Source of the DNA: Arcobacter sp. CECT 8986
GTDB taxonomy: Bacteria; Campylobacterota; Campylobacteria; Campylobacterales; Arcobacteraceae
NCBI RefSeq assembly: GCF_004116725.1
Contig: NZ_PDKG01000002.1
Location: forward strand, 248,001-312,000
Direction: 5' to 3'
DNA length: 64,000 nucleotides
In this document: positions 1 to 64,000 of the stretch, one piece after another
Layout: every line of letters starts with the position of its first letter
How positions within the stretch are numbered: position 1 is the stretch's first letter
Program-made: the position numbers and the translations under genes
The notes under the pieces: model-generated
Told to the model about the DNA's origin: nothing
Databases searched by the model: none
Seen by the model: the letters and a program-made list of their open reading frames with translations, nothing else

Positions 1-229
1 GCTTTTCGTTTGCAAGCTCTTTTTTTATTAAATCATATGTGATTACGCCAGTAACTTGAAGATTGTTTTCAATAGCTTGATTTGATATTGTTCCCATAAG
101 ACCAGAGACACTTCCTCCATAAACTAAGGAGAAAGAGTACTGTTTAAAAGTATTTATTAATTGTAATGCTTTTTGTTCGTATATTTCATTTGAACCTTTT
201 TTTGAACCACAATAAATAGCAACTTTCAA
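1..229 (-). CDS. LOG/TIGR00730-type Rossmann-fold protein, C-terminal part cut by window edge
   Basis: Partial: only about the first 76 residues are in the window; the rest runs off the left edge. I read it from the reverse strand, starting at a TTG (229-227) preceded by an AAGGA ribosome binding site. The start reads LKVAIYCGSKKGS, and a YGGSVSGLMG motif follows. This matches the N-terminal nucleotide-binding half of the LOG family (cytokinin riboside 5'-monophosphate phosphoribohydrolase-like; many bacterial members release a base from a nucleoside monophosphate). The diagnostic PGGxGTxxE motif would lie outside the window, so activity cannot be judged. It follows the MMPL gene by about 11 nt and is probably the last gene of that operon. 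Confidence 0.7.
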   Translation of the reverse strand, partial: MKVAIYCGSKKGSNEIYEQKALQLINTFKQYSFSLVYGGSVSGLMGTISNQAIENNLQVTGVITYDLIKKELANEK

Positions 230-240
230 TTTTTGTCCTT

Positions 241-2730
241 TTATATTTTTGAAAATGGTCTAAATAAAATTAATAATCTTGGCAATAATAAAATTGCAGA
301 TAATAAAATAGTAGCCATAACTACAACTGTTAATAGACCAAAATAGATAGTTGGAATTAAATTAGATAATACTAATATTGAAAAACCAACCATTACTGCA
401 ACAGATGTATAAACCATAGCAAAACCAATTGTTCTGTGAGATCTTATCATTGCATTTTCATAGTTGTGGTCTTTTTTGAACTCTTCTTTAAATCTATGAA
501 TATAGTGAATTGTATCATCAACTCCAATACCAATAGAAATAGCCGCAATTGTAATAGTCATAATATCAAGAGGAATTCCTGACCATCCCATTATTCCAAA
601 AACAATAGAGATAGGTACAATATTTGCTAAAATTGCAATCGTTGCTAAAATAAATGATCTAAAAAGAATTAAGAACATAATAAATAAAGATAATATAACA
701 AATCCTAAAGTTCTTACTTGTGAATCAAATAATGATTGAAGCATATTGTTATATAAAACCATAAGATTTGATAATCTAATTTCAACATTATCATCACCTA
801 CAATTTTTGTTAAATCACTTTTTATTTTTTTTAGTAATTCATCTCTTCTTAGGTTTTTATCTGAATCCACAATTCTCATAGTGATTCTTGCTTGATTTTT
901 ATCTATATCAATATATGGGTCAAGTATTATTCTTTTATACTCTTGCGGAAGTTTTTTATAAAGTAGGGCAAGTTTAAATGAGTCTAAATCTTTTCCTTCA
1001 TTTAGTATCTTTCCAACTTTTAACATTGTTGCTAATGATTGAACTTTACCAATAGAGTTAGTATTTTCTAAATAGTTATGAACTTTACTAATTATATTCA
1101 TTTTGTAGCTAGTAAACCAATATTGTGCATCGTTACTACTTGTATTAAACTCATCTTCAAAAGATGAGAACATATCATCAGAATTGTTAGTTTCAACTTT
1201 TTTAGTTTTATTATCTTTATCTTTTACATCGAAGTTAATAATCACATCTAAAGGAGTTGTTCCACCTAATTTTTGGTCAATTATTTTCATACTTTTATAA
1301 ATCTCAGTATTCTCTTTAAAGTATGAGATAAAACTATTTTCAACTAAAAGTTTTGAAGCTCCAGTAAGTGAAAAAACAATTAAAATAACACTACCAATTA
1401 ATATTAAGTTACCTTTGTTTTTTACTATATTTATAGCTGCTTCAATAAAGTGAAGATTGTTTTCAAAACTTTTGTTTGGTTTTGATTTTTTTAATAAAAT
1501 CAAAATAGCAGGAAACACTAAAAATGAAATAATTAGTGATATTGCAATACCTGTACTCATCATCCAACCAAGATTTATAACAGGTTGAATATTAGATAAT
1601 AGTAATGAACCAAATCCAGCAATTGTAGTTATAATTGCAAAAAATGATGGATTTAATTTTGATAACATAGTATTTAGTACAAGTCTACTTTGAGAAGAGT
1701 TTGTATATCTTGCACTTAGTTCTCTATACCTTACTATTAAGTGTAATACAATAGATATAGTTATTATTAGTTGTAGCGATATAAAGTTTGAAGATATAAC
1801 TGTAACTTCCCAGTTGAAAAATCCAAGTAATCCACTTGTTGCAATTACAGATAATGTACAGATTAAAACAGATAATAAAACCCATTTTGCTTCTCTGAAG
1901 ATTATCCATAAAATTGCTATCAAAAGAAGTATCAGTGTTGAACCATAAATAACTAAATCATTTTTTACAAAAGAGATAATATCAGTTGCAATCATATTAA
2001 CTCCACCTAAAAATAGAGTTCCTTTATTTTCATACTTTTTGATTACATCTCTTACATTTTGGATATATTTATTATTTAGCTCTCTTTGATTATCTCTATA
2101 CTGTTTAAACTCTTTACTAACTTTTTCATATTCTAATAACTCTTCTTTTGAAGCAGTTTCACTGTTTTTCTTTTTTAGTAAAGCATTTCTTTTCTCAACC
2201 AATGTAAAAAAACGATTCTCTCTTTTTAGATTAATAACAATAGCAGTAGTTTTAAAATCATGACTAACTAAACTATTTTTGTATAAAGGAGAAGTTAAAA
2301 ACTCTTTTTTTACTAACTGTTTATTTAAATCTTTACTATTTTGTATTGTTTTTACATTATCTACAAGTTCAGAAATAGGTCTTACAGGAGATTGAAGTAG
2401 TGGTACATTTAAAACTGACGTAATACTATCAGTCTCTTTTAGTTTTAATAAATCATCGCTAATATTTTTGATTGTATTTAAGCTATCTTCTGAAAGTAAG
2501 TCTTCTTTAGGAGTAAAAGTTACTACTAGCATATCTTGAGTTTCATAATTTTTTGAAACTTCTCTTGCAAAGGCTAAGTCTTTGTCATTTTCTAATAGTA
2601 ATGTTTCAGATGATGCATCTATTTCTAGTTTCGTTGCATAGTAACCTAAAAAAGAGATTAGTACTAAAACTAGTAGGATAACTTTTTTAGGATTTTGAAA
2701 TAGAAATTTTGAATAAAAGTTCTTTATCAT
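241..2730 (-). CDS. RND/MMPL-family transporter of the Mla-type lipid operon
   Basis: 829 residues. One membrane segment lies near the N terminus, followed by a large periplasmic domain, a block of about five membrane segments (roughly residues 255-410), another segment near 440-460, a second periplasmic domain (465-655) and a final block of membrane segments ending at the C terminus. This duplicated layout is typical of MMPL/HpnN-like RND exporters that move lipids or hydrophobic compounds. The second block carries the conserved ISIGIGVDDTIHYIHRF stretch. The start overlaps the mlaC stop by 4 nt (ATGA), so the two are translationally coupled. With MlaA and MlaC upstream, the likely job is moving phospholipid between the inner membrane and the periplasmic carrier. 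The same arrangement (VacJ, Ttg2D, RND) is known in Campylobacter jejuni. Direction of transport and substrate are inference. Confidence 0.85.
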   Translation of the reverse strand: MIKNFYSKFLFQNPKKVILLVLVLISFLGYYATKLEIDASSETLLLENDKDLAFAREVSKNYETQDMLVVTFTPKEDLLSEDSLNTIKNISDDLLKLKETDSITSVLNVPLLQSPVRPISELVDNVKTIQNSKDLNKQLVKKEFLTSPLYKNSLVSHDFKTTAIVINLKRENRFFTLVEKRNALLKKKNSETASKEELLEYEKVSKEFKQYRDNQRELNNKYIQNVRDVIKKYENKGTLFLGGVNMIATDIISFVKNDLVIYGSTLILLLIAILWIIFREAKWVLLSVLICTLSVIATSGLLGFFNWEVTVISSNFISLQLIITISIVLHLIVRYRELSARYTNSSQSRLVLNTMLSKLNPSFFAIITTIAGFGSLLLSNIQPVINLGWMMSTGIAISLIISFLVFPAILILLKKSKPNKSFENNLHFIEAAINIVKNKGNLILIGSVILIVFSLTGASKLLVENSFISYFKENTEIYKSMKIIDQKLGGTTPLDVIINFDVKDKDNKTKKVETNNSDDMFSSFEDEFNTSSNDAQYWFTSYKMNIISKVHNYLENTNSIGKVQSLATMLKVGKILNEGKDLDSFKLALLYKKLPQEYKRIILDPYIDIDKNQARITMRIVDSDKNLRRDELLKKIKSDLTKIVGDDNVEIRLSNLMVLYNNMLQSLFDSQVRTLGFVILSLFIMFLILFRSFILATIAILANIVPISIVFGIMGWSGIPLDIMTITIAAISIGIGVDDTIHYIHRFKEEFKKDHNYENAMIRSHRTIGFAMVYTSVAVMVGFSILVLSNLIPTIYFGLLTVVVMATILLSAILLLPRLLILFRPFSKI

Positions 2731-3305
2731 GCTTTAAGATTTTTTTCTTTTAGGTATTTAATTAAATCATCAATTGTTTTTTCTTTTAAGTATTCATCAA
2801 ATTGTTTTCTATATGTTTGAATTATACTTACTCCTAAAATATTAACATCATAAACGTACCATTGGTTATTTTTTCTATTTTCATAAAATTTATAATCAAT
2901 TGGATAGTTCTCTTTTTTACCAACTAAAATTGTATTTAAAATTAATCTTGATTTGTTTTCTTTCAAATTTGCAATTTTGATTTTTTGGTCATTGTAAAGT
3001 TCTAATTTATCAATATATGACTCTTTTAATCTTTTGATAAATACATTTGAGAACTCTTCTCTTTGCTCATTTGAGATTGTTTTCCAAGCTCTTCCTAATG
3101 CAAGCATAGACATAATATTATAATCAAAAGATTTATCTAAAATTGTAATAATCTTTTCGCTTTTATCTTTTTTTGTAATATTTGTATCTTTAAGTATATT
3201 TAGTACTTGATGAATATTATCGCTCATTTGTTTTTGGATATTTTCTTTTTCAAAAGCAAATAGCGAAGTCATTAAACATGCTATTAAAAATAGTTTTTTA
3301 AACAT
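2727..3305 (-). CDS. mlaC: MlaC/Ttg2D-family periplasmic phospholipid-binding protein
   Basis: 192 residues with a cleavable signal peptide (MFKKLFLIACLMTSLFA). The mature part has the MlaC pattern: a helical N-terminal part, a segment around FDYNIMSMLALGRAWKTIS, then a beta-rich C-terminal half with YPIDYKFYENR and WYVYDVNILGVSIIQTYR. MlaC proteins ferry a phospholipid between outer-membrane MlaA and an inner-membrane complex. The gene lies between mlaA and the MMPL gene, 3 nt after the former and overlapping the latter. No MlaFEDB ABC genes are in this window, so the inner-membrane partner here may be the RND/MMPL protein. Confidence 0.88.
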   Translation of the reverse strand: MFKKLFLIACLMTSLFAFEKENIQKQMSDNIHQVLNILKDTNITKKDKSEKIITILDKSFDYNIMSMLALGRAWKTISNEQREEFSNVFIKRLKESYIDKLELYNDQKIKIANLKENKSRLILNTILVGKKENYPIDYKFYENRKNNQWYVYDVNILGVSIIQTYRKQFDEYLKEKTIDDLIKYLKEKNLKA

Positions 3306-3308
3306 ATA

Positions 3309-4094
3309 TTATTCCTTTATTTGTTCTTCTCTTCTTTTATTGTAAAAATCTTTTAAATATGGATATAAATCAATTGCATCTTTTCTTAATTTATCATATA
3401 CAGGATAAGTATAAGAAGTTGAATTTACAGTTTTAAATGTTTTTAATCCAATTGACTTGTCTGTTGAATCTGTTAAATAAAATGATTTATCTTCAGGTTT
3501 TAATGGGCTTGCATACTCATCTACAAATAGTGAGAATGTATCTCTTAAATTTGATGGTCCTAATATCGGTAATACAATATGAAAACCTTCTCCAACTCCC
3601 CAATATCCTAAAGTTTGACCGAAATCTTCATCATGATATCTTAAGTTAAAGTTATTCTCTTCAGCAACATTTATTAATCCTGCAATACCAAAAGTTGTAT
3701 TTAGTACAAATAACTGTAACTCTTCCCATGAGTTTTTAAATTTAAGTTGTAAAAGATTATTTATAAATCTAATAGGAAAACCTAAATTTGTAAAAAAATT
3801 TGAAACACCTTTTCTTGCTGTTGAAGGTACTACGTCCTTATATGTTTTTATGACTGGTCTTGATACATATACATAAAATCCGTCATTAAAGCTTGTCATA
3901 ACCCTGTTATAACCACTTAAAGGATCAAAGTCATCTTCATAGCTATCTTGAAACTCATTTGATATATCATCAAATTGATTAATAGCAACATCATCTTTAT
4001 TACTATTTTCAAAATTTTGTGCATTACATGCATAAAAAAATGATAAAAATAAAAATAAAATTGTGATTTTTCTCAATTTTTTTCCTTGTTTCAT
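3309..4094 (-). CDS. mlaA: MlaA/VacJ-family outer-membrane lipoprotein
   Basis: 261 residues. The N terminus is a lysine-rich, hydrophobic signal ending in FFYAC, a plausible lipobox, so the protein is probably lipidated and outer-membrane located. The body has the VacJ signature: DPLSGYNRVMTSFND near residue 57, then FFTNLGFPIRFINNLLQ, FGQTLGYWGVGEGFHIVLP and LGPSNLRDTFSLFVD. MlaA forms a channel that removes phospholipid from the outer leaflet and hands it to MlaC. It is the first gene of the mlaA-mlaC-MMPL operon, with its stop only 3 nt before the mlaC start. The lipobox is less than ideal (F-Y-A-C), but the family assignment is clear. Confidence 0.9.
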   Translation of the reverse strand: MKQGKKLRKITILFLFLSFFYACNAQNFENSNKDDVAINQFDDISNEFQDSYEDDFDPLSGYNRVMTSFNDGFYVYVSRPVIKTYKDVVPSTARKGVSNFFTNLGFPIRFINNLLQLKFKNSWEELQLFVLNTTFGIAGLINVAEENNFNLRYHDEDFGQTLGYWGVGEGFHIVLPILGPSNLRDTFSLFVDEYASPLKPEDKSFYLTDSTDKSIGLKTFKTVNSTSYTYPVYDKLRKDAIDLYPYLKDFYNKRREEQIKE

Positions 4095-4163
4095 ATGTTG
4101 TGTATATATATTATATAGTAAATTTATAAAAAAAATAGTTAAACTAAAAATTTATAAAATTCT

Positions 4164-5027
4164 TTATAATTCGTTTAAGATTTTGATAAGTTGTAAAGGG
4201 TCTACTTGAATAGAGTTTACTCTTGTACTAAAGTGTAAATGAGGTCCAGTTACTCTTCCTGTTTTTCCACTTAAAGCTATTACTTCACCTCGTTTTACTT
4301 TTTGATTAGGTTTCACTAGAAATTTACTTAGATGATAATAACAAGTATAAACACCTTGTCCATGGTTAATAATTATTGAATTTCCAGCATAAAATCTATT
4401 TTTTGTAAGTACAACTACACCATCATTGGCTGCAACAATTTTTGTTCCTACTTTTGCTTTAAAATCAGTACCACTGTGATAACCTTTTAAAGTATTATTA
4501 TAAACTCTTTTTGTCCCAAAATCACTAGTGATTGATGTATTTAGTGGAAGTATAAATTTTTTATTCCATAATCTTTTATTTGTAAAAGTATTATAAATAT
4601 CCATAGCTTCTTTATACTCTTTTTGTGTTCTATCTTTTGATTTAGTATTTAAAGTAACTTTTGAACTTTTTACTTTTATTACTTCACTTTTATAATCACC
4701 TTCTTTTATATTTAAATAAATTGATTCAAAATCTTTTTTATTATCTTTTATATATGAAACAATAACTTTGATTTTTTTATTCATATCATAATATGAAGCT
4801 GGAACTAAAGCATAATAACTATTATTTTTATTAGGTAGTTTATAAAAATTAATATTTATTTTTTTATCTAAAATTGTTAGTTTTGGTTCTTTTATATCTT
4901 TTGCATTTAGATATAAAATAGCTGTTTGTGCGTTGTTTATTGTATTCTTATTAAAATATAAATCTATTTTACTTGCAAATAAACTTGTCATTAAAAGAAT
5001 ATAAAAAATGATTATTTTTTTTAACAT
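4164..5027 (-). CDS. M23-family (LytM) metallopeptidase, probable peptidoglycan endopeptidase
   Basis: 287 residues from the ATG at 5027-5025. A longer reading frame starts at 5090, but the inner start gives a clean signal peptide (MLKKIIIFYILLMTSLFA) and has AGGA upstream, so I prefer it. The C-terminal third is a complete LytM domain: HSGTDFKAKVG supplies the HxxxD zinc ligands, then GVVVLTKNRFYAGNSIIINHG, a YYHLS motif, GEVIALSGKTGRVTGPHLHF with the HxH ligand. The N-terminal 150 residues form a beta-rich domain of the sort found in epsilonproteobacterial cell-shape endopeptidases. It probably trims peptide cross-links in the periplasm. It is divergent from yebC and shares its upstream region. 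Which cell-shape enzyme it corresponds to cannot be told. Confidence 0.85.
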   Translation of the reverse strand: MLKKIIIFYILLMTSLFASKIDLYFNKNTINNAQTAILYLNAKDIKEPKLTILDKKININFYKLPNKNNSYYALVPASYYDMNKKIKVIVSYIKDNKKDFESIYLNIKEGDYKSEVIKVKSSKVTLNTKSKDRTQKEYKEAMDIYNTFTNKRLWNKKFILPLNTSITSDFGTKRVYNNTLKGYHSGTDFKAKVGTKIVAANDGVVVLTKNRFYAGNSIIINHGQGVYTCYYHLSKFLVKPNQKVKRGEVIALSGKTGRVTGPHLHFSTRVNSIQVDPLQLIKILNEL

Positions 5028-5076
5028 AATATTTATTTTCCTAAAAAGATAAAGTAGTATATTGATTATAACTAAA

Positions 5077-5106
5077 AAGTGATTATTCATAATTTAAGTG
5101 ATTATT
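5077..5106. repeat. Two 11-bp direct repeats (AAGTGATTATT) in the M23-yebC divergent region
   Basis: AAGTGATTATT occurs at 5077-5087 and again at 5096-5106, 19 bp apart start to start. The region is upstream of both the M23 gene and yebC, so these may be paired binding sites for a regulator. No known regulator motif is recognised. Confidence 0.4.
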
Positions 5107-5130
5107 TACCTATGAATTGTTTTTTAATAA

Positions 5131-5159
5131 TTACATATTTATTACAAAATTGGTATAAT
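5131..5159 (+). promoter_or_regulatory. Probable sigma-70 promoter of yebC
   Basis: An extended -10, TGG-TATAAT, has its hexamer at 5154-5159. A weak -35 (TTACAT, 5131-5136) sits 17 bp upstream. Transcription would begin near 5166, about 20 nt before the yebC ATG at 5187, leaving room for the TTGGAG ribosome binding site at 5175-5180. Confidence 0.6.
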
Positions 5160-5186
5160 CCCCAAAAAAATAAATTGGAGTACTTT

Positions 5187-5897
5187 ATGGGTAGAGCCTT
5201 TGAATATAGAAAAGCGGCTAAGATGAAAAGATGGGGGAATATGTCTAGAGTTTTCCCAAAACTAGCAAAAGCAATTGAAATAGCAGCAAAAGCAGGTGGT
5301 GGTGATCCAGATATGAACCCTGCATTAAGAACAGCTATTATTAATGCAAAAGCACAAAACTTACCAAAAACTAATATTGAAGCAGCTATTAAAAGAGCAA
5401 CAGGAAAAGATGCAAAAAACTATACAGATGTTAATTTTGAGGGTAAAGGTCCTCATGGTGTTTTAATTTTTGTTGAATGTGCAACAGATAATAATACTAG
5501 AACAGTAGCAAATATAAAAATGTATTTTAATAAAAATGGTGGGCAAGTAGTTCCTACTGGTTCTTTAGAGTTCATGTTTGATAGAAAAGCAATTTTCGAA
5601 TTTGATAAAACAGAAGAAATGGATTTAGAAGAGTTAGAATTAGAACTTATTGATTCTGGATTAGAAGAGTTAGAAGAGGATGAAGGTCTTTGTATTGCAA
5701 TAGCAGATTTTACTGATTTTGGTAATATGAATACTAAATTTGAAGAGCTTGGTATTGAGCTTAAAAAAGCTGAGTTAAAAAGAATTTCAAATAATCCACA
5801 CGAATATACAGAAGAAGAACAAGAAGAGATTGGAAAGTTATTAGAAAAACTTGAAGATGATGATGACGTTCAAGCTGTATTTACTAATATCGCTTAA
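5187..5897 (+). CDS. yebC: YebC/PmpR (TACO1) family protein
   Basis: 236 residues from the ATG at 5187, preceded by TTGGAG; the upstream 36 codons of the open frame are not family-like and overlap the promoter. The sequence begins [19 protein letters not shown], the conserved YebC N terminus (usually MAGHSKWANIK or MGRAFE), and continues with [29 protein letters not shown] and [18 protein letters not shown]. The family was long called transcriptional regulators; recent work supports a ribosome-associated role in relieving translation stalls, as for mitochondrial TACO1. It is cytoplasmic and monocistronic, ended by a bidirectional terminator shared with the M48 gene. Confidence 0.92.
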
Positions 5898-5899
5898 TT

Positions 5900-5923
5900 A
5901 AAAAGGGAAACTTTTCCCTTTTT
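5900..5923. terminator. Bidirectional rho-independent terminator between yebC and M48 gene
   Basis: An 11-bp inverted repeat AAAAAGGGAAA (5900-5910) / TTTCCCTTTTT (5913-5923) with runs of A on one side and T on the other. It lies between the two convergent stops and can end transcription in both directions. Confidence 0.8.
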
Positions 5924-6737
5924 AATGTAATCTATTTCCTAAGTTTTTATTCTTTATCAAATTACTAAAATTTTCAACTTTTTTATCTTCTATTTGTTTT
6001 ATAACTCTTCTTATATTTTCAATTCTTGTTGATGAGTTTGGGTGTGTTGAGAAGAATTCATATCCCTCTTTTTTACCATCACTCATATTTTGCCAAAATT
6101 TTAATGCTTCATGAATATTATATCCAGCTTCATTCATTAGATGAATTCCTATTTCATCTGCTTCACTCTCTTGCATTCTTCCATAAGGTAAAAGTACTCC
6201 ATATTGGCTACCTAATCCAAAAGCAATATTAAATGCTTTATCATATTGAGGAATTTGTGTACCAACTACAATATTTCCTACAACTTGAACTCCTTGAGCT
6301 ACAAGATTTGTACTTATTCTTTCAGCTCCATGTCTAGCAAGTGCATGGGCAATTTCGTGTGAAATAACAGTTGCAAGTTGGTCATCATTTCTAGCAACTT
6401 TTAAAATTCCAGTGTAAACAACGACTTTTCCACCTGGTAAACAAAATGCATTTTTTTCTTTATTTTCTACTAAATTAAATTCCCATTTATAATCTTTATT
6501 TACAACTTTTGCAATAGCTTTTCCAACTTCTCGTACTCTTCGTGCATCATTTGTATTTTTTATTACTTTTGATTCTTTTAGAGTTTTTTCATATGATTGC
6601 TCCCCTAAAGCTAACTCCTCTTCTTGAGAAATTAAAATCATTTGACTTCGATTTGTATATGGAGCTTTGTTTGTACAACCTGTATAAAATAAAATCAAAA
6701 GTAGAACTACTAAAAAGCTTTTTGTTTTATTTATCAT
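5922..6737 (-). CDS. M48-family zinc metalloprotease lipoprotein (LoiP/BepA-like)
   Basis: 271 residues. The signal sequence ends in a lipobox (FYTGC), so the protein is probably a lipoprotein facing the periplasm. Catalytic features of family M48 are visible: the zinc-binding HEXXH as VISHEIAHALARHG near residue 127, and the downstream third-ligand region ESEADEIGIHLMNEAGY with the conserved ExxAD pattern. A C-terminal STHPNSSTRIENIRR stretch is typical of Ste24-like bacterial M48 proteins (substrate-binding SxHPxxxxR). E. coli relatives LoiP and BepA degrade misfolded envelope proteins. The gene stands alone, convergent with yebC, and no regulatory partner is seen. Confidence 0.88.
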   Translation of the reverse strand: MINKTKSFLVVLLLILFYTGCTNKAPYTNRSQMILISQEEELALGEQSYEKTLKESKVIKNTNDARRVREVGKAIAKVVNKDYKWEFNLVENKEKNAFCLPGGKVVVYTGILKVARNDDQLATVISHEIAHALARHGAERISTNLVAQGVQVVGNIVVGTQIPQYDKAFNIAFGLGSQYGVLLPYGRMQESEADEIGIHLMNEAGYNIHEALKFWQNMSDGKKEGYEFFSTHPNSSTRIENIRRVIKQIEDKKVENFSNLIKNKNLGNRLH

Positions 6738-6868
6738 CTTTTCCCTTTTTTTTGATTGTTTTATTATATCAAAACTTATTTTATTAATTTATGTAGAAAT
6801 TAAGATTATTATCAATTATTTTTTAATAATATTTTAATACTAAAAATAACTAAATTAAAAGGAAAGTA

Positions 6869-7219
6869 ATGAAAAGAGTTTTATTTTCATTTGTTTTATT
6901 AACTTGTCTGTTTTTTACAAATAGTTTTGCATCAGAGTGGATTACAGGTACGTACATTAATCAAGATAAAAATGGAGTGTTTAAAGAAATAGTTTTTTGT
7001 GAAGATGGTAAAGCTTTTCCAGGTGCTGGGCATAGAACATATAAAGTTATACAAAAAAATAATGAAAAATATATTGTTTTAAATTCTAGTGGTACTTTTA
7101 CATTTAAACTTTCAAAAGATAAAAAACAGTTAATTGCCGCAGATAACTTCACAAAAAGTTGGGCAACAAAAAGTAGTTTGGTATTAGACTCTAGTAGAAA
7201 AGATACTTGTAATTGGTAA
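6869..7219 (+). CDS. Small secreted protein of unknown function
   Basis: 116 residues with a clear signal peptide (MKRVLFSFVLLTCLFFTNSFA) and AAAGGA upstream of the ATG. The mature protein of about 95 residues looks like one small beta-rich domain: EWITGTYINQDKNGVFKEI, a CEDGKAF turn, then alternating strands to a DTCNW end. Two mature cysteines (in VFCEDG and DTCNW) could form a disulfide. It resembles the small periplasmic DUF2147-type or lipocalin-like proteins, but I do not recognise it with confidence. It is transcribed alone and closed by a strong terminator. Confidence 0.65.
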   Translation: MKRVLFSFVLLTCLFFTNSFASEWITGTYINQDKNGVFKEIVFCEDGKAFPGAGHRTYKVIQKNNEKYIVLNSSGTFTFKLSKDKKQLIAADNFTKSWATKSSLVLDSSRKDTCNW

Positions 7220-7244
7220 AAGAAAAGCTTTTTAGCTTTTCTTT
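7219..7244. terminator. Bidirectional terminator hairpin
   Basis: Perfect 11-bp stem AAAGAAAAGCT (7219-7229) / AGCTTTTCTTT (7234-7244) with a TTTT loop. It sits between the secreted-protein gene and the convergent thioesterase gene. Confidence 0.75.
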
Positions 7245-7686
7245 ATACTTTAATGATATATACACCTTCAAAATTAACACAAACTTTTCCATCTTCTATT
7301 ATTTGTGATTTTATTCTAAGTGATGAACTTTTTTTATTTTGAAGTTTCTTTTTAAATAAATCAATTTGTTCTTGTGAAGGTAAAGTAGTTTCACAATAAA
7401 AATCCTTTGTAACAGGAGCTTTGTATGAAGTATCACTTTTTATAATAGCAATCATACTATCTTTATATCCAAGTTTTATTGTATTTAAATAGCAAGCACA
7501 CCATGCAGAAATAGTAACTAAAGTACTTAAACTTCCTGCAAAACCAGTATTTTTATCATTTTTATTTTTTTCAAAACTTGCAGAACTAATTAGACTTTTT
7601 TCATCTATTTTATCAAGTTTTATTTGCATAAATTCAGTAAGTGGAATCTCTTTGTATAATTTTTCTTCTAACTCTTTTAAATTCAA
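7243..7686 (-). CDS. Hotdog-fold thioesterase (YiiD C-terminal domain type)
   Basis: 147 residues with the pattern of the putative thioesterase domain found at the C terminus of E. coli YiiD: an initial helix EIPLTEFMQIKLDKID, then NTGFAGSLSTLVTISAWCACYLNTIKLG as the central hotdog helix, and strands ending GKVCVNFEGVYIIKV. Members are thought to hydrolyse acyl-CoA or acyl-ACP thioesters. It is the last gene of the beta-oxidation operon, about 10 nt after the acyltransferase/hydrolase fusion, so a role in clearing stalled acyl-CoA is plausible. The substrate is inferred from position only. Confidence 0.75.
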   Translation of the reverse strand: MNLKELEEKLYKEIPLTEFMQIKLDKIDEKSLISSASFEKNKNDKNTGFAGSLSTLVTISAWCACYLNTIKLGYKDSMIAIIKSDTSYKAPVTKDFYCETTLPSQEQIDLFKKKLQNKKSSSLRIKSQIIEDGKVCVNFEGVYIIKV

Positions 7687-7696
7687 TATTAAACCT

Positions 7697-9811
7697 TTAC
7701 TTATCTAATAAAAATTGTTCTATTTTTTCAAAAACTATTTTTGTATTTTTACCTTTTATAATTACATGTTCATCTAGTTCAAAAATTGCCAATTTTTTAT
7801 TTTTAGATTTTATTTTATCGTGTATTTCATATGCTGAACTCATATTTACAACAGGGTCATTTTTAGCTTGAATAATTAATATTTTTCTATTTATTTTCTC
7901 AAGATTTTGTTTTGTTACTTTCATTAACTCTTTTAATTGTAGTATTGCTTTTATATAAAATTTGTCATAGTTTATTTTTGGATATCTTGCTTTATTTTCA
8001 ACATACTCTTTTTTTAAACTATGTGCATTAAATGAACTTACAATATCATTCCAAAAATCAATAGCAGGCAAGACAGTTTTTATTCTAATATCATTTAGAT
8101 TTAATGCTGCATTTATACAAACAATTGATTTTAGTTTTGGCAAATATTTTTTTGAGCTAAGTAATGCAAGTAATCCTCCAGTTGAAAAACCAACAACATC
8201 AATCTCTTCATACTTCAAGCTAGCAATAGTTACACTTCTTGAAACACTATTATACCAATCTTTATATGATGTATCTTTTAAATCTTCAGGAACAGTTCCA
8301 TGTCCTTTTAATCTAATTGCATATACATTAAACTTACAATTATTTAAATATACAGCTAACTCTTCAACTTCTTTAGGAGCAGATGAAAACCCATGAATAA
8401 GTAAAATACATTTTTTTGAGGAATTATCTTTTAATAAATAGGGTGTTCCTATATCTTTAGGTTTTATATTAGAGTTAGAAGAAAATTTGTAATAATCTGA
8501 TTCAAACTCATTTTTTTCCTTTTCTTGCAATATATGAAGAAGCTCTTCATCAATTTGTTCGTGAGTTAATTCTACTTTTTGTTTTACTATTTCATTCATT
8601 TTATCAATAATCAATACTTCATTTAATACAACTCTTAAAATATTTTTTAATCTAATTGTATCGTGTGTATGCATATTTAGTAAGATATCTCTATTTATAA
8701 TATAATCATTTCTTGTTTGAGATATTATTTTATCTTTTATTGCAATTTTTAGTATCTCATCAAATATTGGATATTTTTCATATGAGATTAGATTTATGAT
8801 GTCATTTTTTATATCATCTTCAAATAAAGTACAATCTTCTTTTACTCTTTTTGCAACTAGATATATAATTCTTTTGAAGTATAGTTTACATATTTTTTCT
8901 TCTTTTAAGTGGTATAAAATTAGTATAAAAATATGTTCAAATCTAATTGTCAAATTTTCATAAATTTTTTTCATAAATTTATGTGTAAGTTCATATCTTA
9001 GTTTCTCTACTATTGTATTGTGATTTAGTTCTAAGCCATAAGAATTTTTAAGCATTTTATGTAGTGAAATAGGTTTTAAAATTCTTATAATAATTTTTGA
9101 ATTTAAAACGATATTACTCTCTATTTCTATCTCTTCTAAAAACTTTTCACTAATGTTATCAAACAATCTTTTTGTCATCTTTTGTAAAAAATTTTCACCT
9201 GTTCTTATTGGAGAGTAAGTTATATTTATTGGTACTATCATAGTTTCATTTGTTGCAATAGTATCATTTTCATTTATTAGATATTTTCTATTAAATTTAT
9301 TTTTATTTTTTATATTATTGTTTATGTGTTCTTGTCTTAAAATTTCTGAGTACAGTGCAAAGAAAGCAGAACCTGTAAAAACTCTACTTTTATTGTCATT
9401 TATTTTTACAGTGTAGTGATTTTCTTCTTTTGTAATATCTTTTGCTTTAACCATTCTTCCTTCTGGAAAAATAAGCCAATCTTTTTTTGCTGTTAATAAA
9501 TCAGATAATATTATATTATTTCTATTTGGATGAGATTTTGATAAAGCTCCAATATTTTGTAAAAAATTACCAAAATATGATTTCATCAATCCATCATCTG
9601 CTATAACACCCACTTTTTTATTTGTAATATCATATAAACAATAAGGCACAACAAGTGCCTCAATTCTTGTAAAATGATTTGCTACAAATATTTTTGGGTT
9701 ATCTTTTGGAATATTTTCTATTCCATAGACTTTTATATTTGTTGATAAAATTTTTTCTAATAGATTTAATACATATCCACTAGAATCAATTAATAAATCT
9801 TTTTTAAACAT
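7697..9811 (-). CDS. Fusion of PlsC-like acyltransferase and alpha/beta-hydrolase
   Basis: 704 residues with two recognisable enzyme modules. The N-terminal part (about 25-240) is a PlsC-type glycerolipid acyltransferase: VANHFTRIEA near residue 46 is the catalytic HX4D block but with Glu in place of Asp, and IFPEGRMVK near 116 is block III. A helical, lysine/isoleucine-rich linker (about 240-470) has no clear family. The C-terminal part (about 470-704) is an alpha/beta-hydrolase: LLIHGFSSAPKE oxyanion region, nucleophile elbow VGFSTGGLLAL, probable Asp in IQAKNDPVVN and His in LDEHVIIKG. No signal peptide. Placed between fadE and the thioesterase, it may move acyl chains between lipid and CoA pools: one half esterifies and the other hydrolyses. 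Whether both halves are active is unknown. Confidence 0.8.
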   Translation of the reverse strand: MFKKDLLIDSSGYVLNLLEKILSTNIKVYGIENIPKDNPKIFVANHFTRIEALVVPYCLYDITNKKVGVIADDGLMKSYFGNFLQNIGALSKSHPNRNNIILSDLLTAKKDWLIFPEGRMVKAKDITKEENHYTVKINDNKSRVFTGSAFFALYSEILRQEHINNNIKNKNKFNRKYLINENDTIATNETMIVPINITYSPIRTGENFLQKMTKRLFDNISEKFLEEIEIESNIVLNSKIIIRILKPISLHKMLKNSYGLELNHNTIVEKLRYELTHKFMKKIYENLTIRFEHIFILILYHLKEEKICKLYFKRIIYLVAKRVKEDCTLFEDDIKNDIINLISYEKYPIFDEILKIAIKDKIISQTRNDYIINRDILLNMHTHDTIRLKNILRVVLNEVLIIDKMNEIVKQKVELTHEQIDEELLHILQEKEKNEFESDYYKFSSNSNIKPKDIGTPYLLKDNSSKKCILLIHGFSSAPKEVEELAVYLNNCKFNVYAIRLKGHGTVPEDLKDTSYKDWYNSVSRSVTIASLKYEEIDVVGFSTGGLLALLSSKKYLPKLKSIVCINAALNLNDIRIKTVLPAIDFWNDIVSSFNAHSLKKEYVENKARYPKINYDKFYIKAILQLKELMKVTKQNLEKINRKILIIQAKNDPVVNMSSAYEIHDKIKSKNKKLAIFELDEHVIIKGKNTKIVFEKIEQFLLDK

Positions 9812-9822
9812 GATAAAGCCTT

Positions 9823-12183
9823 TTATCTTTGTTTTTTATAAGCTTTATCATTAAAATAATCAACATTTATAACTTCCATTCTTTTTTCAAATAGAAGTTT
9901 TAATTTCTCATACTCTTCATTTGTAATTACTCCTTTATTGTGTGACTCTTCTACCATATTTAGAAAACTTGATTTTTTTACTGTTTCATGTTTTATTGCA
10001 TATTTTATTCTTTCAAAAACTGCAATAGAATCTTTTTGTAAAATAAGTGCTTCTTGAAGCTTATATAAAATCTCATTTTCATCTTCTGGCATAAATAAGT
10101 TATCACATAGACTATTTACATTGTTTTCATCATCAAGTAAATCTATAATTTTTCTATTTAATCTATCTTTAGGTTTTGTTCCAATTGGATTTAACCTAAT
10201 AAATAGACTTAAAAATTTTAGAATAGATATATTTTGTACAATATCTTCTTTTGCTTCTTGAATTTTATAAAATCCATATTCACAAATATATTCAACTAAT
10301 ACTTTATCTTCTTTTTTTGCACTATTTTCGTACTCTCTAATTGTTGATGTAATTAGATATAACCAAGATAAAATATCTGCTAATCTTGCACTAATATTCT
10401 CTTTTTTCTTTATATTTGCACCTAAAATTGCAAGGGTAATATTAGTTAATGATGCAAAAGATGCACTTGCCCAAATAAGTCTTTTTTTATAGTTTTTAAA
10501 TTCACCTTTTGTTTTAATAAAAAGACCTCTTGTTACAAAGTATATAAATGATTTTACACTTAGACTAAGTGCAGATTTTATATGATTTGTTAGTGCATCA
10601 TCTAATGAATCTATATCATTACTTTTTATTGCAATAACTTGTTTGTATAAGTATGGATGAGATTTAATCAATCCTTGTCCAAACTGCATTAGATTTCTAG
10701 TTAAGATATTTGCACCTTCAACAGTAATAGAAATAGGTATTGCAAAATAAGCATGAGCAAGTAAATTTTTTTCTCCTCTTATTATTGCAGCTCCTCCTAA
10801 AATATCCATACTGTCATTTATTATTTCTCTAAATTTTTCAGTGGCATGATATTTCATAACTGAGTTTATAACAGCTGGTTTAATATCAGAATCAATTGCA
10901 TCTAAAGTATAGTTTCTAGAAGCATTTAGTAAGTATGTAAATGCAGCTATTTTTGCAACTTTTTCTTCTATTCCTTCAAATCTATTTATACTTAATCCAA
11001 ATTGTTCTCTTAGTTGAGTATAAGAGTTTACAACTTTTAATGCAAGTTTACTTCCACCTAAACTAACACTAGGTAAAGATATTCCTCTTCCTATTGAAAG
11101 AGATTCAACTAGCATTTGCCAACCTTTTCCTATACCTTCTTTTCCTCCAATGATATTTTCAAAATCAATTATTACATCTTTACCAAATAAAGGTGAGTTT
11201 ACAAAAGGAATTCCTAATGGGTCATGTCTATTTGAATTATCAACACCTTTTGTTTTAGAATCAATTAAAGCAAAAGTGATACCTAATTCATCTTCTTGTG
11301 AATATAGATGATTTGGATCTTTTAAAACAAATGCAAGACCTATTAATGTTGCAATATTTCCTAATGTTATATATCTTTTTTCAAAGTTTAGTTTGATTTT
11401 TAATTTTCCATCACTATCTTTAAATATTTCACCACTAGAAGTAATTGAAGTTGCATCACTTCCTGCATTTGGTTCAGTAAGTGCAAAACAAGGCACTTCT
11501 TGGCCTATTGCTAATCTTGGAAGATAGTAATCTTTTTGTTTTTGCGAACCATGTTTTAATATAAGTTCAGCAGGTCCTAATGAATTTGGTACCATAACTG
11601 TAATCGCTAAAACTTGTGAACGTGAAACAAGCTTTTCTATAATTTTAGAGTGAGCAGTTGCACTAAAGCCTAAACCTCCATACTCCTTTGGAATAATCAT
11701 TCCAAAAAATTTGTTTGATTTTATGAAATCCCATGATTTTTCACTTAAATCTCTATTTTGGAAGATTTGCCAGTCACTCTCTATTTTACATAATTCATTA
11801 ACTTCATTATCTAAGAAGCTTTGTTCTTCTTGTGTTAGTTTTATAGTTTTTTGATTTTTTACTCTATCAAAATCTACTTCACCTTTGAAAAAATCTTCTT
11901 CAATAAAGTTTGTTCCTGCTTCTAAAGCTTCTTGTTCTGTTTTTGAAATACTAGGAACTAAGTTTTTACTCTTTATAAAATTAAGTAAATTTTTTATAAA
12001 AAAGTGTTTTCTTACTTCAGAGTTTAGAACAACAATAGCCATTATGGCAAATACAACCCAAAAAGCAATACTCATATCAAAAAATACTAAAGAGTATATG
12101 CCAATGAACCCAAACCATAATATTGCCGGATATGCATAAAATGCAAAAATTAAAAGTATTAATATAAAAATTAGTGTTTCCAT
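9823..12183 (-). CDS. fadE: Acyl-CoA dehydrogenase, FadE type
   Basis: 786 residues, close to the ~800 of E. coli FadE. The N terminus has two hydrophobic segments (METLIFILILLIFAFYAYPA and a second near 30-50), so the enzyme is probably tied to the inner membrane. The dehydrogenase core covers about 100-520, with GMIIPKEYGGLGFSA, CFALTEPNAGSDATS (FAD and substrate contact), SIGRGISLPS and the helical C-terminal core including LREQFGL. The remaining ~250 residues match the C-terminal extension specific to FadE (DUF1974). It catalyses the first oxidation of beta-oxidation, acyl-CoA to trans-2-enoyl-CoA. The start overlaps the fadJ stop by 13 nt, so they are co-translated. Confidence 0.92.
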   Translation of the reverse strand: METLIFILILLIFAFYAYPAILWFGFIGIYSLVFFDMSIAFWVVFAIMAIVVLNSEVRKHFFIKNLLNFIKSKNLVPSISKTEQEALEAGTNFIEEDFFKGEVDFDRVKNQKTIKLTQEEQSFLDNEVNELCKIESDWQIFQNRDLSEKSWDFIKSNKFFGMIIPKEYGGLGFSATAHSKIIEKLVSRSQVLAITVMVPNSLGPAELILKHGSQKQKDYYLPRLAIGQEVPCFALTEPNAGSDATSITSSGEIFKDSDGKLKIKLNFEKRYITLGNIATLIGLAFVLKDPNHLYSQEDELGITFALIDSKTKGVDNSNRHDPLGIPFVNSPLFGKDVIIDFENIIGGKEGIGKGWQMLVESLSIGRGISLPSVSLGGSKLALKVVNSYTQLREQFGLSINRFEGIEEKVAKIAAFTYLLNASRNYTLDAIDSDIKPAVINSVMKYHATEKFREIINDSMDILGGAAIIRGEKNLLAHAYFAIPISITVEGANILTRNLMQFGQGLIKSHPYLYKQVIAIKSNDIDSLDDALTNHIKSALSLSVKSFIYFVTRGLFIKTKGEFKNYKKRLIWASASFASLTNITLAILGANIKKKENISARLADILSWLYLITSTIREYENSAKKEDKVLVEYICEYGFYKIQEAKEDIVQNISILKFLSLFIRLNPIGTKPKDRLNRKIIDLLDDENNVNSLCDNLFMPEDENEILYKLQEALILQKDSIAVFERIKYAIKHETVKKSSFLNMVEESHNKGVITNEEYEKLKLLFEKRMEVINVDYFNDKAYKKQR

Positions 12184-14273
12184 AATGACTCTCCTGTTTT
12201 AAAATCTAAGTTTTTTTGCTCTAGTTGTAAAAGTAAGTTACTAACTTCAAATCTTTTATCATATAAGTATTCAAATCTTTTTAACTCTTGTACAACTTTT
12301 TTTATTCCAATTAAATTTGCATATTTTAATATTCCACCTTTATAAGCAGGAAAACCAGTTCCTGCAACCATTGCAAAATCTAAAATATCAGCATCTTCAA
12401 CAATATGTTCTTCTAGACATCTACTAGCTTCATTTATCATTATGAATATACATCTATTTCTTATCTCTTCTTCTGTAACAACTCTAATATCACTTGTGTA
12501 GTTATAAATTGATTTATTTTCTACTGTTTGTTTAGTTGTGTAATCATAAAAACCTTTTTTAGTTTTCACTCCAAAAAGTTTCTCTTCATATACTTTTGTT
12601 AGAAGATTTGAAATAGGCATTCTTTGACCATATGAATCATTTAATATTTTTGATACATGATGACCTATATCTATTCCTACATTATCTGCAAGAGTAAAAG
12701 GTCCCATTGGCATACCAAAATCTTTTAATACTCTATCAATTGTAGTAATATTACTTCCTTCTTCAAGTATAAATGCTGCTTCATTTAAATAAGGAAGAAA
12801 AATTCTATTTACTAAAAATCCAGCACAATCTCCTACAACAATAGGCATTTTGCCCATTTTTATAAGTGATTGTTTCATTTTGTTTATATTCTCTTTTGAT
12901 GTTTTGCTATTAGGAATTATTTCAACTAAAGGCATTTTATTTACTGGATTAAAAAAGTGAATTCCCATAAAATTCTCTTTTCTTTGTAAATTTTTACTCA
13001 ACTCTTCTATTGAAATTGAAGATGTATTTGAAGCAATTATTGCTTCTTCTTTCATACAACTTTCAAGTTTTTTAAATAGCTCTTCTTTTTGTTCTTTATT
13101 TTCAACAATTGCTTCAATTGCTAAATCTATATTTTTTAATCCATCAAAATTTTGTGTATAACTTAAACTGCTTAGTTTTAAATCAACTTGTGCTTGGGTC
13201 ATTTTTCTTGATTTTAGAAAATATTCATAAAGTTTAGCAACATAACTTATTATATTTTGCGCTTTGTCTAAACTTCTTAGTTTTATTCTAGTTTGTTTTA
13301 GGTATTTTGAAAGTAACCAAATTATACCTTTTCCCATTACTCCATTACCAATAACTAAAGAAGTTGAAATTTCATTTGATGTTTTTTCATAATCTTTTTT
13401 TATCTTTTCACTTAAGAAAAAAAGTTCAATTAAGTATTTTGATTCTTTTGTTACTGCAAGTTGTGCAAAAGTTGAAGCTTCAACTTTTAGTCCATCTTGG
13501 AGATGTTTATCATATGTATCTTTTAAAACTTTTAAAGCTTTATATGGAGCAATAAAATCTTTATTTACTTTTTTTTCTAAATTTTTGTAAGCTTTATTGA
13601 AAATAATATTTCTTATAAGTGAAAATCTTTCAATTATGGGTTTAGTTTTTTGCTCTTTTTGTCTTGAATTTCTGATTTTTTGTACAAATTCATCTAATTT
13701 ATATCTCTCTTGTCCTTCATCAAAATAATCATCAATAAGACTAATTTTATATGCTTTTTTAGAATCAATATTTTTTCCAGTAAGAATTAAATCCATTGCA
13801 TTTATAAGTCCTATTACTTTAGGAGCTCTTTGTGTTCCTCCCAGTCCAGGAAAAAAACCTAATCTAATTTCTGGAAAAGCAAATTTAGTACTATTTGAAG
13901 TAGTTGCAACTCTATATTTGCAAGCTAAAGCTAACTCAAGTCCACCACCTATACAAGCACCATTTATATATGCAATTGTAGGAATATTTAAATTCTCAAG
14001 TTTATTAAGTATTGCATCACCTTTCATAAGTGCATTATAAACTTCATCTTCACTTTTAAAAGCTTTTATTTCATTTATATCTGCACCAGCAATAAAAATA
14101 TTTTTTTTCAAACTTTTTATTATTAGTACTTCTATATCTCTATTTTTATTAATATCATCAAGAATTAAATCTAATTCATGTAATACTTCAAAAGATAGTT
14201 TATTTACTTTTTCATCTTTTAAATCAAAGTATAAAGTTGCAATACTTTTTTCTATTTTTAAATTTAAGTTCAT
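12171..14273 (-). CDS. fadJ: Bifunctional enoyl-CoA hydratase / 3-hydroxyacyl-CoA dehydrogenase
   Basis: 700 residues from the ATG at 14273-14271, which follows a strong GGAGGTG; an upstream in-frame ATG at 14318 lies inside fadI and is not needed. The N-terminal half is a crotonase: FIAGADINEIKAF oxyanion region and ACIGGGLELALACKYRVA with the catalytic glutamates in FPEIRLGFFPGLGGTQR. The C-terminal half is an NAD-dependent 3-hydroxyacyl-CoA dehydrogenase: GNGVMGKGI dinucleotide-binding loop, ASNTSSISIEEL, MGIHFFNPVNKMPLVEII with the catalytic His, and a second C-terminal domain with GTGFPAYKGGILKYA. It performs the hydration and second oxidation steps. FadJ and FadB are hard to separate by eye; the FadI-like partner favours FadJ. 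Confidence 0.9.
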   Translation of the reverse strand: MNLNLKIEKSIATLYFDLKDEKVNKLSFEVLHELDLILDDINKNRDIEVLIIKSLKKNIFIAGADINEIKAFKSEDEVYNALMKGDAILNKLENLNIPTIAYINGACIGGGLELALACKYRVATTSNSTKFAFPEIRLGFFPGLGGTQRAPKVIGLINAMDLILTGKNIDSKKAYKISLIDDYFDEGQERYKLDEFVQKIRNSRQKEQKTKPIIERFSLIRNIIFNKAYKNLEKKVNKDFIAPYKALKVLKDTYDKHLQDGLKVEASTFAQLAVTKESKYLIELFFLSEKIKKDYEKTSNEISTSLVIGNGVMGKGIIWLLSKYLKQTRIKLRSLDKAQNIISYVAKLYEYFLKSRKMTQAQVDLKLSSLSYTQNFDGLKNIDLAIEAIVENKEQKEELFKKLESCMKEEAIIASNTSSISIEELSKNLQRKENFMGIHFFNPVNKMPLVEIIPNSKTSKENINKMKQSLIKMGKMPIVVGDCAGFLVNRIFLPYLNEAAFILEEGSNITTIDRVLKDFGMPMGPFTLADNVGIDIGHHVSKILNDSYGQRMPISNLLTKVYEEKLFGVKTKKGFYDYTTKQTVENKSIYNYTSDIRVVTEEEIRNRCIFIMINEASRCLEEHIVEDADILDFAMVAGTGFPAYKGGILKYANLIGIKKVVQELKRFEYLYDKRFEVSNLLLQLEQKNLDFKTGESLWKH

Positions 14274-14274
14274 A

Positions 14275-15546
14275 CTACACCTCCAGTAAAAAAGATGCAC
14301 CTTGTCCACCACCAACACAAAGTGTTGCTAGACCTGTTTTAAGGTTTCTTCTTTTTAACTCTTTTAATAAGTGTAAAACAATTCTTGTTCCACTCATACC
14401 AACTGGATGACCAAGTGCAATTGCTCCACCATTTACATTTAAAATATTAGGATTAATTTCTCCTAATACTTTTCCATCAAAATGTTGTTTTGCAAACTCC
14501 AAAGATTTAAATGCTTCTATATTTGCAATAACTTGTGAGGCAAACGCTTCATTTAGTTCTATTAAATCTATATCTTTTAAAGAAATATTACTCTTTGAAA
14601 ATAGCTTTTGTGTAGCATAGATTGGACCTAGTCCCATTTTGTTTGGTTCTAAACCAACATAAGTATAATCTTTTACAAATCCTAATGGTTCTAAGTTAAG
14701 CTCTTTTGCTTTACTCTCTGTACAAACAATAAGCATGGCAGCACCATCTGAAACCTGAGAAGAGTTTCCTGCTGTTACTGTGCCATGTGAATCAAAAATA
14801 GGTCTTAATTTATTTAAGGCTTCTATTGTTTGTTCAAATCTTACTCCATCATCTTCAAATATTTGAGCACTTTTTGAAATAATAGGATGAATTTCCTCTT
14901 CAAATATTTTATTTTCAATGGCAAGTTTTGCTTTTTTATGTGAGTTAAGTGCATATTCATCTTGCCGTGTTCTTGATATATTAAATTCATTTGCTAAGTT
15001 TTCAGCAGTTTTACCCATTATTTGTCCAGATATAGGATCAGTTAATCCAGAAATAAGTCCAATAATTGGTTTCAAATCTTTTATTTTTAATTTTGTTAAT
15101 AACTTTAGTTTTGAAGCCATACTTTTATTATTTGAAATTTGAGTTAAAAGATTTTTAAATTCAGTTGTATGAAGTAGGGGAATATTACTCATAGATTCTA
15201 CTCCACCAACTAAGTATAAATCCCCTTGATTTGTATATATTTTTTCAATTGCACTTGAGATTGATTGCATACCTGATGCACAATTTCTATGTACAGTATA
15301 TGCAGGAGTTTTTATATTAAAGCCTGCTTTTATAGCAATTACTCTTGCAATATTTGCAGCATGAGTTGGTTGTGCAACATTTCCTATTATTACTTCATCA
15401 AATCTATCATAATCTATATTGTTTCTTAAAACTAACTCTTTTGCAATGATACTTCCTAGTTCATCCGCTTGTATATTGTTTAGTTTTCCATAAGCTTTTG
15501 CTATTGGACTTCTTAGTCCATCTACAATTACAATTTTCTCTTTCAT
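14275..15546 (-). CDS. fadI: 3-ketoacyl-CoA thiolase, FadI type
   Basis: 423 residues, near the FadI length (~436) and longer than FadA (~387). The acylated catalytic cysteine is in VHRNCASGMQSISSA, the active-site His in GGAIALGHPVGMSGTR and the second Cys in LATLCVGGGQGASFLL; the NEAFASQ motif is also present. It cleaves 3-ketoacyl-CoA with CoA to acetyl-CoA and a shortened acyl-CoA. The stop lies 1 nt before the fadJ start, the usual arrangement for the two parts of the trifunctional complex, and fadD precedes it by 9 nt. Confidence 0.92.
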   Translation of the reverse strand: MKEKIVIVDGLRSPIAKAYGKLNNIQADELGSIIAKELVLRNNIDYDRFDEVIIGNVAQPTHAANIARVIAIKAGFNIKTPAYTVHRNCASGMQSISSAIEKIYTNQGDLYLVGGVESMSNIPLLHTTEFKNLLTQISNNKSMASKLKLLTKLKIKDLKPIIGLISGLTDPISGQIMGKTAENLANEFNISRTRQDEYALNSHKKAKLAIENKIFEEEIHPIISKSAQIFEDDGVRFEQTIEALNKLRPIFDSHGTVTAGNSSQVSDGAAMLIVCTESKAKELNLEPLGFVKDYTYVGLEPNKMGLGPIYATQKLFSKSNISLKDIDLIELNEAFASQVIANIEAFKSLEFAKQHFDGKVLGEINPNILNVNGGAIALGHPVGMSGTRIVLHLLKELKRRNLKTGLATLCVGGGQGASFLLEV

Positions 15547-15555
15547 GGTGAACTC

Positions 15556-17271
15556 CTAATACATTTTATTTATTACATCTTCATACTTCTTTTCTATATT
15601 TACTTTGCTAATTTTCATTGAAGGAGTTAATTCTCCTGTTTGTATTGATATCTCATTTGTTAATATTTTGTACTTAACAACTTTTTGAGCTTTATCCAAT
15701 TTTTTATTTACTTTTTGAATAGTTTTATCTATTGATTTTACTATGTAGTCTTGATTATAAAACTCCTCAATTGAAAGCTTTTTATTTGATTGATTATAAA
15801 AATCTTTATTAATAAAAATCAAGCAAGTTACATATTTTCTATTATTTGCAATTATTGTTGCAAACTCTATAAATCTATTTTTTGTAATTGCTTGTTCAAT
15901 TTTTAAAGTTGGTACATATTCTCCTGTTGAAGTTTTTACTATATCTTTTAGTCTGCTCTCAACAAAAATATAACCCTCTTCATCAATTCTACCCACATCA
16001 CCAGTATGAAGCCAACCATTAATAATTGTCTTTTTAGTTAGTTTATCTTGGTTTCTATAACCTTTCATCAATGCTTTTCCTCTTGCTAGAATCTCTTTTT
16101 CTTCAGAGAGTTTTACTTCTACACTAGGTAAAGCTTTTCCACAACTTCCTATCCTACTAAATTTTGGTGTATTTGTACAGATAACCGGTGAAAATTCTGT
16201 TAAACCATAACCTTGATACAAAGGAATCTTTATATTTATGAAAAATCTATAAATATCTTTATCAAGTGCAGCACCTCCACAAACTAACTGTTTTATTTGT
16301 GAACCAAAAATCTCTCTAAATTTACTATAAACTAATTTGTCAAAGATTTTATATATTAGACCTTTGTTGTTAAAAAATGTTGCATACTTAAAAGCTAAAA
16401 CTCCAAGAAGTCTTAGAAATAGTGGTTTTGAAGAGATGTTTTCTTGTATTTTATTATATATCTTTTCTAAAAGTCTTGGTACTACTGTCATAGTTGTAGG
16501 TTTAACTAACTTTAAAAGGTTACTTGTGTTTTCTATCTCATCAACAAAATATATACTCATTCCTTTACTCATATAATAACTCATTACTGTTCTTTCAAAT
16601 ATATGAGCTAAAGGAAGAAGAGAAAGAGCAATTTCTGTTTCATCTAAATAAAAAACTTCATTTATATCTTTTAGTTGTGAAATAATATTTTCATTTGTTA
16701 GTTCAACTCCTTTTGGAGTTCCTGTATTTCCACTTGTATAAATTACAGAAAAAATATCACTTTGTTTTGTATGCGTATCACTAAAGTAATCCTGTTCTAT
16801 TTGGTTATAAATTCTTTCACCTAATACAAATAAAGAATCTAAGCTATGAGTGTTTTTTCTATTTATGTAGAAATTGTGAGTAATATAAGTTACCTCTTTT
16901 TTTATCTCTTTAATTCTTTTAGAGCTATCAATAAATACAAAATTAATATTTGAATCTTCTATTTCAAACTCTAAATTCTTTGTAGAGATATTATCAAAGA
17001 TAGGAACACTAATAGCATCTAATAGATGAATCGCAAAATCAAATATAAGCCAAAAAGGTGAGGGTTTTGCAAATATAGCTATATTATCATCTTTTTTTAT
17101 ACCAATGTGATTTAGAGCTAAAGCTAAATATTTTACTCTTAATTCAAACTCTTTTGTAGAGATATGTACATATTTGTCATTTTCTAAATAGTTTAGAAAA
17201 GTGGGGTTTTCATAGTTATTAACTATATGTAAAAATAGTTCATTATATGTTTTGAAGTTGTAAGAAATCAT
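15556..17271 (-). CDS. fadD: Long-chain fatty-acid-CoA ligase
   Basis: 571 residues, an AMP-forming acyl-CoA synthetase of the ANL superfamily. The ATP loop reads YTSGNTGTPKGVELT, with Asn where Thr is more usual (SGTTGxPKG). The A5 region is GYGLTEFSPVI and the A7-A8 region NGWLHTGDVGRIDEEGYIFVESRLKDIVKTSTGEYV, including the conserved Asp, and the C-terminal swivel domain follows. It activates free fatty acids at the cytoplasmic side for beta-oxidation. It heads the minus-strand operon fadD-fadI-fadJ-fadE, so its upstream region (17272-17697) should hold the operon's control sites. Acyl chain-length preference cannot be read from sequence. Confidence 0.9.
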   Translation of the reverse strand: MISYNFKTYNELFLHIVNNYENPTFLNYLENDKYVHISTKEFELRVKYLALALNHIGIKKDDNIAIFAKPSPFWLIFDFAIHLLDAISVPIFDNISTKNLEFEIEDSNINFVFIDSSKRIKEIKKEVTYITHNFYINRKNTHSLDSLFVLGERIYNQIEQDYFSDTHTKQSDIFSVIYTSGNTGTPKGVELTNENIISQLKDINEVFYLDETEIALSLLPLAHIFERTVMSYYMSKGMSIYFVDEIENTSNLLKLVKPTTMTVVPRLLEKIYNKIQENISSKPLFLRLLGVLAFKYATFFNNKGLIYKIFDKLVYSKFREIFGSQIKQLVCGGAALDKDIYRFFINIKIPLYQGYGLTEFSPVICTNTPKFSRIGSCGKALPSVEVKLSEEKEILARGKALMKGYRNQDKLTKKTIINGWLHTGDVGRIDEEGYIFVESRLKDIVKTSTGEYVPTLKIEQAITKNRFIEFATIIANNRKYVTCLIFINKDFYNQSNKKLSIEEFYNQDYIVKSIDKTIQKVNKKLDKAQKVVKYKILTNEISIQTGELTPSMKISKVNIEKKYEDVINKMY

Positions 17272-17435
17272 ATTGAACCCCTTTTTTTAATATAATATGA
17301 AATAATTGTAACATTTAAATTGAAATAAATTCCAAAAAATTAATTTAAATTTATACTTTAAAGAAAAAATAATTATTAACTTCGAATTTAAACTATTTAC
17401 GCTAATCTAAATTTTTTTTATAAGAAAAAATTAAC

Positions 17436-17456
17436 AATGTACAATAATTGTACATT
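17436..17456. promoter_or_regulatory. Perfect 10+1+10 palindrome, candidate operator
   Basis: Arms AATGTACAAT and ATTGTACATT are exact reverse complements around one A. It lies 165 bp upstream of fadD and 242 bp upstream of acnB. The half-site core TGTACAA recurs nearer acnB. I do not recognise the regulator. Confidence 0.55.
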
Positions 17457-17663
17457 TGGTACTTTTTAAAAATAAATTGATTTTATAAAACCTTAGTTCA
17501 AGATAAAAAAAAATATTTAATAAAGCATTTAAAATAGTCTAAAATACGATTTATGATAAAAATTAGACATCTTATGTACTTTTTTTGTAACTTTTTTTTA
17601 CATAAGTACAAACTTGTACATAATTTTACAAAAATTGTACATTATGTAAAGGTAACATTATGT

Positions 17664-17669
17664 TATACT
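17664..17669 (+). promoter_or_regulatory. acnB: Probable extended -10 of the acnB promoter
   Basis: TGT-TATACT gives an extended -10 with its hexamer at 17664-17669; transcription would start near 17676, ahead of TAGGAG (17686-17691) and the ATG at 17698. The upstream TTGTACA motifs at 17614-17641 would overlap or flank the -35 area, a position suited to repression. Confidence 0.5.
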
Positions 17670-17697
17670 AAAAGTACAAATCAATTAGGAGATATTA

Positions 17698-20271
17698 ATG
17701 AGTTTAATTGCTGAATACAAAGCACACACAGAAGAAAGACTTAAAGAGGGAAATCTTCCTCCATTACCTCTTACTGCTGAACAAACTACTCAATTAGTAG
17801 AATTATTAAAAGCAAATCCAGTTGAAGAAGCAGAATATTTATTAGAATTATTTAAAAATAGAATCAACCCAGGTGTTGATGACGCTGCATACGTAAAAGC
17901 TGCTTTTTTAAACGACGTAGTACAAGGTAATATATCATGTGCTGTAATATCAAAGCTTGAAGCTATTGATATTTTAGGTAAGATGATGGGTGGATTTAAT
18001 GTTTCTCCACTTATTGAAGCATTAAAAATTGATGAGGTAGCAGAAGCTGCAGCAACTCAATTAAAAAATACTATCTTAGTTTATGATGCATTTAATGATG
18101 TTAAAGATTTAATGGATTCTGGAAATGCGAAAGCAAAAGAAGTTATTGAATCTTGGGCAAATGCAGAATGGTTTACAAATAAACCTGAATTACAAAAAGA
18201 AATCAAATTAACTGTTTATAAAATTCCTGGTGAAACAAATACAGATGATTTATCTCCTGCAACTGTTGCATTTACAAGATCTGATATTCCTTTACATGCA
18301 ACTGCAATGTTACAATCAAGAATGGAAAATCCACTTGAAACAATGGAAGAATTAAAGAAAAAAGGAAATCCTTTAGCATACGTTGGTGATGTTGTTGGTA
18401 CTGGTTCTTCTAGAAAATCAGGTATTAACTCAGTTCAATGGCATATGGGTAGAGATATTCCAGGTGTTCCAAATAAAAGAACTGGTGGTGTTGTAATTGG
18501 TTCAATTATTGCTCCAATTTTCTTCAATACAGCAGAAGATTCTGGTTGTTTACCAATTGAAGCTCCAGTTGATGAATTAGAAACTGGTGATGAAATTGTT
18601 GTAAAACCTTATGATGGTGTAATTGAAAAAGATGGTAAAGTTGTTTCTGAATTTACTCTTGTTCCAAATACATTAACAGATGAGATGAGAGCAGGTGGAA
18701 GAATTCCATTAATCGTTGGTAAAGGATTAACTGCTAAAGCTAGAGAAGTTCTTGGATTAGGTGCAACTGATATGTTCTTAGCTCCTAAACAACCATCTGA
18801 TAATGGTAAAGGATATACTCAAGCACAAAAAATGGTAGGTAAAGCTTGTGGTGTTGAAGGTATCAAACCTGGAATGTATGTTGAGCCAATCGCAACTACT
18901 GTAGGTTCTCAAGATACAACTGGACCAATGACAAGAGATGAGATTAAAGAACTTGCAGCATTATCTTTTGGTGCTGATATGTTTATGCAATCATTTTGTC
19001 ATACAGCAGCATATCCAAAACCATCAGATATTACATTAAGACATACATTACCAGATTTCATTAACTCAAGAGGTGGTGTTACACTTAAGCCAGGTGATGG
19101 TGTTATTCACTCATGGTTAAATAGATTATGTTTACCAGATACTGTTGGTACTGGTGGAGATTCACATACTAGATTCCCAATTGGTATTTCATTCCCTGCT
19201 GGTTCTGGTCTTGTTGCATTCGCAGGTGTTACTGGTATGATGCCATTAACTATGCCAGAATCTGTACTTGTTAAATTTAAAGGTGAAATGCAACCAGGTA
19301 TTACACTAAGAGATTTAGTAAATGCTATTCCTTACCAAGCAATCAAAGATGGTTTATTAACTGTTGAGAAAAAAGGTAAGAAAAATATTTTTGCTGGTAA
19401 AATTATTGAGATTCAAGGATTACCTGATCTTAAAGTTGAGCAAGCATTTGAATTATCTGATGCATCAGCAGAAAGAAGTGCAGCAGCTTGTTCTGTTCAA
19501 TTAGATAAAGAACCAATTATTGAATACTTATCTTCAAACATTGCATTAATTGAAAAAATGATTGAAGAAGGTTATGAAGATGCAAGAACTCTTCAAAGAA
19601 GAGCTGATAAAATGAAAGAATGGATTGCTAATCCAGAATTATTACAACCAGATGCAAATGCAGAATACTCTGCAACTATTGAAATTGACTTAAATGAAAT
19701 TAAAGAGCCAATTTTAGCTTGTCCTAATGATCCAGATGATGTAGCAACATTATCAGAAATTTTAGCTGATGATAAAAGACCAAATAATATAGATGAAGTA
19801 TTCGTTGGTTCTTGTATGACAAACATTGGATTATTTAGAGCTTTAGGTGAAGTTCTTAAAGGTGAAGGTGTTGCTCCAGCTAAATTATGGGTTGCTCCTC
19901 CAACAAAAATGGATGAAGCTCAATTAACTGAAGAAGGTTATTATTCAATCTTTGCAGCAGCAGGTGCAAGAATTGAAATTCCAGGTTGTTCATTATGTAT
20001 GGGTAACCAAGCAAGAGTAAATGAAAATGCAGTTGTATTCTCTACTTCTACAAGAAACTTTGATAATAGACTTGGTAAAGGTGCTCAAGTTTACTTAGGT
20101 TCAGCAGAAGTTGCAGCAGTTGCAGCATTACTTGGTAGACTTCCAACTGTTGAAGAGTATATGAAAATTGTTCCACAAAAAATTACTGCTGAAAACAAAG
20201 ATGGAGTTTATAAATACTTAAACTTCCACAAAGTTTCAGAACAACAATTAACTAACTTAGTTCACTCATAA
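17698..20271 (+). CDS. acnB: Bifunctional aconitate hydratase 2 / 2-methylisocitrate dehydratase
   Basis: 857 residues, the AcnB length. The order is typical of AcnB: an N-terminal HEAT-like domain (1-160), the swivelled domain with [22 protein letters not shown], and the catalytic domain. Cluster ligands are visible in [13 protein letters not shown] and in GCSLCMGNQ, and a [13 protein letters not shown] substrate-binding stretch is present. AcnB interconverts citrate and isocitrate in the oxidative or reductive TCA cycle, the sink for acetyl-CoA made by the neighbouring fad operon. It is transcribed alone from its own promoter and followed by a terminator. Confidence 0.95.
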
Positions 20272-20280
20272 GAACTATAA

Positions 20281-20304
20281 AATAAAGAGGTTTTCCTCTT
20301 TGTT
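20281..20304 (+). terminator. Terminator downstream of acnB
   Basis: Stem AATAAAGAGG (20281-20290) / CCTCTTTGTT (20295-20304) with a TTTT loop, ten pairs including one T-G. Only a short T-rich tail follows, so it is moderate in strength. Confidence 0.65.
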
Positions 20305-20346
20305 TTATCCTTTATACTAACTTAAAAAAAACTATTATATAGACTT

Positions 20347-20353
20347 TCATTCA
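20347..20353. promoter_or_regulatory. TCATTCA half-site upstream of the tetR gene
   Basis: TCATTCA equals one arm of the Bacillus FadR-type operator as I recall it (TGAATGA-N-TA-N-TCATTCA) and the arm type found upstream of both hydA genes. The other arm is not conserved here. A 10-bp direct repeat ACTATTATAT (20331-20340 and 20371-20380) flanks it. Autoregulation is possible but weakly supported. Confidence 0.25.
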
Positions 20354-20412
20354 CTATTAACAAAAATTATACTATTATATGTAAATATGAAATTATTTAA
20401 AGGTAAATTATT

Positions 20413-21009
20413 TTGTCAACTAAAGAGTTAAAAAAAAATAATATTATTGAAAATGCACTAAAACTTTTTTCTACAAAAGGTTTTTATAATACTACAATTC
20501 CTGATATTGCAAAAGCAATGAGAATGAGTGTAGGTAATATGTATAACTATTTTGCATCAAAAGAAGAGTTAGCAAAATATGCAATAAAATACTCAACAAA
20601 TATCCTTGCAGAGCAATTAAGAAAAATTAATCATATGGATATATCATCAAAAGAAAAAATATTTTTATTTACTAAAGTATATTTAGAAAATGTAAAAAAT
20701 TCTCCAGAAGTAATAGAGTATTTTTTAAGAGTATATTTATCAAATAGAGAAGTTTTTGCACAGGGCTGTGAAGGTTTTTTATGCGTAAGTGAATTTGTTA
20801 CTGAAGTGATGATTTTCCTTGATGAAGGAGCTTCAAAAGGTGAATTTAGAGAACAAGATTTTTTCTCTGCATTTTCAATGATAATGGGATGTTTAGGTGG
20901 TTTTGCTTTTTTAAGTGGTGAAAAAGTATTAGATAAAGATTTATTAGAGTATTCTGATGGAATCGCTGAAAATATATTTAGAGCATTAAAAAGCGATGAG
21001 ACAACATAA
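20413..21009 (+). CDS. TetR/AcrR-family transcriptional regulator
   Basis: 198 residues starting at a TTG preceded by AAAGGT. The N-terminal 60 residues are a TetR helix-turn-helix: NIIENALKLFSTKGFYNTTIPDIAKAMRMSVGNMYNYFASKEELAKY. The C-terminal ~130 residues form the usual all-helical ligand/dimer domain, whose ligand is not predictable. Its last 14 nt overlap the start of the hydrogenase small-subunit gene, so regulator and hydrogenase are co-transcribed. This suggests it controls hydrogenase genes or itself. Operator-like palindromes lie upstream of hydA1 and hydA2. Most TetR proteins are repressors released by a small molecule; an acyl-CoA ligand is a speculative option given those operators. 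Confidence 0.85.
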   Translation: MSTKELKKNNIIENALKLFSTKGFYNTTIPDIAKAMRMSVGNMYNYFASKEELAKYAIKYSTNILAEQLRKINHMDISSKEKIFLFTKVYLENVKNSPEVIEYFLRVYLSNREVFAQGCEGFLCVSEFVTEVMIFLDEGASKGEFREQDFFSAFSMIMGCLGGFAFLSGEKVLDKDLLEYSDGIAENIFRALKSDETT

Positions 21010-21886
21010 ACCTAAGATTGTTTGGCTACAAGCAATAACATGTAATGGTAATACCCATTCACTTTTAAGTTCAAATCCTTCTCGATTTGAACTTTTATTA
21101 AACTCATTTAATTTCTTTTATCATCCCTCAATTACAACTGAAAATAGTTTAGAAGATGTCCTAAATTTAAAAGAGATAGACTTTTTACTTTTAGAAGGTG
21201 CAGTTACATCAAATAAACAGTTTTATCAAATATCTGATAATAGTATAAATGACTTATTAAAAAAAGTTTCAAAAAAAGCAAAATATATTATTAGTGTTGG
21301 TTCTTGTGCTTCTTATGGGGGAATTCATGCTAAATTTGAACAAAATAGTGATATTAAAGGTTTGCAAGATATTTTAAATGTGTGGGAATTAAAAAAACTA
21401 AAACAACCTATAATAAATCTTACTGGTTGTCCTGTACATCCTGAGTGGATTCTTCAAACACTATTTACTTTAAAAGAGTTTGGAAAAATAGGTTTAGATA
21501 TGCAAGGAAGACCTAAAGATATATATTTTGGTCTTGCACATCATGGTTGTACAAGAAATGAGTATTTTGAGTGGAAAATTGAAGCTAAGTCTTTTGGTCA
21601 TAAAGAGGGTTGCCTTTTTTATGAAGAGGGTTGTCGTGGTCCAATGACTCATAGTAATTGTAATAGAATTTTATGGAATGATGTAAATACAAAAACAAGA
21701 GCAGGTATGCCTTGTATTGGTTGTACTGAATTTGACTTTCCTAGAGATAATATGCTTGAAACAAAGAAAAATATAGGTATTCCTTCTGAAGTTCCATTGG
21801 GAATAAACAAAAGAGCTTACTTAACTATTACTGGTGTTGCAAAAACATTTAAAATAGATAGATTAAATAAAAAACTAATTGAGTAA
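20996..21886 (+). CDS. Cytoplasmic [NiFe] hydrogenase small subunit, group 2-like (HupS/HupU type)
   Basis: 296 residues with no Tat signal, so the enzyme is cytoplasmic. Iron-sulfur ligands are in place: C16 in ITCNGNTHS, then GSCASYGG and TGCPVHP (proximal), H and C in LAHHGCTRN with CLFYEEGCRGP (distal), and SNC plus CIGC (medial). The first motif reads CNGN rather than CxxC; Asn at this place is also known in cyanobacterial HupS (group 2a). The partner large subunit starts 2 nt downstream. Group 2 enzymes include uptake (2a), H2-sensing (2b) and less known Aquificota-type (2d) forms; I cannot decide which. The start overlaps the tetR gene. Confidence 0.85.
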   Translation: MRQHKPKIVWLQAITCNGNTHSLLSSNPSRFELLLNSFNFFYHPSITTENSLEDVLNLKEIDFLLLEGAVTSNKQFYQISDNSINDLLKKVSKKAKYIISVGSCASYGGIHAKFEQNSDIKGLQDILNVWELKKLKQPIINLTGCPVHPEWILQTLFTLKEFGKIGLDMQGRPKDIYFGLAHHGCTRNEYFEWKIEAKSFGHKEGCLFYEEGCRGPMTHSNCNRILWNDVNTKTRAGMPCIGCTEFDFPRDNMLETKKNIGIPSEVPLGINKRAYLTITGVAKTFKIDRLNKKLIE

Positions 21887-21888
21887 AA

Positions 21889-23244
21889 ATGAAGACATTA
21901 AATATTGTAGAAAGAATTGAAGGTGAAGCAAAATTAGTTTGCAATTGGGAAGATGAAAAGATAACAGATGCCCAAATTCAGTTTTTAAATTTTAGAGGTT
22001 TTGAATATATTTTAAAAGATAAACCAGCATTGGATGCTTTAGTATATACTCCTAGAATATGTGGGATATGTGGACAAGCTCATCTTAAAGCAACAGCCCA
22101 AGCATTAGAAAATATTTATGAAAGTGTAAATGAGCCTTTATATATAACTGATAAGGCAAAACTTTTAAGAGAGATTGGATTAAATATTGAAATAATTGAT
22201 TCTCATATAAAGTGGTTTTATCTATTTATAATGCCAGATATTGCTAAGTTATCAAAAGATGAAAAATATTTGAAATATGAAGCTATAAAAGGTGAATCTT
22301 GGAGAAAAGGTACTTATGCAGCAAGTGAGAGTATAAAAGCATTAGCCGTATTTGCAGGGCAATGGCCACACACTTCATATATGCTACCTGGTGGAGTGAT
22401 GAGTGACCCTACATTATTTGATATTATGACTATGCAAAACTATATGGACCAAACACTTCATTTTATTGAAAAAGAACTTATTGGTGATGAAATAGAAAAT
22501 TATTTTAATTTCAATAATATATCTGATTTTGATAGTTTAAATGGAGCATTAAGTGATTTTATTAAATTATGCTTAGAAAATGATTTTCATAATTTAGGTA
22601 AAAGTTATAACTCTCATATCGTTTTATCAAAAAATTATCTATTTGAAAGTGGACGAATAGAGATTAAAAATAGACAAAGCGTAGATTTATCTTTAGTAAA
22701 AGAAGAAGATATTAATAGTTTTAAAATGAATGAGCCAAGAAGAGATAATGAATATACATGGGCAAAAACAGCTTTATATAATGACAAGCCTTATGAAACT
22801 GGCCCTTTATCACGAGCTTTAATATCAAATAGAAAACTAATAAAAAATATGCACAAAGAGTATAATGATTCAGTTCTAACAAGAGTCATGGCACGAATGG
22901 ATGAATTAATATATTTAGTGTTTATTACAAAAAAATTAATAAAACAAGTTGATATTTCTCAAGACTCTTTTATACCTCCAAAACTCTCTTTAAAAGATAT
23001 TGGAACTGCAACAGGTATTTCAGCAGTAGAAGCTGCAAGAGGTTCTTTACTTCATAAAGTAACTTTAGAAAATTCAATAATCAAAAATTATGATGTAATA
23101 ACTCCTTCTGTTTGGAATTTAGGTCCAGGAATAAATGAAAAATATGGAATTGCACAAAAAGCAATTATTGGAGCAAATAGTCTAGAAAAGGCATATATAA
23201 TACTACGAAGTTTTGATGTTTGTTCTGTTTGTACGACACATTAA
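21889..23244 (+). CDS. Cytoplasmic [NiFe] hydrogenase large subunit without C-terminal extension
   Basis: 451 residues, short for a large subunit. The L1 motif is RGFE plus RICGICGQAH (C58, C61) and the L2 motif is SFDVCSVCTTH, and the protein stops exactly at that final His. Most large subunits have a ~15-25 residue tail removed by a protease after Ni insertion; H2-sensing HupV/HoxC proteins lack it, as here. The usual DPC of L2 is DVC, a further variation. All four Ni-binding cysteines are present, so an active site can form, and no dedicated protease is needed. No HoxJ-type histidine kinase is nearby; the upstream partner is a TetR regulator. It may be a sensor or a low-activity uptake enzyme. 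Confidence 0.85.
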   Translation: MKTLNIVERIEGEAKLVCNWEDEKITDAQIQFLNFRGFEYILKDKPALDALVYTPRICGICGQAHLKATAQALENIYESVNEPLYITDKAKLLREIGLNIEIIDSHIKWFYLFIMPDIAKLSKDEKYLKYEAIKGESWRKGTYAASESIKALAVFAGQWPHTSYMLPGGVMSDPTLFDIMTMQNYMDQTLHFIEKELIGDEIENYFNFNNISDFDSLNGALSDFIKLCLENDFHNLGKSYNSHIVLSKNYLFESGRIEIKNRQSVDLSLVKEEDINSFKMNEPRRDNEYTWAKTALYNDKPYETGPLSRALISNRKLIKNMHKEYNDSVLTRVMARMDELIYLVFITKKLIKQVDISQDSFIPPKLSLKDIGTATGISAVEAARGSLLHKVTLENSIIKNYDVITPSVWNLGPGINEKYGIAQKAIIGANSLEKAYIILRSFDVCSVCTTH

Positions 23245-23458
23245 TTAAAAAATGTGTGTATAAACGAAACAAGCTCAAAAAATACATTTTAAAATTATTT
23301 TTACTACATGTAAAATTACAAATTATTAAACTACGGGCCATAATAGTGACAACTAAAAAAAATTATTTATAAAATCCTACTTTAATACGACTGTTAATTA
23401 CAACTAGCCCAAAATATTAAGTTTTTAATAAGATGATTAAAGTTATTTTCTTTTTAAT

Positions 23459-23474
23459 AAATGAATATTCATTT
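23459..23474. promoter_or_regulatory. 16-bp palindrome upstream of hydA1, candidate TetR-type operator
   Basis: AAATGAAT / ATTCATTT are perfect inverted repeats, 23 bp before the hydA1 ATG. Read with one more base on each side it matches 13 of 16 fixed positions of the Bacillus FadR consensus TGAATGANTANTCATTCA (consensus from memory). It lies beside the ribosome binding site AGAAGGAG (23485-23492), where bound protein could block transcription. A related palindrome precedes hydA2. Confidence 0.55.
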
Positions 23475-23497
23475 GTATAATATTAGAAGGAGATAGA

Positions 23498-24733
23498 ATG
23501 GTTGATTCTCAAGATATGGTAAAGAAAGTTTTTACCCAAAAATCTGCTAGAATTGATACAAACAAAGGTGAAAATTACTACAACAACCTTTTTGAAAAAG
23601 CAAAACAAAGATTATCTACATTAAAAAAACAAGCACCACTTAAAGATATTGATATGGTGGATGTTATTGAAACAGAAGGTATAAATAGACGGGATTTTAT
23701 GAAATGGGTAAGTGGAACTACTGCAACACTTATGCTTCCTCCTATGTTTGAACCTTTAGTTGCTGAGGCTACTGAACTTATGAATAGAGTTCCAGTTGTA
23801 TGGATTGAACTTCAAGACTGTGCTGGTAACTCTGAAGCTCTATTAAGAAGTGCTTCTCCTACAGTTGATGATTTACTTTTTGATGTACTAAGTTTGGAGT
23901 TTCATGAAACTTTACAAGCTGCTGCTGGTCATGATGCTGATAGACAACTTGAAGATGCAGTTGAACATTTTAAAGGTCAATATTTATTATTTGTAGAAGG
24001 TGCAATTCCTATGGCAAATAACGGTATGTACGGAACAATTGGTGCAAGTGGTGAAACTTTCCATGAACACTTAATGAGAATGTCAAAAGATGCAGCTGCT
24101 GTTATTGCTGTTGGTACATGTGCTACTTTTGGAGGTATTCCAGCTGCTGCGCCTAACCCAACTGGTGCAGTTGGAGTTATGGATTTAGTAAAAGGTAAGC
24201 CACTTATTAATATTCCTGCATGTCCTGCAAATCCAGCAAATATGGTTGGAGTTATTTTACATTATATTTTAACTGGACAAGTTCCTGAATTAGATTCATT
24301 ATTAAGACCTAAATTTGCATTTGGATATAGAATTCATGATAACTGTGAGAGAAGAGCTCACTTTGATGCTGGTGAATTTGTTGAAGAGTTTGGTGATGAT
24401 GGAGCAAAAAATAACTGGTGTTTATATAAAGTAGGTTGTAAAGGTCCTATGACTTTTAATAACTGTTCTATTATTAGATATAACGAAGGTACAAACTGGC
24501 CAGTTGGTGTTGGTAGAGGATGTATTGGATGTAGTGAACCTGATTTTTGGGATAAATATGCTTATCAAAGACCAATGGCAGGTGCAAATATAAAAGCTCC
24601 AACAGGTGGTGTTGAAAAAACTGTTGATGAATTCGGTTTAGGATTATTAACAGCAACAGCAGTAGGTATTGGAGTACATGCAGTTGCAAGTGCAGTTGCA
24701 GGAAAAAAATCAGAACATAACGAGGAAGAATAG
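23498..24733 (+). CDS. hydA: Membrane-bound uptake [NiFe] hydrogenase small subunit, first copy
   Basis: 411 residues. After a 60-residue cytoplasmic leader comes a Tat signal, NRRDFMKWVSG (R64, R65), so the folded heterodimer is exported with HydB. Proximal-cluster ligands should be C108, residue 111, GTCA and the Cys of PACPANP; residue 111 is Asn (motif DCAGNSEALLR), where the next operon's copy has CTGCSES. Distal (H and C of IHDNCERR, then CLYKVGCKGP) and medial (NNC, GCIGC) ligands are normal. A C-terminal hydrophobic helix (GLGLLTATAVGIGVHAV) anchors it to HydC. It passes electrons from the Ni-Fe site to the quinone pool. The altered proximal site should shift that cluster's redox potential or oxygen response. 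A good ribosome binding site precedes the ATG. Confidence 0.93.
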   Translation: MVDSQDMVKKVFTQKSARIDTNKGENYYNNLFEKAKQRLSTLKKQAPLKDIDMVDVIETEGINRRDFMKWVSGTTATLMLPPMFEPLVAEATELMNRVPVVWIELQDCAGNSEALLRSASPTVDDLLFDVLSLEFHETLQAAAGHDADRQLEDAVEHFKGQYLLFVEGAIPMANNGMYGTIGASGETFHEHLMRMSKDAAAVIAVGTCATFGGIPAAAPNPTGAVGVMDLVKGKPLINIPACPANPANMVGVILHYILTGQVPELDSLLRPKFAFGYRIHDNCERRAHFDAGEFVEEFGDDGAKNNWCLYKVGCKGPMTFNNCSIIRYNEGTNWPVGVGRGCIGCSEPDFWDKYAYQRPMAGANIKAPTGGVEKTVDEFGLGLLTATAVGIGVHAVASAVAGKKSEHNEEE

Positions 24734-24735
24734 AT

Positions 24736-26475
24736 ATGGCAAAAAAACATTTAGTAATTGATCCAATAACAAGAATCGAAGGACATCTTAGAATTGAAGC
24801 AATAATTGATGAAAATAATGTTGTTACAGATGCATATGCTTCTTCTACTATGTTCAGAGGTATTGAAGAGATTTTAAGAGGTAGAGACCCAAGAGATTGT
24901 GGTTTATTAGCAATGAGAATTTGTGGTGTTTGTACAGGTACACACTATCAAAGAAGTATTGAGGCAGTTGAGCATGCATTTGGTGTAACAATTCCTAAAA
25001 ATGCAAGATTAGTAAGAAACTTAATGCAAGGTGCACTTTATGTACATGACCACGTAGTTCACTTCTATCATTTACATGCACTTGATTGGGTTGATATCAC
25101 AGAAGCTTTAAAAGCAGACCCTAAAAAAGCAGTTGCAGAAGCTACAAAATGGGCAAGTGTATCAGGACAACTTCCTTTTAATGCAAGTGAATCTGTATAT
25201 AAACAAGTACAAGATAGAGTTACAAAATATGTGAAACAAGGTAGACTTGGAATATTCGGAAATGCATACTGGGGTTCAAAAGGATTTAAACTAACTCCTG
25301 AACAAAACTTAATTGGACTTTCTCACTATCTTGATGCATTAGAAATTCAAAGAGAAATTGGGAAAATGATGGCAATTTTTGGAGGGAAAAATCCACATCC
25401 ACAATCATTAGTTGTTGGTGGTGTAACTTGTGTTCAAGATATTAAAAACCCTGCAAGAATAGCAAAATTCAAACAAATACTTAAATTAGCTAGAAAATTC
25501 TGTAAAGAAGCATATTTACCAGATGTTTATATGGCTGGAACAATGTATGCAGATGAAGCTTTAGAAGGAATTGGTGGAGGTCTTGGAAACTATATGTGTT
25601 ATGGTGATTTCAATTTAGATGACTTACCATTTTATGATTCTAAAAAACTTTTCCCATCAGGAATTGTTAAAAATAGAGATTTAACAAAAGTTTATGAATT
25701 AGACCAAACAAAAATTACTGAAGATGTAACTCATGCATGGTATGAAGGTAGTACAAACTTACATCCATTTGATGGTGAGACTAAACCTAACTATACAGGT
25801 TTTGGTAAAAAAGAGAACAACATTGCATATTTAGATACTAAAAATAAATATTCATGGATTAAATCTCCACTATATAATGATGAAAGAATGGAAGTAGGGC
25901 CATTAGCAAGAATGATTGTAGGTGTTGCAAAAGGTGATGAAAGAATTACTAAATATGTTACAACATTTTTGAAAAATGGTAATTTACCAACAAAAGTATT
26001 ATTCTCAACAGTTGGTAGAACAGCAGGACGTGCAATTGAGTCAGAAATGATGGCTGATATTATGATGGAATGGTGTGATGAATTAGCTGCAAATGTTGCA
26101 AATGGTGATTTATCTACTTGGACAGAATTTGATTTTGATAAAGTATCTGTTGATACTCAAGGTTATGGTATGGCAGAAGCTCCAAGAGGAAGTTTAGGTC
26201 ACTGGGTAAAAATCAAAGATGGTAAAGTGGTAAACTATCAAGCAGTTGTTCCTTCAACTTGGAATGCAGCACCAAGAGATTATAAAGGTAGATTAGGTGC
26301 ATATGAATCTTCATTAATTGGTACAAAAGTAGCAAATGCAGACCAACCTTTAGAAATTTTAAGAACTGTACATAGTTTTGACCCTTGTATTGCTTGTGCT
26401 GTACATATTATTGATGCAAAAGGTAAAGAGTTAGGTGTTTATAAAATAGATCCAACAGGAGGATGCCGTGCCTAA
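24736..26475 (+). CDS. hydB: Uptake [NiFe] hydrogenase large subunit, first copy
   Basis: 579 residues. L1 is RGIE plus RICGVCTGTHYQRS (C63, C66) and L2 is DPCIACAVH (C551, C554, H557); these four cysteines bind the Ni-Fe(CN)2CO centre. A 22-residue tail after H557 would be removed by the protease HydD once nickel is inserted. No signal peptide: it is carried out by the Tat signal of HydA. It oxidises H2 on the periplasmic face. The gene starts 2 nt after hydA1 stops, with GAGGAAG as ribosome binding site, and overlaps hydC1 by 8 nt. It is about as long as the second copy and clearly paralogous throughout. Confidence 0.95.
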   Translation: MAKKHLVIDPITRIEGHLRIEAIIDENNVVTDAYASSTMFRGIEEILRGRDPRDCGLLAMRICGVCTGTHYQRSIEAVEHAFGVTIPKNARLVRNLMQGALYVHDHVVHFYHLHALDWVDITEALKADPKKAVAEATKWASVSGQLPFNASESVYKQVQDRVTKYVKQGRLGIFGNAYWGSKGFKLTPEQNLIGLSHYLDALEIQREIGKMMAIFGGKNPHPQSLVVGGVTCVQDIKNPARIAKFKQILKLARKFCKEAYLPDVYMAGTMYADEALEGIGGGLGNYMCYGDFNLDDLPFYDSKKLFPSGIVKNRDLTKVYELDQTKITEDVTHAWYEGSTNLHPFDGETKPNYTGFGKKENNIAYLDTKNKYSWIKSPLYNDERMEVGPLARMIVGVAKGDERITKYVTTFLKNGNLPTKVLFSTVGRTAGRAIESEMMADIMMEWCDELAANVANGDLSTWTEFDFDKVSVDTQGYGMAEAPRGSLGHWVKIKDGKVVNYQAVVPSTWNAAPRDYKGRLGAYESSLIGTKVANADQPLEILRTVHSFDPCIACAVHIIDAKGKELGVYKIDPTGGCRA

Positions 26476-27175
26476 ATTTAAAAGGGTTGAGAGAATGACT
26501 CCAATCATGCGAACGATTCACTGGATGAATGCGATTTGTATGGTTGTAGCAGTTGCAACCGGTTTATATATTGGGTACCCATATTACCAAACATTAATAG
26601 CAGACCCTGCTGTAAATAAATATGTAATGGCTTGGAATAGATGGGCTCACTTTATAGTTGCAATTATATTTGATGTAACTGCAATTTTAATTGGTTATTT
26701 ATACCTATTTTCAAATTTTGAAAAACCATACAAAAAAATACTTCCTACAAAGAAAAACTTTATAGAGTTTTGTGAAGTATTTTTTAACTTAATTACATTT
26801 AATAGAAGAAAAAAATTTGATTCTTCTCATAGTGATAGTTATAACATAATGTTTTTTACACTATTTCATGTGTTATTAGTATTTATGTTATTAACAGGAT
26901 TACAACTTTATGTACATGGTTTAGCATCAGGACATAGTTCTATTGGTGATTGGTGGCCATGGGTATTACACTTAAGTACTGATTGGACTTTAAGTGTATT
27001 TGGCGGAAATATGGGAGTTAGAATTGCTCACCATACAACTATGTATCTATTAATTATGTGGGTTATGTCACATATTTATTATCAAATCTGGAGAACTATT
27101 TTCTGGCAAGAGGGTGATATTGCTATTGTATTTAGTGGATACAAGTTCGCAAGAGATAGAAAAAAAGATAAATAA
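26468..27175 (+). CDS. hydC: Hydrogenase cytochrome b subunit, first copy
   Basis: 235 residues from a GTG start, supported by AGGAGG five bases upstream and by overlap with the hydB1 end. Four membrane segments carry heme-ligand histidines in TIHWMN, LFHVLL, AHHTTMYLL and SHIYYQ, the pattern of Ni/Fe-hydrogenase b-type cytochromes. It anchors the exported HydAB dimer and passes electrons to menaquinone. Compared with the second copy it has a longer loop between the second and third segments. A short gap with two hairpins separates it from hydD1. Confidence 0.9.
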   Translation: MPKFKRVERMTPIMRTIHWMNAICMVVAVATGLYIGYPYYQTLIADPAVNKYVMAWNRWAHFIVAIIFDVTAILIGYLYLFSNFEKPYKKILPTKKNFIEFCEVFFNLITFNRRKKFDSSHSDSYNIMFFTLFHVLLVFMLLTGLQLYVHGLASGHSSIGDWWPWVLHLSTDWTLSVFGGNMGVRIAHHTTMYLLIMWVMSHIYYQIWRTIFWQEGDIAIVFSGYKFARDRKKDK

Positions 27176-27183
27176 TTTAACTT

Positions 27184-27239
27184 AAAGGCTTTTGCCTTTG
27201 AGTTTTATAAAGCTTTATATTTTAGGGTTTTATAAAACT
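27184..27239 (+). terminator. Hairpins between hydC1 and hydD1, possible attenuator
   Basis: AAAGGC (27184-27189) / GCCTTT (27194-27199) forms a small stem with TTTT loop, and AGTTTTATAA near 27201 can pair with TTATAAAACT near 27230. No long T tract follows, so partial termination or mRNA processing inside the operon is likelier than a full stop. Confidence 0.35.
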
Positions 27240-27259
27240 TAATTAGAAAGTGAGAATAA

Positions 27260-27844
27260 ATGAGAAATATTATTATAGGAGTTGGAAATCTACTTTTCAA
27301 AGATGAGGGAGTAGGAATTTATGCTGCTAAATATTTAGAAGAAAATTATGATTTTGATGATTCTTTAGAAATTATAGATGGAGGTACTTTAGGATTTAAA
27401 CTAATGAGTTATTTCCAAGAGTATGATAATGTAATTATTTTAGATACTGTATCAATTGAAGATGAAGCAGGAAGTATTTTTAGATTACCATCAGATGTAT
27501 TATTAGGTTTAGGTAATTATAGAAAAACTGCCCATGAAGTTGAAATAGTTGAGATGCTAGAGATTTGTTCTGTTCTTGATAAACATGCAGAAGTTACTAT
27601 TTTAGGAATAATTCCAGAAGATATTGTAGCTGTTGAAATTGGATTAACAAAAAAAATAGAAGATAAATTTGAAGATTATATAAACACTGCATTAAAAGAA
27701 GTAGAATCAGTTGGTGTAAAAATTACTAAAAAAGATAATAAAACAGTAAAAGATATTGCACAAGGATTAATCGGAAGTTACAATGGTGAACATTTAAGTA
27801 GAGTTCCAAATGAAGAGGATATTAGACATGCAAATGTATTATAA
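27260..27844 (+). CDS. hydD: Hydrogenase maturation endopeptidase, first copy
   Basis: 194 residues, HyaD/HybD family. The signature IIIGVGNLLFKDEGVG holds the first nickel-sensing Glu; DGGTLG and KTAHEVE hold the likely Asp and His ligands. The enzyme checks for nickel in HydB and cuts off its C-terminal tail. The C-terminal ~40 residues beyond the core are variable. Its end overlaps the start of hydE1. It is presumably matched to HydB1; the second operon has its own copy. Confidence 0.92.
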   Translation: MRNIIIGVGNLLFKDEGVGIYAAKYLEENYDFDDSLEIIDGGTLGFKLMSYFQEYDNVIILDTVSIEDEAGSIFRLPSDVLLGLGNYRKTAHEVEIVEMLEICSVLDKHAEVTILGIIPEDIVAVEIGLTKKIEDKFEDYINTALKEVESVGVKITKKDNKTVKDIAQGLIGSYNGEHLSRVPNEEDIRHANVL

Positions 27845-29354
27845 AATAAATTTTGTTTTGACAAATGAATACTATATAAATATTATAAATGAACAAATAA
27901 AACAAGACAATATAAATATACAAATAAAAAAATATGATAAGTTTTTTATATTAGATATAAATGATGAAGAAGAAAAAATTACTACATTTTTTCAAAATTT
28001 AGAGAAAAGTTTACCTTTATCTATCTATTTAAAAGATGCACAATTTATTCAAGAGCTTGATAAAGATAAAGAAGAAATTGAGTTTGATAACTTAAAACAA
28101 AATGTATCCTTACCAAATAATAAAATAATAGAGTTAATAAATGCAGATTTATCTGTTTATGATGAATTAATACAAAAGTTAAATAAAAAAGAGACTATTG
28201 AGTTTGAAACATCAAATGGAATTAAAAAATTTGCTTTACCAAATAAAGAGAATAGAGAGTTACTAGAAAAAGAAAATGAAGTAAATCTTTTTATTGCAAA
28301 TACAAATAACTTAACATCTTTAGTTGAAATCTCTACTAAAGATATGCATAATCTATGTAGTATTGAAAGACCTTTGGTTAAATTAAAATTTAACTTTTTA
28401 CAAAATAAAGAGCAACAATACTCAGCTATATCTTTTATAAATGCAAAATTGCCAGATGATGAGCAAACATTTAAATTTGCACTAGCTTTAAAAAATAAAG
28501 GAATAGATTTTTTAATTTATAGTGACTTTGATGTAAAACAAAAAGATATAAAAGTATCTTATTTTAAAGATGAAAATATTGTTATTAGTGGAGATAAAGC
28601 AATTTTTCCTACATATGATATTCAAGATAAAAAAGTTTATAACTCTTCAAAAGAGTTATATGATGAAAATGGTGGAGTTCTTAAAACAATAATAAAAAAA
28701 GAGAATAAAAGAACAGAAAACTCTTTGGGTGTATATTTTTCTTATAATAGTAGTGAAAGTAAAATAAGTTTAAATACACCAACAAAAGGTTTAAAAGATA
28801 TTATTTATATTCCTAATATAGAAAATAGTATTAGTTCTTGTATGGAAGATATCGCTTCAATGGATGAAAATACTGCAAGATTAGTAGATAATTATAAAAA
28901 TAAGTTTCCTCAATATTTTGAAAAAGAGCTTCCATCTAATACAAATGGCTTTGTTTCTATTTTAAATTTTGTTGCAGTAATGCTTGGAATGAAAGATTAT
29001 AAAGAGTTTGAATCTTATGCTTTATCTGCAAATTTAAAGAGTGGATTACAAGTTGATATGAAGATAGAAAAACTAAATGGAAAGAATTTTTTAGATTATA
29101 GAAAGATTGCACACTCAATTTTTAGCTATAAAATTGCGGATGTTGAAAATTCTTTATTGGCATATTCTTTCTATGAAAGTCTTAGTGAATTCTTAAAAAC
29201 TGTTGTAGAAGAGGTGAATAGTGACATCAAAGTGAGGAATATAATTTTTTGTGGGAATATGTTTTCTAACTCAATATTACTACAGAAGGCTGAAAAAGAG
29301 CTCTCTAGAGAATTTAACCCAATTCTGTCTAAAAAATATACACTTGATTACTAA
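27828..29354 (+). CDS. hydE: HydE, HypF-related accessory protein, first copy (zinc finger lost)
   Basis: About 508 residues. I start at ATG 27828, seven or so bases after AGAGGA; ATGs at 27810 and 27834 are also in frame. HydE is known from the hydABCDE operons of Wolinella and Helicobacter as needed for hydrogenase activity, role unclear. This copy is weakly similar to the second HydE over its length. The C-terminal segment VRNIIFCGNMFSNSILLQKAEKEL aligns with the HypF segment DVVLSGGVFQNKTLLEKVIKNL. The four zinc-finger cysteines kept in the second HydE are absent here. So it looks like a degenerate HypF relative, perhaps a chaperone or scaffold rather than an enzyme. Cytoplasmic; no signal peptide. 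Confidence 0.75.
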   Translation: MQMYYKINFVLTNEYYINIINEQIKQDNINIQIKKYDKFFILDINDEEEKITTFFQNLEKSLPLSIYLKDAQFIQELDKDKEEIEFDNLKQNVSLPNNKIIELINADLSVYDELIQKLNKKETIEFETSNGIKKFALPNKENRELLEKENEVNLFIANTNNLTSLVEISTKDMHNLCSIERPLVKLKFNFLQNKEQQYSAISFINAKLPDDEQTFKFALALKNKGIDFLIYSDFDVKQKDIKVSYFKDENIVISGDKAIFPTYDIQDKKVYNSSKELYDENGGVLKTIIKKENKRTENSLGVYFSYNSSESKISLNTPTKGLKDIIYIPNIENSISSCMEDIASMDENTARLVDNYKNKFPQYFEKELPSNTNGFVSILNFVAVMLGMKDYKEFESYALSANLKSGLQVDMKIEKLNGKNFLDYRKIAHSIFSYKIADVENSLLAYSFYESLSEFLKTVVEEVNSDIKVRNIIFCGNMFSNSILLQKAEKELSREFNPILSKKYTLDY

Positions 29355-29484
29355 AAATTGTAATCACTGTGTATTTTTTACTCATTAAACTTAAAAAAAC
29401 TTTAAAAAGTAAACTTTAAATTACCATTAAGTTTTGCTGATGTAATATTACCTTATGAATTATTAGGGTTATAAATACGTGGTG

Positions 29485-29515
29485 CCAAACTTGGTTAATA
29501 AGTTTGGTTTTTTTT
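29485..29515 (+). terminator. Rho-independent terminator between the two hyd operons
   Basis: Stem CCAAACTT (29485-29492) / AAGTTTGG (29500-29507), 7-nt loop, then eight T (29508-29515). It is the clearest terminator in the hydrogenase region and separates hydABCDE1 from the control site of hydA2. It ends about 130 nt after hydE1, so a short transcript from 29355-29515 could exist. Confidence 0.85.
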
Positions 29516-29524
29516 GAAAATAAT

Positions 29525-29544
29525 AAATGAATGATTATTCATTT
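29525..29544. promoter_or_regulatory. Palindrome upstream of hydA2, candidate FadR/TetR-type operator
   Basis: Arms AAATGAAT (29525-29532) and ATTCATTT (29537-29544) flank GATT. Read from the TGAATGA at 29528, it fits the Bacillus FadR consensus TGAATGANTANTCATTCA at 15 of 16 fixed positions (consensus from memory). The same arms occur without spacer upstream of hydA1. It also has the 5-4-5 geometry TGAAT-N4-ATTCA that a Crp/Fnr-type protein could use. Confidence 0.55.
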
Positions 29545-29577
29545 AGCTTTTGAAGTTGTATGAGCATGAGGGAAGAA

Positions 29578-29619
29578 ATGCTTTTGAAGAAAGTGATGAT
29601 TCATTTATTTTTTCTTTAA
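29578..29619 (+). CDS. Possible 13-codon leader ORF before hydA2
   Basis: ATG at 29578 follows a strong GAGGGAAG and encodes MLLKKVMIHLFFL then TAA. It is in a different frame from hydA2 and stops 17 nt before the TTG at 29637. It could be a leader peptide coupling translation to hydA2, or chance. No conservation can be tested here. Confidence 0.25.
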   Translation: MLLKKVMIHLFFL

Positions 29620-29636
29620 TTTTTAAAGGAAGAATT

Positions 29637-30797
29637 TTGAAAACTGATTTATTTAATAAGTTATCAAAAAGATTGTCGAGTTTAGAAAAACTTCCAAAAC
29701 TTGATGATAAAAAAACAATCCCATCAATTTTAGAAGAAAAAGGTTTTTCTAGAAGAGATTTTATGAAATGGGCTGGTGCTATGACTGCAATGTTAGCACT
29801 ACCTGCAAACTTCACGCCACTAGTGGCTAAAGCTGCAGAACTTAGTGACAGACTACCAATTGTATGGTTACATATGGCAGAATGTACTGGTTGTTCAGAA
29901 TCTCTTTTAAGAACTGATGCTCCAACTATTGATTCTTTAATCTTTGATCATATCTCTTTAGAATATCATGAAACATTAATGGCTGCTGCTGGATGGCAAG
30001 CAGAACATAACTTAGAACATGCTATTGAAAAATACAAAGGTAAATATATCTTAATGGTAGAAGGTGGTATCCCTTCTGGTGAAAGTTCATTCTACTTAAC
30101 TATTGGTGGACATGGTAAAACTGGTGAAGAAAATGCAAAAGAAGCAAGTAAAAATGCTGCTGCAATTTTTGCTATTGGTACATGTTCTGCATTTGGTGGA
30201 GTTCAAGCTGCTATTCCAAATCCAACTGGTGCTGTTGCATTATCTAAAATAACAAACAAAACTGTTATTAATGTTCCTGGTTGTCCACCAAGTGAAAAAA
30301 ATATTGTTGGTACATTATTACATTACTTATTATATGGTGCGTTACCATCTTTAGATGCATATAACAGACCAAAATGGGCATATGGACTTAGAATTCACGA
30401 TTTATGTGAAAGAAGAGGTCACTTTGATGCAGGTGAATTCGTAGAAGAATTCGGTGATGAAGGTGCAAAAAAAGGTTACTGTTTATATAAAGTAGGTTGT
30501 AAAGGACCTTATACTTTTAATAACTGTGGTAAAAATAGATTTAACTCTCATACTTCTTGGCCAATTCAAGCTGGACATGGATGTATTGGATGTAGTGAGC
30601 CAGACTTCTGGGATACAATGGGACCATTTGAAGAGCCTGTAGCTGATAGACTTTATAACACTGTATTTGGTGGTTTAGGTGCTGATGCAACTGCTGATAA
30701 AGTAGGTATAGGTTTATTAACTGTAACTGGTGTAGGGATTGCAGCACACGCAGCAATTTCAAAATTTAAAAATCCAAAAGATGGCGATGAGGAGTAG
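29637..30797 (+). CDS. hydA: Membrane-bound uptake [NiFe] hydrogenase small subunit, second copy
   Basis: 386 residues from the TTG at 29637, chosen because AAAGGAAG precedes it and the product then begins MKTDLFNKLSKRL, like the family. The frame stays open to a TTG at 29550 that has no ribosome binding site. Tat signal SRRDFMKWAG (R39, R40). Proximal ligands are complete: CTGCSES (C83, C86), GTCSAFGG, PGCPP; distal IHDLCERR and CLYKVGCKGP; medial NNC and GCIGC. No supernumerary cysteines, so it is the standard (not the oxygen-tolerant [4Fe-3S]) type. C-terminal anchor helix GIGLLTVTGVGIAAHAAI. It closely resembles the Wolinella/Campylobacter HydA. hydB2 follows after 3 nt. Confidence 0.93.
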   Translation: MKTDLFNKLSKRLSSLEKLPKLDDKKTIPSILEEKGFSRRDFMKWAGAMTAMLALPANFTPLVAKAAELSDRLPIVWLHMAECTGCSESLLRTDAPTIDSLIFDHISLEYHETLMAAAGWQAEHNLEHAIEKYKGKYILMVEGGIPSGESSFYLTIGGHGKTGEENAKEASKNAAAIFAIGTCSAFGGVQAAIPNPTGAVALSKITNKTVINVPGCPPSEKNIVGTLLHYLLYGALPSLDAYNRPKWAYGLRIHDLCERRGHFDAGEFVEEFGDEGAKKGYCLYKVGCKGPYTFNNCGKNRFNSHTSWPIQAGHGCIGCSEPDFWDTMGPFEEPVADRLYNTVFGGLGADATADKVGIGLLTVTGVGIAAHAAISKFKNPKDGDEE

Positions 30798-30800
30798 AAA

Positions 30801-32531
30801 ATGGCAACTAAAAGAGTTATTGTAGACCCAATTACAAGAATTGAAGGGCATCTTAGAATTGAGGTTGAAGTTGATGAAAATAATGTAATTCAAAATGCTT
30901 TCTCTACTTCGACATTATGGAGAGGATTAGAAACTATTGTAAAAAATAGAGATCCAAGAGATGCAGGTTTTTTAATGCAAAGAATTTGTGGTGTTTGTAC
31001 TTTCTCTCACTATAGAGCAGGTATTGAAGCTGTTGAAGATGCTTTAGGAATTGAGCCTCCATTAAATGCAAAATTAACTAGAGCACTTATGAATCAAGCA
31101 TTATTTATGCATGACCACCCAGTTCACTTCTATCACTTACATGGATTAGATTGGGTTGATGTTGTTTCTGCTTTAAAAGCAAATCCAGCATTAGCTGCAA
31201 AAGAAGCATTTAAATATACTAAATATCCAGTTGCTGCAGGTGAAGGTGATCTTAAAAAAGTTCAAGATAAAGTTAAAATTTTTGTTGAAAAAGGACAACT
31301 TGGCCCTTTTGCAAATGCTTATTGGGGACATAAATCATTTAAATTAACTCCTGAGCAAAACTTAATTGCTTTATCTCACTATTTAAAAGCACTTGAAATC
31401 CAAAGAGATATGGCTAAAATGACAGCTATTTTTGGAGGTAAACAACCACATCCACAAAGTTTAACTGTTGGTGGTGTTACTTGTATTATGGATTTATTAG
31501 ATCCATCAAGAATGGGTGAGTTCTTAACTTTATTCAAAAAAGGTCAAGATTTCGTAAATAATGCTTATTATGCAGATGTTTTAATGGCTGCAAAAGCTTA
31601 TAAAAATGATCCTTCAGTTACTGAAAAAAGAGGTGTTATGAACTTTATGGCTCATAATACAATTAGATTAAACAGAACTGAGTATTTATTTGATACTGGT
31701 ATTATTATGAATGGAGATATTTCTAAAGTATATCCAATCAATGAAGATTTAATTACTGAAGAAGCAACTCACTCTTGGTATAAAGATAATCAACCATTAC
31801 ATCCATATGATGGTAAAACAAATCCAAACTATACTGGTTTTGTAGATAGAGAAACTGTTGGACCAGATGGTAAAATGATTCACTCTAAATCTGTTGATGA
31901 AAAAAATAAATATACTTGGATTAAATCACCAAGATATGATGGTAAACCAATGGAAGTTGGACCATTAGCTTGTATGTTAGTTTCTTATGCAAATGGAAAT
32001 GAAAGAGTTAAAAAAGTAGTTGATAACTTCTTAAAAGAAGCTGGATTACCAGTTGGTGCATTATTCACAACTTTAGGAAGAACAGCAGCTAGAATGTTAC
32101 AAACTAAAGTTATCGTTGATAATGGTTTAGAAACATTTAATTCTTTAATTGAAAACCTAAAAGTAGATAAAGAGACTTATACTTCTTATAAAATTGATAA
32201 AAATAAAGAGTATAAAGGTAGATTTATCGGTGATGTTCCAAGAGGAATGTTATCTCACTGGATTAGAATTAAAAATGGTGTTGTTGAAAACTATCAAGCT
32301 GTTGTTCCATCAACATGGAATGCTGGACCAAAAGATGCAAACGGACTAATTGGCCCATATGAATCAAATCTAATTGGAATGAAAGTTGAAGATATCTCTC
32401 AACCATTAGAAATTATTAGAGTAATTCACAGTTTCGACCCTTGTATTGCTTGTGCAGTACATGTGATGGACACTAAAGGTAATGATTTAAGTGTTCATAA
32501 AGTAGACCCAATTTATGGGGCAAGCTGCTAG
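30801..32531 (+). CDS. hydB: Uptake [NiFe] hydrogenase large subunit, second copy
   Basis: 576 residues. L1 is RICGVCTFSHYRAG and L2 DPCIACAVH, followed by a 22-residue tail (VMDTKGNDLSV...) to be cut by HydD2. It contains VDPITRIEGHLRIEVEVD at the N terminus and KSFKLTPEQNLIALSHYLKALEIQRDMAKM in the centre (quoted in parts only for position). It is the catalytic H2-oxidising subunit, exported with HydA2. AGGAG lies just before the ATG. It is paralogous to HydB1 with many conserved blocks, but the region after residue 250 differs. Confidence 0.95.
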   Translation: MATKRVIVDPITRIEGHLRIEVEVDENNVIQNAFSTSTLWRGLETIVKNRDPRDAGFLMQRICGVCTFSHYRAGIEAVEDALGIEPPLNAKLTRALMNQALFMHDHPVHFYHLHGLDWVDVVSALKANPALAAKEAFKYTKYPVAAGEGDLKKVQDKVKIFVEKGQLGPFANAYWGHKSFKLTPEQNLIALSHYLKALEIQRDMAKMTAIFGGKQPHPQSLTVGGVTCIMDLLDPSRMGEFLTLFKKGQDFVNNAYYADVLMAAKAYKNDPSVTEKRGVMNFMAHNTIRLNRTEYLFDTGIIMNGDISKVYPINEDLITEEATHSWYKDNQPLHPYDGKTNPNYTGFVDRETVGPDGKMIHSKSVDEKNKYTWIKSPRYDGKPMEVGPLACMLVSYANGNERVKKVVDNFLKEAGLPVGALFTTLGRTAARMLQTKVIVDNGLETFNSLIENLKVDKETYTSYKIDKNKEYKGRFIGDVPRGMLSHWIRIKNGVVENYQAVVPSTWNAGPKDANGLIGPYESNLIGMKVEDISQPLEIIRVIHSFDPCIACAVHVMDTKGNDLSVHKVDPIYGASC

Positions 32532-32540
32532 GAGCGTATT

Positions 32541-33215
32541 ATGATTAAAAAACATTATGAATTTTCATTTTGGCTTAGAGTTACGCACTGGATTAGAGTA
32601 ATTGCAATTATTATCTTAACAGCTAGTGGTTTTTATATTGCATATCCATTTATAGCGCCTTCTCACAATGGTGGGGAGCCTATAAATTTCTTAAATGCAC
32701 TTATGAGATCATGGCATATTATTTTTGGATTTTTATTAATTGCAGTAACTGTTGGAAAATTTTATTTATTCTTTTTTGATAAACAAAGTGGAGTAGAAAG
32801 AAACTCATTTTGGGATTTTATTAGCCCAACAGTATGGATTAAACAAATAAAATATTATTTATTAGTAGGTAAACACCCTCATGGAAAAGGTGTTTATAAT
32901 CCTTTACAATTTATGGCGTATGTTGGAGTTTATGCATCAATTTTATTGATTTCATTAACAGGATTAATCCTTTATGTTCATGTATATCATGATGGATTAG
33001 GTGGAGCTTTATATGGTGTATTAAGACCAGTTGAAGCTATGCTTGGTGGATTAGCGTGGGTTAGAGAGTTACATCACATTGCAATGTGGATTTTTATAAT
33101 TTTCTTACCAATTCATATTTACTTAGCAATTTTTAACTCTGTATATGGAAAAGCTGGAGCAATGGATTCTATCTTCAGTGGATATAGATGGATAAAAGAG
33201 AAAGATAAAAAATAG
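32541..33215 (+). CDS. hydC: Hydrogenase cytochrome b subunit, second copy
   Basis: 224 residues with four membrane segments. Heme-ligand histidines are in VTHWIRV, RSWHIIFGF, LHHIAMWIF and PIHIYLAIFNSVYGKAG, the last matching the conserved C-terminal motif of the HupC/HyaC/HydC family. It receives electrons from the exported HydA and reduces menaquinone. AGGAG overlaps the hydB2 stop, and the hydD2 ATG directly follows the stop. Confidence 0.92.
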   Translation: MIKKHYEFSFWLRVTHWIRVIAIIILTASGFYIAYPFIAPSHNGGEPINFLNALMRSWHIIFGFLLIAVTVGKFYLFFFDKQSGVERNSFWDFISPTVWIKQIKYYLLVGKHPHGKGVYNPLQFMAYVGVYASILLISLTGLILYVHVYHDGLGGALYGVLRPVEAMLGGLAWVRELHHIAMWIFIIFLPIHIYLAIFNSVYGKAGAMDSIFSGYRWIKEKDKK

Positions 33216-33779
33216 ATGAATATTTTAATACTAGGCATAGGTAATATCCTTTTTCAAGATGAGGGTATGGGCGCACATTTTGTACACTACTTAGATGAAA
33301 AGTATGAGTTTAATAGTGATAAAAATAGCGTAAGCATAGTAGATGGTGGAACTTTAGCCCAACGGCTAATTCCACTTATCGTAAAGTTTGATAAATTAAT
33401 TGTAGTTGATTGTATTGATGCATTAGATTCAAAACCTGGTGATGTATATTTCTTTGATTTTGATAATATGCCAAACACTATTGATTGGCAAGGAAGTGCA
33501 CACGAAGTAGAGATGTTACAAACATTAAATATGGTGCAAATGAATGGAGATTTACCTCAAACACAAGTATTAGGAATAATACCAAAAAGAGTAGCAGATG
33601 ATACTACTTTTGAGTTAAGTGAAGAGATAATAAATGCAATACCAACAATGGAACATACAATTATTGATTATCTAAAACAATTAGATGTTGATGTAAAAGT
33701 AATAAATGAAGATACTACTATTACACAAATAGCACAGGTTTCATACAAAAGAGAGATAAAAAATGATCCTAAAATTTAG
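33216..33779 (+). CDS. hydD: Hydrogenase maturation endopeptidase, second copy
   Basis: 187 residues. LGIGNILFQDEGMGAH, DGGTLAQRL and GSAHEVEML mark the HyaD-type protease with its Glu/Asp/His nickel-sensing residues. It should process HydB2. Its 3' end overlaps hydE2 by 17 nt. It diverges from HydD1 mainly in the C-terminal 50 residues. Confidence 0.92.
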   Translation: MNILILGIGNILFQDEGMGAHFVHYLDEKYEFNSDKNSVSIVDGGTLAQRLIPLIVKFDKLIVVDCIDALDSKPGDVYFFDFDNMPNTIDWQGSAHEVEMLQTLNMVQMNGDLPQTQVLGIIPKRVADDTTFELSEEIINAIPTMEHTIIDYLKQLDVDVKVINEDTTITQIAQVSYKREIKNDPKI

Positions 33780-35412
33780 TTTTGACTATAACTCAAATAA
33801 CAATGCCCTTATATACTTTTTACAAAATATTGTTAGTAAAACAAAATTAGAAAATAAGATTGTAAGACAAAAAGATATTGTTTTATATGTTGAAGGTAAT
33901 GAAGAGGAATTAATCTCTTTTTCTGATGAACTTGCTGCTACTCTTCCAATGTCAATTTTTCTAAAAAATAATACAGCAGAAGTTGTTCCAGAAATTCCAC
34001 AAGTAGATAGTATAAAAGTAGATAAAAACAAAGAGTTTGCTTTTTGTGCTTCATGCTTAAAACAAATAGAAGATAGTAGTAATGAAGATTTTTATAATCC
34101 TTTTATCTCTTGTTCTATTTGTGGTACAACTTGTGATGTAAAAAAACTGATTTTATTAGAAGGTAATGAAGAGATATCATATAACTCAAATAAAGAGTTA
34201 TTTGAAAAATTAGCCTCTTTAATAAATGAAGATAAAAAAGTAAAAATAAAGACTAATTCTGGTGAGTTTGTTTTTAAAAAATTATCAAAAACAGACAAAG
34301 AAGTAAATCTATTATCGACAAATTTAGTAAATATTTCAAAAGTTTTAGTTGCAAATAAAAAAGAGATTGTAGCTTTAGCAAGCGTTGAAAAACCATCACT
34401 TGATTTAAGAGTAAACGAAGTATTTAAAATGACAGATACTTTAAATCAAGAGTATGTAAACGTAAGATATGTAGATGATTTGATTTTATATCTATTATCT
34501 AAAGAGTTAGAAAATTATAGTATTGATTTTTTAATTTATAGTAAAGATGAAGATTTTGATTATGAATTAACTTATGAAGGTGATACTAAAAATTTAGATA
34601 TTATGAAAATTAAAATAGTAGAAGATAATACTATTATTTTAAATTCTAATTCATATGATAAATCACTAAATACTATTTATTCAAAATTTGATGATAAATC
34701 AAAAGCACATTTTATGGTACTTTTACAAGAGTATAATTTCTATAATAAAAGTGTTTTAAACTTCTATTCTTCGACAAAACATAATGATAATATTTGTTTA
34801 TATTCAAAAGATATAGAAGGCTTTTTAGATATTGTTAATTATAAATTACCAAAATCAATAAAAGAGATTTTTGATACTTTACAAAAAGATGAAACATCAA
34901 GCAGACTTCTAAATAACTATAAAGAAAAATATCCTGAGATTTATGAAAATGCATTAAATTGTGATATTTCTATGTTAAAAGATAAAAATATCTATTCATT
35001 ATGGAAAATTGTTGCAGTTGTTTTAGGTTTTAGCTCAAAAATTGAAGAAGAAAATATAGTTTTAAATAAAGCAATTGAGTGCCTTTTAGAAAAAGGTCCT
35101 AGAATTGATTATAAACTAAAAGATTCTGAAAAGATGTTTAATAAAGAGTTTTTATTACATAAATTATTTCAATCAGGAATGAGTTTTAAACTTGCTGGTG
35201 TTGATGATAATACTTTATGTTTAGGTTATATTGAGAGTTTTGCACACTATATTGCAAAATTAGTAGATGATGTACACTCTGAAGTACCACTTGATGGTGT
35301 AAGTTTAACAGGTGATATATTCACATATGACTTAATTTCAAAACTAGTACATAAAAGTATTACAAAAAACTTTAAAATATACTATAATAAGGACTTCGTA
35401 ATACAAAAATAA
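33763..35412 (+). CDS. hydE: HydE, HypF-related accessory protein, second copy (zinc finger kept)
   Basis: 549 residues. A four-cysteine finger C95-x2-C98-x18-C117-x2-C120 has exactly the spacing of the first HypF finger in the adjacent hypF (C108-x2-C111-x18-C130-x2-C133). Following it, FEKLASLINEDKKVKIKTNSG parallels HypF IDKLASLINNGEIVAIKGIGG, and near the C terminus LDGVSLTGDIFTYDLISKLV parallels HypF LDVVLSGGVFQNKTLLEKVI. The N-terminal 90 residues would then correspond to the acylphosphatase domain, without its GxVQGVGFR motif. So HydE appears derived from HypF by loss of catalytic motifs. It probably helps Fe(CN)2CO assembly or HydB folding; this is inferred. It overlaps hydD2 and sits 9 nt before hypF. 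Confidence 0.78.
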   Translation: MILKFSFDYNSNNNALIYFLQNIVSKTKLENKIVRQKDIVLYVEGNEEELISFSDELAATLPMSIFLKNNTAEVVPEIPQVDSIKVDKNKEFAFCASCLKQIEDSSNEDFYNPFISCSICGTTCDVKKLILLEGNEEISYNSNKELFEKLASLINEDKKVKIKTNSGEFVFKKLSKTDKEVNLLSTNLVNISKVLVANKKEIVALASVEKPSLDLRVNEVFKMTDTLNQEYVNVRYVDDLILYLLSKELENYSIDFLIYSKDEDFDYELTYEGDTKNLDIMKIKIVEDNTIILNSNSYDKSLNTIYSKFDDKSKAHFMVLLQEYNFYNKSVLNFYSSTKHNDNICLYSKDIEGFLDIVNYKLPKSIKEIFDTLQKDETSSRLLNNYKEKYPEIYENALNCDISMLKDKNIYSLWKIVAVVLGFSSKIEEENIVLNKAIECLLEKGPRIDYKLKDSEKMFNKEFLLHKLFQSGMSFKLAGVDDNTLCLGYIESFAHYIAKLVDDVHSEVPLDGVSLTGDIFTYDLISKLVHKSITKNFKIYYNKDFVIQK

Positions 35413-35421
35413 GAAGTTTTG

Positions 35422-37659
35422 ATGGTAATTGGAAAGTTAGTAAAAGTTAAAGGTATAGTTCAAGGAGTAGGATTTAGACCTTATGTATTTAACCTATGTG
35501 ATAATTATAAATTAAGAGGTTGGGTTAATAATGATGATGAAGGTGTAAATATTGTCTTAGAAGGTGACGAAGTTACTATAAATGAGTTTATAAAAGAGCT
35601 CGAAGAGTTTCCTCCTCCTTTAGCTAAAATTGATTCAGTTGAAATATTTTCAAAAGAGCTTGAATATTTTCAAGATTTTAAAATATTAGAAAGTGAAAAT
35701 CACTCAAATAAATCTACAATAATTTCTCCAGATATTGCAATTTGTCAAGATTGTATAGATGATATAAATGATGAAAATAATTTTAGACATAATTATGCAT
35801 TAACAAATTGTACAAATTGTGGGCCAAGATACTCAATTATTAAAACAGTTCCATATGACAGAGTAAATACTTCAATGTCAAATTTTGAATTATGCAGTAG
35901 TTGCTATGAAGAGTACATAAATCCTAAAAATAGAAGATATCACGCGCAACCTGTATGTTGTGAAAAATGTGGGCCTAAAATAGAGCTATATAATAATTTT
36001 AATAAAAAATTATGTGATGGTGTTAGTGCAATTGATAAATTAGCCTCTTTGATAAACAATGGAGAAATAGTAGCAATAAAAGGAATAGGTGGATTTCATT
36101 TAGTTTGTGATGCAACTATTGATGATGCTGTTAATAATTTAAGAAAAAGAAAAAACAGACCTACTAAACCTTATGCAGTTATGTTTAAAGATATAAATCA
36201 AATAAATGAAGTTGCTACTTTAACACAAAAAGAAGAAGAAATAATCTCTTCAAAAGAGAAACCAATTACTTTAGTTAAGAAAAAACAACAATCAAAACTT
36301 AGCTCTTTTGTTGCTCCAAATACTGATAGATTAGGTTGTTTTTTACCTTATACTCCACTACATATTCTTCTATTTAAAAAATTAAATAATCCAATTATTG
36401 CAACAAGTGCAAATTTAAAAGATGAGCCAATTATTAGACATAAAGATGAGTTAATTGTAAAACTTGGTGATGTGGCAGATTTTGTATTAGATTTTAATAG
36501 AGAGATTATAAATGCTGTTGATGATAGTGTTGTTCAAGTGGTAAATGATGATATTTTTAAATTTAGAAATGCAAGGGGTTATTCACCAAGCGTTATAAAA
36601 CTAAAAAATAAGCAAAGTAAAAAAATATTAGCACTTGGCGCAAATCAAAAATCAACTATAAGTATTGCATTTGGTGATAATATAATAGTATCACCTCATA
36701 TTGGAGATTTAAACTCTATTGATTCAATTGAGTATTTTATGAGAACTGTAAAAACTTTCAAAAGGTTTTATGATTTTGAAGCAGATATTATTGTATGTGA
36801 TAAGCATCCCTCATATGAAAGTACAAAATGGGCAAATCAATTAAAAAATAAGCAAGTTGTAAAAATCCAACACCATTATGCACATATCTTAAGCGCAATG
36901 GCAGAGTATAAATTAGAAAGAGATGTTTTAGGTATTTCATTTGATGGAACAGGTTATGGCGATGATGGTAATATTTGGGGTGGAGAAGTTTTTGTAGCTT
37001 CAAAAAAAGAGTATAAAAGAGTAAAACATTTTAAATATTTTAAACTTCTTGGTGGAGAAAAAGCTGTAAAAGAGCCAAAAAGAGTAGCATTATCTTTGCT
37101 TTTTGATACTTTTACTTTAGAAGAGTTAGAACAAAAACATTTATCAACTTTAAATCAATTTTCACTTCAAGAATTAAAAATGCTAAATACAATGTGGGAA
37201 AAAGGATTAAATGCACCACAAACAAGTTCAGTTGGAAGAATTTTTGATGCTATTGCTTCATTAGCTAATATTTTACATATTCAAACTTATGAGGGTGAAA
37301 CTGGATTATTAATTGAGCAATATTATAGTGAAAATATAACACAAATATTTGATTATGTTATTGATGATTATATTATTGATATTAGACCAATGATAAAAGC
37401 AATTGTAGAAGATGAGTATGACAAAAAAACAATTTGTTCAAAATTTATAAATACAATGGCAAAAATAATTATGGATATTTCAGATGAATATGATGATTTA
37501 GATGTTGTTTTATCTGGTGGGGTATTTCAAAACAAAACATTATTAGAAAAAGTAATAAAAAATTTAAAACAAAAGAATAAGGAAGTTTTTTATTCAAAAA
37601 TAGTTCCTGTTAATGATGGTGGAATTTCTGTTGGACAAATTTACTCTCAAGTAGAATAA
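35422..37659 (+). CDS. hypF: Carbamoyltransferase HypF
   Basis: 745 residues from ATG 35422 (a TTG one codon earlier is also in frame). Domains in order: acylphosphatase with KGIVQGVGFRPYVFNLC; two zinc fingers (C108/C111/C130/C133 and C158/C161/C180/C183, each Cx2Cx18Cx2C); YrdC-like domain with AIKGIGGFHLVCDA and KRKNRPTKPYAVM; Kae1-like C-terminal domain with HHYAHILSAMAEY, GISFDGTGYGDDGNIWGGE and VLSGGVFQN. HypF makes carbamoyl-adenylate from carbamoyl phosphate and loads it on HypE, where it becomes the cyanide ligand. It is at the end of the second hyd operon, away from the other hyp genes. Confidence 0.95.
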   Translation: MVIGKLVKVKGIVQGVGFRPYVFNLCDNYKLRGWVNNDDEGVNIVLEGDEVTINEFIKELEEFPPPLAKIDSVEIFSKELEYFQDFKILESENHSNKSTIISPDIAICQDCIDDINDENNFRHNYALTNCTNCGPRYSIIKTVPYDRVNTSMSNFELCSSCYEEYINPKNRRYHAQPVCCEKCGPKIELYNNFNKKLCDGVSAIDKLASLINNGEIVAIKGIGGFHLVCDATIDDAVNNLRKRKNRPTKPYAVMFKDINQINEVATLTQKEEEIISSKEKPITLVKKKQQSKLSSFVAPNTDRLGCFLPYTPLHILLFKKLNNPIIATSANLKDEPIIRHKDELIVKLGDVADFVLDFNREIINAVDDSVVQVVNDDIFKFRNARGYSPSVIKLKNKQSKKILALGANQKSTISIAFGDNIIVSPHIGDLNSIDSIEYFMRTVKTFKRFYDFEADIIVCDKHPSYESTKWANQLKNKQVVKIQHHYAHILSAMAEYKLERDVLGISFDGTGYGDDGNIWGGEVFVASKKEYKRVKHFKYFKLLGGEKAVKEPKRVALSLLFDTFTLEELEQKHLSTLNQFSLQELKMLNTMWEKGLNAPQTSSVGRIFDAIASLANILHIQTYEGETGLLIEQYYSENITQIFDYVIDDYIIDIRPMIKAIVEDEYDKKTICSKFINTMAKIIMDISDEYDDLDVVLSGGVFQNKTLLEKVIKNLKQKNKEVFYSKIVPVNDGGISVGQIYSQVE

Positions 37660-37761
37660 AATAGTTTAAAAATAACATAAAAAATTCTTATAAATTACAC
37701 TAAAATTGTTTTTAACTTAGTATTAGATAAAATAGGTCCTTAATTTCTCATAAGGTTGGCT

Positions 37762-39108
37762 ATGAAGACAGCAAAGTTCAGTAGATTAGGTTTTATTTTA
37801 GCGGCAGTTGGGTCTGCAGTTGGTTTAGGAAATATTTGGAAATTTCCTTATGTAACAGGTGAATACGGTGGTGGTGCATTTGTTCTTGTTTATTTAGTTA
37901 CAGCATTATTTGTAGGTATATTTGTTCTTATTGCTGAGTTATTAATTGGTAAATTAGGTCAAAGTGATGCAGTTTCTATGTTTGAAAATCTTGCAACAAA
38001 GCATAAAAAAGCTTGGAAATGGGCAGGTTTTGTAATAATTGTTCCTCTAATTATTCTTTCATATTATTCAGTAGTAATTGGCTGGATTTTTCATTATATT
38101 GTGATGTCTTTTGAAAAGTTACCAACAACAGTAAAAGAATCTACAGATAATTTTATGAGTTTATTGACTTCTGATTATCAAACACAACTCTTTTATCATA
38201 CAATAGTTTTTGTATTAGTTACAGCAATTATTTTAAAAGGTATTAAAAATGGAATTGAAAAAATAAATAAAATTTTAATGCCATTATTAGGTATTTTATT
38301 AGCAGTTTTATTTGTTTATTCTATTAATGTAGATGCATTTGTAGATGCAGCACATTTTATGTTTGATCCAGATTTTTCAAAACTTAGTTCAACAGCAGTA
38401 GTTGTAGCTATTGGACAAGCATTTTATACATTATCTTTAGGTATGGGTATTATTATTACATATGCTGCTTCTTTACCAAAACAATCAAATATTGTAAGGT
38501 CATCTTTAATTATTGCAATAATTGATACTATTGTTGCAATTGTAGCAGGACTTATTATTTTTACACTATTATTTGATAAAGGTGCGCAGTCAACAAAAGG
38601 TGCAGGGCTAGTATTTATCTCTTTACCATCAGTATTTTATGAGTTTGGTGGAGCTGGACAATTCTTAGCTTTATTATTCTTTATTGCTATTGCATTTGCA
38701 GGGATTACATCTGCAATTTCGATGATGGAACCAGCAGTATTATATCTAATTCAAAGATTTAATATGACAAGAACAAAAGCTGCAATTATTTGTAGTATTT
38801 TCTTCTATCTTTTAGGAATAGTAACACTATTTTCAAATATTACTGATTATGCTCCTATTCTAAAAGTAGGTGATAAAAGTTTCTTTGATTGGGTAGATTT
38901 TGTGTGTTCAACAATATTAGTTCCATTTGGTGGAATATTAGTTGTTATTTTTGTTGGATATTATATGGATAAAGAAAAAATTAAACATGAGCTTATTCCT
39001 TTAATGGGAAAAACTTTCGTATCAATTTGGTTTTTTATGATTAGATATATTATTCCATTTGCACTTATGGCAGTAATCTTAAACGAGACAGGTCTTTTTA
39101 AATTCTAA
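37762..39108 (+). CDS. Sodium-dependent transporter, neurotransmitter:sodium symporter (NSS/SNF) family
   Basis: 448 residues from ATG 37762, six bases after TAAGG; an in-frame TTG at 37756 is less likely. The opening segment SRLGFILAAVGSAVGLGNIWKFPYV is the family hallmark (LeuT-like TM1 with its unwound substrate/Na+ site). Eleven or so membrane segments follow. Bacterial members import amino acids with Na+; the substrate cannot be read. It lies after hypF with its own ~100 bp upstream region and is closed by a bidirectional terminator. Confidence 0.92.
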   Translation: MKTAKFSRLGFILAAVGSAVGLGNIWKFPYVTGEYGGGAFVLVYLVTALFVGIFVLIAELLIGKLGQSDAVSMFENLATKHKKAWKWAGFVIIVPLIILSYYSVVIGWIFHYIVMSFEKLPTTVKESTDNFMSLLTSDYQTQLFYHTIVFVLVTAIILKGIKNGIEKINKILMPLLGILLAVLFVYSINVDAFVDAAHFMFDPDFSKLSSTAVVVAIGQAFYTLSLGMGIIITYAASLPKQSNIVRSSLIIAIIDTIVAIVAGLIIFTLLFDKGAQSTKGAGLVFISLPSVFYEFGGAGQFLALLFFIAIAFAGITSAISMMEPAVLYLIQRFNMTRTKAAIICSIFFYLLGIVTLFSNITDYAPILKVGDKSFFDWVDFVCSTILVPFGGILVVIFVGYYMDKEKIKHELIPLMGKTFVSIWFFMIRYIIPFALMAVILNETGLFKF

Positions 39109-39129
39109 GAGTTTTAACTCTTAGAATTT
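39100..39129. terminator. Bidirectional terminator between NSS transporter and DUF3817 gene
   Basis: Long inverted repeat AAATTCTAAGAGTT (39100-39113) / AACTCTTAGAATTT (39116-39129), 14 bp, overlapping the transporter stop and the convergent gene's end. Confidence 0.75.
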
Positions 39130-39421
39130 ATTTTCTTACTTTTTTTTCAACTAATTTAACTCTTTTTTCTATTAAAAATGCTCCAAATGGAATTAAAGAT
39201 AAAACAAAAAGTTGAAAAGCAAATCCTTTATCCCAATTTAATTTTTTTAGTACAGAAAACAAAGCTATTGCAAATATTATAAATAAAACTCCATGTGTCA
39301 TTCCTACAACTTTTACTACATACGGATTTCCCAATATATACTTTATTGGCATTGCAATAAAAAGAAGAACTAAATAAGAAACTCCCTCAATTGCAGAAAT
39401 AAATCTAAAACTATTTAACAT
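39128..39421 (-). CDS. DUF3817 small integral membrane protein
   Basis: 97 residues with three membrane segments. The sequence FRFISAIEGVSYLVLLFIAMPIKY, then VVGMTHGVLFIIFAIAL and QLFVLSLIPFGAFLIEKR, matches DUF3817 (YdzA-like), including the conserved EG and HG residues. Function is unknown in the family. AAGGAATGAG precedes the ATG. It is alone on the minus strand, convergent to the symporter and divergent from the chemoreceptor. Confidence 0.8.
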   Translation of the reverse strand: MLNSFRFISAIEGVSYLVLLFIAMPIKYILGNPYVVKVVGMTHGVLFIIFAIALFSVLKKLNWDKGFAFQLFVLSLIPFGAFLIEKRVKLVEKKVRK

Positions 39422-39639
39422 CTCATTCCTTTTTATTATAATTTTGGTTAATAATTTTTTACTTTTTTAATATAAGTAGACATAATAATTATTTTATCTC
39501 TAAAAAAAATAAAACTATAAGTGCTATTTTAATGCTACGAACTATCGATATAATTAAAGTTTTATTTAGATAAAATATTTAATTTTATTTTAAGTTTAGT
39601 GACAAAATAAAATTATAATATTAAAAAATAGACACTCAT

Positions 39640-39651
39640 TATGTCGACATA
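39640..39651. promoter_or_regulatory. 12-bp palindrome upstream of the chemoreceptor gene
   Basis: TATGTCGACATA is a perfect palindrome 48 bp before the ATG, striking because of its GC-richer core in an AT-rich 278-bp gap (39422-39699). It could be an operator; no regulator is recognised and nothing else stands out in the gap. Confidence 0.35.
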
Positions 39652-39699
39652 TAGTCCTAATATGGTTAAAATTAAAACACACGAGGAAAAGGAGCGCGG

Positions 39700-42087
39700 A
39701 TGCAGTTTTTTAAAAATATGAATATTAGAGCAAAAATTTTAGCAATAGTAATTACAACTGTAATATTGATTTCAGTTATTATTGCACTTAAATCAATTTA
39801 TTCAATTAATCAACTGACACAAAAGAATATTGAGGGCTATCAAGAAAAAGCTTATATTCAAAAAGAGAACGAGTTAAAAAGTTATGTCTCTATGGCATTA
39901 AAAACAGTAAAGAGTTTTTACAATATGACTTCACCACAAAAAGTTAAGTCTTTAGTTGAAAAAGATTTAAAATCAAATACAGATTTTCTATTTTCAATAA
40001 TCCAAAAAGAGTATGCAAAATACAATGGTGTGATAAGTCAAAGCGAATTAAAAAATAGAATTAAACAGACTATATTAAATGCAAGATTTGAAGATAATGG
40101 CTATTTCTTCGTAACTGATTTTGATAATAATATGGTTCTTCATCCAATTGATAAAAGTTTAGTTGGTAGAAACTTTACAACAGTTAAAGATAAAAATGGA
40201 GTAGATTTTATCAATAAAATTACAAAACCTATTAAAGCAGGGGAGAGTGAAGGTTTTGTAAATTATGTATGGCAAAAACCAGGTACTAAAGATATTGAAC
40301 AAAAGATATCTTATGGTAGATTATTTAAGCCTTTTAATTGGGTAATTATTAGTGGAAAATATTTAGATAGTTTAGATAAACAGATGCAACAAGAGGCTCT
40401 TGCAACTTTATCAAATATGAGATTTGGAAATAATGGTTATTTTTGGGTAAATGATACAAATTATAAACTTATTATGAATCCAAATAATAAAAAGAATATT
40501 GGTAAAAATCTAAAAGAGAATGAAGATTCAAATGGTAAAAAATATTTCCAAGAGTTTGTAAATATTTCTAAAACAAAAGGCGAAGGTTTAGTAAAATATT
40601 ATAAGAACAAACCAGGACAAAAAGTTGCAAAAGAGAAATTCTCTTATGTTATGTATTTTGAGCCTTGGGATTGGGTAATAGGAACTGGTACGTATATTGA
40701 AGATATTGAAAAAAATATTGAGACAATGGCAGCTCACTCAGAAAGTGAGATTAGTAATGTTATTACTCAAATTATAATAATCTCAGTAGTTTCAGTAGTT
40801 TTAATTTTATTAATTATTACATTTTTATCAAATAAAATTTTAGTTGAACCAATTGAGGATTTAAAATCTGGATTATTAGAATTCTTTAAATTTATAAATC
40901 ATGAATCAAATGATGTAAAAACATTAAAAGTATTTTTTAATGATGAAATAGGTCAAATGTCAAAAATGATAAATGAGAATATAAAAAATAGTAAAAGAAT
41001 TTTAGAAGAAGACAAAGCTGTAATAACTGAAGTTTCAGATTTAGTAAATCATATTAGTTCAGGTGAACTTTCAGGAAGAATACAAAGCAGTAGTTCAAAT
41101 CCTTCTATTACACAGTTAATTGGAGTATTTAACAGTATGATGGAACATCTTCAAGCTATTGTAAATCATTCATTAGGCGTACTTAAAAAATACCAACAAA
41201 ATGATTTTAGAGTTGAAACAACTATGAGATGTACAGGTGAGATTTGTGACTTGATGAATGGTATAAATGATTTAGGACACACAATTAGTGATATGTTAGT
41301 AGAAAATAAAAGAAATGGATTAACACTTAATAATTCAGCAAAAATATTATCTGCAAATGTTGATAGTTTAAATAACTCATCTCAAGAATCTGCTTCAAGT
41401 TTAGAAGAAACAGCAGCTGCATTGGAGCAAATTACAGGTAACATTAGAGAAAATGTAGAACATGTAAAAACTATGAGTTTATATGCAAATGAGTTAAATG
41501 AGTCTTCAAAACAAGGAAATGATTTAGCAACAAAAACTTCAGCTTCTATGGATGATATAGATAATCAAGTTACAGCTATTAATGAAGCAATTACAGTAAT
41601 TGACCAAATTGCATTCCAAACAAATATTCTTTCACTAAATGCAGCTGTTGAAGCAGCAACAGCAGGTGAAGCTGGAAAAGGTTTTGCCGTAGTTGCAGCA
41701 GAAGTTAGAAATCTTGCAAGTAGAAGTGCAGATGCAGCAAGAGAGATTAAAGATTTAGTTGAGCATGCTACTGTTAAAGCAAATGAAGGTAAAGCAATAG
41801 CTGATGATATGATAAAAGGTTATCATTCATTAAATGAAAATATAAATAAAACAATCACATTGATTGAAGATGTAACTGTTGCAAGTAAAGAACAACAAGT
41901 TGGAATTGAGCAAATCAATGATGCTATTAATGAATTAGACCAACAAACACAACAAAATGCAAATGTAGCAATGAGAACAAAAGATGTTTCTGTTCAAACT
42001 GCACAAATTTCACAAAGAATAGTGGATAATGCAAATGATAAAGAGTTTGTAGGAAAAGATGAAGTTAAAGCAATAAATTTAGACTAA
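39700..42087 (+). CDS. Methyl-accepting chemotaxis protein with two Cache-type sensor modules
   Basis: 795 residues. A membrane segment (about 13-32) is followed by a periplasmic region (33-345) with two related modules: NGYFFVTDFDNNMVLHP...NWVIISGKYLD and NGYFWVNDTNYKLIMNP...DWVIGTGTYIE, each of the sCache_2 type that binds small organic acids. After the second membrane segment (about 350-375) come a HAMP-like region and a long coiled coil with the signalling tip IDQIAFQTNILSLNAAVEAATAGEAGKGFAVVAAEVRNLA (conserved hairpin that contacts CheA/CheW). The C terminus lacks a CheR-tethering pentapeptide. AAGGAG precedes the ATG. Its stop overlaps the convergent next gene by 4 nt. Ligand unknown. 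Confidence 0.93.
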   Translation: MQFFKNMNIRAKILAIVITTVILISVIIALKSIYSINQLTQKNIEGYQEKAYIQKENELKSYVSMALKTVKSFYNMTSPQKVKSLVEKDLKSNTDFLFSIIQKEYAKYNGVISQSELKNRIKQTILNARFEDNGYFFVTDFDNNMVLHPIDKSLVGRNFTTVKDKNGVDFINKITKPIKAGESEGFVNYVWQKPGTKDIEQKISYGRLFKPFNWVIISGKYLDSLDKQMQQEALATLSNMRFGNNGYFWVNDTNYKLIMNPNNKKNIGKNLKENEDSNGKKYFQEFVNISKTKGEGLVKYYKNKPGQKVAKEKFSYVMYFEPWDWVIGTGTYIEDIEKNIETMAAHSESEISNVITQIIIISVVSVVLILLIITFLSNKILVEPIEDLKSGLLEFFKFINHESNDVKTLKVFFNDEIGQMSKMINENIKNSKRILEEDKAVITEVSDLVNHISSGELSGRIQSSSSNPSITQLIGVFNSMMEHLQAIVNHSLGVLKKYQQNDFRVETTMRCTGEICDLMNGINDLGHTISDMLVENKRNGLTLNNSAKILSANVDSLNNSSQESASSLEETAAALEQITGNIRENVEHVKTMSLYANELNESSKQGNDLATKTSASMDDIDNQVTAINEAITVIDQIAFQTNILSLNAAVEAATAGEAGKGFAVVAAEVRNLASRSADAAREIKDLVEHATVKANEGKAIADDMIKGYHSLNENINKTITLIEDVTVASKEQQVGIEQINDAINELDQQTQQNANVAMRTKDVSVQTAQISQRIVDNANDKEFVGKDEVKAINLD

Positions 42088-42737
42088 GTAAAATAGGTAT
42101 CTTTTAAGAGTGCTTTGCAAATAGGCTTATTAAAGTTATATTTGAATTCGCACTCTTTTAAGTAAAAGAAAAAGTTATCTTTATCTATTCCTTTGTATTT
42201 ATCTAGCTGATTGCCTAAAAAAATCCAAAAATCTTTTAATGGTGTAGTATATGAGTTTTGAGATTGTAACTTATGCCATTTTAAATATCTTTCAAATTCA
42301 ATATCTCTATCTTGTAAAGGTGCAGTTGGTAGTGAGGGCATTAGAAGTGTATACACTCTTTTGTTATTATAAAATCCTATAAGATTTATAGCTTCATAAA
42401 TACTCTTTTTCTTCTTTTGTAACTGTTTTTTATTAAAATAATAAAACTCTTCATAAGAGGTATTGTCTTGTATTGAGTTATGATATAAATCTTCTAAATA
42501 ATTAGCAATAAGTTTTCTAAATACTTCATATCTATTTAGTACAGTTCTATAATTAACTTTTAGCTCTTTTGATAGATTTAATGCAGATTTATCTTCACAA
42601 AAACCATCTATGATTTTATAATCAGTTTCTAGTTTTTTTAATGAAAACTTTTTATTACAATCTTTACATTTTCTATAATTATCTTTTAAAATATATAATG
42701 TTTTACTATTACAAAATGGGCAAATATTTAAGTTCAT
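42084..42737 (-). CDS. Zinc-ribbon plus helix-turn-helix protein, transposase-like N terminus
   Basis: 217 residues from ATG 42737 (an upstream in-frame ATG at 42773 adds 12 unlikely residues). The N terminus is a zinc ribbon CPFCNSKTLYILK...RKCKDCNKKFSLK (CxxC...CxxC), followed by a helix-turn-helix-like ALNLSKELKVNYRTVLNRYE. That pairing is common in IS1595/IS1-type transposases. The rest (about 80-217) shows no obvious DDE triad and I saw no terminal inverted repeats, so it may be a stand-alone DNA-binding protein or a domesticated relic. It sits just upstream of and divergent from hypB; a role in hyp regulation is only a possibility. Confidence 0.55.
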   Translation of the reverse strand: MNLNICPFCNSKTLYILKDNYRKCKDCNKKFSLKKLETDYKIIDGFCEDKSALNLSKELKVNYRTVLNRYEVFRKLIANYLEDLYHNSIQDNTSYEEFYYFNKKQLQKKKKSIYEAINLIGFYNNKRVYTLLMPSLPTAPLQDRDIEFERYLKWHKLQSQNSYTTPLKDFWIFLGNQLDKYKGIDKDNFFFYLKECEFKYNFNKPICKALLKDTYFT

Positions 42738-42829
42738 AAATTTATTATATAATATTTTGTTCAAAAAGTACATAAGAGCAAAAAAAATCGCTAATTTGTT
42801 TAAGAAAATAATAGTAAACTAATAAAAAA

Positions 42830-42843
42830 TGAACATATATTCA
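42830..42843. promoter_or_regulatory. TGAAC-N4-ATTCA inverted repeat upstream of hypB
   Basis: TGAAC (42830-42834), ATAT, ATTCA (42839-42843), ending just before the ribosome binding site AAAGGA (42845-42850). It has the same TGAAY-N4-ATTCA geometry as the site before hydA2, but matches the FadR-like consensus at only about 10 of 16 positions, so it is a weak candidate for co-regulation. Confidence 0.35.
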
Positions 42844-42856
42844 GAAAGGATAACGA

Positions 42857-43639
42857 ATGTGTAAAGATTGCGGATGTAGTATAACAGATCATGACCATCA
42901 TCACCATGACCATGAACACTCTCATGACCATGATAGTGCTAGTCATCAAGCAGCACACGAAACATTACATCATAACCCTCAATTAAATGATAGTAAAACA
43001 GTTTCAGTAATAAAAAAGATATTAGATAAAAATGACCATGAAGCAGGTCATAATAGAGCACATTTTAATGACCACAAAGTATTGGGAATAAATTTAATGA
43101 GTAGCCCAGGAAGTGGTAAAACTACACTATTAGAACATTTAGCTGATTTAGCTGATTTTAAATATGGTGTTGTTGAAGGTGATTTAGAAACAAATAAAGA
43201 TGCAGATAGATTAAAAGCAAAAGATATCAAAGCTGTACAAATTCAAACAGGAAGTGCATGTCACTTAGATGCATTTATGGTTCATAAAGGTTTACATGAT
43301 ATGCCTTTAGATGATTTAGATGTATGTTTTGTTGAAAATGTTGGAAACTTAGTTTGTCCAGCTTCATATGATGTAGGAACTCACTTAAATATCGTACTTG
43401 TTTCAGTTCCAGAAGGTGAAGATAAAATTGCAAAATATCCTGTAATGTTTAGAGCAGCAGATTTAATTTTATTTACTAAAACTGATTTACTTCCATATTT
43501 TGAGTATGATTTAGAAAAAGAAAAAGAAGTTGCTAGAAAATTAAAACCAAATGTTGATATTTTAGAAGTTAGTACAAAAGATAAAGATTCACTACAAGCA
43601 GTAGTTGATTGGATTAATTTCAAAAGAAAACATAGATAA
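42857..43639 (+). CDS. hypB: Hydrogenase nickel incorporation GTPase HypB
   Basis: 260 residues. The N terminus has the high-affinity nickel motif MCKDCGC and a histidine-rich stretch (HDHHHHDHEHSHDHD) that can store nickel. The GTPase domain follows: P-loop MSSPGSGKTTLLEHL, VEGDLETNKDADR, the metal-binding GSACHLDAFMV and specificity motif LFTKTDLL. It delivers nickel to the hydrogenase large subunits with HypA. First gene of hypBCD-gat-hypEA; hypC follows after 11 nt. Confidence 0.95.
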   Translation: MCKDCGCSITDHDHHHHDHEHSHDHDSASHQAAHETLHHNPQLNDSKTVSVIKKILDKNDHEAGHNRAHFNDHKVLGINLMSSPGSGKTTLLEHLADLADFKYGVVEGDLETNKDADRLKAKDIKAVQIQTGSACHLDAFMVHKGLHDMPLDDLDVCFVENVGNLVCPASYDVGTHLNIVLVSVPEGEDKIAKYPVMFRAADLILFTKTDLLPYFEYDLEKEKEVARKLKPNVDILEVSTKDKDSLQAVVDWINFKRKHR

Positions 43640-43650
43640 GGATAATTAAA

Positions 43651-43932
43651 ATGTGTTTATCAATTCCCTCAAAAATAAAATCAATAGATGAAGAGAGTAA
43701 TAGTTGTACTGTTGACACAATGGGTGTAGAAAGAAGTGCAAGTTTAGACTTAATTGACCAAGATGTAAAAATCGGTGATTATGTATTAATTCATATTGGT
43801 TTTGCAATGAATAAAATAGATGAAGAAGATGCTTTGGAGTCTTTGAAACTTTATCAACAAATAATTGATAAGATGGAAGAAGAGGATGCCCAAGCGATGA
43901 TAGAAGAAGCTGAAAACTGTCCAAATAGATAG
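43651..43932 (+). CDS. hypC: Hydrogenase assembly chaperone HypC
   Basis: 93 residues starting MCLSIPSKI, with the essential Cys2 that holds the iron of the Fe(CN)2CO unit. VDTMGVERSASLDLI and GDYVLIHIGFAMNKIDEEDA are the conserved HypC/HupF core. HypC works with HypD to assemble the Fe centre and hands it to the HydB precursor. No HupF-like second copy is seen, so one HypC probably serves all three hydrogenases here. Confidence 0.95.
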   Translation: MCLSIPSKIKSIDEESNSCTVDTMGVERSASLDLIDQDVKIGDYVLIHIGFAMNKIDEEDALESLKLYQQIIDKMEEEDAQAMIEEAENCPNR

Positions 43933-43943
43933 AAAGTAAAATA

Positions 43944-45071
43944 ATGAACGAATTAAAGTTAAAAGATTTATATGATGGATTTAGAGATCCAAAAGCTATA
44001 AAAGCATTAAAAAAATTAATAGATAAAGAAGCTGCAAAACTTTCAAGAAAAATAAACGTAATGGAAGTTTGTGGAGGACATACTCATACAATTATGAAAT
44101 ATGGATTAAACCAATTGATGCCAGAAAATATTGAGTTTATTCATGGTCCTGGATGTCCTGTTTGTGTAATGCCAAAAGAAAGAATCGACCACGCTTATAT
44201 TTTAAGTTTACAAGAAGATGTGATTTTAGTTACTTTAGGTGATATGATTAAAGTACCTGGAAGTCACGGGAGTTTACAAGATGCAAGAAGTAAAGGTGCT
44301 GATGTAAGATTTGTTTATTCTCCTCTTGATACTATAAAAATCGCACGTGAAAACCCTAATAAAAAAATAGTATTCTTTGCAATTGGTTTTGAAACAACAA
44401 CTCCAATGACAGCTGCATTACTTGAGCATGTAACAAAAAATAAAATAGAAAATATATATTTTCATATAAATCATATAACTGTACCTGAGCCTATGAAAGT
44501 TTTATTAGAGAGTTCAGATTGTCAAATTGACGCATTTATTGGTCCTTCTCATGTAAGTGTTATAACTGGTTCTAAAATTTATAAAGAGTTTGTAACTGAA
44601 TATAAAAAACCTGTAGTAGTAGCAGGTTTTGAACCAGTTGATGTTATGCAATCAATCTTAGCAATAGTAAAACAATTCAATGAAAATAGATGTGAACTTG
44701 AAATTGAATATTCAAGAGCTGTATCAAATGATGGAAATATAGCTGCTCAGAAATTAATAAATAAATATTTTACAAAAGCAACTCATTTTAGATGGAGAGG
44801 TTTAGGAGATATTCCTGATTCAGCATTAAGATTAAGAGATGAATATTCAAATATTGATGCTGAAATAATATATAAAGATATCTTACCAACTAAAAAAATA
44901 GATGACCATAAACTTTGTATTTGTGGTGATATTATGAGAGGTGTGGCAAAACCAAATGATTGTAAAGTATTTGGTAAAGCTTGTAAACCAAATAGTCCTT
45001 TAGGTTCATGTATGGTTTCAAGTGAAGGTGCTTGTAGTGCATACTATAAATATGGGAATTTGATTAAATAA
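43944..45071 (+). CDS. hypD: Hydrogenase maturation scaffold HypD
   Basis: 375 residues. Conserved motifs: EVCGGHTHTIMKYGL (catalytic Cys), HGPGCPVCVMP, FFAIGFETTTPMTA, HVSVITG and VVAGFEPVD. The four C-terminal cysteines of the [4Fe-4S] cluster appear in CICGDIMRGVAKP, DCKVFGKAC and LGSCMVSSEGACSAYY. HypD carries the Fe atom on which CO and the two CN ligands are placed. A weak hairpin and ~70 nt follow before the amidotransferase gene. Confidence 0.95.
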   Translation: MNELKLKDLYDGFRDPKAIKALKKLIDKEAAKLSRKINVMEVCGGHTHTIMKYGLNQLMPENIEFIHGPGCPVCVMPKERIDHAYILSLQEDVILVTLGDMIKVPGSHGSLQDARSKGADVRFVYSPLDTIKIARENPNKKIVFFAIGFETTTPMTAALLEHVTKNKIENIYFHINHITVPEPMKVLLESSDCQIDAFIGPSHVSVITGSKIYKEFVTEYKKPVVVAGFEPVDVMQSILAIVKQFNENRCELEIEYSRAVSNDGNIAAQKLINKYFTKATHFRWRGLGDIPDSALRLRDEYSNIDAEIIYKDILPTKKIDDHKLCICGDIMRGVAKPNDCKVFGKACKPNSPLGSCMVSSEGACSAYYKYGNLIK

Positions 45072-45086
45072 TATATAAAAAAGTAT

Positions 45087-45107
45087 AAACTTTTTTTGAA
45101 GTTTTTT
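45087..45107 (+). terminator. Weak hairpin after hypD
   Basis: AAACTT (45087-45092) / AAGTTT (45099-45104) plus T residues. It may give partial termination inside the hyp operon; TTTGGAGAATGAT before the next gene shows translation restarts normally. Confidence 0.35.
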
Positions 45108-45143
45108 GTATTGTATTAAAAGTTTTAATTTGGAGAATGATAG

Positions 45144-45860
45144 ATGAAAAAGCTTTTTATTATAAAAACAGGAATAACTTTTGATAATACAAAAAAACTT
45201 TTTGGTGATTTTGATAAGTGGATTATTGAAAAAATTGGTGAAACAACTTTAGAAATTGTTGTTATAAATATGCATACAAAATACATTCTTCCTTCTATAA
45301 AAGAGTGTGCAGGAGTTATAATTACAGGTTCTCACTCTATGGTTACAAATGAAGAGCCATGGAGTGTAGCTTTGGAAAAATGGATACCAACTTTAGTTAA
45401 AAACAAAATACCTCTTTTGGGTATTTGCTATGGACATCAATTAATTGCAAAAAGTATGAATGGTGTAAGTTCTTATAATAAGAATGGAACAGAAATAGGA
45501 ACAGTAAATATATCTCTTAGTTTAGAAGCTAAAGATGATGAATTATTTAAAAATTTTCCTATGAAGTTTAAAGCGCATACAATTCACTCTCAATCAGTAG
45601 AAGTACTTCCTTTATATGCTGTAAGATTAGCTTATAATGCTTTTGATAAAAATCATGCTTATAGAATAGGAAGTAATACATGGGGTGTACAATTTCACCC
45701 AGAATATGATGAAAATATAATGAAGTCATATATAAATGAAGTTTCAAAAACTAAAAATTTAGAAGTAGAAACTTTATTATTAAAAGTAGAACAAACACAA
45801 GAAGCAAATTTTGTTATAAAAAGATTTGCACAAATAGTACAAAAAGAGGTTAACAAATGA
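45144..45860 (+). CDS. Class I glutamine amidotransferase inside the hyp operon
   Basis: 238 residues. The nucleophile elbow LLGICYGHQLIAKSM holds the catalytic Cys, and WGVQFHPEYDE holds the His and Glu, so the triad is complete. The body resembles stand-alone GMP-synthase-like amidotransferases (E. coli YfeJ type) with no fused synthase domain. These release ammonia from glutamine or act on related gamma-glutamyl compounds. Its stop overlaps the hypE start by 4 nt, so it is translationally coupled to hypE. Because HypF and HypE make the cyanide ligand from carbamoyl phosphate, a nitrogen-supply role is tempting, but nothing in the protein proves it. Confidence 0.8.
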   Translation: MKKLFIIKTGITFDNTKKLFGDFDKWIIEKIGETTLEIVVINMHTKYILPSIKECAGVIITGSHSMVTNEEPWSVALEKWIPTLVKNKIPLLGICYGHQLIAKSMNGVSSYNKNGTEIGTVNISLSLEAKDDELFKNFPMKFKAHTIHSQSVEVLPLYAVRLAYNAFDKNHAYRIGSNTWGVQFHPEYDENIMKSYINEVSKTKNLEVETLLLKVEQTQEANFVIKRFAQIVQKEVNK

Positions 45861-46852
45861 CTAATATAACACTAGCTCATGGAAATGGTGGGCAAGAAAA
45901 TAATGAATTAATTACAAAAATATTTTATAAAGCTTTTAAAAATGAGATTTTATCAAAAAGTGAAGATGCTGCTGTTATTGAAGATGGTACTTTAGCTTTT
46001 AGTACAGACTCTTTTACTGTAAGTCCTATTGAATTTCCAGGTGCAAATATAGGTAAATTAGCTATTTGTGGAACTTGTAATGACTTAGCAATGATGGGTG
46101 CAAAACCAAAATACTTAACTTGTTCTGTAATTATAGAAGAGGGATTTGAAGTTGCAACTTTAAAAAGAGTAGTTGATAGTATGCAAACTGAACTTGAAAA
46201 AAATGGTGCAATTGTAGTAAGTGGTGATACAAAAGTTGTGCCAAAAGGTAGTGTTGATAAAATCTTTATAAATACTACTGGTATTGGACAAATAGAGCAA
46301 AAAGGAATCTCTTCTAATAATATTCAAGATGATGATGTAATTATTGTTTCAAACTCTGTTGGAAAACATGGAGCAACAATCTTTGCAGCAAGAGAAGGAA
46401 TTGATTTCTCTACAAATTTACAATCTGATTGTGCTTCACTTTGGCCAGTTGTAAAAAAATTAATTGATGAAGGTATTCAAATTAGAGCCTTAAGAGATGC
46501 AACAAGAGGTGGAGTTAGTGCTGTATTAAATGAGTGGGCAAAACAATCAAATATTTGTGTAGAAATTGAAGAAGAAAAAATACCTGTTTGTGATGAGGTA
46601 AAAGGTGTTTGTGAACTACTTGGATTTGAAGCTTTAAGTTTAGCAAATGAAGGAACATTTGTAATGGCTATATCAAAAGAGCAAGCATCAAAAGCAATTG
46701 AGGTTTTAAAATCAATTGAGACTTCAAAAGAAGCATCAATCATAGGTAATGTAACATTGAAACATCAAGGAAAAGTTGTTTTAAATACTGCTTGGGGAAC
46801 ACAAAGATTTATTGATTTACCAACTGGTGAATTATTACCAAGAATTTGTTAG
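45857..46852 (+). CDS. hypE: Hydrogenase maturation protein HypE
   Basis: 331 residues ending LLPRIC; this C-terminal Cys is carbamoylated by HypF and dehydrated to thiocyanate with ATP. The N-terminal ITLAHGNGGQENNELI and FSTDSFTVSPIEFPGANIGKLAICGTCNDLAMMGA are typical of the PurM/SelD-like ATP-binding fold, as is RDATRGGVSAVLNEWA. It is a cytoplasmic dimer passing CN to HypC-HypD. It begins within the amidotransferase stop codon (ATGA). Confidence 0.95.
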   Translation: MTNITLAHGNGGQENNELITKIFYKAFKNEILSKSEDAAVIEDGTLAFSTDSFTVSPIEFPGANIGKLAICGTCNDLAMMGAKPKYLTCSVIIEEGFEVATLKRVVDSMQTELEKNGAIVVSGDTKVVPKGSVDKIFINTTGIGQIEQKGISSNNIQDDDVIIVSNSVGKHGATIFAAREGIDFSTNLQSDCASLWPVVKKLIDEGIQIRALRDATRGGVSAVLNEWAKQSNICVEIEEEKIPVCDEVKGVCELLGFEALSLANEGTFVMAISKEQASKAIEVLKSIETSKEASIIGNVTLKHQGKVVLNTAWGTQRFIDLPTGELLPRIC

Positions 46853-46882
46853 TAAATATAAAAGCTTTTTATAGGAGTAATA

Positions 46883-47224
46883 ATGCACGAATATAGTATA
46901 GTTCAATCTTTACTTGAACAATGCGAACAATATGTTGAAGAAAATGATGCTTCAAAAGTAACAAAACTTATTGTTAAAATTGGAGTATTAAGTGGTGTTG
47001 AACCTGATTTATTACAAACAGCATTTGATACATTTAAAGAAAAAACAGTATGTGATGGCGCCGAGTTTATTATAAATCGCCAGAAAGTAGTCATAGATTG
47101 TCTAGATTGTAATCAAACTTCAACATTAGAAAAAAATGAATTTCTTTGTCCATCTTGCAACAGTAATAACTTAAAAGTTGTAGATGGAGAAGATATGTTT
47201 TTGATGAGTTTAGAATTAGAATAA
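46883..47224 (+). CDS. hypA: Hydrogenase/urease nickel metallochaperone HypA
   Basis: 113 residues, starting MHEYSIVQSLLEQC with the nickel-binding His2. The zinc site is CLDCNQTST...LCPSCNS (two CxxC). It inserts nickel with HypB and is the last gene of the hyp cluster, 30 nt after hypE with GGAG before the ATG. No urease genes are present, so it serves the hydrogenases here. Confidence 0.95.
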   Translation: MHEYSIVQSLLEQCEQYVEENDASKVTKLIVKIGVLSGVEPDLLQTAFDTFKEKTVCDGAEFIINRQKVVIDCLDCNQTSTLEKNEFLCPSCNSNNLKVVDGEDMFLMSLELE

Positions 47225-47399
47225 CTAATATAGTTTAAACATAAAATAGTAATTTAGTTGTAATATAAAGTTATTTATAACCTCTATATTTTATTTATAT
47301 AAAAAAATTGCAAAAAATGTTCAATAAATAGCATAATTTTTATTTACTTTTTCTCAATAATTACATAAAATCTTATATCGTTTTATACAAGGAGAAAAA

Positions 47400-48515
47400 A
47401 TGAGAAAAATTATAGGTTTATCTGTTGCTACAGCATTAACTTGCACTATGGCTTTAGCAAAAGAGATTAATGTAGGTCTAATCTTACCAATGTCTGGAGC
47501 AGTTGCTGCTTATGGACAAAATGCTGAAGTGGGTGTTAAATTAGCACATAAATTACAACCAAAATTAGATAATGGTGATGAAATTAAACTTATATTAGTA
47601 GATAACAAAGGTGATAAAGTTGAGACTGCAAATGCAGCAACTAGATTAATATCTTCTGACAAAGCAGTGGCTCTAATTGGAGCGATGATTTCTACAAATA
47701 CTGCTCAAGTTATCTCAATAGCTGAAAAAAAACATATTCCAGTTGTTGCACCAGCTGCTACAAATGACAAACTTACTATGAGAAAAAAATATGCAAATAG
47801 AGTTTGTTTTACTGATTCATTTCAAGGTAGCGTTGTTGCAAACTATGCTTTAAAACAAAATAAGAAAAATGCTGTTGTTATTGTTGACCAAGCTACAGTT
47901 TACTCTTTAGGTTTAGCAAAAGCATTTAAAAACACATATACAAAAGGTGGAGGAAAAATTCTTAAAAAAATTAGAATTACTTCAGGAGATAAAGATTATA
48001 AAGCTATAATCTCTCAAATCAAAAAAATAAATCCAGATATAATCTTCTTACCAGTATATCATCCAGAAGCATCTATGATTGCAAGACAAGCTAAAGAATT
48101 AGGTCTTAAAACTACTATGATTAGTGGTGATGGTGTTGCTAACCAAACATTTATTGATTTAGGTGGAGATGCTGTAAATGGTTATTTATTTACAGATGCG
48201 TTTGATTATACAAATCCTCCAACAAAAAAATCAGCTGAGTTTATTAAAGCTTACCAAAAACAAACTGGTTCAAATGCATTAAATGCTTTCTCAGCTTTAG
48301 GTGCGGATACTTATAACTTATTAATTAATGCAATGAATAAATGTGAAGATCCAACAAATTCTGAATGTATAAATAAAGAAATTAAAAAAACTAAAAACTT
48401 TGAAGCAGTTACAGGTTTAATCTCAATTGATAAAGATGGGAACGCTATTAAATCTGCTGTAATCAAAGAGATTGTAAATGGTAAAGCAGAATATAAAGCT
48501 ACTGTAAATCCATAA
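47400..48515 (+). CDS. livJ: Branched-chain amino acid ABC transporter, substrate-binding protein
   Basis: 371 residues with a signal peptide (MRKIIGLSVATALTCTMALA). The mature protein reads EINVGLILPMSGAVAAYGQNAEVGVKLA, then GAMISTNTAQVISIAEKKHIPVVAPAATND, typical of Leu/Ile/Val-binding proteins (periplasmic binding protein type 1). It captures the amino acid for LivHMGF. Signature serines for leucine binding cannot be confirmed by eye, so a related substrate is possible. A terminator separates it from the permease genes, giving excess binding protein. AAGGAG precedes the ATG. Confidence 0.9.
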   Translation: MRKIIGLSVATALTCTMALAKEINVGLILPMSGAVAAYGQNAEVGVKLAHKLQPKLDNGDEIKLILVDNKGDKVETANAATRLISSDKAVALIGAMISTNTAQVISIAEKKHIPVVAPAATNDKLTMRKKYANRVCFTDSFQGSVVANYALKQNKKNAVVIVDQATVYSLGLAKAFKNTYTKGGGKILKKIRITSGDKDYKAIISQIKKINPDIIFLPVYHPEASMIARQAKELGLKTTMISGDGVANQTFIDLGGDAVNGYLFTDAFDYTNPPTKKSAEFIKAYQKQTGSNALNAFSALGADTYNLLINAMNKCEDPTNSECINKEIKKTKNFEAVTGLISIDKDGNAIKSAVIKEIVNGKAEYKATVNP

Positions 48516-48559
48516 TTACATCACTAAATATATTCAATCAAAATTTTAACTATTTATAA

Positions 48560-48586
48560 AGTCTAGCCTTAGTGCTAGACTTTTTT
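48560..48586 (+). terminator. Terminator or attenuator between livJ and livH
   Basis: Stem AGTCTAGC (48560-48567) / GCTAGACT (48574-48581), 6-nt loop, then a T run to 48586. It probably stops most transcription after livJ, with read-through or a second promoter for livH. Confidence 0.8.
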
Positions 48587-48653
48587 ATAATAAGAAAAAT
48601 AATAAGTATTTTTTTTCTTATTGTAAAAGTTTTTACTACTTTCAGGAGAATTA

Positions 48654-49550
48654 ATGGATTTATTAACATTTATGCAACAGATGGTAAATGGGTTTTCTTT
48701 AGGCTCAATGTACGCACTGATTGCAATTGGTTATACTATGGTATATGGTGTGCTAAGACTTATTAACTTTGCACATGGTGATATTATGATGGTTGGAGCT
48801 TTTTTAGCTTATGCAGTTATTTCAATATTTAATTTACCTTTTTCAGTGGCAGTTTTATTATCTGTAATTATCTCTGCACTAGTTGGTATCTTAACTGACA
48901 AAATTGCGTATAAACCACTAAGAGAAGCACCAAGAATTTCTCTTCTTATTACTGCAATTGGTATCTCTTTTTTCTTAGAAAATGCATTTACAGTATTTGC
49001 AGGTGGAGTTCCTAGACCTTTCCCTGTTCCTGAATATATGCAAAATATATTTAATGTTTCAGGTGTTATATTCTCAACTTCATCAATAATGGTACCTTTT
49101 GTTACTTTGATTTTATTATTAGCAATTTTATTTGTACTATATAAAACAAAATATGGAATGGCAATTAGAGCATTATCTTTTGATATTAAAACTGTAAATC
49201 TAATGGGAATAGATGCAAATAGAATTATTGCAATTGTATTTGCTTTAGGTTCTGCATTAGCAGCTGTTGGAGGTATATTTTGGGTTATAAATTATCCTTC
49301 AGTTGAGCCAATGATGGGTGTTTTAGTAGGATTAAAAGCTTTTGCTGCTGCTGTTGTTGGTGGTATTGGTTCTGTTACTGGTGCTGTTTTAGGTGGGTTT
49401 ATTATTGGATTTACAGAAGTTGTTGTAGTTGCATTTTTCCCAGATATGGCAGGATATAAAGATGCATTTGCCTTTGTATTTTTAATTTTTGTACTTTTAT
49501 TTAAACCTACAGGAATTATGGGTAAAGATTTAGAAAAGAGTAGGTTTTAA
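48654..49550 (+). CDS. livH: Branched-chain amino acid ABC transporter, permease LivH
   Basis: 298 residues, about eight membrane segments. FSLGSMYALIAIGYTMVYGVLRLINFAHGDIMMVGAF is the family start, and the cytoplasmic coupling loop RALSFDIKTVNLMGIDANRI is present. Forms the translocation path with LivM. CAGGAG lies before the ATG. Followed after 2 nt by livM. Confidence 0.92.
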   Translation: MDLLTFMQQMVNGFSLGSMYALIAIGYTMVYGVLRLINFAHGDIMMVGAFLAYAVISIFNLPFSVAVLLSVIISALVGILTDKIAYKPLREAPRISLLITAIGISFFLENAFTVFAGGVPRPFPVPEYMQNIFNVSGVIFSTSSIMVPFVTLILLLAILFVLYKTKYGMAIRALSFDIKTVNLMGIDANRIIAIVFALGSALAAVGGIFWVINYPSVEPMMGVLVGLKAFAAAVVGGIGSVTGAVLGGFIIGFTEVVVVAFFPDMAGYKDAFAFVFLIFVLLFKPTGIMGKDLEKSRF

Positions 49551-49552
49551 TT

Positions 49553-50593
49553 ATGGTTCAAGATTCAATTTTTACAAAAGACAGATTAATAAATTTATCA
49601 ATCATTTTATTAGCTATATGGTTTACTTGGTTTGCACAACACCATTTCGAAGAATATACTGTAAGAATTATTAATAATGTTGCAATTTTTATAATCTTAG
49701 CAGTATCTTACAACCTTATAAATGGTGTAACAGGACAGTTTTCACTTGAACCAAATGGATTTGTTGCAGTTGGAGCATATGTTACAGCTATTTTAACAGT
49801 TGATGCAGATGGAATGTTATATCAGTATGATATTGAAGACCCTTATCCTTGGATATTAGCTTTACAAGCTAACTTTTTTTGGGCTTTGATTTTTTCTGGG
49901 ATTATATCATCACTTTTAGCACTATCTTTATCTTTTCCAGTATTTAGAGTAAGGGGAGATTATCTTGCTATTGTAACTTTAGGATTTGGTTTTATTATTA
50001 GAATTTTAGCTATTAATACTCCTGAGATTACAAATGGTTCTTTAGGAATAAATGATATTCCACAAGCTTCAAATCTTTACTGGACGGGTGGCTTTGCAAT
50101 TGTTGCAGTTCTTGCTATTTTAAATATTATTTATTCTAAATATGGAAGAGCTATGAAAGCTGTAAGAGATGATGAAGATGCAGCAATTGCTATGGGTGTT
50201 AATACATTTAAAATAAAAACATTAGCATTTACAACTTCAGCATTTTTTGAAGGAATTGGTGGAGGATTATTAGCTGCATTATTAACATCAATTTCTCCAG
50301 ATTTATTTACATTCCTTTTAACTTTCCAACTATTAATTATTATTGTTTTAGGTGGATTAGGAAGTACAACAGGTGCAATTTTAGGAACAATCTTTGTTAT
50401 GGCAGGATTAGAATGGATGAGATTCTTGGATGAACCTATGAATATTTTTGGATATCAAACAGATGCACTTCCAGGTATGAGAATGGTAGTTTTCTCTTTA
50501 CTTTTAATTGTAGTAATGTTATTTGCAAGAGAAGGGCTGATGGGTAAAAAAGAGTTGAAAGATTTATTCAAAAAGAAAAAGGTTGACGAATGA
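49553..50593 (+). CDS. livM: Branched-chain amino acid ABC transporter, permease LivM
   Basis: 346 residues, about nine membrane segments. It carries the NGVTGQFSLEPNGFVAVGAYV stretch, FPVFRVRGDYLAIVTLGFGFIIRI and the coupling loop MKAVRDDEDAAIAMGVNTFKIK. N-terminal about 25 residues are cytoplasmic. Its stop overlaps livG (ATGA). Partner of LivH. Confidence 0.92.
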   Translation: MVQDSIFTKDRLINLSIILLAIWFTWFAQHHFEEYTVRIINNVAIFIILAVSYNLINGVTGQFSLEPNGFVAVGAYVTAILTVDADGMLYQYDIEDPYPWILALQANFFWALIFSGIISSLLALSLSFPVFRVRGDYLAIVTLGFGFIIRILAINTPEITNGSLGINDIPQASNLYWTGGFAIVAVLAILNIIYSKYGRAMKAVRDDEDAAIAMGVNTFKIKTLAFTTSAFFEGIGGGLLAALLTSISPDLFTFLLTFQLLIIIVLGGLGSTTGAILGTIFVMAGLEWMRFLDEPMNIFGYQTDALPGMRMVVFSLLLIVVMLFAREGLMGKKELKDLFKKKKVDE

Positions 50594-51357
50594 TTTTAGA
50601 GGTTTGTAATATTACTAAAAAATTTGGTGGAGTTACTGCTATTAAAGATACCTCTTTTCATGTTAATTCAAAAGAGATATATGGTTTGATTGGTCCAAAT
50701 GGTGCTGGTAAAACTACAATGTTTAATATAATCACAGGTAATTATGCACCAACAGAAGGAATAATTAAATTTGATGGACAAAGAATAGATGGTACAAAAC
50801 CACATAAAATTGTTCATAAAGGAGTTGCAAGAACATTTCAAAATATTAGACTTTTTAACTCGATGACAGTTTTGGATAATATTTTAATTGCATTTGATTA
50901 TCAAGCAAAATACTCTTATTTTGAAACAATATTAAGGCTTCCTAGATTTTTTAAAGAAGAGAAAAGAATAAAACAAAAAGCTTTTGAGATAATGGAAGTT
51001 CTAGGTATTTCAAAATATGCAAATGAACAAGCAACTTCATTGTCTTATGGAAGTCAAAGAAAAGTAGAAATTGCAAGAGCTTTGGCAGCTGCACCAAAAC
51101 TTCTTTTACTTGATGAACCAGCAGCAGGTATGAATCCAAATGAGACAAAAGAGTTAGCTCAACTATTATTTGATATTAGAGATAAATTTGATATTACAAT
51201 TTTACTTATTGAACATGATATGAAATTTGTAAATCATTTATGTGATAGAGTTATGGTTCTTGATTATGGTAAGACAATTTTTGAAGGTCATATTGAAGAT
51301 GCTATTAAAGATAAAGAAGTAATAAAAGCGTATCTTGGAGATTTTAAACATGCTTAA
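50590..51357 (+). CDS. livG: Branched-chain amino acid ABC transporter, ATPase LivG
   Basis: 255 residues. Walker A GLIGPNGAGKTTMFN, signature LSYGSQRKVEIARALA, Walker B LLLLDEPAAGMNP and the switch His in LLIEHDMKF. Family-specific insertion of about 30 residues after the Q-loop (FQNIRLF) is present, typical of LivG. Energises transport with LivF. Confidence 0.94.
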   Translation: MILEVCNITKKFGGVTAIKDTSFHVNSKEIYGLIGPNGAGKTTMFNIITGNYAPTEGIIKFDGQRIDGTKPHKIVHKGVARTFQNIRLFNSMTVLDNILIAFDYQAKYSYFETILRLPRFFKEEKRIKQKAFEIMEVLGISKYANEQATSLSYGSQRKVEIARALAAAPKLLLLDEPAAGMNPNETKELAQLLFDIRDKFDITILLIEHDMKFVNHLCDRVMVLDYGKTIFEGHIEDAIKDKEVIKAYLGDFKHA

Positions 51358-52045
51358 AGTAAGAGATTTAGAAGTATATTATGGTTTAATAAGAGCTGTT
51401 AAAAAGATTAATTTTCAGGTTGAAAAAGGTCAAATAGTATCTTTAATTGGTTCTAATGGTGCAGGTAAAACATCAACTTTACAATCAATTGTAAATGATG
51501 TTAAAAGAAAAGGTAGAATATATTTTGAAGGTCATAATATATCAAAACTTCATACGCATAAAGTTATTCAAAGTGGTATATCTTTAGTTCCAGAAGGAAG
51601 AAGAGTTTTTGTTAATTTAACAGTTGATGAAAACCTAAGAATGGGTGCTTTTAATAATGATGAAAAATATGTAGCTTTACAAGAATCAATGTATGATTTA
51701 TTTCCAAGATTGAAACAAAAAAGAAAACAATTAGCAGGAACAATGAGTGGAGGAGAGCAACAAATGTTAGCAATTGCTAGAGCTTTGATGAGTGCTCCTA
51801 AGCTTTTAATGTTAGATGAACCAAGTTTAGGTTTAGCACCTAAAATAATTGGGGAAGTTTTTGATATAATTACACAATTAAAAGAAGATGGTATTACTAT
51901 TCTTCTTGTAGAACAAAATGCATTTGCAGCACTGAATATTTCTGATTATGCATATGTATTAGAAAATGGTGAAATTGCATTACAAGATAATGCAAAAGAG
52001 TTAATGAACTCTGATGAAATAAGGAAAAAATACCTAGGAGCATAA
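51350..52045 (+). CDS. livF: Branched-chain amino acid ABC transporter, ATPase LivF
   Basis: 231 residues from ATG 51350, which overlaps the end of livG and has TTGGAG ten bases upstream; a TTG at 51335 is the start of the longer open frame but is itself part of the ribosome binding site. Walker A SLIGSNGAGKTSTLQ, signature MSGGEQQMLAIARAL, Walker B LLMLDEPSLGLAP, His in LLVEQNAFAA (Gln/Asn variant normal for LivF). Completes the transporter. Confidence 0.93.
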   Translation: MLKVRDLEVYYGLIRAVKKINFQVEKGQIVSLIGSNGAGKTSTLQSIVNDVKRKGRIYFEGHNISKLHTHKVIQSGISLVPEGRRVFVNLTVDENLRMGAFNNDEKYVALQESMYDLFPRLKQKRKQLAGTMSGGEQQMLAIARALMSAPKLLMLDEPSLGLAPKIIGEVFDIITQLKEDGITILLVEQNAFAALNISDYAYVLENGEIALQDNAKELMNSDEIRKKYLGA

Positions 52046-52684
52046 GTGTTATCACTTAACGAGTATATACAAGTATTTATTGGTATTATGGCAATTTTTA
52101 GTCCATTGTCAGCAATACCAATTTTTATATCACTAACAGCAACTTCTTCACAAGAAGATAGAAATCAAACTGCAAAAACAGTTGCAATTGCATCTGGAGT
52201 TGCAGGTATAATTTCTGTTTGGATTGGTGAATATATATTACTTTTTTTTGGAATTTCAATTGCTGCATTTAAAATAGCAGGAGGTATTTTATTACTTCTT
52301 ATGTCTATAAATATGTTAAATGCAGAAATTCCAAAAGCAAAACATACAAAAAATGAGTTAGAAGAAGCAAAAAATACATCAAAAGAAATAGCAATAGTAC
52401 CTTTAGCAATCCCTTTGATTGCAGGTCCTGGTGCAATTTCTACTATTATTATTTTTTCTCAAAAAAGTCATAGTTTAATGCATCTTATTATTATGACTTT
52501 GATTATTACTACTTTAGCATTTTATATATGGGGAACATTAAGAATGTCAACTTATATAAACAAAAAGTTAGGAATTACAGGGATAAATGTAGTATCAAGG
52601 GTTATGGGTTTACTTCTTGCATCTATTTCTGTACAGTTTATAATTTCTGGATTAACGTTAGTTTTTCCTTTCTTGACAAAATAG
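52046..52684 (+). CDS. MarC-family integral membrane protein
   Basis: 212 residues from a GTG directly after the livF stop, with AGGAG upstream. Six membrane segments; IFSPLSAIPIFISLT, AAFKIAGGILLLLMSINML and VPLAIPLIAGPGAISTII are the MarC (UPF0056) signature blocks. The family's role is unknown; the old link to antibiotic resistance is not supported. It seems co-transcribed with the liv genes, which hints at a membrane transport or amino-acid link. Confidence 0.88.
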   Translation: MLSLNEYIQVFIGIMAIFSPLSAIPIFISLTATSSQEDRNQTAKTVAIASGVAGIISVWIGEYILLFFGISIAAFKIAGGILLLLMSINMLNAEIPKAKHTKNELEEAKNTSKEIAIVPLAIPLIAGPGAISTIIIFSQKSHSLMHLIIMTLIITTLAFYIWGTLRMSTYINKKLGITGINVVSRVMGLLLASISVQFIISGLTLVFPFLTK

Positions 52685-52717
52685 TTAGCTATTTATTATT
52701 TATTAACAAAAAAACTA

Positions 52718-52723
52718 TATAAT
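52718..52723 (+). promoter_or_regulatory. Probable -10 of the TerB-like gene
   Basis: TATAAT at 52718-52723, about 34 nt before the ATG at 52757; a clear -35 is missing, as is common in Campylobacterota sigma-70 promoters. Confidence 0.45.
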
Positions 52724-52756
52724 TTCACATTAATAAATTAAATAGGAATTTACTGA

Positions 52757-53161
52757 ATGTTATTAATGAAATTAGAGACAAAAGAGAAGTTTTGTTTTTT
52801 AAGACTAGCTCACTATCTTGCTAGAATAGATAGTGATTATGGTGAAAAAGAACATGAAATAATAGAAGAGTATTGTGTCGAAATGGGTATTGAAAATGAA
52901 GAGATTTTCGATGTTGATAATTTTGATTTACAAGATACTTTAAAATGTTTTAAATCTACAAAAAGTAAAAAAATAGTAATGCTTGAATTAATGATTTTAA
53001 TTCATGCAGATGACTCTTTTGACTTTAAAGAAAAAGAGCTAATAGAAGATATAAATAGTACTTTTGGTTTTTCAAAAAGAGATATGAGTTACTATTCTCA
53101 ATGGGGAAAAGCAGTAGCATCTTTATATGAACAAGGGCAGTTACTTATTGAGGAGGATTAA
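52757..53161 (+). CDS. TerB-like helical protein
   Basis: 134 residues, mostly helical, acidic. Two repeats of the TerB pattern are visible: LRLAHYLARIDSDYGEKEHEIIEEYC and LELMILIHADDSFDFKEKELIEDI, each with a D-x-x-[FY]-x-x-x-E metal-binding type helix pair, as in TerB/DjlA N-terminal domains. TerB-like domains are linked to envelope stress and tellurite resistance; no other ter genes are nearby. Cytoplasmic. Probably transcribed alone. Confidence 0.7.
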   Translation: MLLMKLETKEKFCFLRLAHYLARIDSDYGEKEHEIIEEYCVEMGIENEEIFDVDNFDLQDTLKCFKSTKSKKIVMLELMILIHADDSFDFKEKELIEDINSTFGFSKRDMSYYSQWGKAVASLYEQGQLLIEED

Positions 53162-53170
53162 AAATCCTTC

Positions 53171-53887
53171 TTAATAAGATGCTTTTATAGTCTCACCTAC
53201 ATATGTAATAACTGGAGTTAATTTTTTTAATTCTTCAAAAAATGTATCATCTTTTTTTGATACTTCTTCAAGTGTAAATTTCAAACATTTTTCATCTTTT
53301 GTTGTACCTTTGCTTAAATAAGCAATTGGAGTAGAAGCTGGAAAACCTTTATTTAATAGACTCTCTACAATCTGTTTTGCTTTATATGCACCCATCATAA
53401 TAATTAGATTTTCTCTTTTATGGTATGAAGTTACAATTTCATTGAATATTTCTAAATCATGACCTGTAATTGTTCTATATGAATCTGAAAAACTTCTATC
53501 AATTGAAGGTATCATAAAACTTTCAGGTACACTTGTAGTTGAAGAAACACCAGATATAATAGTAGGAGTTATACCTATTTGTTTTAAAGCTTTTACTTCT
53601 TCGTATCCTCTACCAAATACAAATGGAGTTCCACCTTTTAATCTTACAACAATATCTTTTTCTTTTGCATATTTTATAAGAAGTTCATTTATCTCATCTT
53701 GATTTTTGATATGATGACCTTTTCTTTTTCCTACATTAATTTTTAAAGAGTCTTCTTTACAAAATTGTATAAACTCTTCATTTACTAAAGCATCATATAA
53801 AATTACATCTGCTTTTTTTAAAATATTTACAGCTTTTAATGTAAAAAGTTCTATGTCACCTGGTCCTGCACCAACTAGATATACCAA
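53171..53887 (-). CDS. cobA: Uroporphyrinogen-III C-methyltransferase
   Basis: 238 residues, a single SUMT domain. VYLVGAGPGDIELFTLKA (SAM-binding start), ADVILYDALVN, VVRLKGGTPFVFGRGYEE and ISGVSSTTSVPE are the family motifs. It makes precorrin-2 for siroheme (nitrite or sulfite reductase) or corrinoids. There is no fused CysG dehydrogenase/chelatase domain; those steps must be elsewhere. Convergent with the TerB-like gene. Confidence 0.92.
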   Translation of the reverse strand: MVYLVGAGPGDIELFTLKAVNILKKADVILYDALVNEEFIQFCKEDSLKINVGKRKGHHIKNQDEINELLIKYAKEKDIVVRLKGGTPFVFGRGYEEVKALKQIGITPTIISGVSSTTSVPESFMIPSIDRSFSDSYRTITGHDLEIFNEIVTSYHKRENLIIMMGAYKAKQIVESLLNKGFPASTPIAYLSKGTTKDEKCLKFTLEEVSKKDDTFFEELKKLTPVITYVGETIKASY

Positions 53888-54064
53888 AAATAACTCCTTA
53901 TAATATTTTGTTATGATAAAAATTAGGCAATATAATATTATTATTTGACTTAATATTATATTTTAAAATAAAATAGTAGAATATCAATTATAATATAATC
54001 ATAAAGAGTTCTCAAAGTATTAAATAATAATAAATAATTTAATTAGTAGGAAGTTTGTGTTAAA

Positions 54065-54295
54065 ATGCAAAGCATGGAAATTACGAAAGCACTTGATTTA
54101 AAAATAGAAAAATTAATCCGAGATTATGAAAGAATTAGAATAGAGAATGATTCTTTACGTCAAGAATTAAATGAATTAAAAAATTTGAATGATGAATTAA
54201 CTAGAAACAATCAAGATATGCTTTTAAGAATTGATAGTGCAATTACATTAAAAAAAGGTAAGAAGATTGACTCAGAAATTGACTTTTCATATTAA
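54065..54295 (+). CDS. Small coiled-coil protein, possible cell-division factor
   Basis: 76 residues, nearly all one coiled coil: LKIEKLIRDYERIRIENDSLRQELNELKNLNDELTRN with heptad leucines. It resembles ZapB or SlyX in size and form, but such coils are not diagnostic. It overlaps the start of a ZapA-like gene by 29 nt, supporting a ZapA/ZapB-style pair at the division ring. AGGAAG precedes the ATG by about 11 nt. Confidence 0.65.
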   Translation: MQSMEITKALDLKIEKLIRDYERIRIENDSLRQELNELKNLNDELTRNNQDMLLRIDSAITLKKGKKIDSEIDFSY

Positions 54296-54476
54296 TAATA
54301 TGGCTTATACAATAAGTGTAGATGAATCTTTAAAAAATGAGCTAACAAGATATTTAGAAACTGATAAAAATTTAGATACAAGAGAGTTATTGGCAGCATA
54401 TATAAGAATTTCGCAAGAGCATTCTAAGTTTAAACAAGAGATAGAACAAATATCAAATAAAATTCCATCACTTTAA
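54267..54476 (+). CDS. Small ZapA-like protein
   Basis: 69 residues from a TTG inside the previous gene; AAGG lies about nine bases upstream. A start at ATG 54300 would remove the first beta strand (KLTFHINNMAYTISVD), which fits the N terminus of ZapA, so the TTG is preferred. The rest (LKNELTRYLETD...AAYIRISQEHSKFKQEIEQI) is helical. ZapA crosslinks FtsZ filaments. Similarity is by pattern only. Confidence 0.6.
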   Translation: MTQKLTFHINNMAYTISVDESLKNELTRYLETDKNLDTRELLAAYIRISQEHSKFKQEIEQISNKIPSL

Positions 54477-54887
54477 ATGAAAAGAGCTTTTTCTTTAATA
54501 GAAGTTGTTTTTACTATTACTATTCTTTCAATTATTATTACTTTTATAAGTAGTAACTTCTCAACTCTTTTTACAAATGTTGATATAACAAAATATAAGC
54601 TTCAAGTAGAGCAAATAAGAAGTTCACTTAAAAGTAAAAAAACAAAAGAGTTATTATCAAATAAGATGTTATTTACAAGTTTAGATAATGCAGCAATAAA
54701 TAAAGAAAATGAAAAACTTTTCTCAAATATTTTAGCAACGCCTATTATCTCTTCAAAAAGTTCTTGGATAAAATCTACTAAGAGAGTATATACACTAAAT
54801 TTAAACGATAACAAAGTAAAGTTTGAATATAAAAATAACTCATTTATGTGTATAAATAAAAATAATTTATGTAAAGAGTTTCAATGA
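54477..54887 (+). CDS. Type IV pilin-like / type II pseudopilin protein
   Basis: 136 residues. It starts MKRAFSLIEVVFTITILSIIITF: a short basic leader, then the prepilin peptidase motif with F-S-L-I-E and a hydrophobic alpha helix, so it is processed and inserted like a pseudopilin. The C-terminal 100 residues have two cysteines (CINKNNLC) that could form a disulfide. No other pilus genes are adjacent. The ATG follows the ZapA-like stop with no gap and its stop overlaps priA. Confidence 0.78.
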   Translation: MKRAFSLIEVVFTITILSIIITFISSNFSTLFTNVDITKYKLQVEQIRSSLKSKKTKELLSNKMLFTSLDNAAINKENEKLFSNILATPIISSKSSWIKSTKRVYTLNLNDNKVKFEYKNNSFMCINKNNLCKEFQ

Positions 54888-56731
54888 AATATTATGAATT
54901 AGCTATTTTAAAATCTCCACTTTCAAATCTAACATATCAATCTAATGAAACTTTACAAATAGGAACTAAAGTTCTTGTAAAATTAGCAAGAATAAAAAAA
55001 CTTTGTGAAGCTGTAATCATAAAAGAAGTAGAACAACCAAGTTTTAAATGTGTAGATATAGATACTATTACAGTTGAGTATTATAGTGATGAGATGATAG
55101 AAATCTCAAGTTTTATTTCAAAATATTATGTTTGTAGTTTGGGTGAAGCTTTAAGTATTTATACACCATTTGATAAATCATTAGAAGAGCCATTTGAAAA
55201 AAAAGAGTATGAGTGTAATATTGATTTATCTACAAAGCAACAAGAAGCATATGATTTTTTAGAAAACAAAAAACAAGCATTGCTTTTTGCAAATACAGGA
55301 AGTGGAAAAACAGAAGTTTATATCAAAGCTATTGCAAAACATTTAAACGAACAAAAACAAGCTGTTTTATTGATGCCTGAAATTTCATTGACTCCTCAAA
55401 TGCAAAAAAGACTAGAGAAAGTTTTTGATTCTAGTGTTGCAATTTGGCACTCAAAAGTAACAAAAAAGAAGAAAAAAGAGATTATTGAAAAGTTATTAAA
55501 AGGTGAAATTAGATTAGTTGCGGGTGCAAGGTCTTCACTATTTTTACCTTTTAAAAATTTAGGAATAATAGTAGTTGATGAAGAGCATGATGAGTCATAT
55601 AAAAGTGATTCTAAACCAAGATTACAAACAAAAGATTTGAGTTTGTATATTGCAAAGAAATATGATATTCAATTGATACTAGGAAGTGCAACTCCATCAA
55701 TATCTTCTTTTAAAAAAGTTCCTTATTATAGATTAACTCAAACTTTTTTTGAATCAAAAAAATATATTGATTTTGATGAAAGTGATACAAATTTATCACC
55801 AAAAATTTTAAATAGAATAAATAATACTTTAAATAACAACCATCAAGTTATTATCTTTTTACCAACAAGAGCAAATTTTAAATATCAAATATGTACAAGT
55901 TGTGGAAAATCTGTTGAGTGTCCTTACTGTTCTGTTTCTATGAGTTTGCATAAAAATGATTTAGCTTTAAAATGCCATTATTGTGGATATACGCAACAAA
56001 TTCCAGAGTTTTGTCCTTCTTGTAATACAGGAATAATTCATAATTTAAGAGTAGGAACTGCACAAATAGAAGAAGAGTTAAACGAAGCTTTTCCAGATAA
56101 AACAATAAGAAGATTTGATAGAGATGAGATAAAAACAGATACAAAACTAAAATCAGTTTTGAATGATTTTAATAAAAATAAAATTGATATATTAGTTGGA
56201 ACACAAATGCTTTCAAAAGGGCATGATTATCATAATGTAAAATTAGCAGTTGTTTTAGGAATAGATTCTGTATTAAATATGAACTCATATAAAGCAAGAG
56301 AAAAAGCTCTATCTTTACTTATTCAAATAGCAGGAAGAAGTGGAAGAAAAGGTGAGGGTGAAGTAATAGTCCAAACAAAAAATCAAGAGTTTTTTGAGTA
56401 CTATTTTCATGAAGCAGACTATAAAGATTTCTTAGATGAAGAGTTAGAATTTAGAGAAGAGTTATATCCTCCCTTTGTAAAAATGGCAAGGGTTATTTTC
56501 TTCCATGCAAATGGATTAAAAGTTAAAGATGAATTAGATAAATATGTAAAAATACTAAAAGACAATAGTAATATTGAAGTTGTAGGATTTGGCCAGTGTG
56601 CAATATTTAAATTAGCTAATAAATATAGATATGAAATCATAATTCGTTCAGTTAGTATAAAATCAATTCTTGAAGCTCTTCATAGTATTGATTCTACTAT
56701 GGCTACTATTGATATGGACACAACTCACTAA
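54884..56731 (+). CDS. priA: Primosomal replication restart helicase PriA
   Basis: 615 residues. Walker A LLFANTGSGKTEVYIKAI, DEXH as IIVVDEEHDESYKSD, and the eight zinc cysteines CTSCGKSVECPYCSVSMSLH...CHYCGYTQQIPEFCPSC. RFDRDEI and TQMLSKGHDYHNV, plus IAGRSGRKGEGEVIVQT are helicase motifs IV-VI. It is short for PriA (E. coli 732) because the N-terminal DNA-binding part is reduced, as in Helicobacter and Campylobacter. It reloads the replisome at stalled forks. Start overlaps the pseudopilin gene (ATGA). Confidence 0.93.
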   Translation: MKYYELAILKSPLSNLTYQSNETLQIGTKVLVKLARIKKLCEAVIIKEVEQPSFKCVDIDTITVEYYSDEMIEISSFISKYYVCSLGEALSIYTPFDKSLEEPFEKKEYECNIDLSTKQQEAYDFLENKKQALLFANTGSGKTEVYIKAIAKHLNEQKQAVLLMPEISLTPQMQKRLEKVFDSSVAIWHSKVTKKKKKEIIEKLLKGEIRLVAGARSSLFLPFKNLGIIVVDEEHDESYKSDSKPRLQTKDLSLYIAKKYDIQLILGSATPSISSFKKVPYYRLTQTFFESKKYIDFDESDTNLSPKILNRINNTLNNNHQVIIFLPTRANFKYQICTSCGKSVECPYCSVSMSLHKNDLALKCHYCGYTQQIPEFCPSCNTGIIHNLRVGTAQIEEELNEAFPDKTIRRFDRDEIKTDTKLKSVLNDFNKNKIDILVGTQMLSKGHDYHNVKLAVVLGIDSVLNMNSYKAREKALSLLIQIAGRSGRKGEGEVIVQTKNQEFFEYYFHEADYKDFLDEELEFREELYPPFVKMARVIFFHANGLKVKDELDKYVKILKDNSNIEVVGFGQCAIFKLANKYRYEIIIRSVSIKSILEALHSIDSTMATIDMDTTH

Positions 56732-56795
56732 AAATATTTTTAAAGTTATCTTAGAGAAAGTTATTGTATAATCCACAAAATTTCAAGGAGAATAA

Positions 56796-57983
56796 ATGGC
56801 TTACACTAAAGAAGAGTTTAAACAATTAGTAACAGATATTCAATCACAAGATTGGTATAAAAACCCAATTGGATTTGGTATTGCAAGAGTTGACAGAGGA
56901 CAACTTAATAAAGATAAAATTTTACAAGCAACTTATCCTGTGGCAAATTGGGAAGAAAATTATGGAAGTGCAGCTATTTTCTTAAATGCTTTAAAAGAGA
57001 GTGGTGTTGATGTAGATACTTCAAAATCAGAGTTAGTTTGTGATTTAAATGATAAATTTTTAGAAAAATGTATAGAGTCTTTTAGACCTTATATTCCAGA
57101 AGCAAAAGGGCAAGACCATAAAAATGTTCAAGTATTATCTACTCTTGCTTCTTTACCTATTGATAGTGGTTTAACTGCTGATAATTTCAAAGTAGTATTT
57201 ATATTTGAAGATACAGAACCACAAACTGCAGAATCAGTATATTTAAAACTTTATGCTTTATCATTAGGAAAAGCAAAATTAAGAAGTCTTAACTTAAATG
57301 GTGCATTTGGTAAATTACAAAATTGTGCATGGGTTGGAAATCAACCAATAGAATTAGACTGGTTAAGAGAAAATGAAATTGCATTAAAAATTTCTGGAAA
57401 ATATCCAACAATTGATATGGTAGATAAATTCCCAAGATTCTTATCTCACGTAATTCCTGCTGATAATACAAGAATTTTAGAGACTTCAAAAGTAAGATTT
57501 GGAGCACAACTTGCAGGTGGAACAACAGTAATGCCTGGTGCTGCTTATATTAACTTCAATGCAGGAACTGAAGGTGCTGTTATGGTTGAAGGTAGAATAT
57601 CTTCAAGTGCTATTGTTGGAGCTGGTTCTGATGTTGGTGGAGGTGCGTCAATTCTTGGTGTTCTTTCTGGAACTGATGGAGTGCCTGTTTCAATTGGTGA
57701 AAATACTTTACTTGGTGCAAACTCTTGTACAGGTACAGCAATCGGTGATAGTTGTATTCTTGATGCAGGTGTTACAATCTTACCAGGAACAAAAATTACA
57801 CTTTCAGAAAAAGCTGTTGAGCAATTAAAAGAGATTAATCCAAATAAAGAGATTAAAACAGTTATGAAAGGTATGGATTTCTTAGGTGTTAATGGAGTTC
57901 ACTTTAGAGTTAATTCTCAAACAGGTCAAACTGTTGCTATGAGAAGTACAAGAGAAGTTAAACTAAACTCAGACCTACACTAA
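56796..57983 (+). CDS. dapD: 2,3,4,5-tetrahydropyridine-2,6-dicarboxylate N-succinyltransferase
   Basis: 395 residues, the long form of DapD found in Campylobacterota and Actinobacteria-like groups rather than the 274-residue E. coli form. The second half is a left-handed beta helix of hexapeptide repeats (GTTVMPGAAYINFNAGTEGAVMVEGRISSSAIVGAGSDVGGGASILG, with the G-[ILV]-G turns). It makes N-succinyl-2-amino-6-ketopimelate for lysine and diaminopimelate synthesis. CAAGGAG precedes the ATG. Followed by a strong terminator. Confidence 0.92.
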   Translation: MAYTKEEFKQLVTDIQSQDWYKNPIGFGIARVDRGQLNKDKILQATYPVANWEENYGSAAIFLNALKESGVDVDTSKSELVCDLNDKFLEKCIESFRPYIPEAKGQDHKNVQVLSTLASLPIDSGLTADNFKVVFIFEDTEPQTAESVYLKLYALSLGKAKLRSLNLNGAFGKLQNCAWVGNQPIELDWLRENEIALKISGKYPTIDMVDKFPRFLSHVIPADNTRILETSKVRFGAQLAGGTTVMPGAAYINFNAGTEGAVMVEGRISSSAIVGAGSDVGGGASILGVLSGTDGVPVSIGENTLLGANSCTGTAIGDSCILDAGVTILPGTKITLSEKAVEQLKEINPNKEIKTVMKGMDFLGVNGVHFRVNSQTGQTVAMRSTREVKLNSDLH

Positions 57984-57990
57984 ATAATAA

Positions 57991-58017
57991 AAGAAGAGAT
58001 AGTAATCTCTTCTTTTT
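57991..58017 (+). terminator. Terminator downstream of dapD
   Basis: Perfect 10-bp stem AAGAAGAGAT (57991-58000) / ATCTCTTCTT (58005-58014), AGTA loop, then T residues. Confidence 0.85.
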
Positions 58018-58069
58018 CTACTTATAAATTTTTATCATAATTTCAACATATTTAAGATAAATTTACTTC

Positions 58070-58414
58070 ATGGAAAATAAATATAATATTGGCGGACAAA
58101 TCTGGGTTCAAAAAGATGGTGGAAATTTTATGGGGCCTGGACGTATAAAATTACTTGAAAAATTGATTATTAATTCAAATCTAAAAATAGCTGCTCAAGA
58201 AGCAAATATTGAATATGAAATAGCACTTAAAAATATTAATGCAATTAATAAAATAGCAAATGAACCATTAGCAATTAAACAATCAAATGAAGATACTTAC
58301 GAAATAACAGCATATGGTAAAAAAATCATAGAATCATATAACAAATTAAAAAAAGAGCATGAGAAGTTTCTTTTGGAGATTAATAAGACTTTTACAAATG
58401 ATATTGAAGCTTAG
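58070..58414 (+). CDS. ModE-type winged-helix regulator without molybdate domain
   Basis: 114 residues. GPGRIKLLEKLIINSNLKIAAQEANIEYEIALKNINAINKIANEPL aligns with the N-terminal DNA-binding domain of ModE (the -GRIxLLexI... followed by the recognition helix and -NxxxxEPLv-); YEITAYGKKIIESYNKLKKEHEKFL is the dimer helix. The C-terminal molybdate-binding (TOBE) domains of ModE are absent. Such short versions are common in Campylobacterota and may still control molybdenum or tungsten genes by an unknown signal. No mod genes are adjacent. It overlaps convergently with the EnvC-like gene by 4 nt. Confidence 0.82.
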   Translation: MENKYNIGGQIWVQKDGGNFMGPGRIKLLEKLIINSNLKIAAQEANIEYEIALKNINAINKIANEPLAIKQSNEDTYEITAYGKKIIESYNKLKKEHEKFLLEINKTFTNDIEA

Positions 58415-59706
58415 ATTCTAAATAAATCTTTTGGGTCAATGTGGTAAGAGTTTTTTGTCGCTTGGAAATTTAGTGTATCATTAACTCTTCCAATTACATA
58501 ACCTTTTTTTATCCATTTACCCACTTTTAAAGTTGGAGCAATTTCATCTAGGTGCGAGTAAATTGTATGTAATCCATTGCTATGTTGTACAATAACAACA
58601 TTTTCTAACATACCAGCATCTTTTTTAGCATATACAATTTTACCATTAAATATAGAGTAAACTTTTGCTTTTGGAATATTTGTTTTTAGTATTACAGATT
58701 CATTAAATAGTTTGATTTTATAAACAGGGTCATAATATTTCCCAAAGTTTTTTACAACCTTGAAACTTTTTAGAGGTGAAATTGTTTTTTTACCTCTATA
58801 TCTTGATATTTTAACCCCTCTTGTAGAAGAACCAATCATCTTAACATCCAAATCAATATCTTCAGCAAATCTTTTTTCTACTTCAGCTTGAGTATTGTTT
58901 TGTTGTTTTTGTCTTTGTTGTTCTCTTCTTTTTTTCAAAGCAAGAAGTCTTTTTTGTCTTTTCTCTCTTGCTATTCTTTCTCTTTTTAATTCTTGAGATT
59001 TTAAGATATTTAGTTTTTCAAGAAGTGAAGATAATTCTTGTTGTTTTTGAATAACACTTTTTAACTCTTTTTGATAAATTTGATGTTTAACTTCTAATGA
59101 TTTTAGTGATTTTGAGTGATGCTTTATTAGTTGATTTAACTCTTTTTTCTTCTGCTTTCTCTCTTGTATATAATCACTTATTTTATTTATCTCTTTTTGA
59201 TTCTCTTTTTTATTTAGTGTAACTTCTTCATAGTTATTATTTAGTTTTAGTATTTGATCTTTTGAGTGCTCTGATAATAAAGTATAGATTTCTGTATCAA
59301 TTAGCTCTTTTGGTGAGCTTTCATCTGCAAGTTTTATTCCTATTGAAGAAGTGAAGTTTTCAATAATAGTATCAACTATTTGCTCTTCATTTGTCTTTTT
59401 CTTTTTTATTAAAAATTTTGATTTTTCCTTTAATTCATCTAAGTTTTTTTTTGAAGTTTCTAAAAGGTTTTGATGCTCTTTAATATCATTATTTACATTT
59501 ACAATTTGAGATTCAAGACTTGTTAACTCTTTGTTTTGTAGTTGAATTTGTCTTGCTAAAATCTTTATTTTTAGATTTGTTCGCATCTTTTTGGATTTAC
59601 TTTCATCAAGTATAGATTTATTTGTCTCTATTTTTTTATCAATAGTCTTACTAGAGGCATTTAAAAAGTTTATACAAAGTAATGAAATTAGAATATATTT
59701 AATCAT
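58411..59706 (-). CDS. EnvC-like periplasmic amidase/hydrolase activator with degenerate LytM domain
   Basis: 431 residues with a signal peptide (MIKYILISLLCINFLNA). A long coiled coil (about 25-260) is followed by a C-terminal LytM domain (about 305-431). The zinc-ligand motifs are lost: no HxxxD, and the usual GPHLHFE place reads DTLNFQAT. This is the form of EnvC, which activates cell-wall amidases through FtsEX rather than cutting itself. It directly follows ftsX (8-nt overlap), which supports this role at the septum. Confidence 0.85.
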   Translation of the reverse strand: MIKYILISLLCINFLNASSKTIDKKIETNKSILDESKSKKMRTNLKIKILARQIQLQNKELTSLESQIVNVNNDIKEHQNLLETSKKNLDELKEKSKFLIKKKKTNEEQIVDTIIENFTSSIGIKLADESSPKELIDTEIYTLLSEHSKDQILKLNNNYEEVTLNKKENQKEINKISDYIQERKQKKKELNQLIKHHSKSLKSLEVKHQIYQKELKSVIQKQQELSSLLEKLNILKSQELKRERIAREKRQKRLLALKKRREQQRQKQQNNTQAEVEKRFAEDIDLDVKMIGSSTRGVKISRYRGKKTISPLKSFKVVKNFGKYYDPVYKIKLFNESVILKTNIPKAKVYSIFNGKIVYAKKDAGMLENVVIVQHSNGLHTIYSHLDEIAPTLKVGKWIKKGYVIGRVNDTLNFQATKNSYHIDPKDLFRI

Positions 59707-60517
59707 TTTTCAATTTATACTTAATTAATACACCAAAGATTGTTAGAATAGAAATACCAAATGATAAAAAGAAAAGTTTAAATAACTCTTTACTTAAGGA
59801 CATCTCAACATCAACTATATCGTTTAATTCAACAGGAAATACCATTGTTAAATTAGTAACCAAAAATGAAAATACACCAGCAACAATAAAAAATGCTAAA
59901 AATGAACTTAATATTGCATATTTTATAATTGTTGATGAACTATATAAAATAGAAGCACCATGAAGCTGTAAGATTGCTATTTTTTCTTGATGCTCATAAA
60001 ACCATATTTGTATCTGTTTTGCTAAAATCAATACAGAAAAAATCAAAATCACAATAAACAAAATAAAACTAATCTCATTTATCAATAGAAGTAATAAATA
60101 TACTTGATTATGGTTTTTTGAAAAAATCTCTACTTTTCTAATATTTTTATTCTTATAAAGTTCATCTTTTATATCATTTAGTTGAGTTGTAGTTGGAAAA
60201 CTCTCTAAATGAACTTTATAAAAATTTGGTAATTTTTGTCTTAATAACTCAATTGAAGTAGTCGATAAACTTGATTTAATATCATCAATTATCTTCTCTT
60301 TTTTTAATGTAGTTATCTTTTCAACTTTCATTCCTGCTATTTCATTTAACTTCTCTTTTATCAAAGGAGTATTTGTTATAACAACAATAGAATAATCATC
60401 TGCAATCTTCTTTTTATATTTATCTACTGTATTTTGAGTAAACAAATATAGAGTAAATGTTATTAACATTGCACATAATGGTATTACAAAAGCTAAAATA
60501 TTTTTAAGAAACTTCAT
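59699..60517 (-). CDS. ftsX: Cell division protein FtsX
   Basis: 272 residues, four membrane segments (about 8-28, 148-170, 195-220, 245-265) with a periplasmic domain between the first two. The sequence after segment 2 (KQIQIWFYEHQEKIAILQLHGASILYSSS) matches the FtsX family coupling region. With FtsE it transmits ATP-driven movement to the EnvC-like activator. Start overlaps ftsE by 14 nt. Confidence 0.9.
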   Translation of the reverse strand: MKFLKNILAFVIPLCAMLITFTLYLFTQNTVDKYKKKIADDYSIVVITNTPLIKEKLNEIAGMKVEKITTLKKEKIIDDIKSSLSTTSIELLRQKLPNFYKVHLESFPTTTQLNDIKDELYKNKNIRKVEIFSKNHNQVYLLLLLINEISFILFIVILIFSVLILAKQIQIWFYEHQEKIAILQLHGASILYSSSTIIKYAILSSFLAFFIVAGVFSFLVTNLTMVFPVELNDIVDVEMSLSKELFKLFFLSFGISILTIFGVLIKYKLKND

Positions 60518-61166
60518 ATATTATTCCATCTTCAATTGATAATTGTCTAAATCTTATGCCAAAGTTTTTAGGTACTCTATGTGTTACAACAACAACTGTA
60601 ATTCCTAGTTGTTCATTTGCACCTTTTAGTAAGTTCCAAACAACTTCAGCTGAATAATCATCTAAGTTTCCTGTTGGTTCATCTGCAATTATTAACTTTG
60701 GGTTATGTGCAAGTGCCCTTGCAACAGCAACTCTTTGTTGTTCTCCACCACTTAGTTCATTTGGATAGTATCCAGCTCTATGACCAAGTTTTACATGAGC
60801 TAAAAGTTTATTTGCTTGATCCCTTGAAACTTCTGTTGAGTAACCATTTATTTTAAGAGGAATCATAATATTTTCTTCAATTGTCCACTCATTTATAAGT
60901 TTATAATCTTGAAAAATGATTCCAATATCTCTTCTTAATTTTCTTAAGTTTTTAGAAGTTACATTAAACATCTCTAATCCATCGATATTTAAACTTCCAT
61001 GTTTTAATCCAATATCTCCATAAAAAGATTTTAAAAGCGTTGATTTTCCACTACCACTTGTACCACCAATAAAAATAAACTCTTTACTGTTGATAGTAAA
61101 ACTACCTTTTTTAATAATAAATTTATTTTCATCGTATGCTAAGTAGATATTTTTTGCTTTTATCAT
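60504..61166 (-). CDS. ftsE: Cell division ATP-binding protein FtsE
   Basis: 220 residues. Walker [18 protein letters not shown], signature [16 protein letters not shown], Walker [14 protein letters not shown] and the switch His in VVVVTHRV. Matches FtsE and the related LolD/MacB ATPases; adjacency to ftsX decides. Starts at the last base of the trmB stop. Confidence 0.92.
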
Positions 61167-62350
61167 TATTTTAAAATCTCTTTTAACCTTTCATGAGCTT
61201 TAATATTAGCACTTGTAGGAAGTGGATTTCCTTGGAAATAGTGTGCAATATTATTTTTTACAAATATAAATTTGCTAAGAGGTCTATTAAAACTTCCTAA
61301 TGTCACTTGAATAAGTGCAGAGTTTTCCTCTTCTAGTAAAAATAAATCTTCAATATGAATAAAAAAACTTTCATCAACCATTGGTTTATTTGTCATGATT
61401 TTTTTGAAGTTTTCTAAATCTATCTCTCCAAAAGAGAAATCATGTTTTAAATCAATCTTTTTATCCTCTTTTTGACACTGTAAAACTACATCGTAGATAT
61501 TTTTACCTTGTTTTTTCCATCTATCTTCATATTTACTTGATACTTCTAAGTCTTTGTTTATATCAACTGTGATTCGACCACTATTTAAATTTGTTAATAA
61601 ATCCATACAGTAATCAAAATATTTTCTACTATCTGTTCTTAACTCTAAAGTACCATCAATTTTAAGGACTCTTAATGCTTCATCAATAAACTCATTTGAG
61701 TAGATTCTTCTATGAGGTTTTTTATCCCAAGGTACAGGAAAATGTACAAATATCTTTCCTACTTTATTTGAGTTAATAAACTCCATAAATAATCTTGCAT
61801 CATAGTTTACTACTAATACATTTGTTATATTTTGAATTTTTAATTGTTTTAAAAGTTGCTCAATTGAAGGAGTATGAATTTCAAGTCCTATGAACTGAAC
61901 ATCTGGATTGTTTTTTGCTTGATAAAGTAGATGTCTACCACTACCAAAACCAATCTCTATTTGAATCTCTTTGTCTGTTTTAAAATCATTTACAAAATAA
62001 TCTATCTCTTTTAAATACTCTTTTTGAGGTTCAATCTTATGACTAAAGCTATTTGTATTAGAAAATACAACATTTGCATCTATTGCTTCAACATATGCAT
62101 TTAGTGCATCTTTTACTAAAGTGATAGGAGTTACTCTTGTAACTTTATCAAACTTCAACATTTTGTTTTCATCTTTATTTTTTAGTGTAAGTAAAAAATC
62201 TTTATTATCGTAGTTTACACCAATTTTATACTCTTCTCTTCTGGCATCTTCTGTAAAATTATAAGATTTAGCCATGAAAGTAAAAGAGACACCATTTTTT
62301 TCAAATGGTATTTTTATCTCTTTATCATTATTAAATACTATGTGCGGCAT
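61166..62350 (-). CDS. trmB: tRNA (guanine-N7-)-methyltransferase
   Basis: 394 residues, longer than the ~240 of E. coli TrmB, as is usual in Campylobacterota where extra N- and C-terminal domains are present. The core (about 125-330) has IQIEIGFGSGRHLLYQAKN (SAM loop), FIGLEIHTPSIEQLL, and KIFVHFPVPWDKKPHRRIYSNEFIDEALRVLK (family motif with the catalytic PDPW-like PVPW). It makes m7G46 in tRNA. It lies between the FN3 lipoprotein gene and ftsE with no gap. Confidence 0.92.
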   Translation of the reverse strand: MPHIVFNNDKEIKIPFEKNGVSFTFMAKSYNFTEDARREEYKIGVNYDNKDFLLTLKNKDENKMLKFDKVTRVTPITLVKDALNAYVEAIDANVVFSNTNSFSHKIEPQKEYLKEIDYFVNDFKTDKEIQIEIGFGSGRHLLYQAKNNPDVQFIGLEIHTPSIEQLLKQLKIQNITNVLVVNYDARLFMEFINSNKVGKIFVHFPVPWDKKPHRRIYSNEFIDEALRVLKIDGTLELRTDSRKYFDYCMDLLTNLNSGRITVDINKDLEVSSKYEDRWKKQGKNIYDVVLQCQKEDKKIDLKHDFSFGEIDLENFKKIMTNKPMVDESFFIHIEDLFLLEEENSALIQVTLGSFNRPLSKFIFVKNNIAHYFQGNPLPTSANIKAHERLKEILK

Positions 62351-62353
62351 ATA

Positions 62354-63634
62354 TTATTTTAACTCTCTTAATTTAGGTAATATTAATTCTGTTTCTTTTG
62401 TTTTTTCTGAAGCTATTCCATTTTCATCAACAGCTTGGATTGAGTAGCTATATCTAACTCCTCTTACGATATCTTTATCTTCATATCTTAGTGCATTAAT
62501 TCCAGTGATTTTGATAGTTTTTTTATCAAAGAAACCATCTTTAATTGTTTTATATACATTGTAACTTACAGTTCTTCTATCAGCACTTTGCCAATTTAAA
62601 ATTGCTCTTTCACCTTGAATTTGTGCAAGTGTGATAATAGGTTTTGCAACTTTTTGTAAAGTTGAACCCATAGCTGCATTTACATTTAAGTTACTTTCTA
62701 AGTTGTCTTTATCAATTGAAGATATTTTATAAAAATAGATTTTTCCATCTTCATTTACAAAATCATCATATGAAAGTGTTTTTGCACTAACAGTTTTTAG
62801 TAAAGAAAAACCACTTGTAGCATCACTACTTCTATAAATATTATATCTAATAACATCAGATGATTGAGAAGGTTGCCAATTTAAAATAATTTTTCTTGGT
62901 TGGTCATTTGATGCTTTTAATGTATAAATACCTTCTGGTAATGGTTTTGTTTGTGCTTTTACTATTTCACTAGGTTTTGTCGCAATATCATCAAAAGTAT
63001 AAGCTACAACTTTATAGTTATAAACTACATTATCATCTAAATCTGTATCAATATATTCAGCTTGTAATCTTCCCTCAACTTCTGCAAGTTCATCCCATTG
63101 ACTTGTTTGAGGAGAACTTCTATAAATTTTATAATAAGAGATTCTTTCATTTGTATGAGGTCTCCAAATAATTTTTATTTGTCTTGGAAGATTAGAAATC
63201 GCTTGAATAAAACTAACACCTTCTGGAATATCTAACGTTGTAACTACATAATCTTTTGTTGTTTTTGATTCAAATTCCCCATTTGTTGTACTAGAAATTT
63301 TATAAACATATTTTGTGTTAGGTTCTACATTATTATCTACATAGTGTGTTGCATATTTATTTTCGATGCTATCAATTAACTTTAGTTTTGTTCCATCTTT
63401 TTGTAGATTTGCTCTATAAAAATTGTATCCTACAACTCTACTATCATCAACTTTTTGCCATTCAAAAGCAATAGCATTTACATCACTAATTGATCTAATT
63501 GAGTCTGAGTTTACTACTTCGATTGAATCATCTATTTTTGGTTTTTGAGATGACATTAAGTCACCTTTGTAACTACAACCACTAACTAAAAGAGTTAAAG
63601 CTAGAGATGATGTGATTTTCATTAATTTGTTCAT
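62354..63634 (-). CDS. Lipoprotein with four fibronectin type III repeats
   Basis: 426 residues. A lipobox at LVSGC near residue 20 shows it is a lipoprotein. Four FN3-type repeats follow (roughly 45-135, 138-230, 232-325, 330-425), each with a W and a Y-x-[IV]-Y-[RK] strand, for example YNFYRANLQ, YKIYRSSPQ, YNIYRSSDA and YNVYKTIKD. GGAG stands eight bases before the ATG. Binding partner unknown; FN3 tandem lipoproteins often bind glycans or other envelope proteins. It overlaps the end of the pseudouridine synthase gene by 53 nt and starts the trmB-ftsEX-envC run. Confidence 0.85.
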   Translation of the reverse strand: MNKLMKITSSLALTLLVSGCSYKGDLMSSQKPKIDDSIEVVNSDSIRSISDVNAIAFEWQKVDDSRVVGYNFYRANLQKDGTKLKLIDSIENKYATHYVDNNVEPNTKYVYKISSTTNGEFESKTTKDYVVTTLDIPEGVSFIQAISNLPRQIKIIWRPHTNERISYYKIYRSSPQTSQWDELAEVEGRLQAEYIDTDLDDNVVYNYKVVAYTFDDIATKPSEIVKAQTKPLPEGIYTLKASNDQPRKIILNWQPSQSSDVIRYNIYRSSDATSGFSLLKTVSAKTLSYDDFVNEDGKIYFYKISSIDKDNLESNLNVNAAMGSTLQKVAKPIITLAQIQGERAILNWQSADRRTVSYNVYKTIKDGFFDKKTIKITGINALRYEDKDIVRGVRYSYSIQAVDENGIASEKTKETELILPKLRELK

Positions 63635-64000
63635 CTAAATTCTCCATATTAAAATATTGTATAAAAAAATTGTTCATATCTTGAGGTATATCTGCTTTGA
63701 AGTTCATCTTTTCATTTGTAATAGGATGATATAAATATAAACTATATGCGTGCAGATAAAATCTATTTATTTTATTTAATTCGCCCTTAAATCCATATAA
63801 ATTATCACCTAGAATATGCCTATTTATCGAACTTATGTGAACTCTGATTTGATGTGTTCTTCCTGTAAAAAGTTTTGCTGCAATTAGTTCATATTTTTCA
63901 TTTTTACTAAGAGCTATTTTACTAAATGCAGATTTTGCATATTTGCCATTTTCTACAATTGCCATTTTTAGTCTATTATTTGGATTTCTTGCAATTGGTT
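63582..64000 (-). CDS. RluA-family pseudouridine synthase, N-terminal part cut by window edge
   Basis: Partial: the start is beyond the right edge; about 139 C-terminal residues are in the window, beginning PIARNPNNRLKMAIVENG. FTGRTHQIRVHISSINRHILGDNLYG and RFYLHAYSLYLYHPIT are typical RluA-family motifs, equal to the GRTHQIRVH and LHA blocks of RluC/RluD. The catalytic HRLDxxTSG motif is upstream and not visible. It modifies rRNA or tRNA uridines. The 3' end overlaps the FN3 lipoprotein gene by 53 nt. Confidence 0.88.
   Translation of the reverse strand, partial: PIARNPNNRLKMAIVENGKYAKSAFSKIALSKNEKYELIAAKLFTGRTHQIRVHISSINRHILGDNLYGFKGELNKINRFYLHAYSLYLYHPITNEKMNFKADIPQDMNNFFIQYFNMENLDEQINENHIISSFNSFS

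Follow-up and report, generated by a model that had tools for sequence, protein, structure and literature searches.

A fixed asparagine at a proximal-cluster ligand position in a group 1b-like hydrogenase lineage of Campylobacterota

Introduction

What does it mean for an exported [NiFe] hydrogenase to carry an asparagine where a cysteine is expected to hold the proximal iron-sulfur cluster? The question is raised by a window of 64,000 nucleotides of the genome of Arcobacter sp. CECT 8986 (NZ_PDKG01000002.1, positions 248,001 to 312,000), which encodes two adjacent hydrogenase sets. Their small subunits, HydA1 and HydA2, are 53% identical. A preliminary description of the window, made from the sequence alone, had reported CAGN in HydA1 and CTGC in HydA2, and translation confirms both. 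We analyzed the HydA1 site, its conservation, its phylogenetic setting and its genomic neighbourhood (Table 1).

Results

The proximal site of HydA1

The CAGN motif occupies residues 108-111 of HydA1, and N111 is encoded by an AAC codon. It had been proposed that this position is a ligand of the proximal cluster, and alignment with solved structures bears this out. C108 and N111 fall on the first two cysteines of the proximal-cluster CTGC of D. vulgaris (1h2a) and A. vinosum (3myr), and the four proximal-ligand positions of HydA1 are C108, N111, C208 and C242. All the remaining cluster ligands are present. HydA1 has exactly one cysteine less than HydA2 (9 vs 10); a search for a compensating cysteine found none gained in HydA1, and no clade-specific cysteine was found in HydB1. 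The L1 and L2 motifs of the latter are intact and it has a cleavable C-terminal extension.

HydA1 belongs to the [NiFe] small subunit family (TIGR00391, 451 bits for a cut-off of 179.5) and has the features of group 1 membrane-bound uptake enzymes: a RRDFMK Tat motif, a predicted C-terminal helix and a cytochrome b partner. The Tat export and the cytochrome b link noted in the preliminary description therefore stand, the former on the twin-arginine motif itself and the latter on the PF01292 match of HydC, a cytochrome b561-type protein. About 63 residues, mostly helical by prediction, precede the twin arginines (23498-23686), and the extension of HydA2 is similarly long. An AlphaFold prediction of HydA1 with 22 relatives had a mean pLDDT of 64.8, with values below 50 over residues 277-384, and is too poor near the clusters to speak of geometry; it places a hydrophobic helix at the C-terminus (376-404), in a region of low confidence.

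Table 1. Features of the two hydrogenase sets and of their surroundings (positions in the window).
Feature	Position	Strand	Evidence
CAGN motif: proximal ligand C108 and substituted N111 (AAC, 23828-23830)	23819..23830	+	translation, alignment
HydA1, Tat-exported [NiFe] small subunit, 9 Cys	23498..24733	+	TIGR00391, PF14720, PF01058
HydA1 twin-arginine motif RRDFMK, residues 64-69	23687..23704	+	
TCATFGG, third proximal ligand C208 of HydA1	24116..24136	+	
ACPA, fourth proximal ligand C242 of HydA1; CPA vs CPP in Cys-type group 1	24218..24229	+	
HydA1 distal (H280, C283, C308, C314) and medial (C323, C342, C345) ligands, standard	24335..24532	+	
HydB1 large subunit, intact L1 (RICGVC) and L2 (DPCIAC)	24736..26475	+	
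HydC1, cytochrome b561-type membrane subunit	26468..27175	+	PF01292; TIGR02125 under its cut-off
HyaD/HybD-type maturation endopeptidase	27260..27844	+	TIGR00072 above cut-off
HydE-like accessory protein, weak HypF C-terminal domain	27810..29354	+	PF22521, 37 bits
HydA2 paralogous small subunit, CTGC at residues 112-115 (29883-29894), 10 Cys	29550..30797	+	
HydB2 large subunit	30801..32531	+	
HydC2 cytochrome b subunit	32541..33215	+	PF01292
Group-2 (2d-type, HuaS) small subunit, CNGN at 21041-21052	20996..21886	+	
Group-2 (HuaL) large subunit	21889..23244	+	
TetR-family regulator, immediately preceding the group-2 pair	20413..21009	+	PF00440

The asparagine is fixed among orthologues

After removal of duplicates, the alignment contains 124 distinct HydA1 orthologues from across Campylobacterota, and all 124 have CAGN. 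The asparagine codon is AAC in 84 of them and AAT in 40, and pairwise identity within the class is as low as 53%. The distal and medial ligands are standard, bar one sequence in which two ligand positions are missing from the alignment. Together with the tree support described below, this settles that N111 is conserved as a clade. On this sequence evidence, the asparagine is an old and completely conserved trait, with close precedents.

Three congeneric genomes, with proteins 98, 94 and 92% identical to HydA1, keep the motif. The AAC codon, these genomes and the orthologues agree, which rules out a sequencing error and argues against the possibility, raised earlier, that resequencing would reveal a cysteine. 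A pseudogene can be set aside just as firmly, given the same motif in these sequences and an uninterrupted frame.

We also sampled 397 Campylobacterota genomes, counting classes from the identity table and reading motifs for the fetched subset only. Matches to HydA1 that cover nearly its full length with at least 65% identity occur at 94 places in 91 genomes, which span six families (coded f1, f4, f7, f8, f9 and f11). Most of the remaining group 1 matches belong to a class at 48-58% identity that includes HydA2 and its CTGC, and families such as f2, f3 and f10 have this class only. One divergent CAGN member was found in family f5 (L168).

Two variants of the locus deserve mention. In Arcobacter sp. 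LC1 (L045:11288-12445, the same as L165:8137-9294), one large subunit is preceded by two successive small subunits; the latter of the two reads CAGE, with glutamate at the ligand position, and has lost the Tat motif (GIDDEKFIKW vs GINRRDFMKW). In Sulfurimonas paralvinellae and Sulfurovum mangrovi, the HydA1 cluster is found on plasmids together with TetR-HuaSL and HypF (L205:11415-22872 and L193:8571-21499), with CAGN in both. Since integrase or transposase genes lie near these plasmid-borne clusters, the HydA1 cluster may be mobile.

Phylogeny and other enzymes with asparagine

In a maximum likelihood tree of the small subunits, computed with the motif columns masked, the CAGN class forms a clade (support 100/99) with one CAGE paralogue inside. 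Two other classes are clades as well: the Campylobacterota CTGC class (100/98) and a class of fused proteins (100/100), made of Pyr_redox_2, Fer2_BFD and HydA according to domain profiles. These three classes and a Sulfobacillus plasmid enzyme stand apart from the 1c, 1d and 1e references and from the Desulfovibrio 1b ones.

The asparagine is also found at the proximal site of these group 1 relatives, as CSGN or CTGN in the fused class and as CDGN in the Sulfobacillus enzyme. With sampling beyond Campylobacterota restricted to plasmids and the PDB, grouping all sequences with asparagine or glutamate together, motif masked, gives an AU p of 0.43, and a single origin of the asparagine in group 1 is neither shown nor rejected. 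The large-subunit tree joins the fused asparagine enzymes with the CTGC class (SH-aLRT 86), and therefore asparagine may be ancestral and cysteine regained.

The fused type is known from Hydrogenovibrio XCL-2, Sulfurimonas autotrophica and Sulfurovum AR, where its cluster sites were called unconserved (PMC4744846). The Campylobacterota members that we read have CSGN or CTGN and keep all other ligands, which explains the failed motif match without invoking decay. Such fusions of about 810 residues, with a Pyr_redox_2 domain, a BFD [2Fe-2S] domain and HydA with proximal asparagine, are directly followed by a large subunit in L187:2296-4725, L188:2418-4862, L189:2007-4472 and L051:683-3112. Finally, the group-2 small subunit upstream of HydA1 has an asparagine too (CNGN), which had escaped the preliminary description.

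Comparison with known classes

Asparagine at this ligand is already known from group 2a, from group 1f, where asparagine or aspartate is reported, and from 1b-like enzymes of Methylacidimicrobium (PMC5364354). The preliminary description was right about group 2a and about a non-cysteine ligand in group 1h, which reads CDGD in L204 and L211. It had set against these the Tat-exported, cytochrome-b-linked, group 1-like character of HydA1; this character stands, but asparagine in such an enzyme is not new. In the open-access literature, we found no paper that describes asparagine as fixed throughout the main Campylobacterota clade.

The closest parallel, compared by description, is the 1b-like enzyme of Methylacidimicrobium, which shares with HydA1 the Tat export, the operon cytochrome b and the replacement of the proximal cysteine by asparagine, but comes from the phylum Verrucomicrobia (PMC5364354, PMC6813726). 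HydA2 and the HydABC enzymes of Helicobacter- and Campylobacter-type families have the architecture, Tat signal and cytochrome b of HydA1 and differ in CTGC, in a glutamate before the first cysteine and in CPP at the fourth ligand. The fused enzymes of the XCL-2 type resemble HydA1 in the asparagine (in the Campylobacterota members read) and in tree position, whereas they lack a Tat signal and have a flavin domain in place of cytochrome b. Group 2a (Huc, cyanobacterial HupS) shares the CxGN motif and the CP followed by a non-proline residue, but lacks a Tat signal, has other distal-cluster ligands and belongs to the group-2 branch (PMC6616624), while HydA1 is exported and in the group 1 branch. 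Group 1h has a non-cysteine residue at the same position, but it is aspartate rather than the asparagine of HydA1, identity is low and the branch is separate. Group 1d has CTCC and CAS.GC, with the two extra cysteines of the [4Fe-3S] cluster, where HydA1 has CAGN and TCATFGG.

Relatives of HydA1 have been typed as group 1b by their large subunits in Arcobacter sp. E1/2/3 (PMC5037454) and A. butzleri (PMC12286921; see also PMC10066037). We call HydA1 group 1b-like because its relatives are so typed but the whole CAGN class departs from the four-cysteine proximal motif of group 1b.

Two neighbouring positions co-vary with the asparagine. Aspartate precedes C108 in all 133 group 1 asparagine enzymes, and glutamate is found there in 66 of the 68 cysteine enzymes. 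CPP at the fourth ligand is absent from all 175 asparagine sequences (group 2 included) and present in 66 of the 68 cysteine sequences. Nevertheless, some cysteine-type enzymes also lack the second proline, with CPT, CPV or CPM in group 2b HoxB/HupU, L203 and L190. Since group 2b is among them, the coupling of N111 to the loss of that proline is at best a one-way tendency seen in few lineages. Within Arcobacteraceae, L190:4840-5826 (G067) encodes a small subunit of divergent sequence, with CSGC and CPM, that is distant from the remaining group 1 enzymes.

Discussion

Proposed working of HydA1B1C1

We consider it probable that HydA1B1C1 functions as a respiratory [NiFe] hydrogenase for H2 uptake and belongs to an old group 1b-like lineage with asparagine for the second proximal cysteine. 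The operon is intact. The exported complex would face the periplasm, and its electrons would pass via the cytochrome b into the quinone pool. As to the type of cluster, its electronic effect and its physiological benefit, we infer that a proximal [4Fe-4S] cluster is most likely held by three cysteines and Asn111, or has one iron bound weakly or by solvent beside the asparagine; in either case the cluster, which adjoins the active site, would differ in potential and reactivity, and the enzyme would thereby be tuned for uptake. The site is not the six-cysteine [4Fe-3S] device of oxygen tolerance. Asparagine is a solid clue to the tuning of the enzyme rather than to a new kind of enzyme.

We found no published report of a purified enzyme of the CAGN clade, and the available precedents come from other hydrogenases. 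HupS of Nostoc has a proximal [4Fe-4S] cluster with one asparagine and three cysteines (PMC6616624). In the Alteromonas hydrogenase, the engineered change C81N at the homologous site left H2 evolution in place (PMC4070099).

The proximal cluster of HydA1 could instead be a high-potential [3Fe-4S], with Asn111 near the iron but not binding it; the enzyme would then operate at a higher potential and might be less sensitive to O2. We regard this as unlikely. HucS has the same CxGN motif (ACSGNTMSF, then GCPAHP), shares with HydA1 the non-proline residue after CP, and cryo-EM and EPR show all three of its clusters to be [3Fe-4S] (PMC10017518). Hence, a four-iron proximal cluster cannot be assumed in HydA1. 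The group 1b hydrogenase of Sulfurimonas pluma is strongly expressed in O2-saturated plumes (PMC10066037), which would fit the Huc-like cluster as well if that enzyme has CAGN. However, HupS has the same asparagine and is described as [4Fe-4S], the distal cluster of HydA1 has one histidine and three cysteines, unlike that of group 2 enzymes, and a chain made only of high-potential clusters would be poorly suited to NAD(P)+ reduction in the fused relatives with their Pyr_redox_2 and BFD domains.

Neighbourhood and the role of HydA2

The preliminary description had suggested that the two adjacent hydrogenases cover different H2 levels, redox ranges or oxygen exposures. The genomic context does not favour this. 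Of 50 loci with enough flanking sequence, only 10 have HydA2 in the 8 kb that follow HydA1. Such a tandem is therefore a local arrangement, and the asparagine enzyme commonly occurs without HydA2. The upstream side is more constant: again among loci with enough flank, HuaSL is found within 3.6 kb of HydA1 in 45 of 62 CAGN loci, and a TetR regulator directly precedes HuaSL in 51 of 52, which suggests a regulatory link of the 2d-type HuaSL with H2 metabolism. A separate HydE-like protein with only remote HypF-type domains accompanies each of the two sets (27810-29354 and 33763-35412), and a full-length HypF-like frame (35419-37659) adjoins a HydE-like gene. The HydE-like proteins are possibly set-specific maturation factors.

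A. butzleri has the same layout, with two nearby hynAB sets (51.2% identity) and a group 2d enzyme (PMC12286921), and either of its sets may be the CAGN one. In anoxic nitrate reduction, H2 raises the expression of both sets while huaSL falls (PMC12286921). This argues against a simple division of labour by oxygen, in which HydA1 would serve oxic or low-H2 conditions and HydA2 anoxic, high-H2 ones. We find such a division quite doubtful. The distribution of the two classes over families is compatible with different niches, and the insensitivity of group 1h to O2 has been attributed to its aspartate ligand at the proximal cluster (PMC6813726). Yet the Methylacidimicrobium group 1b enzymes, for which asparagine is reported, allow growth on H2 when O2 is low and are active only below 40 µM O2 (PMC6813726, PMC5364354), and HydA1 lacks the extra cysteines of a [4Fe-3S] cluster. 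Given these data and the induction of both A. butzleri sets under anoxia, oxygen tolerance is not a safe reading of the asparagine.

A further reading, in which the asparagine is a relic, neutral or in decay, and the cluster is badly held, is highly improbable for HydA1, with its intact operon, the same residue in related branches and fixation, other ligands intact, in sequences of down to 53% identity. This had been suggested for the fused enzymes of the XCL-2 type, whose cluster motifs looked unconserved, and XCL-2, which has a fused small subunit, consumed no H2 in tests (PMC4744846).

Implications

The HydA1-type enzyme is a common H2-consuming hydrogenase of free-living members of Campylobacterota, for instance Arcobacter and Sulfurimonas. 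The group 1b label, given by large-subunit typing, merges enzymes of Campylobacterota whose proximal clusters are of two kinds, and the "missing" cluster motifs of the related fused enzymes are a conserved asparagine and not necessarily decay. It is conceivable, albeit rather improbable, that the proximal cluster of the widespread "prototypical, O2-sensitive" group 1b hydrogenase of free-living Campylobacterota is a high-potential [3Fe-4S] like that of Huc, set in a periplasmic enzyme linked to quinones. Large-subunit typing would then have misfiled a class that is high-affinity or O2-robust, and the strong hydrogenase expression in oxygen-saturated plumes would be explained. More generally, if the asparagine cluster alters the potential or the response to O2, the activities inferred from "group 1b" in surveys of vents, sediments and wastewater would need revising, and this would concern a group that ranks among the commonest H2 oxidisers of marine habitats. 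A culturable genus with the asparagine and cysteine types side by side makes a direct comparison possible.
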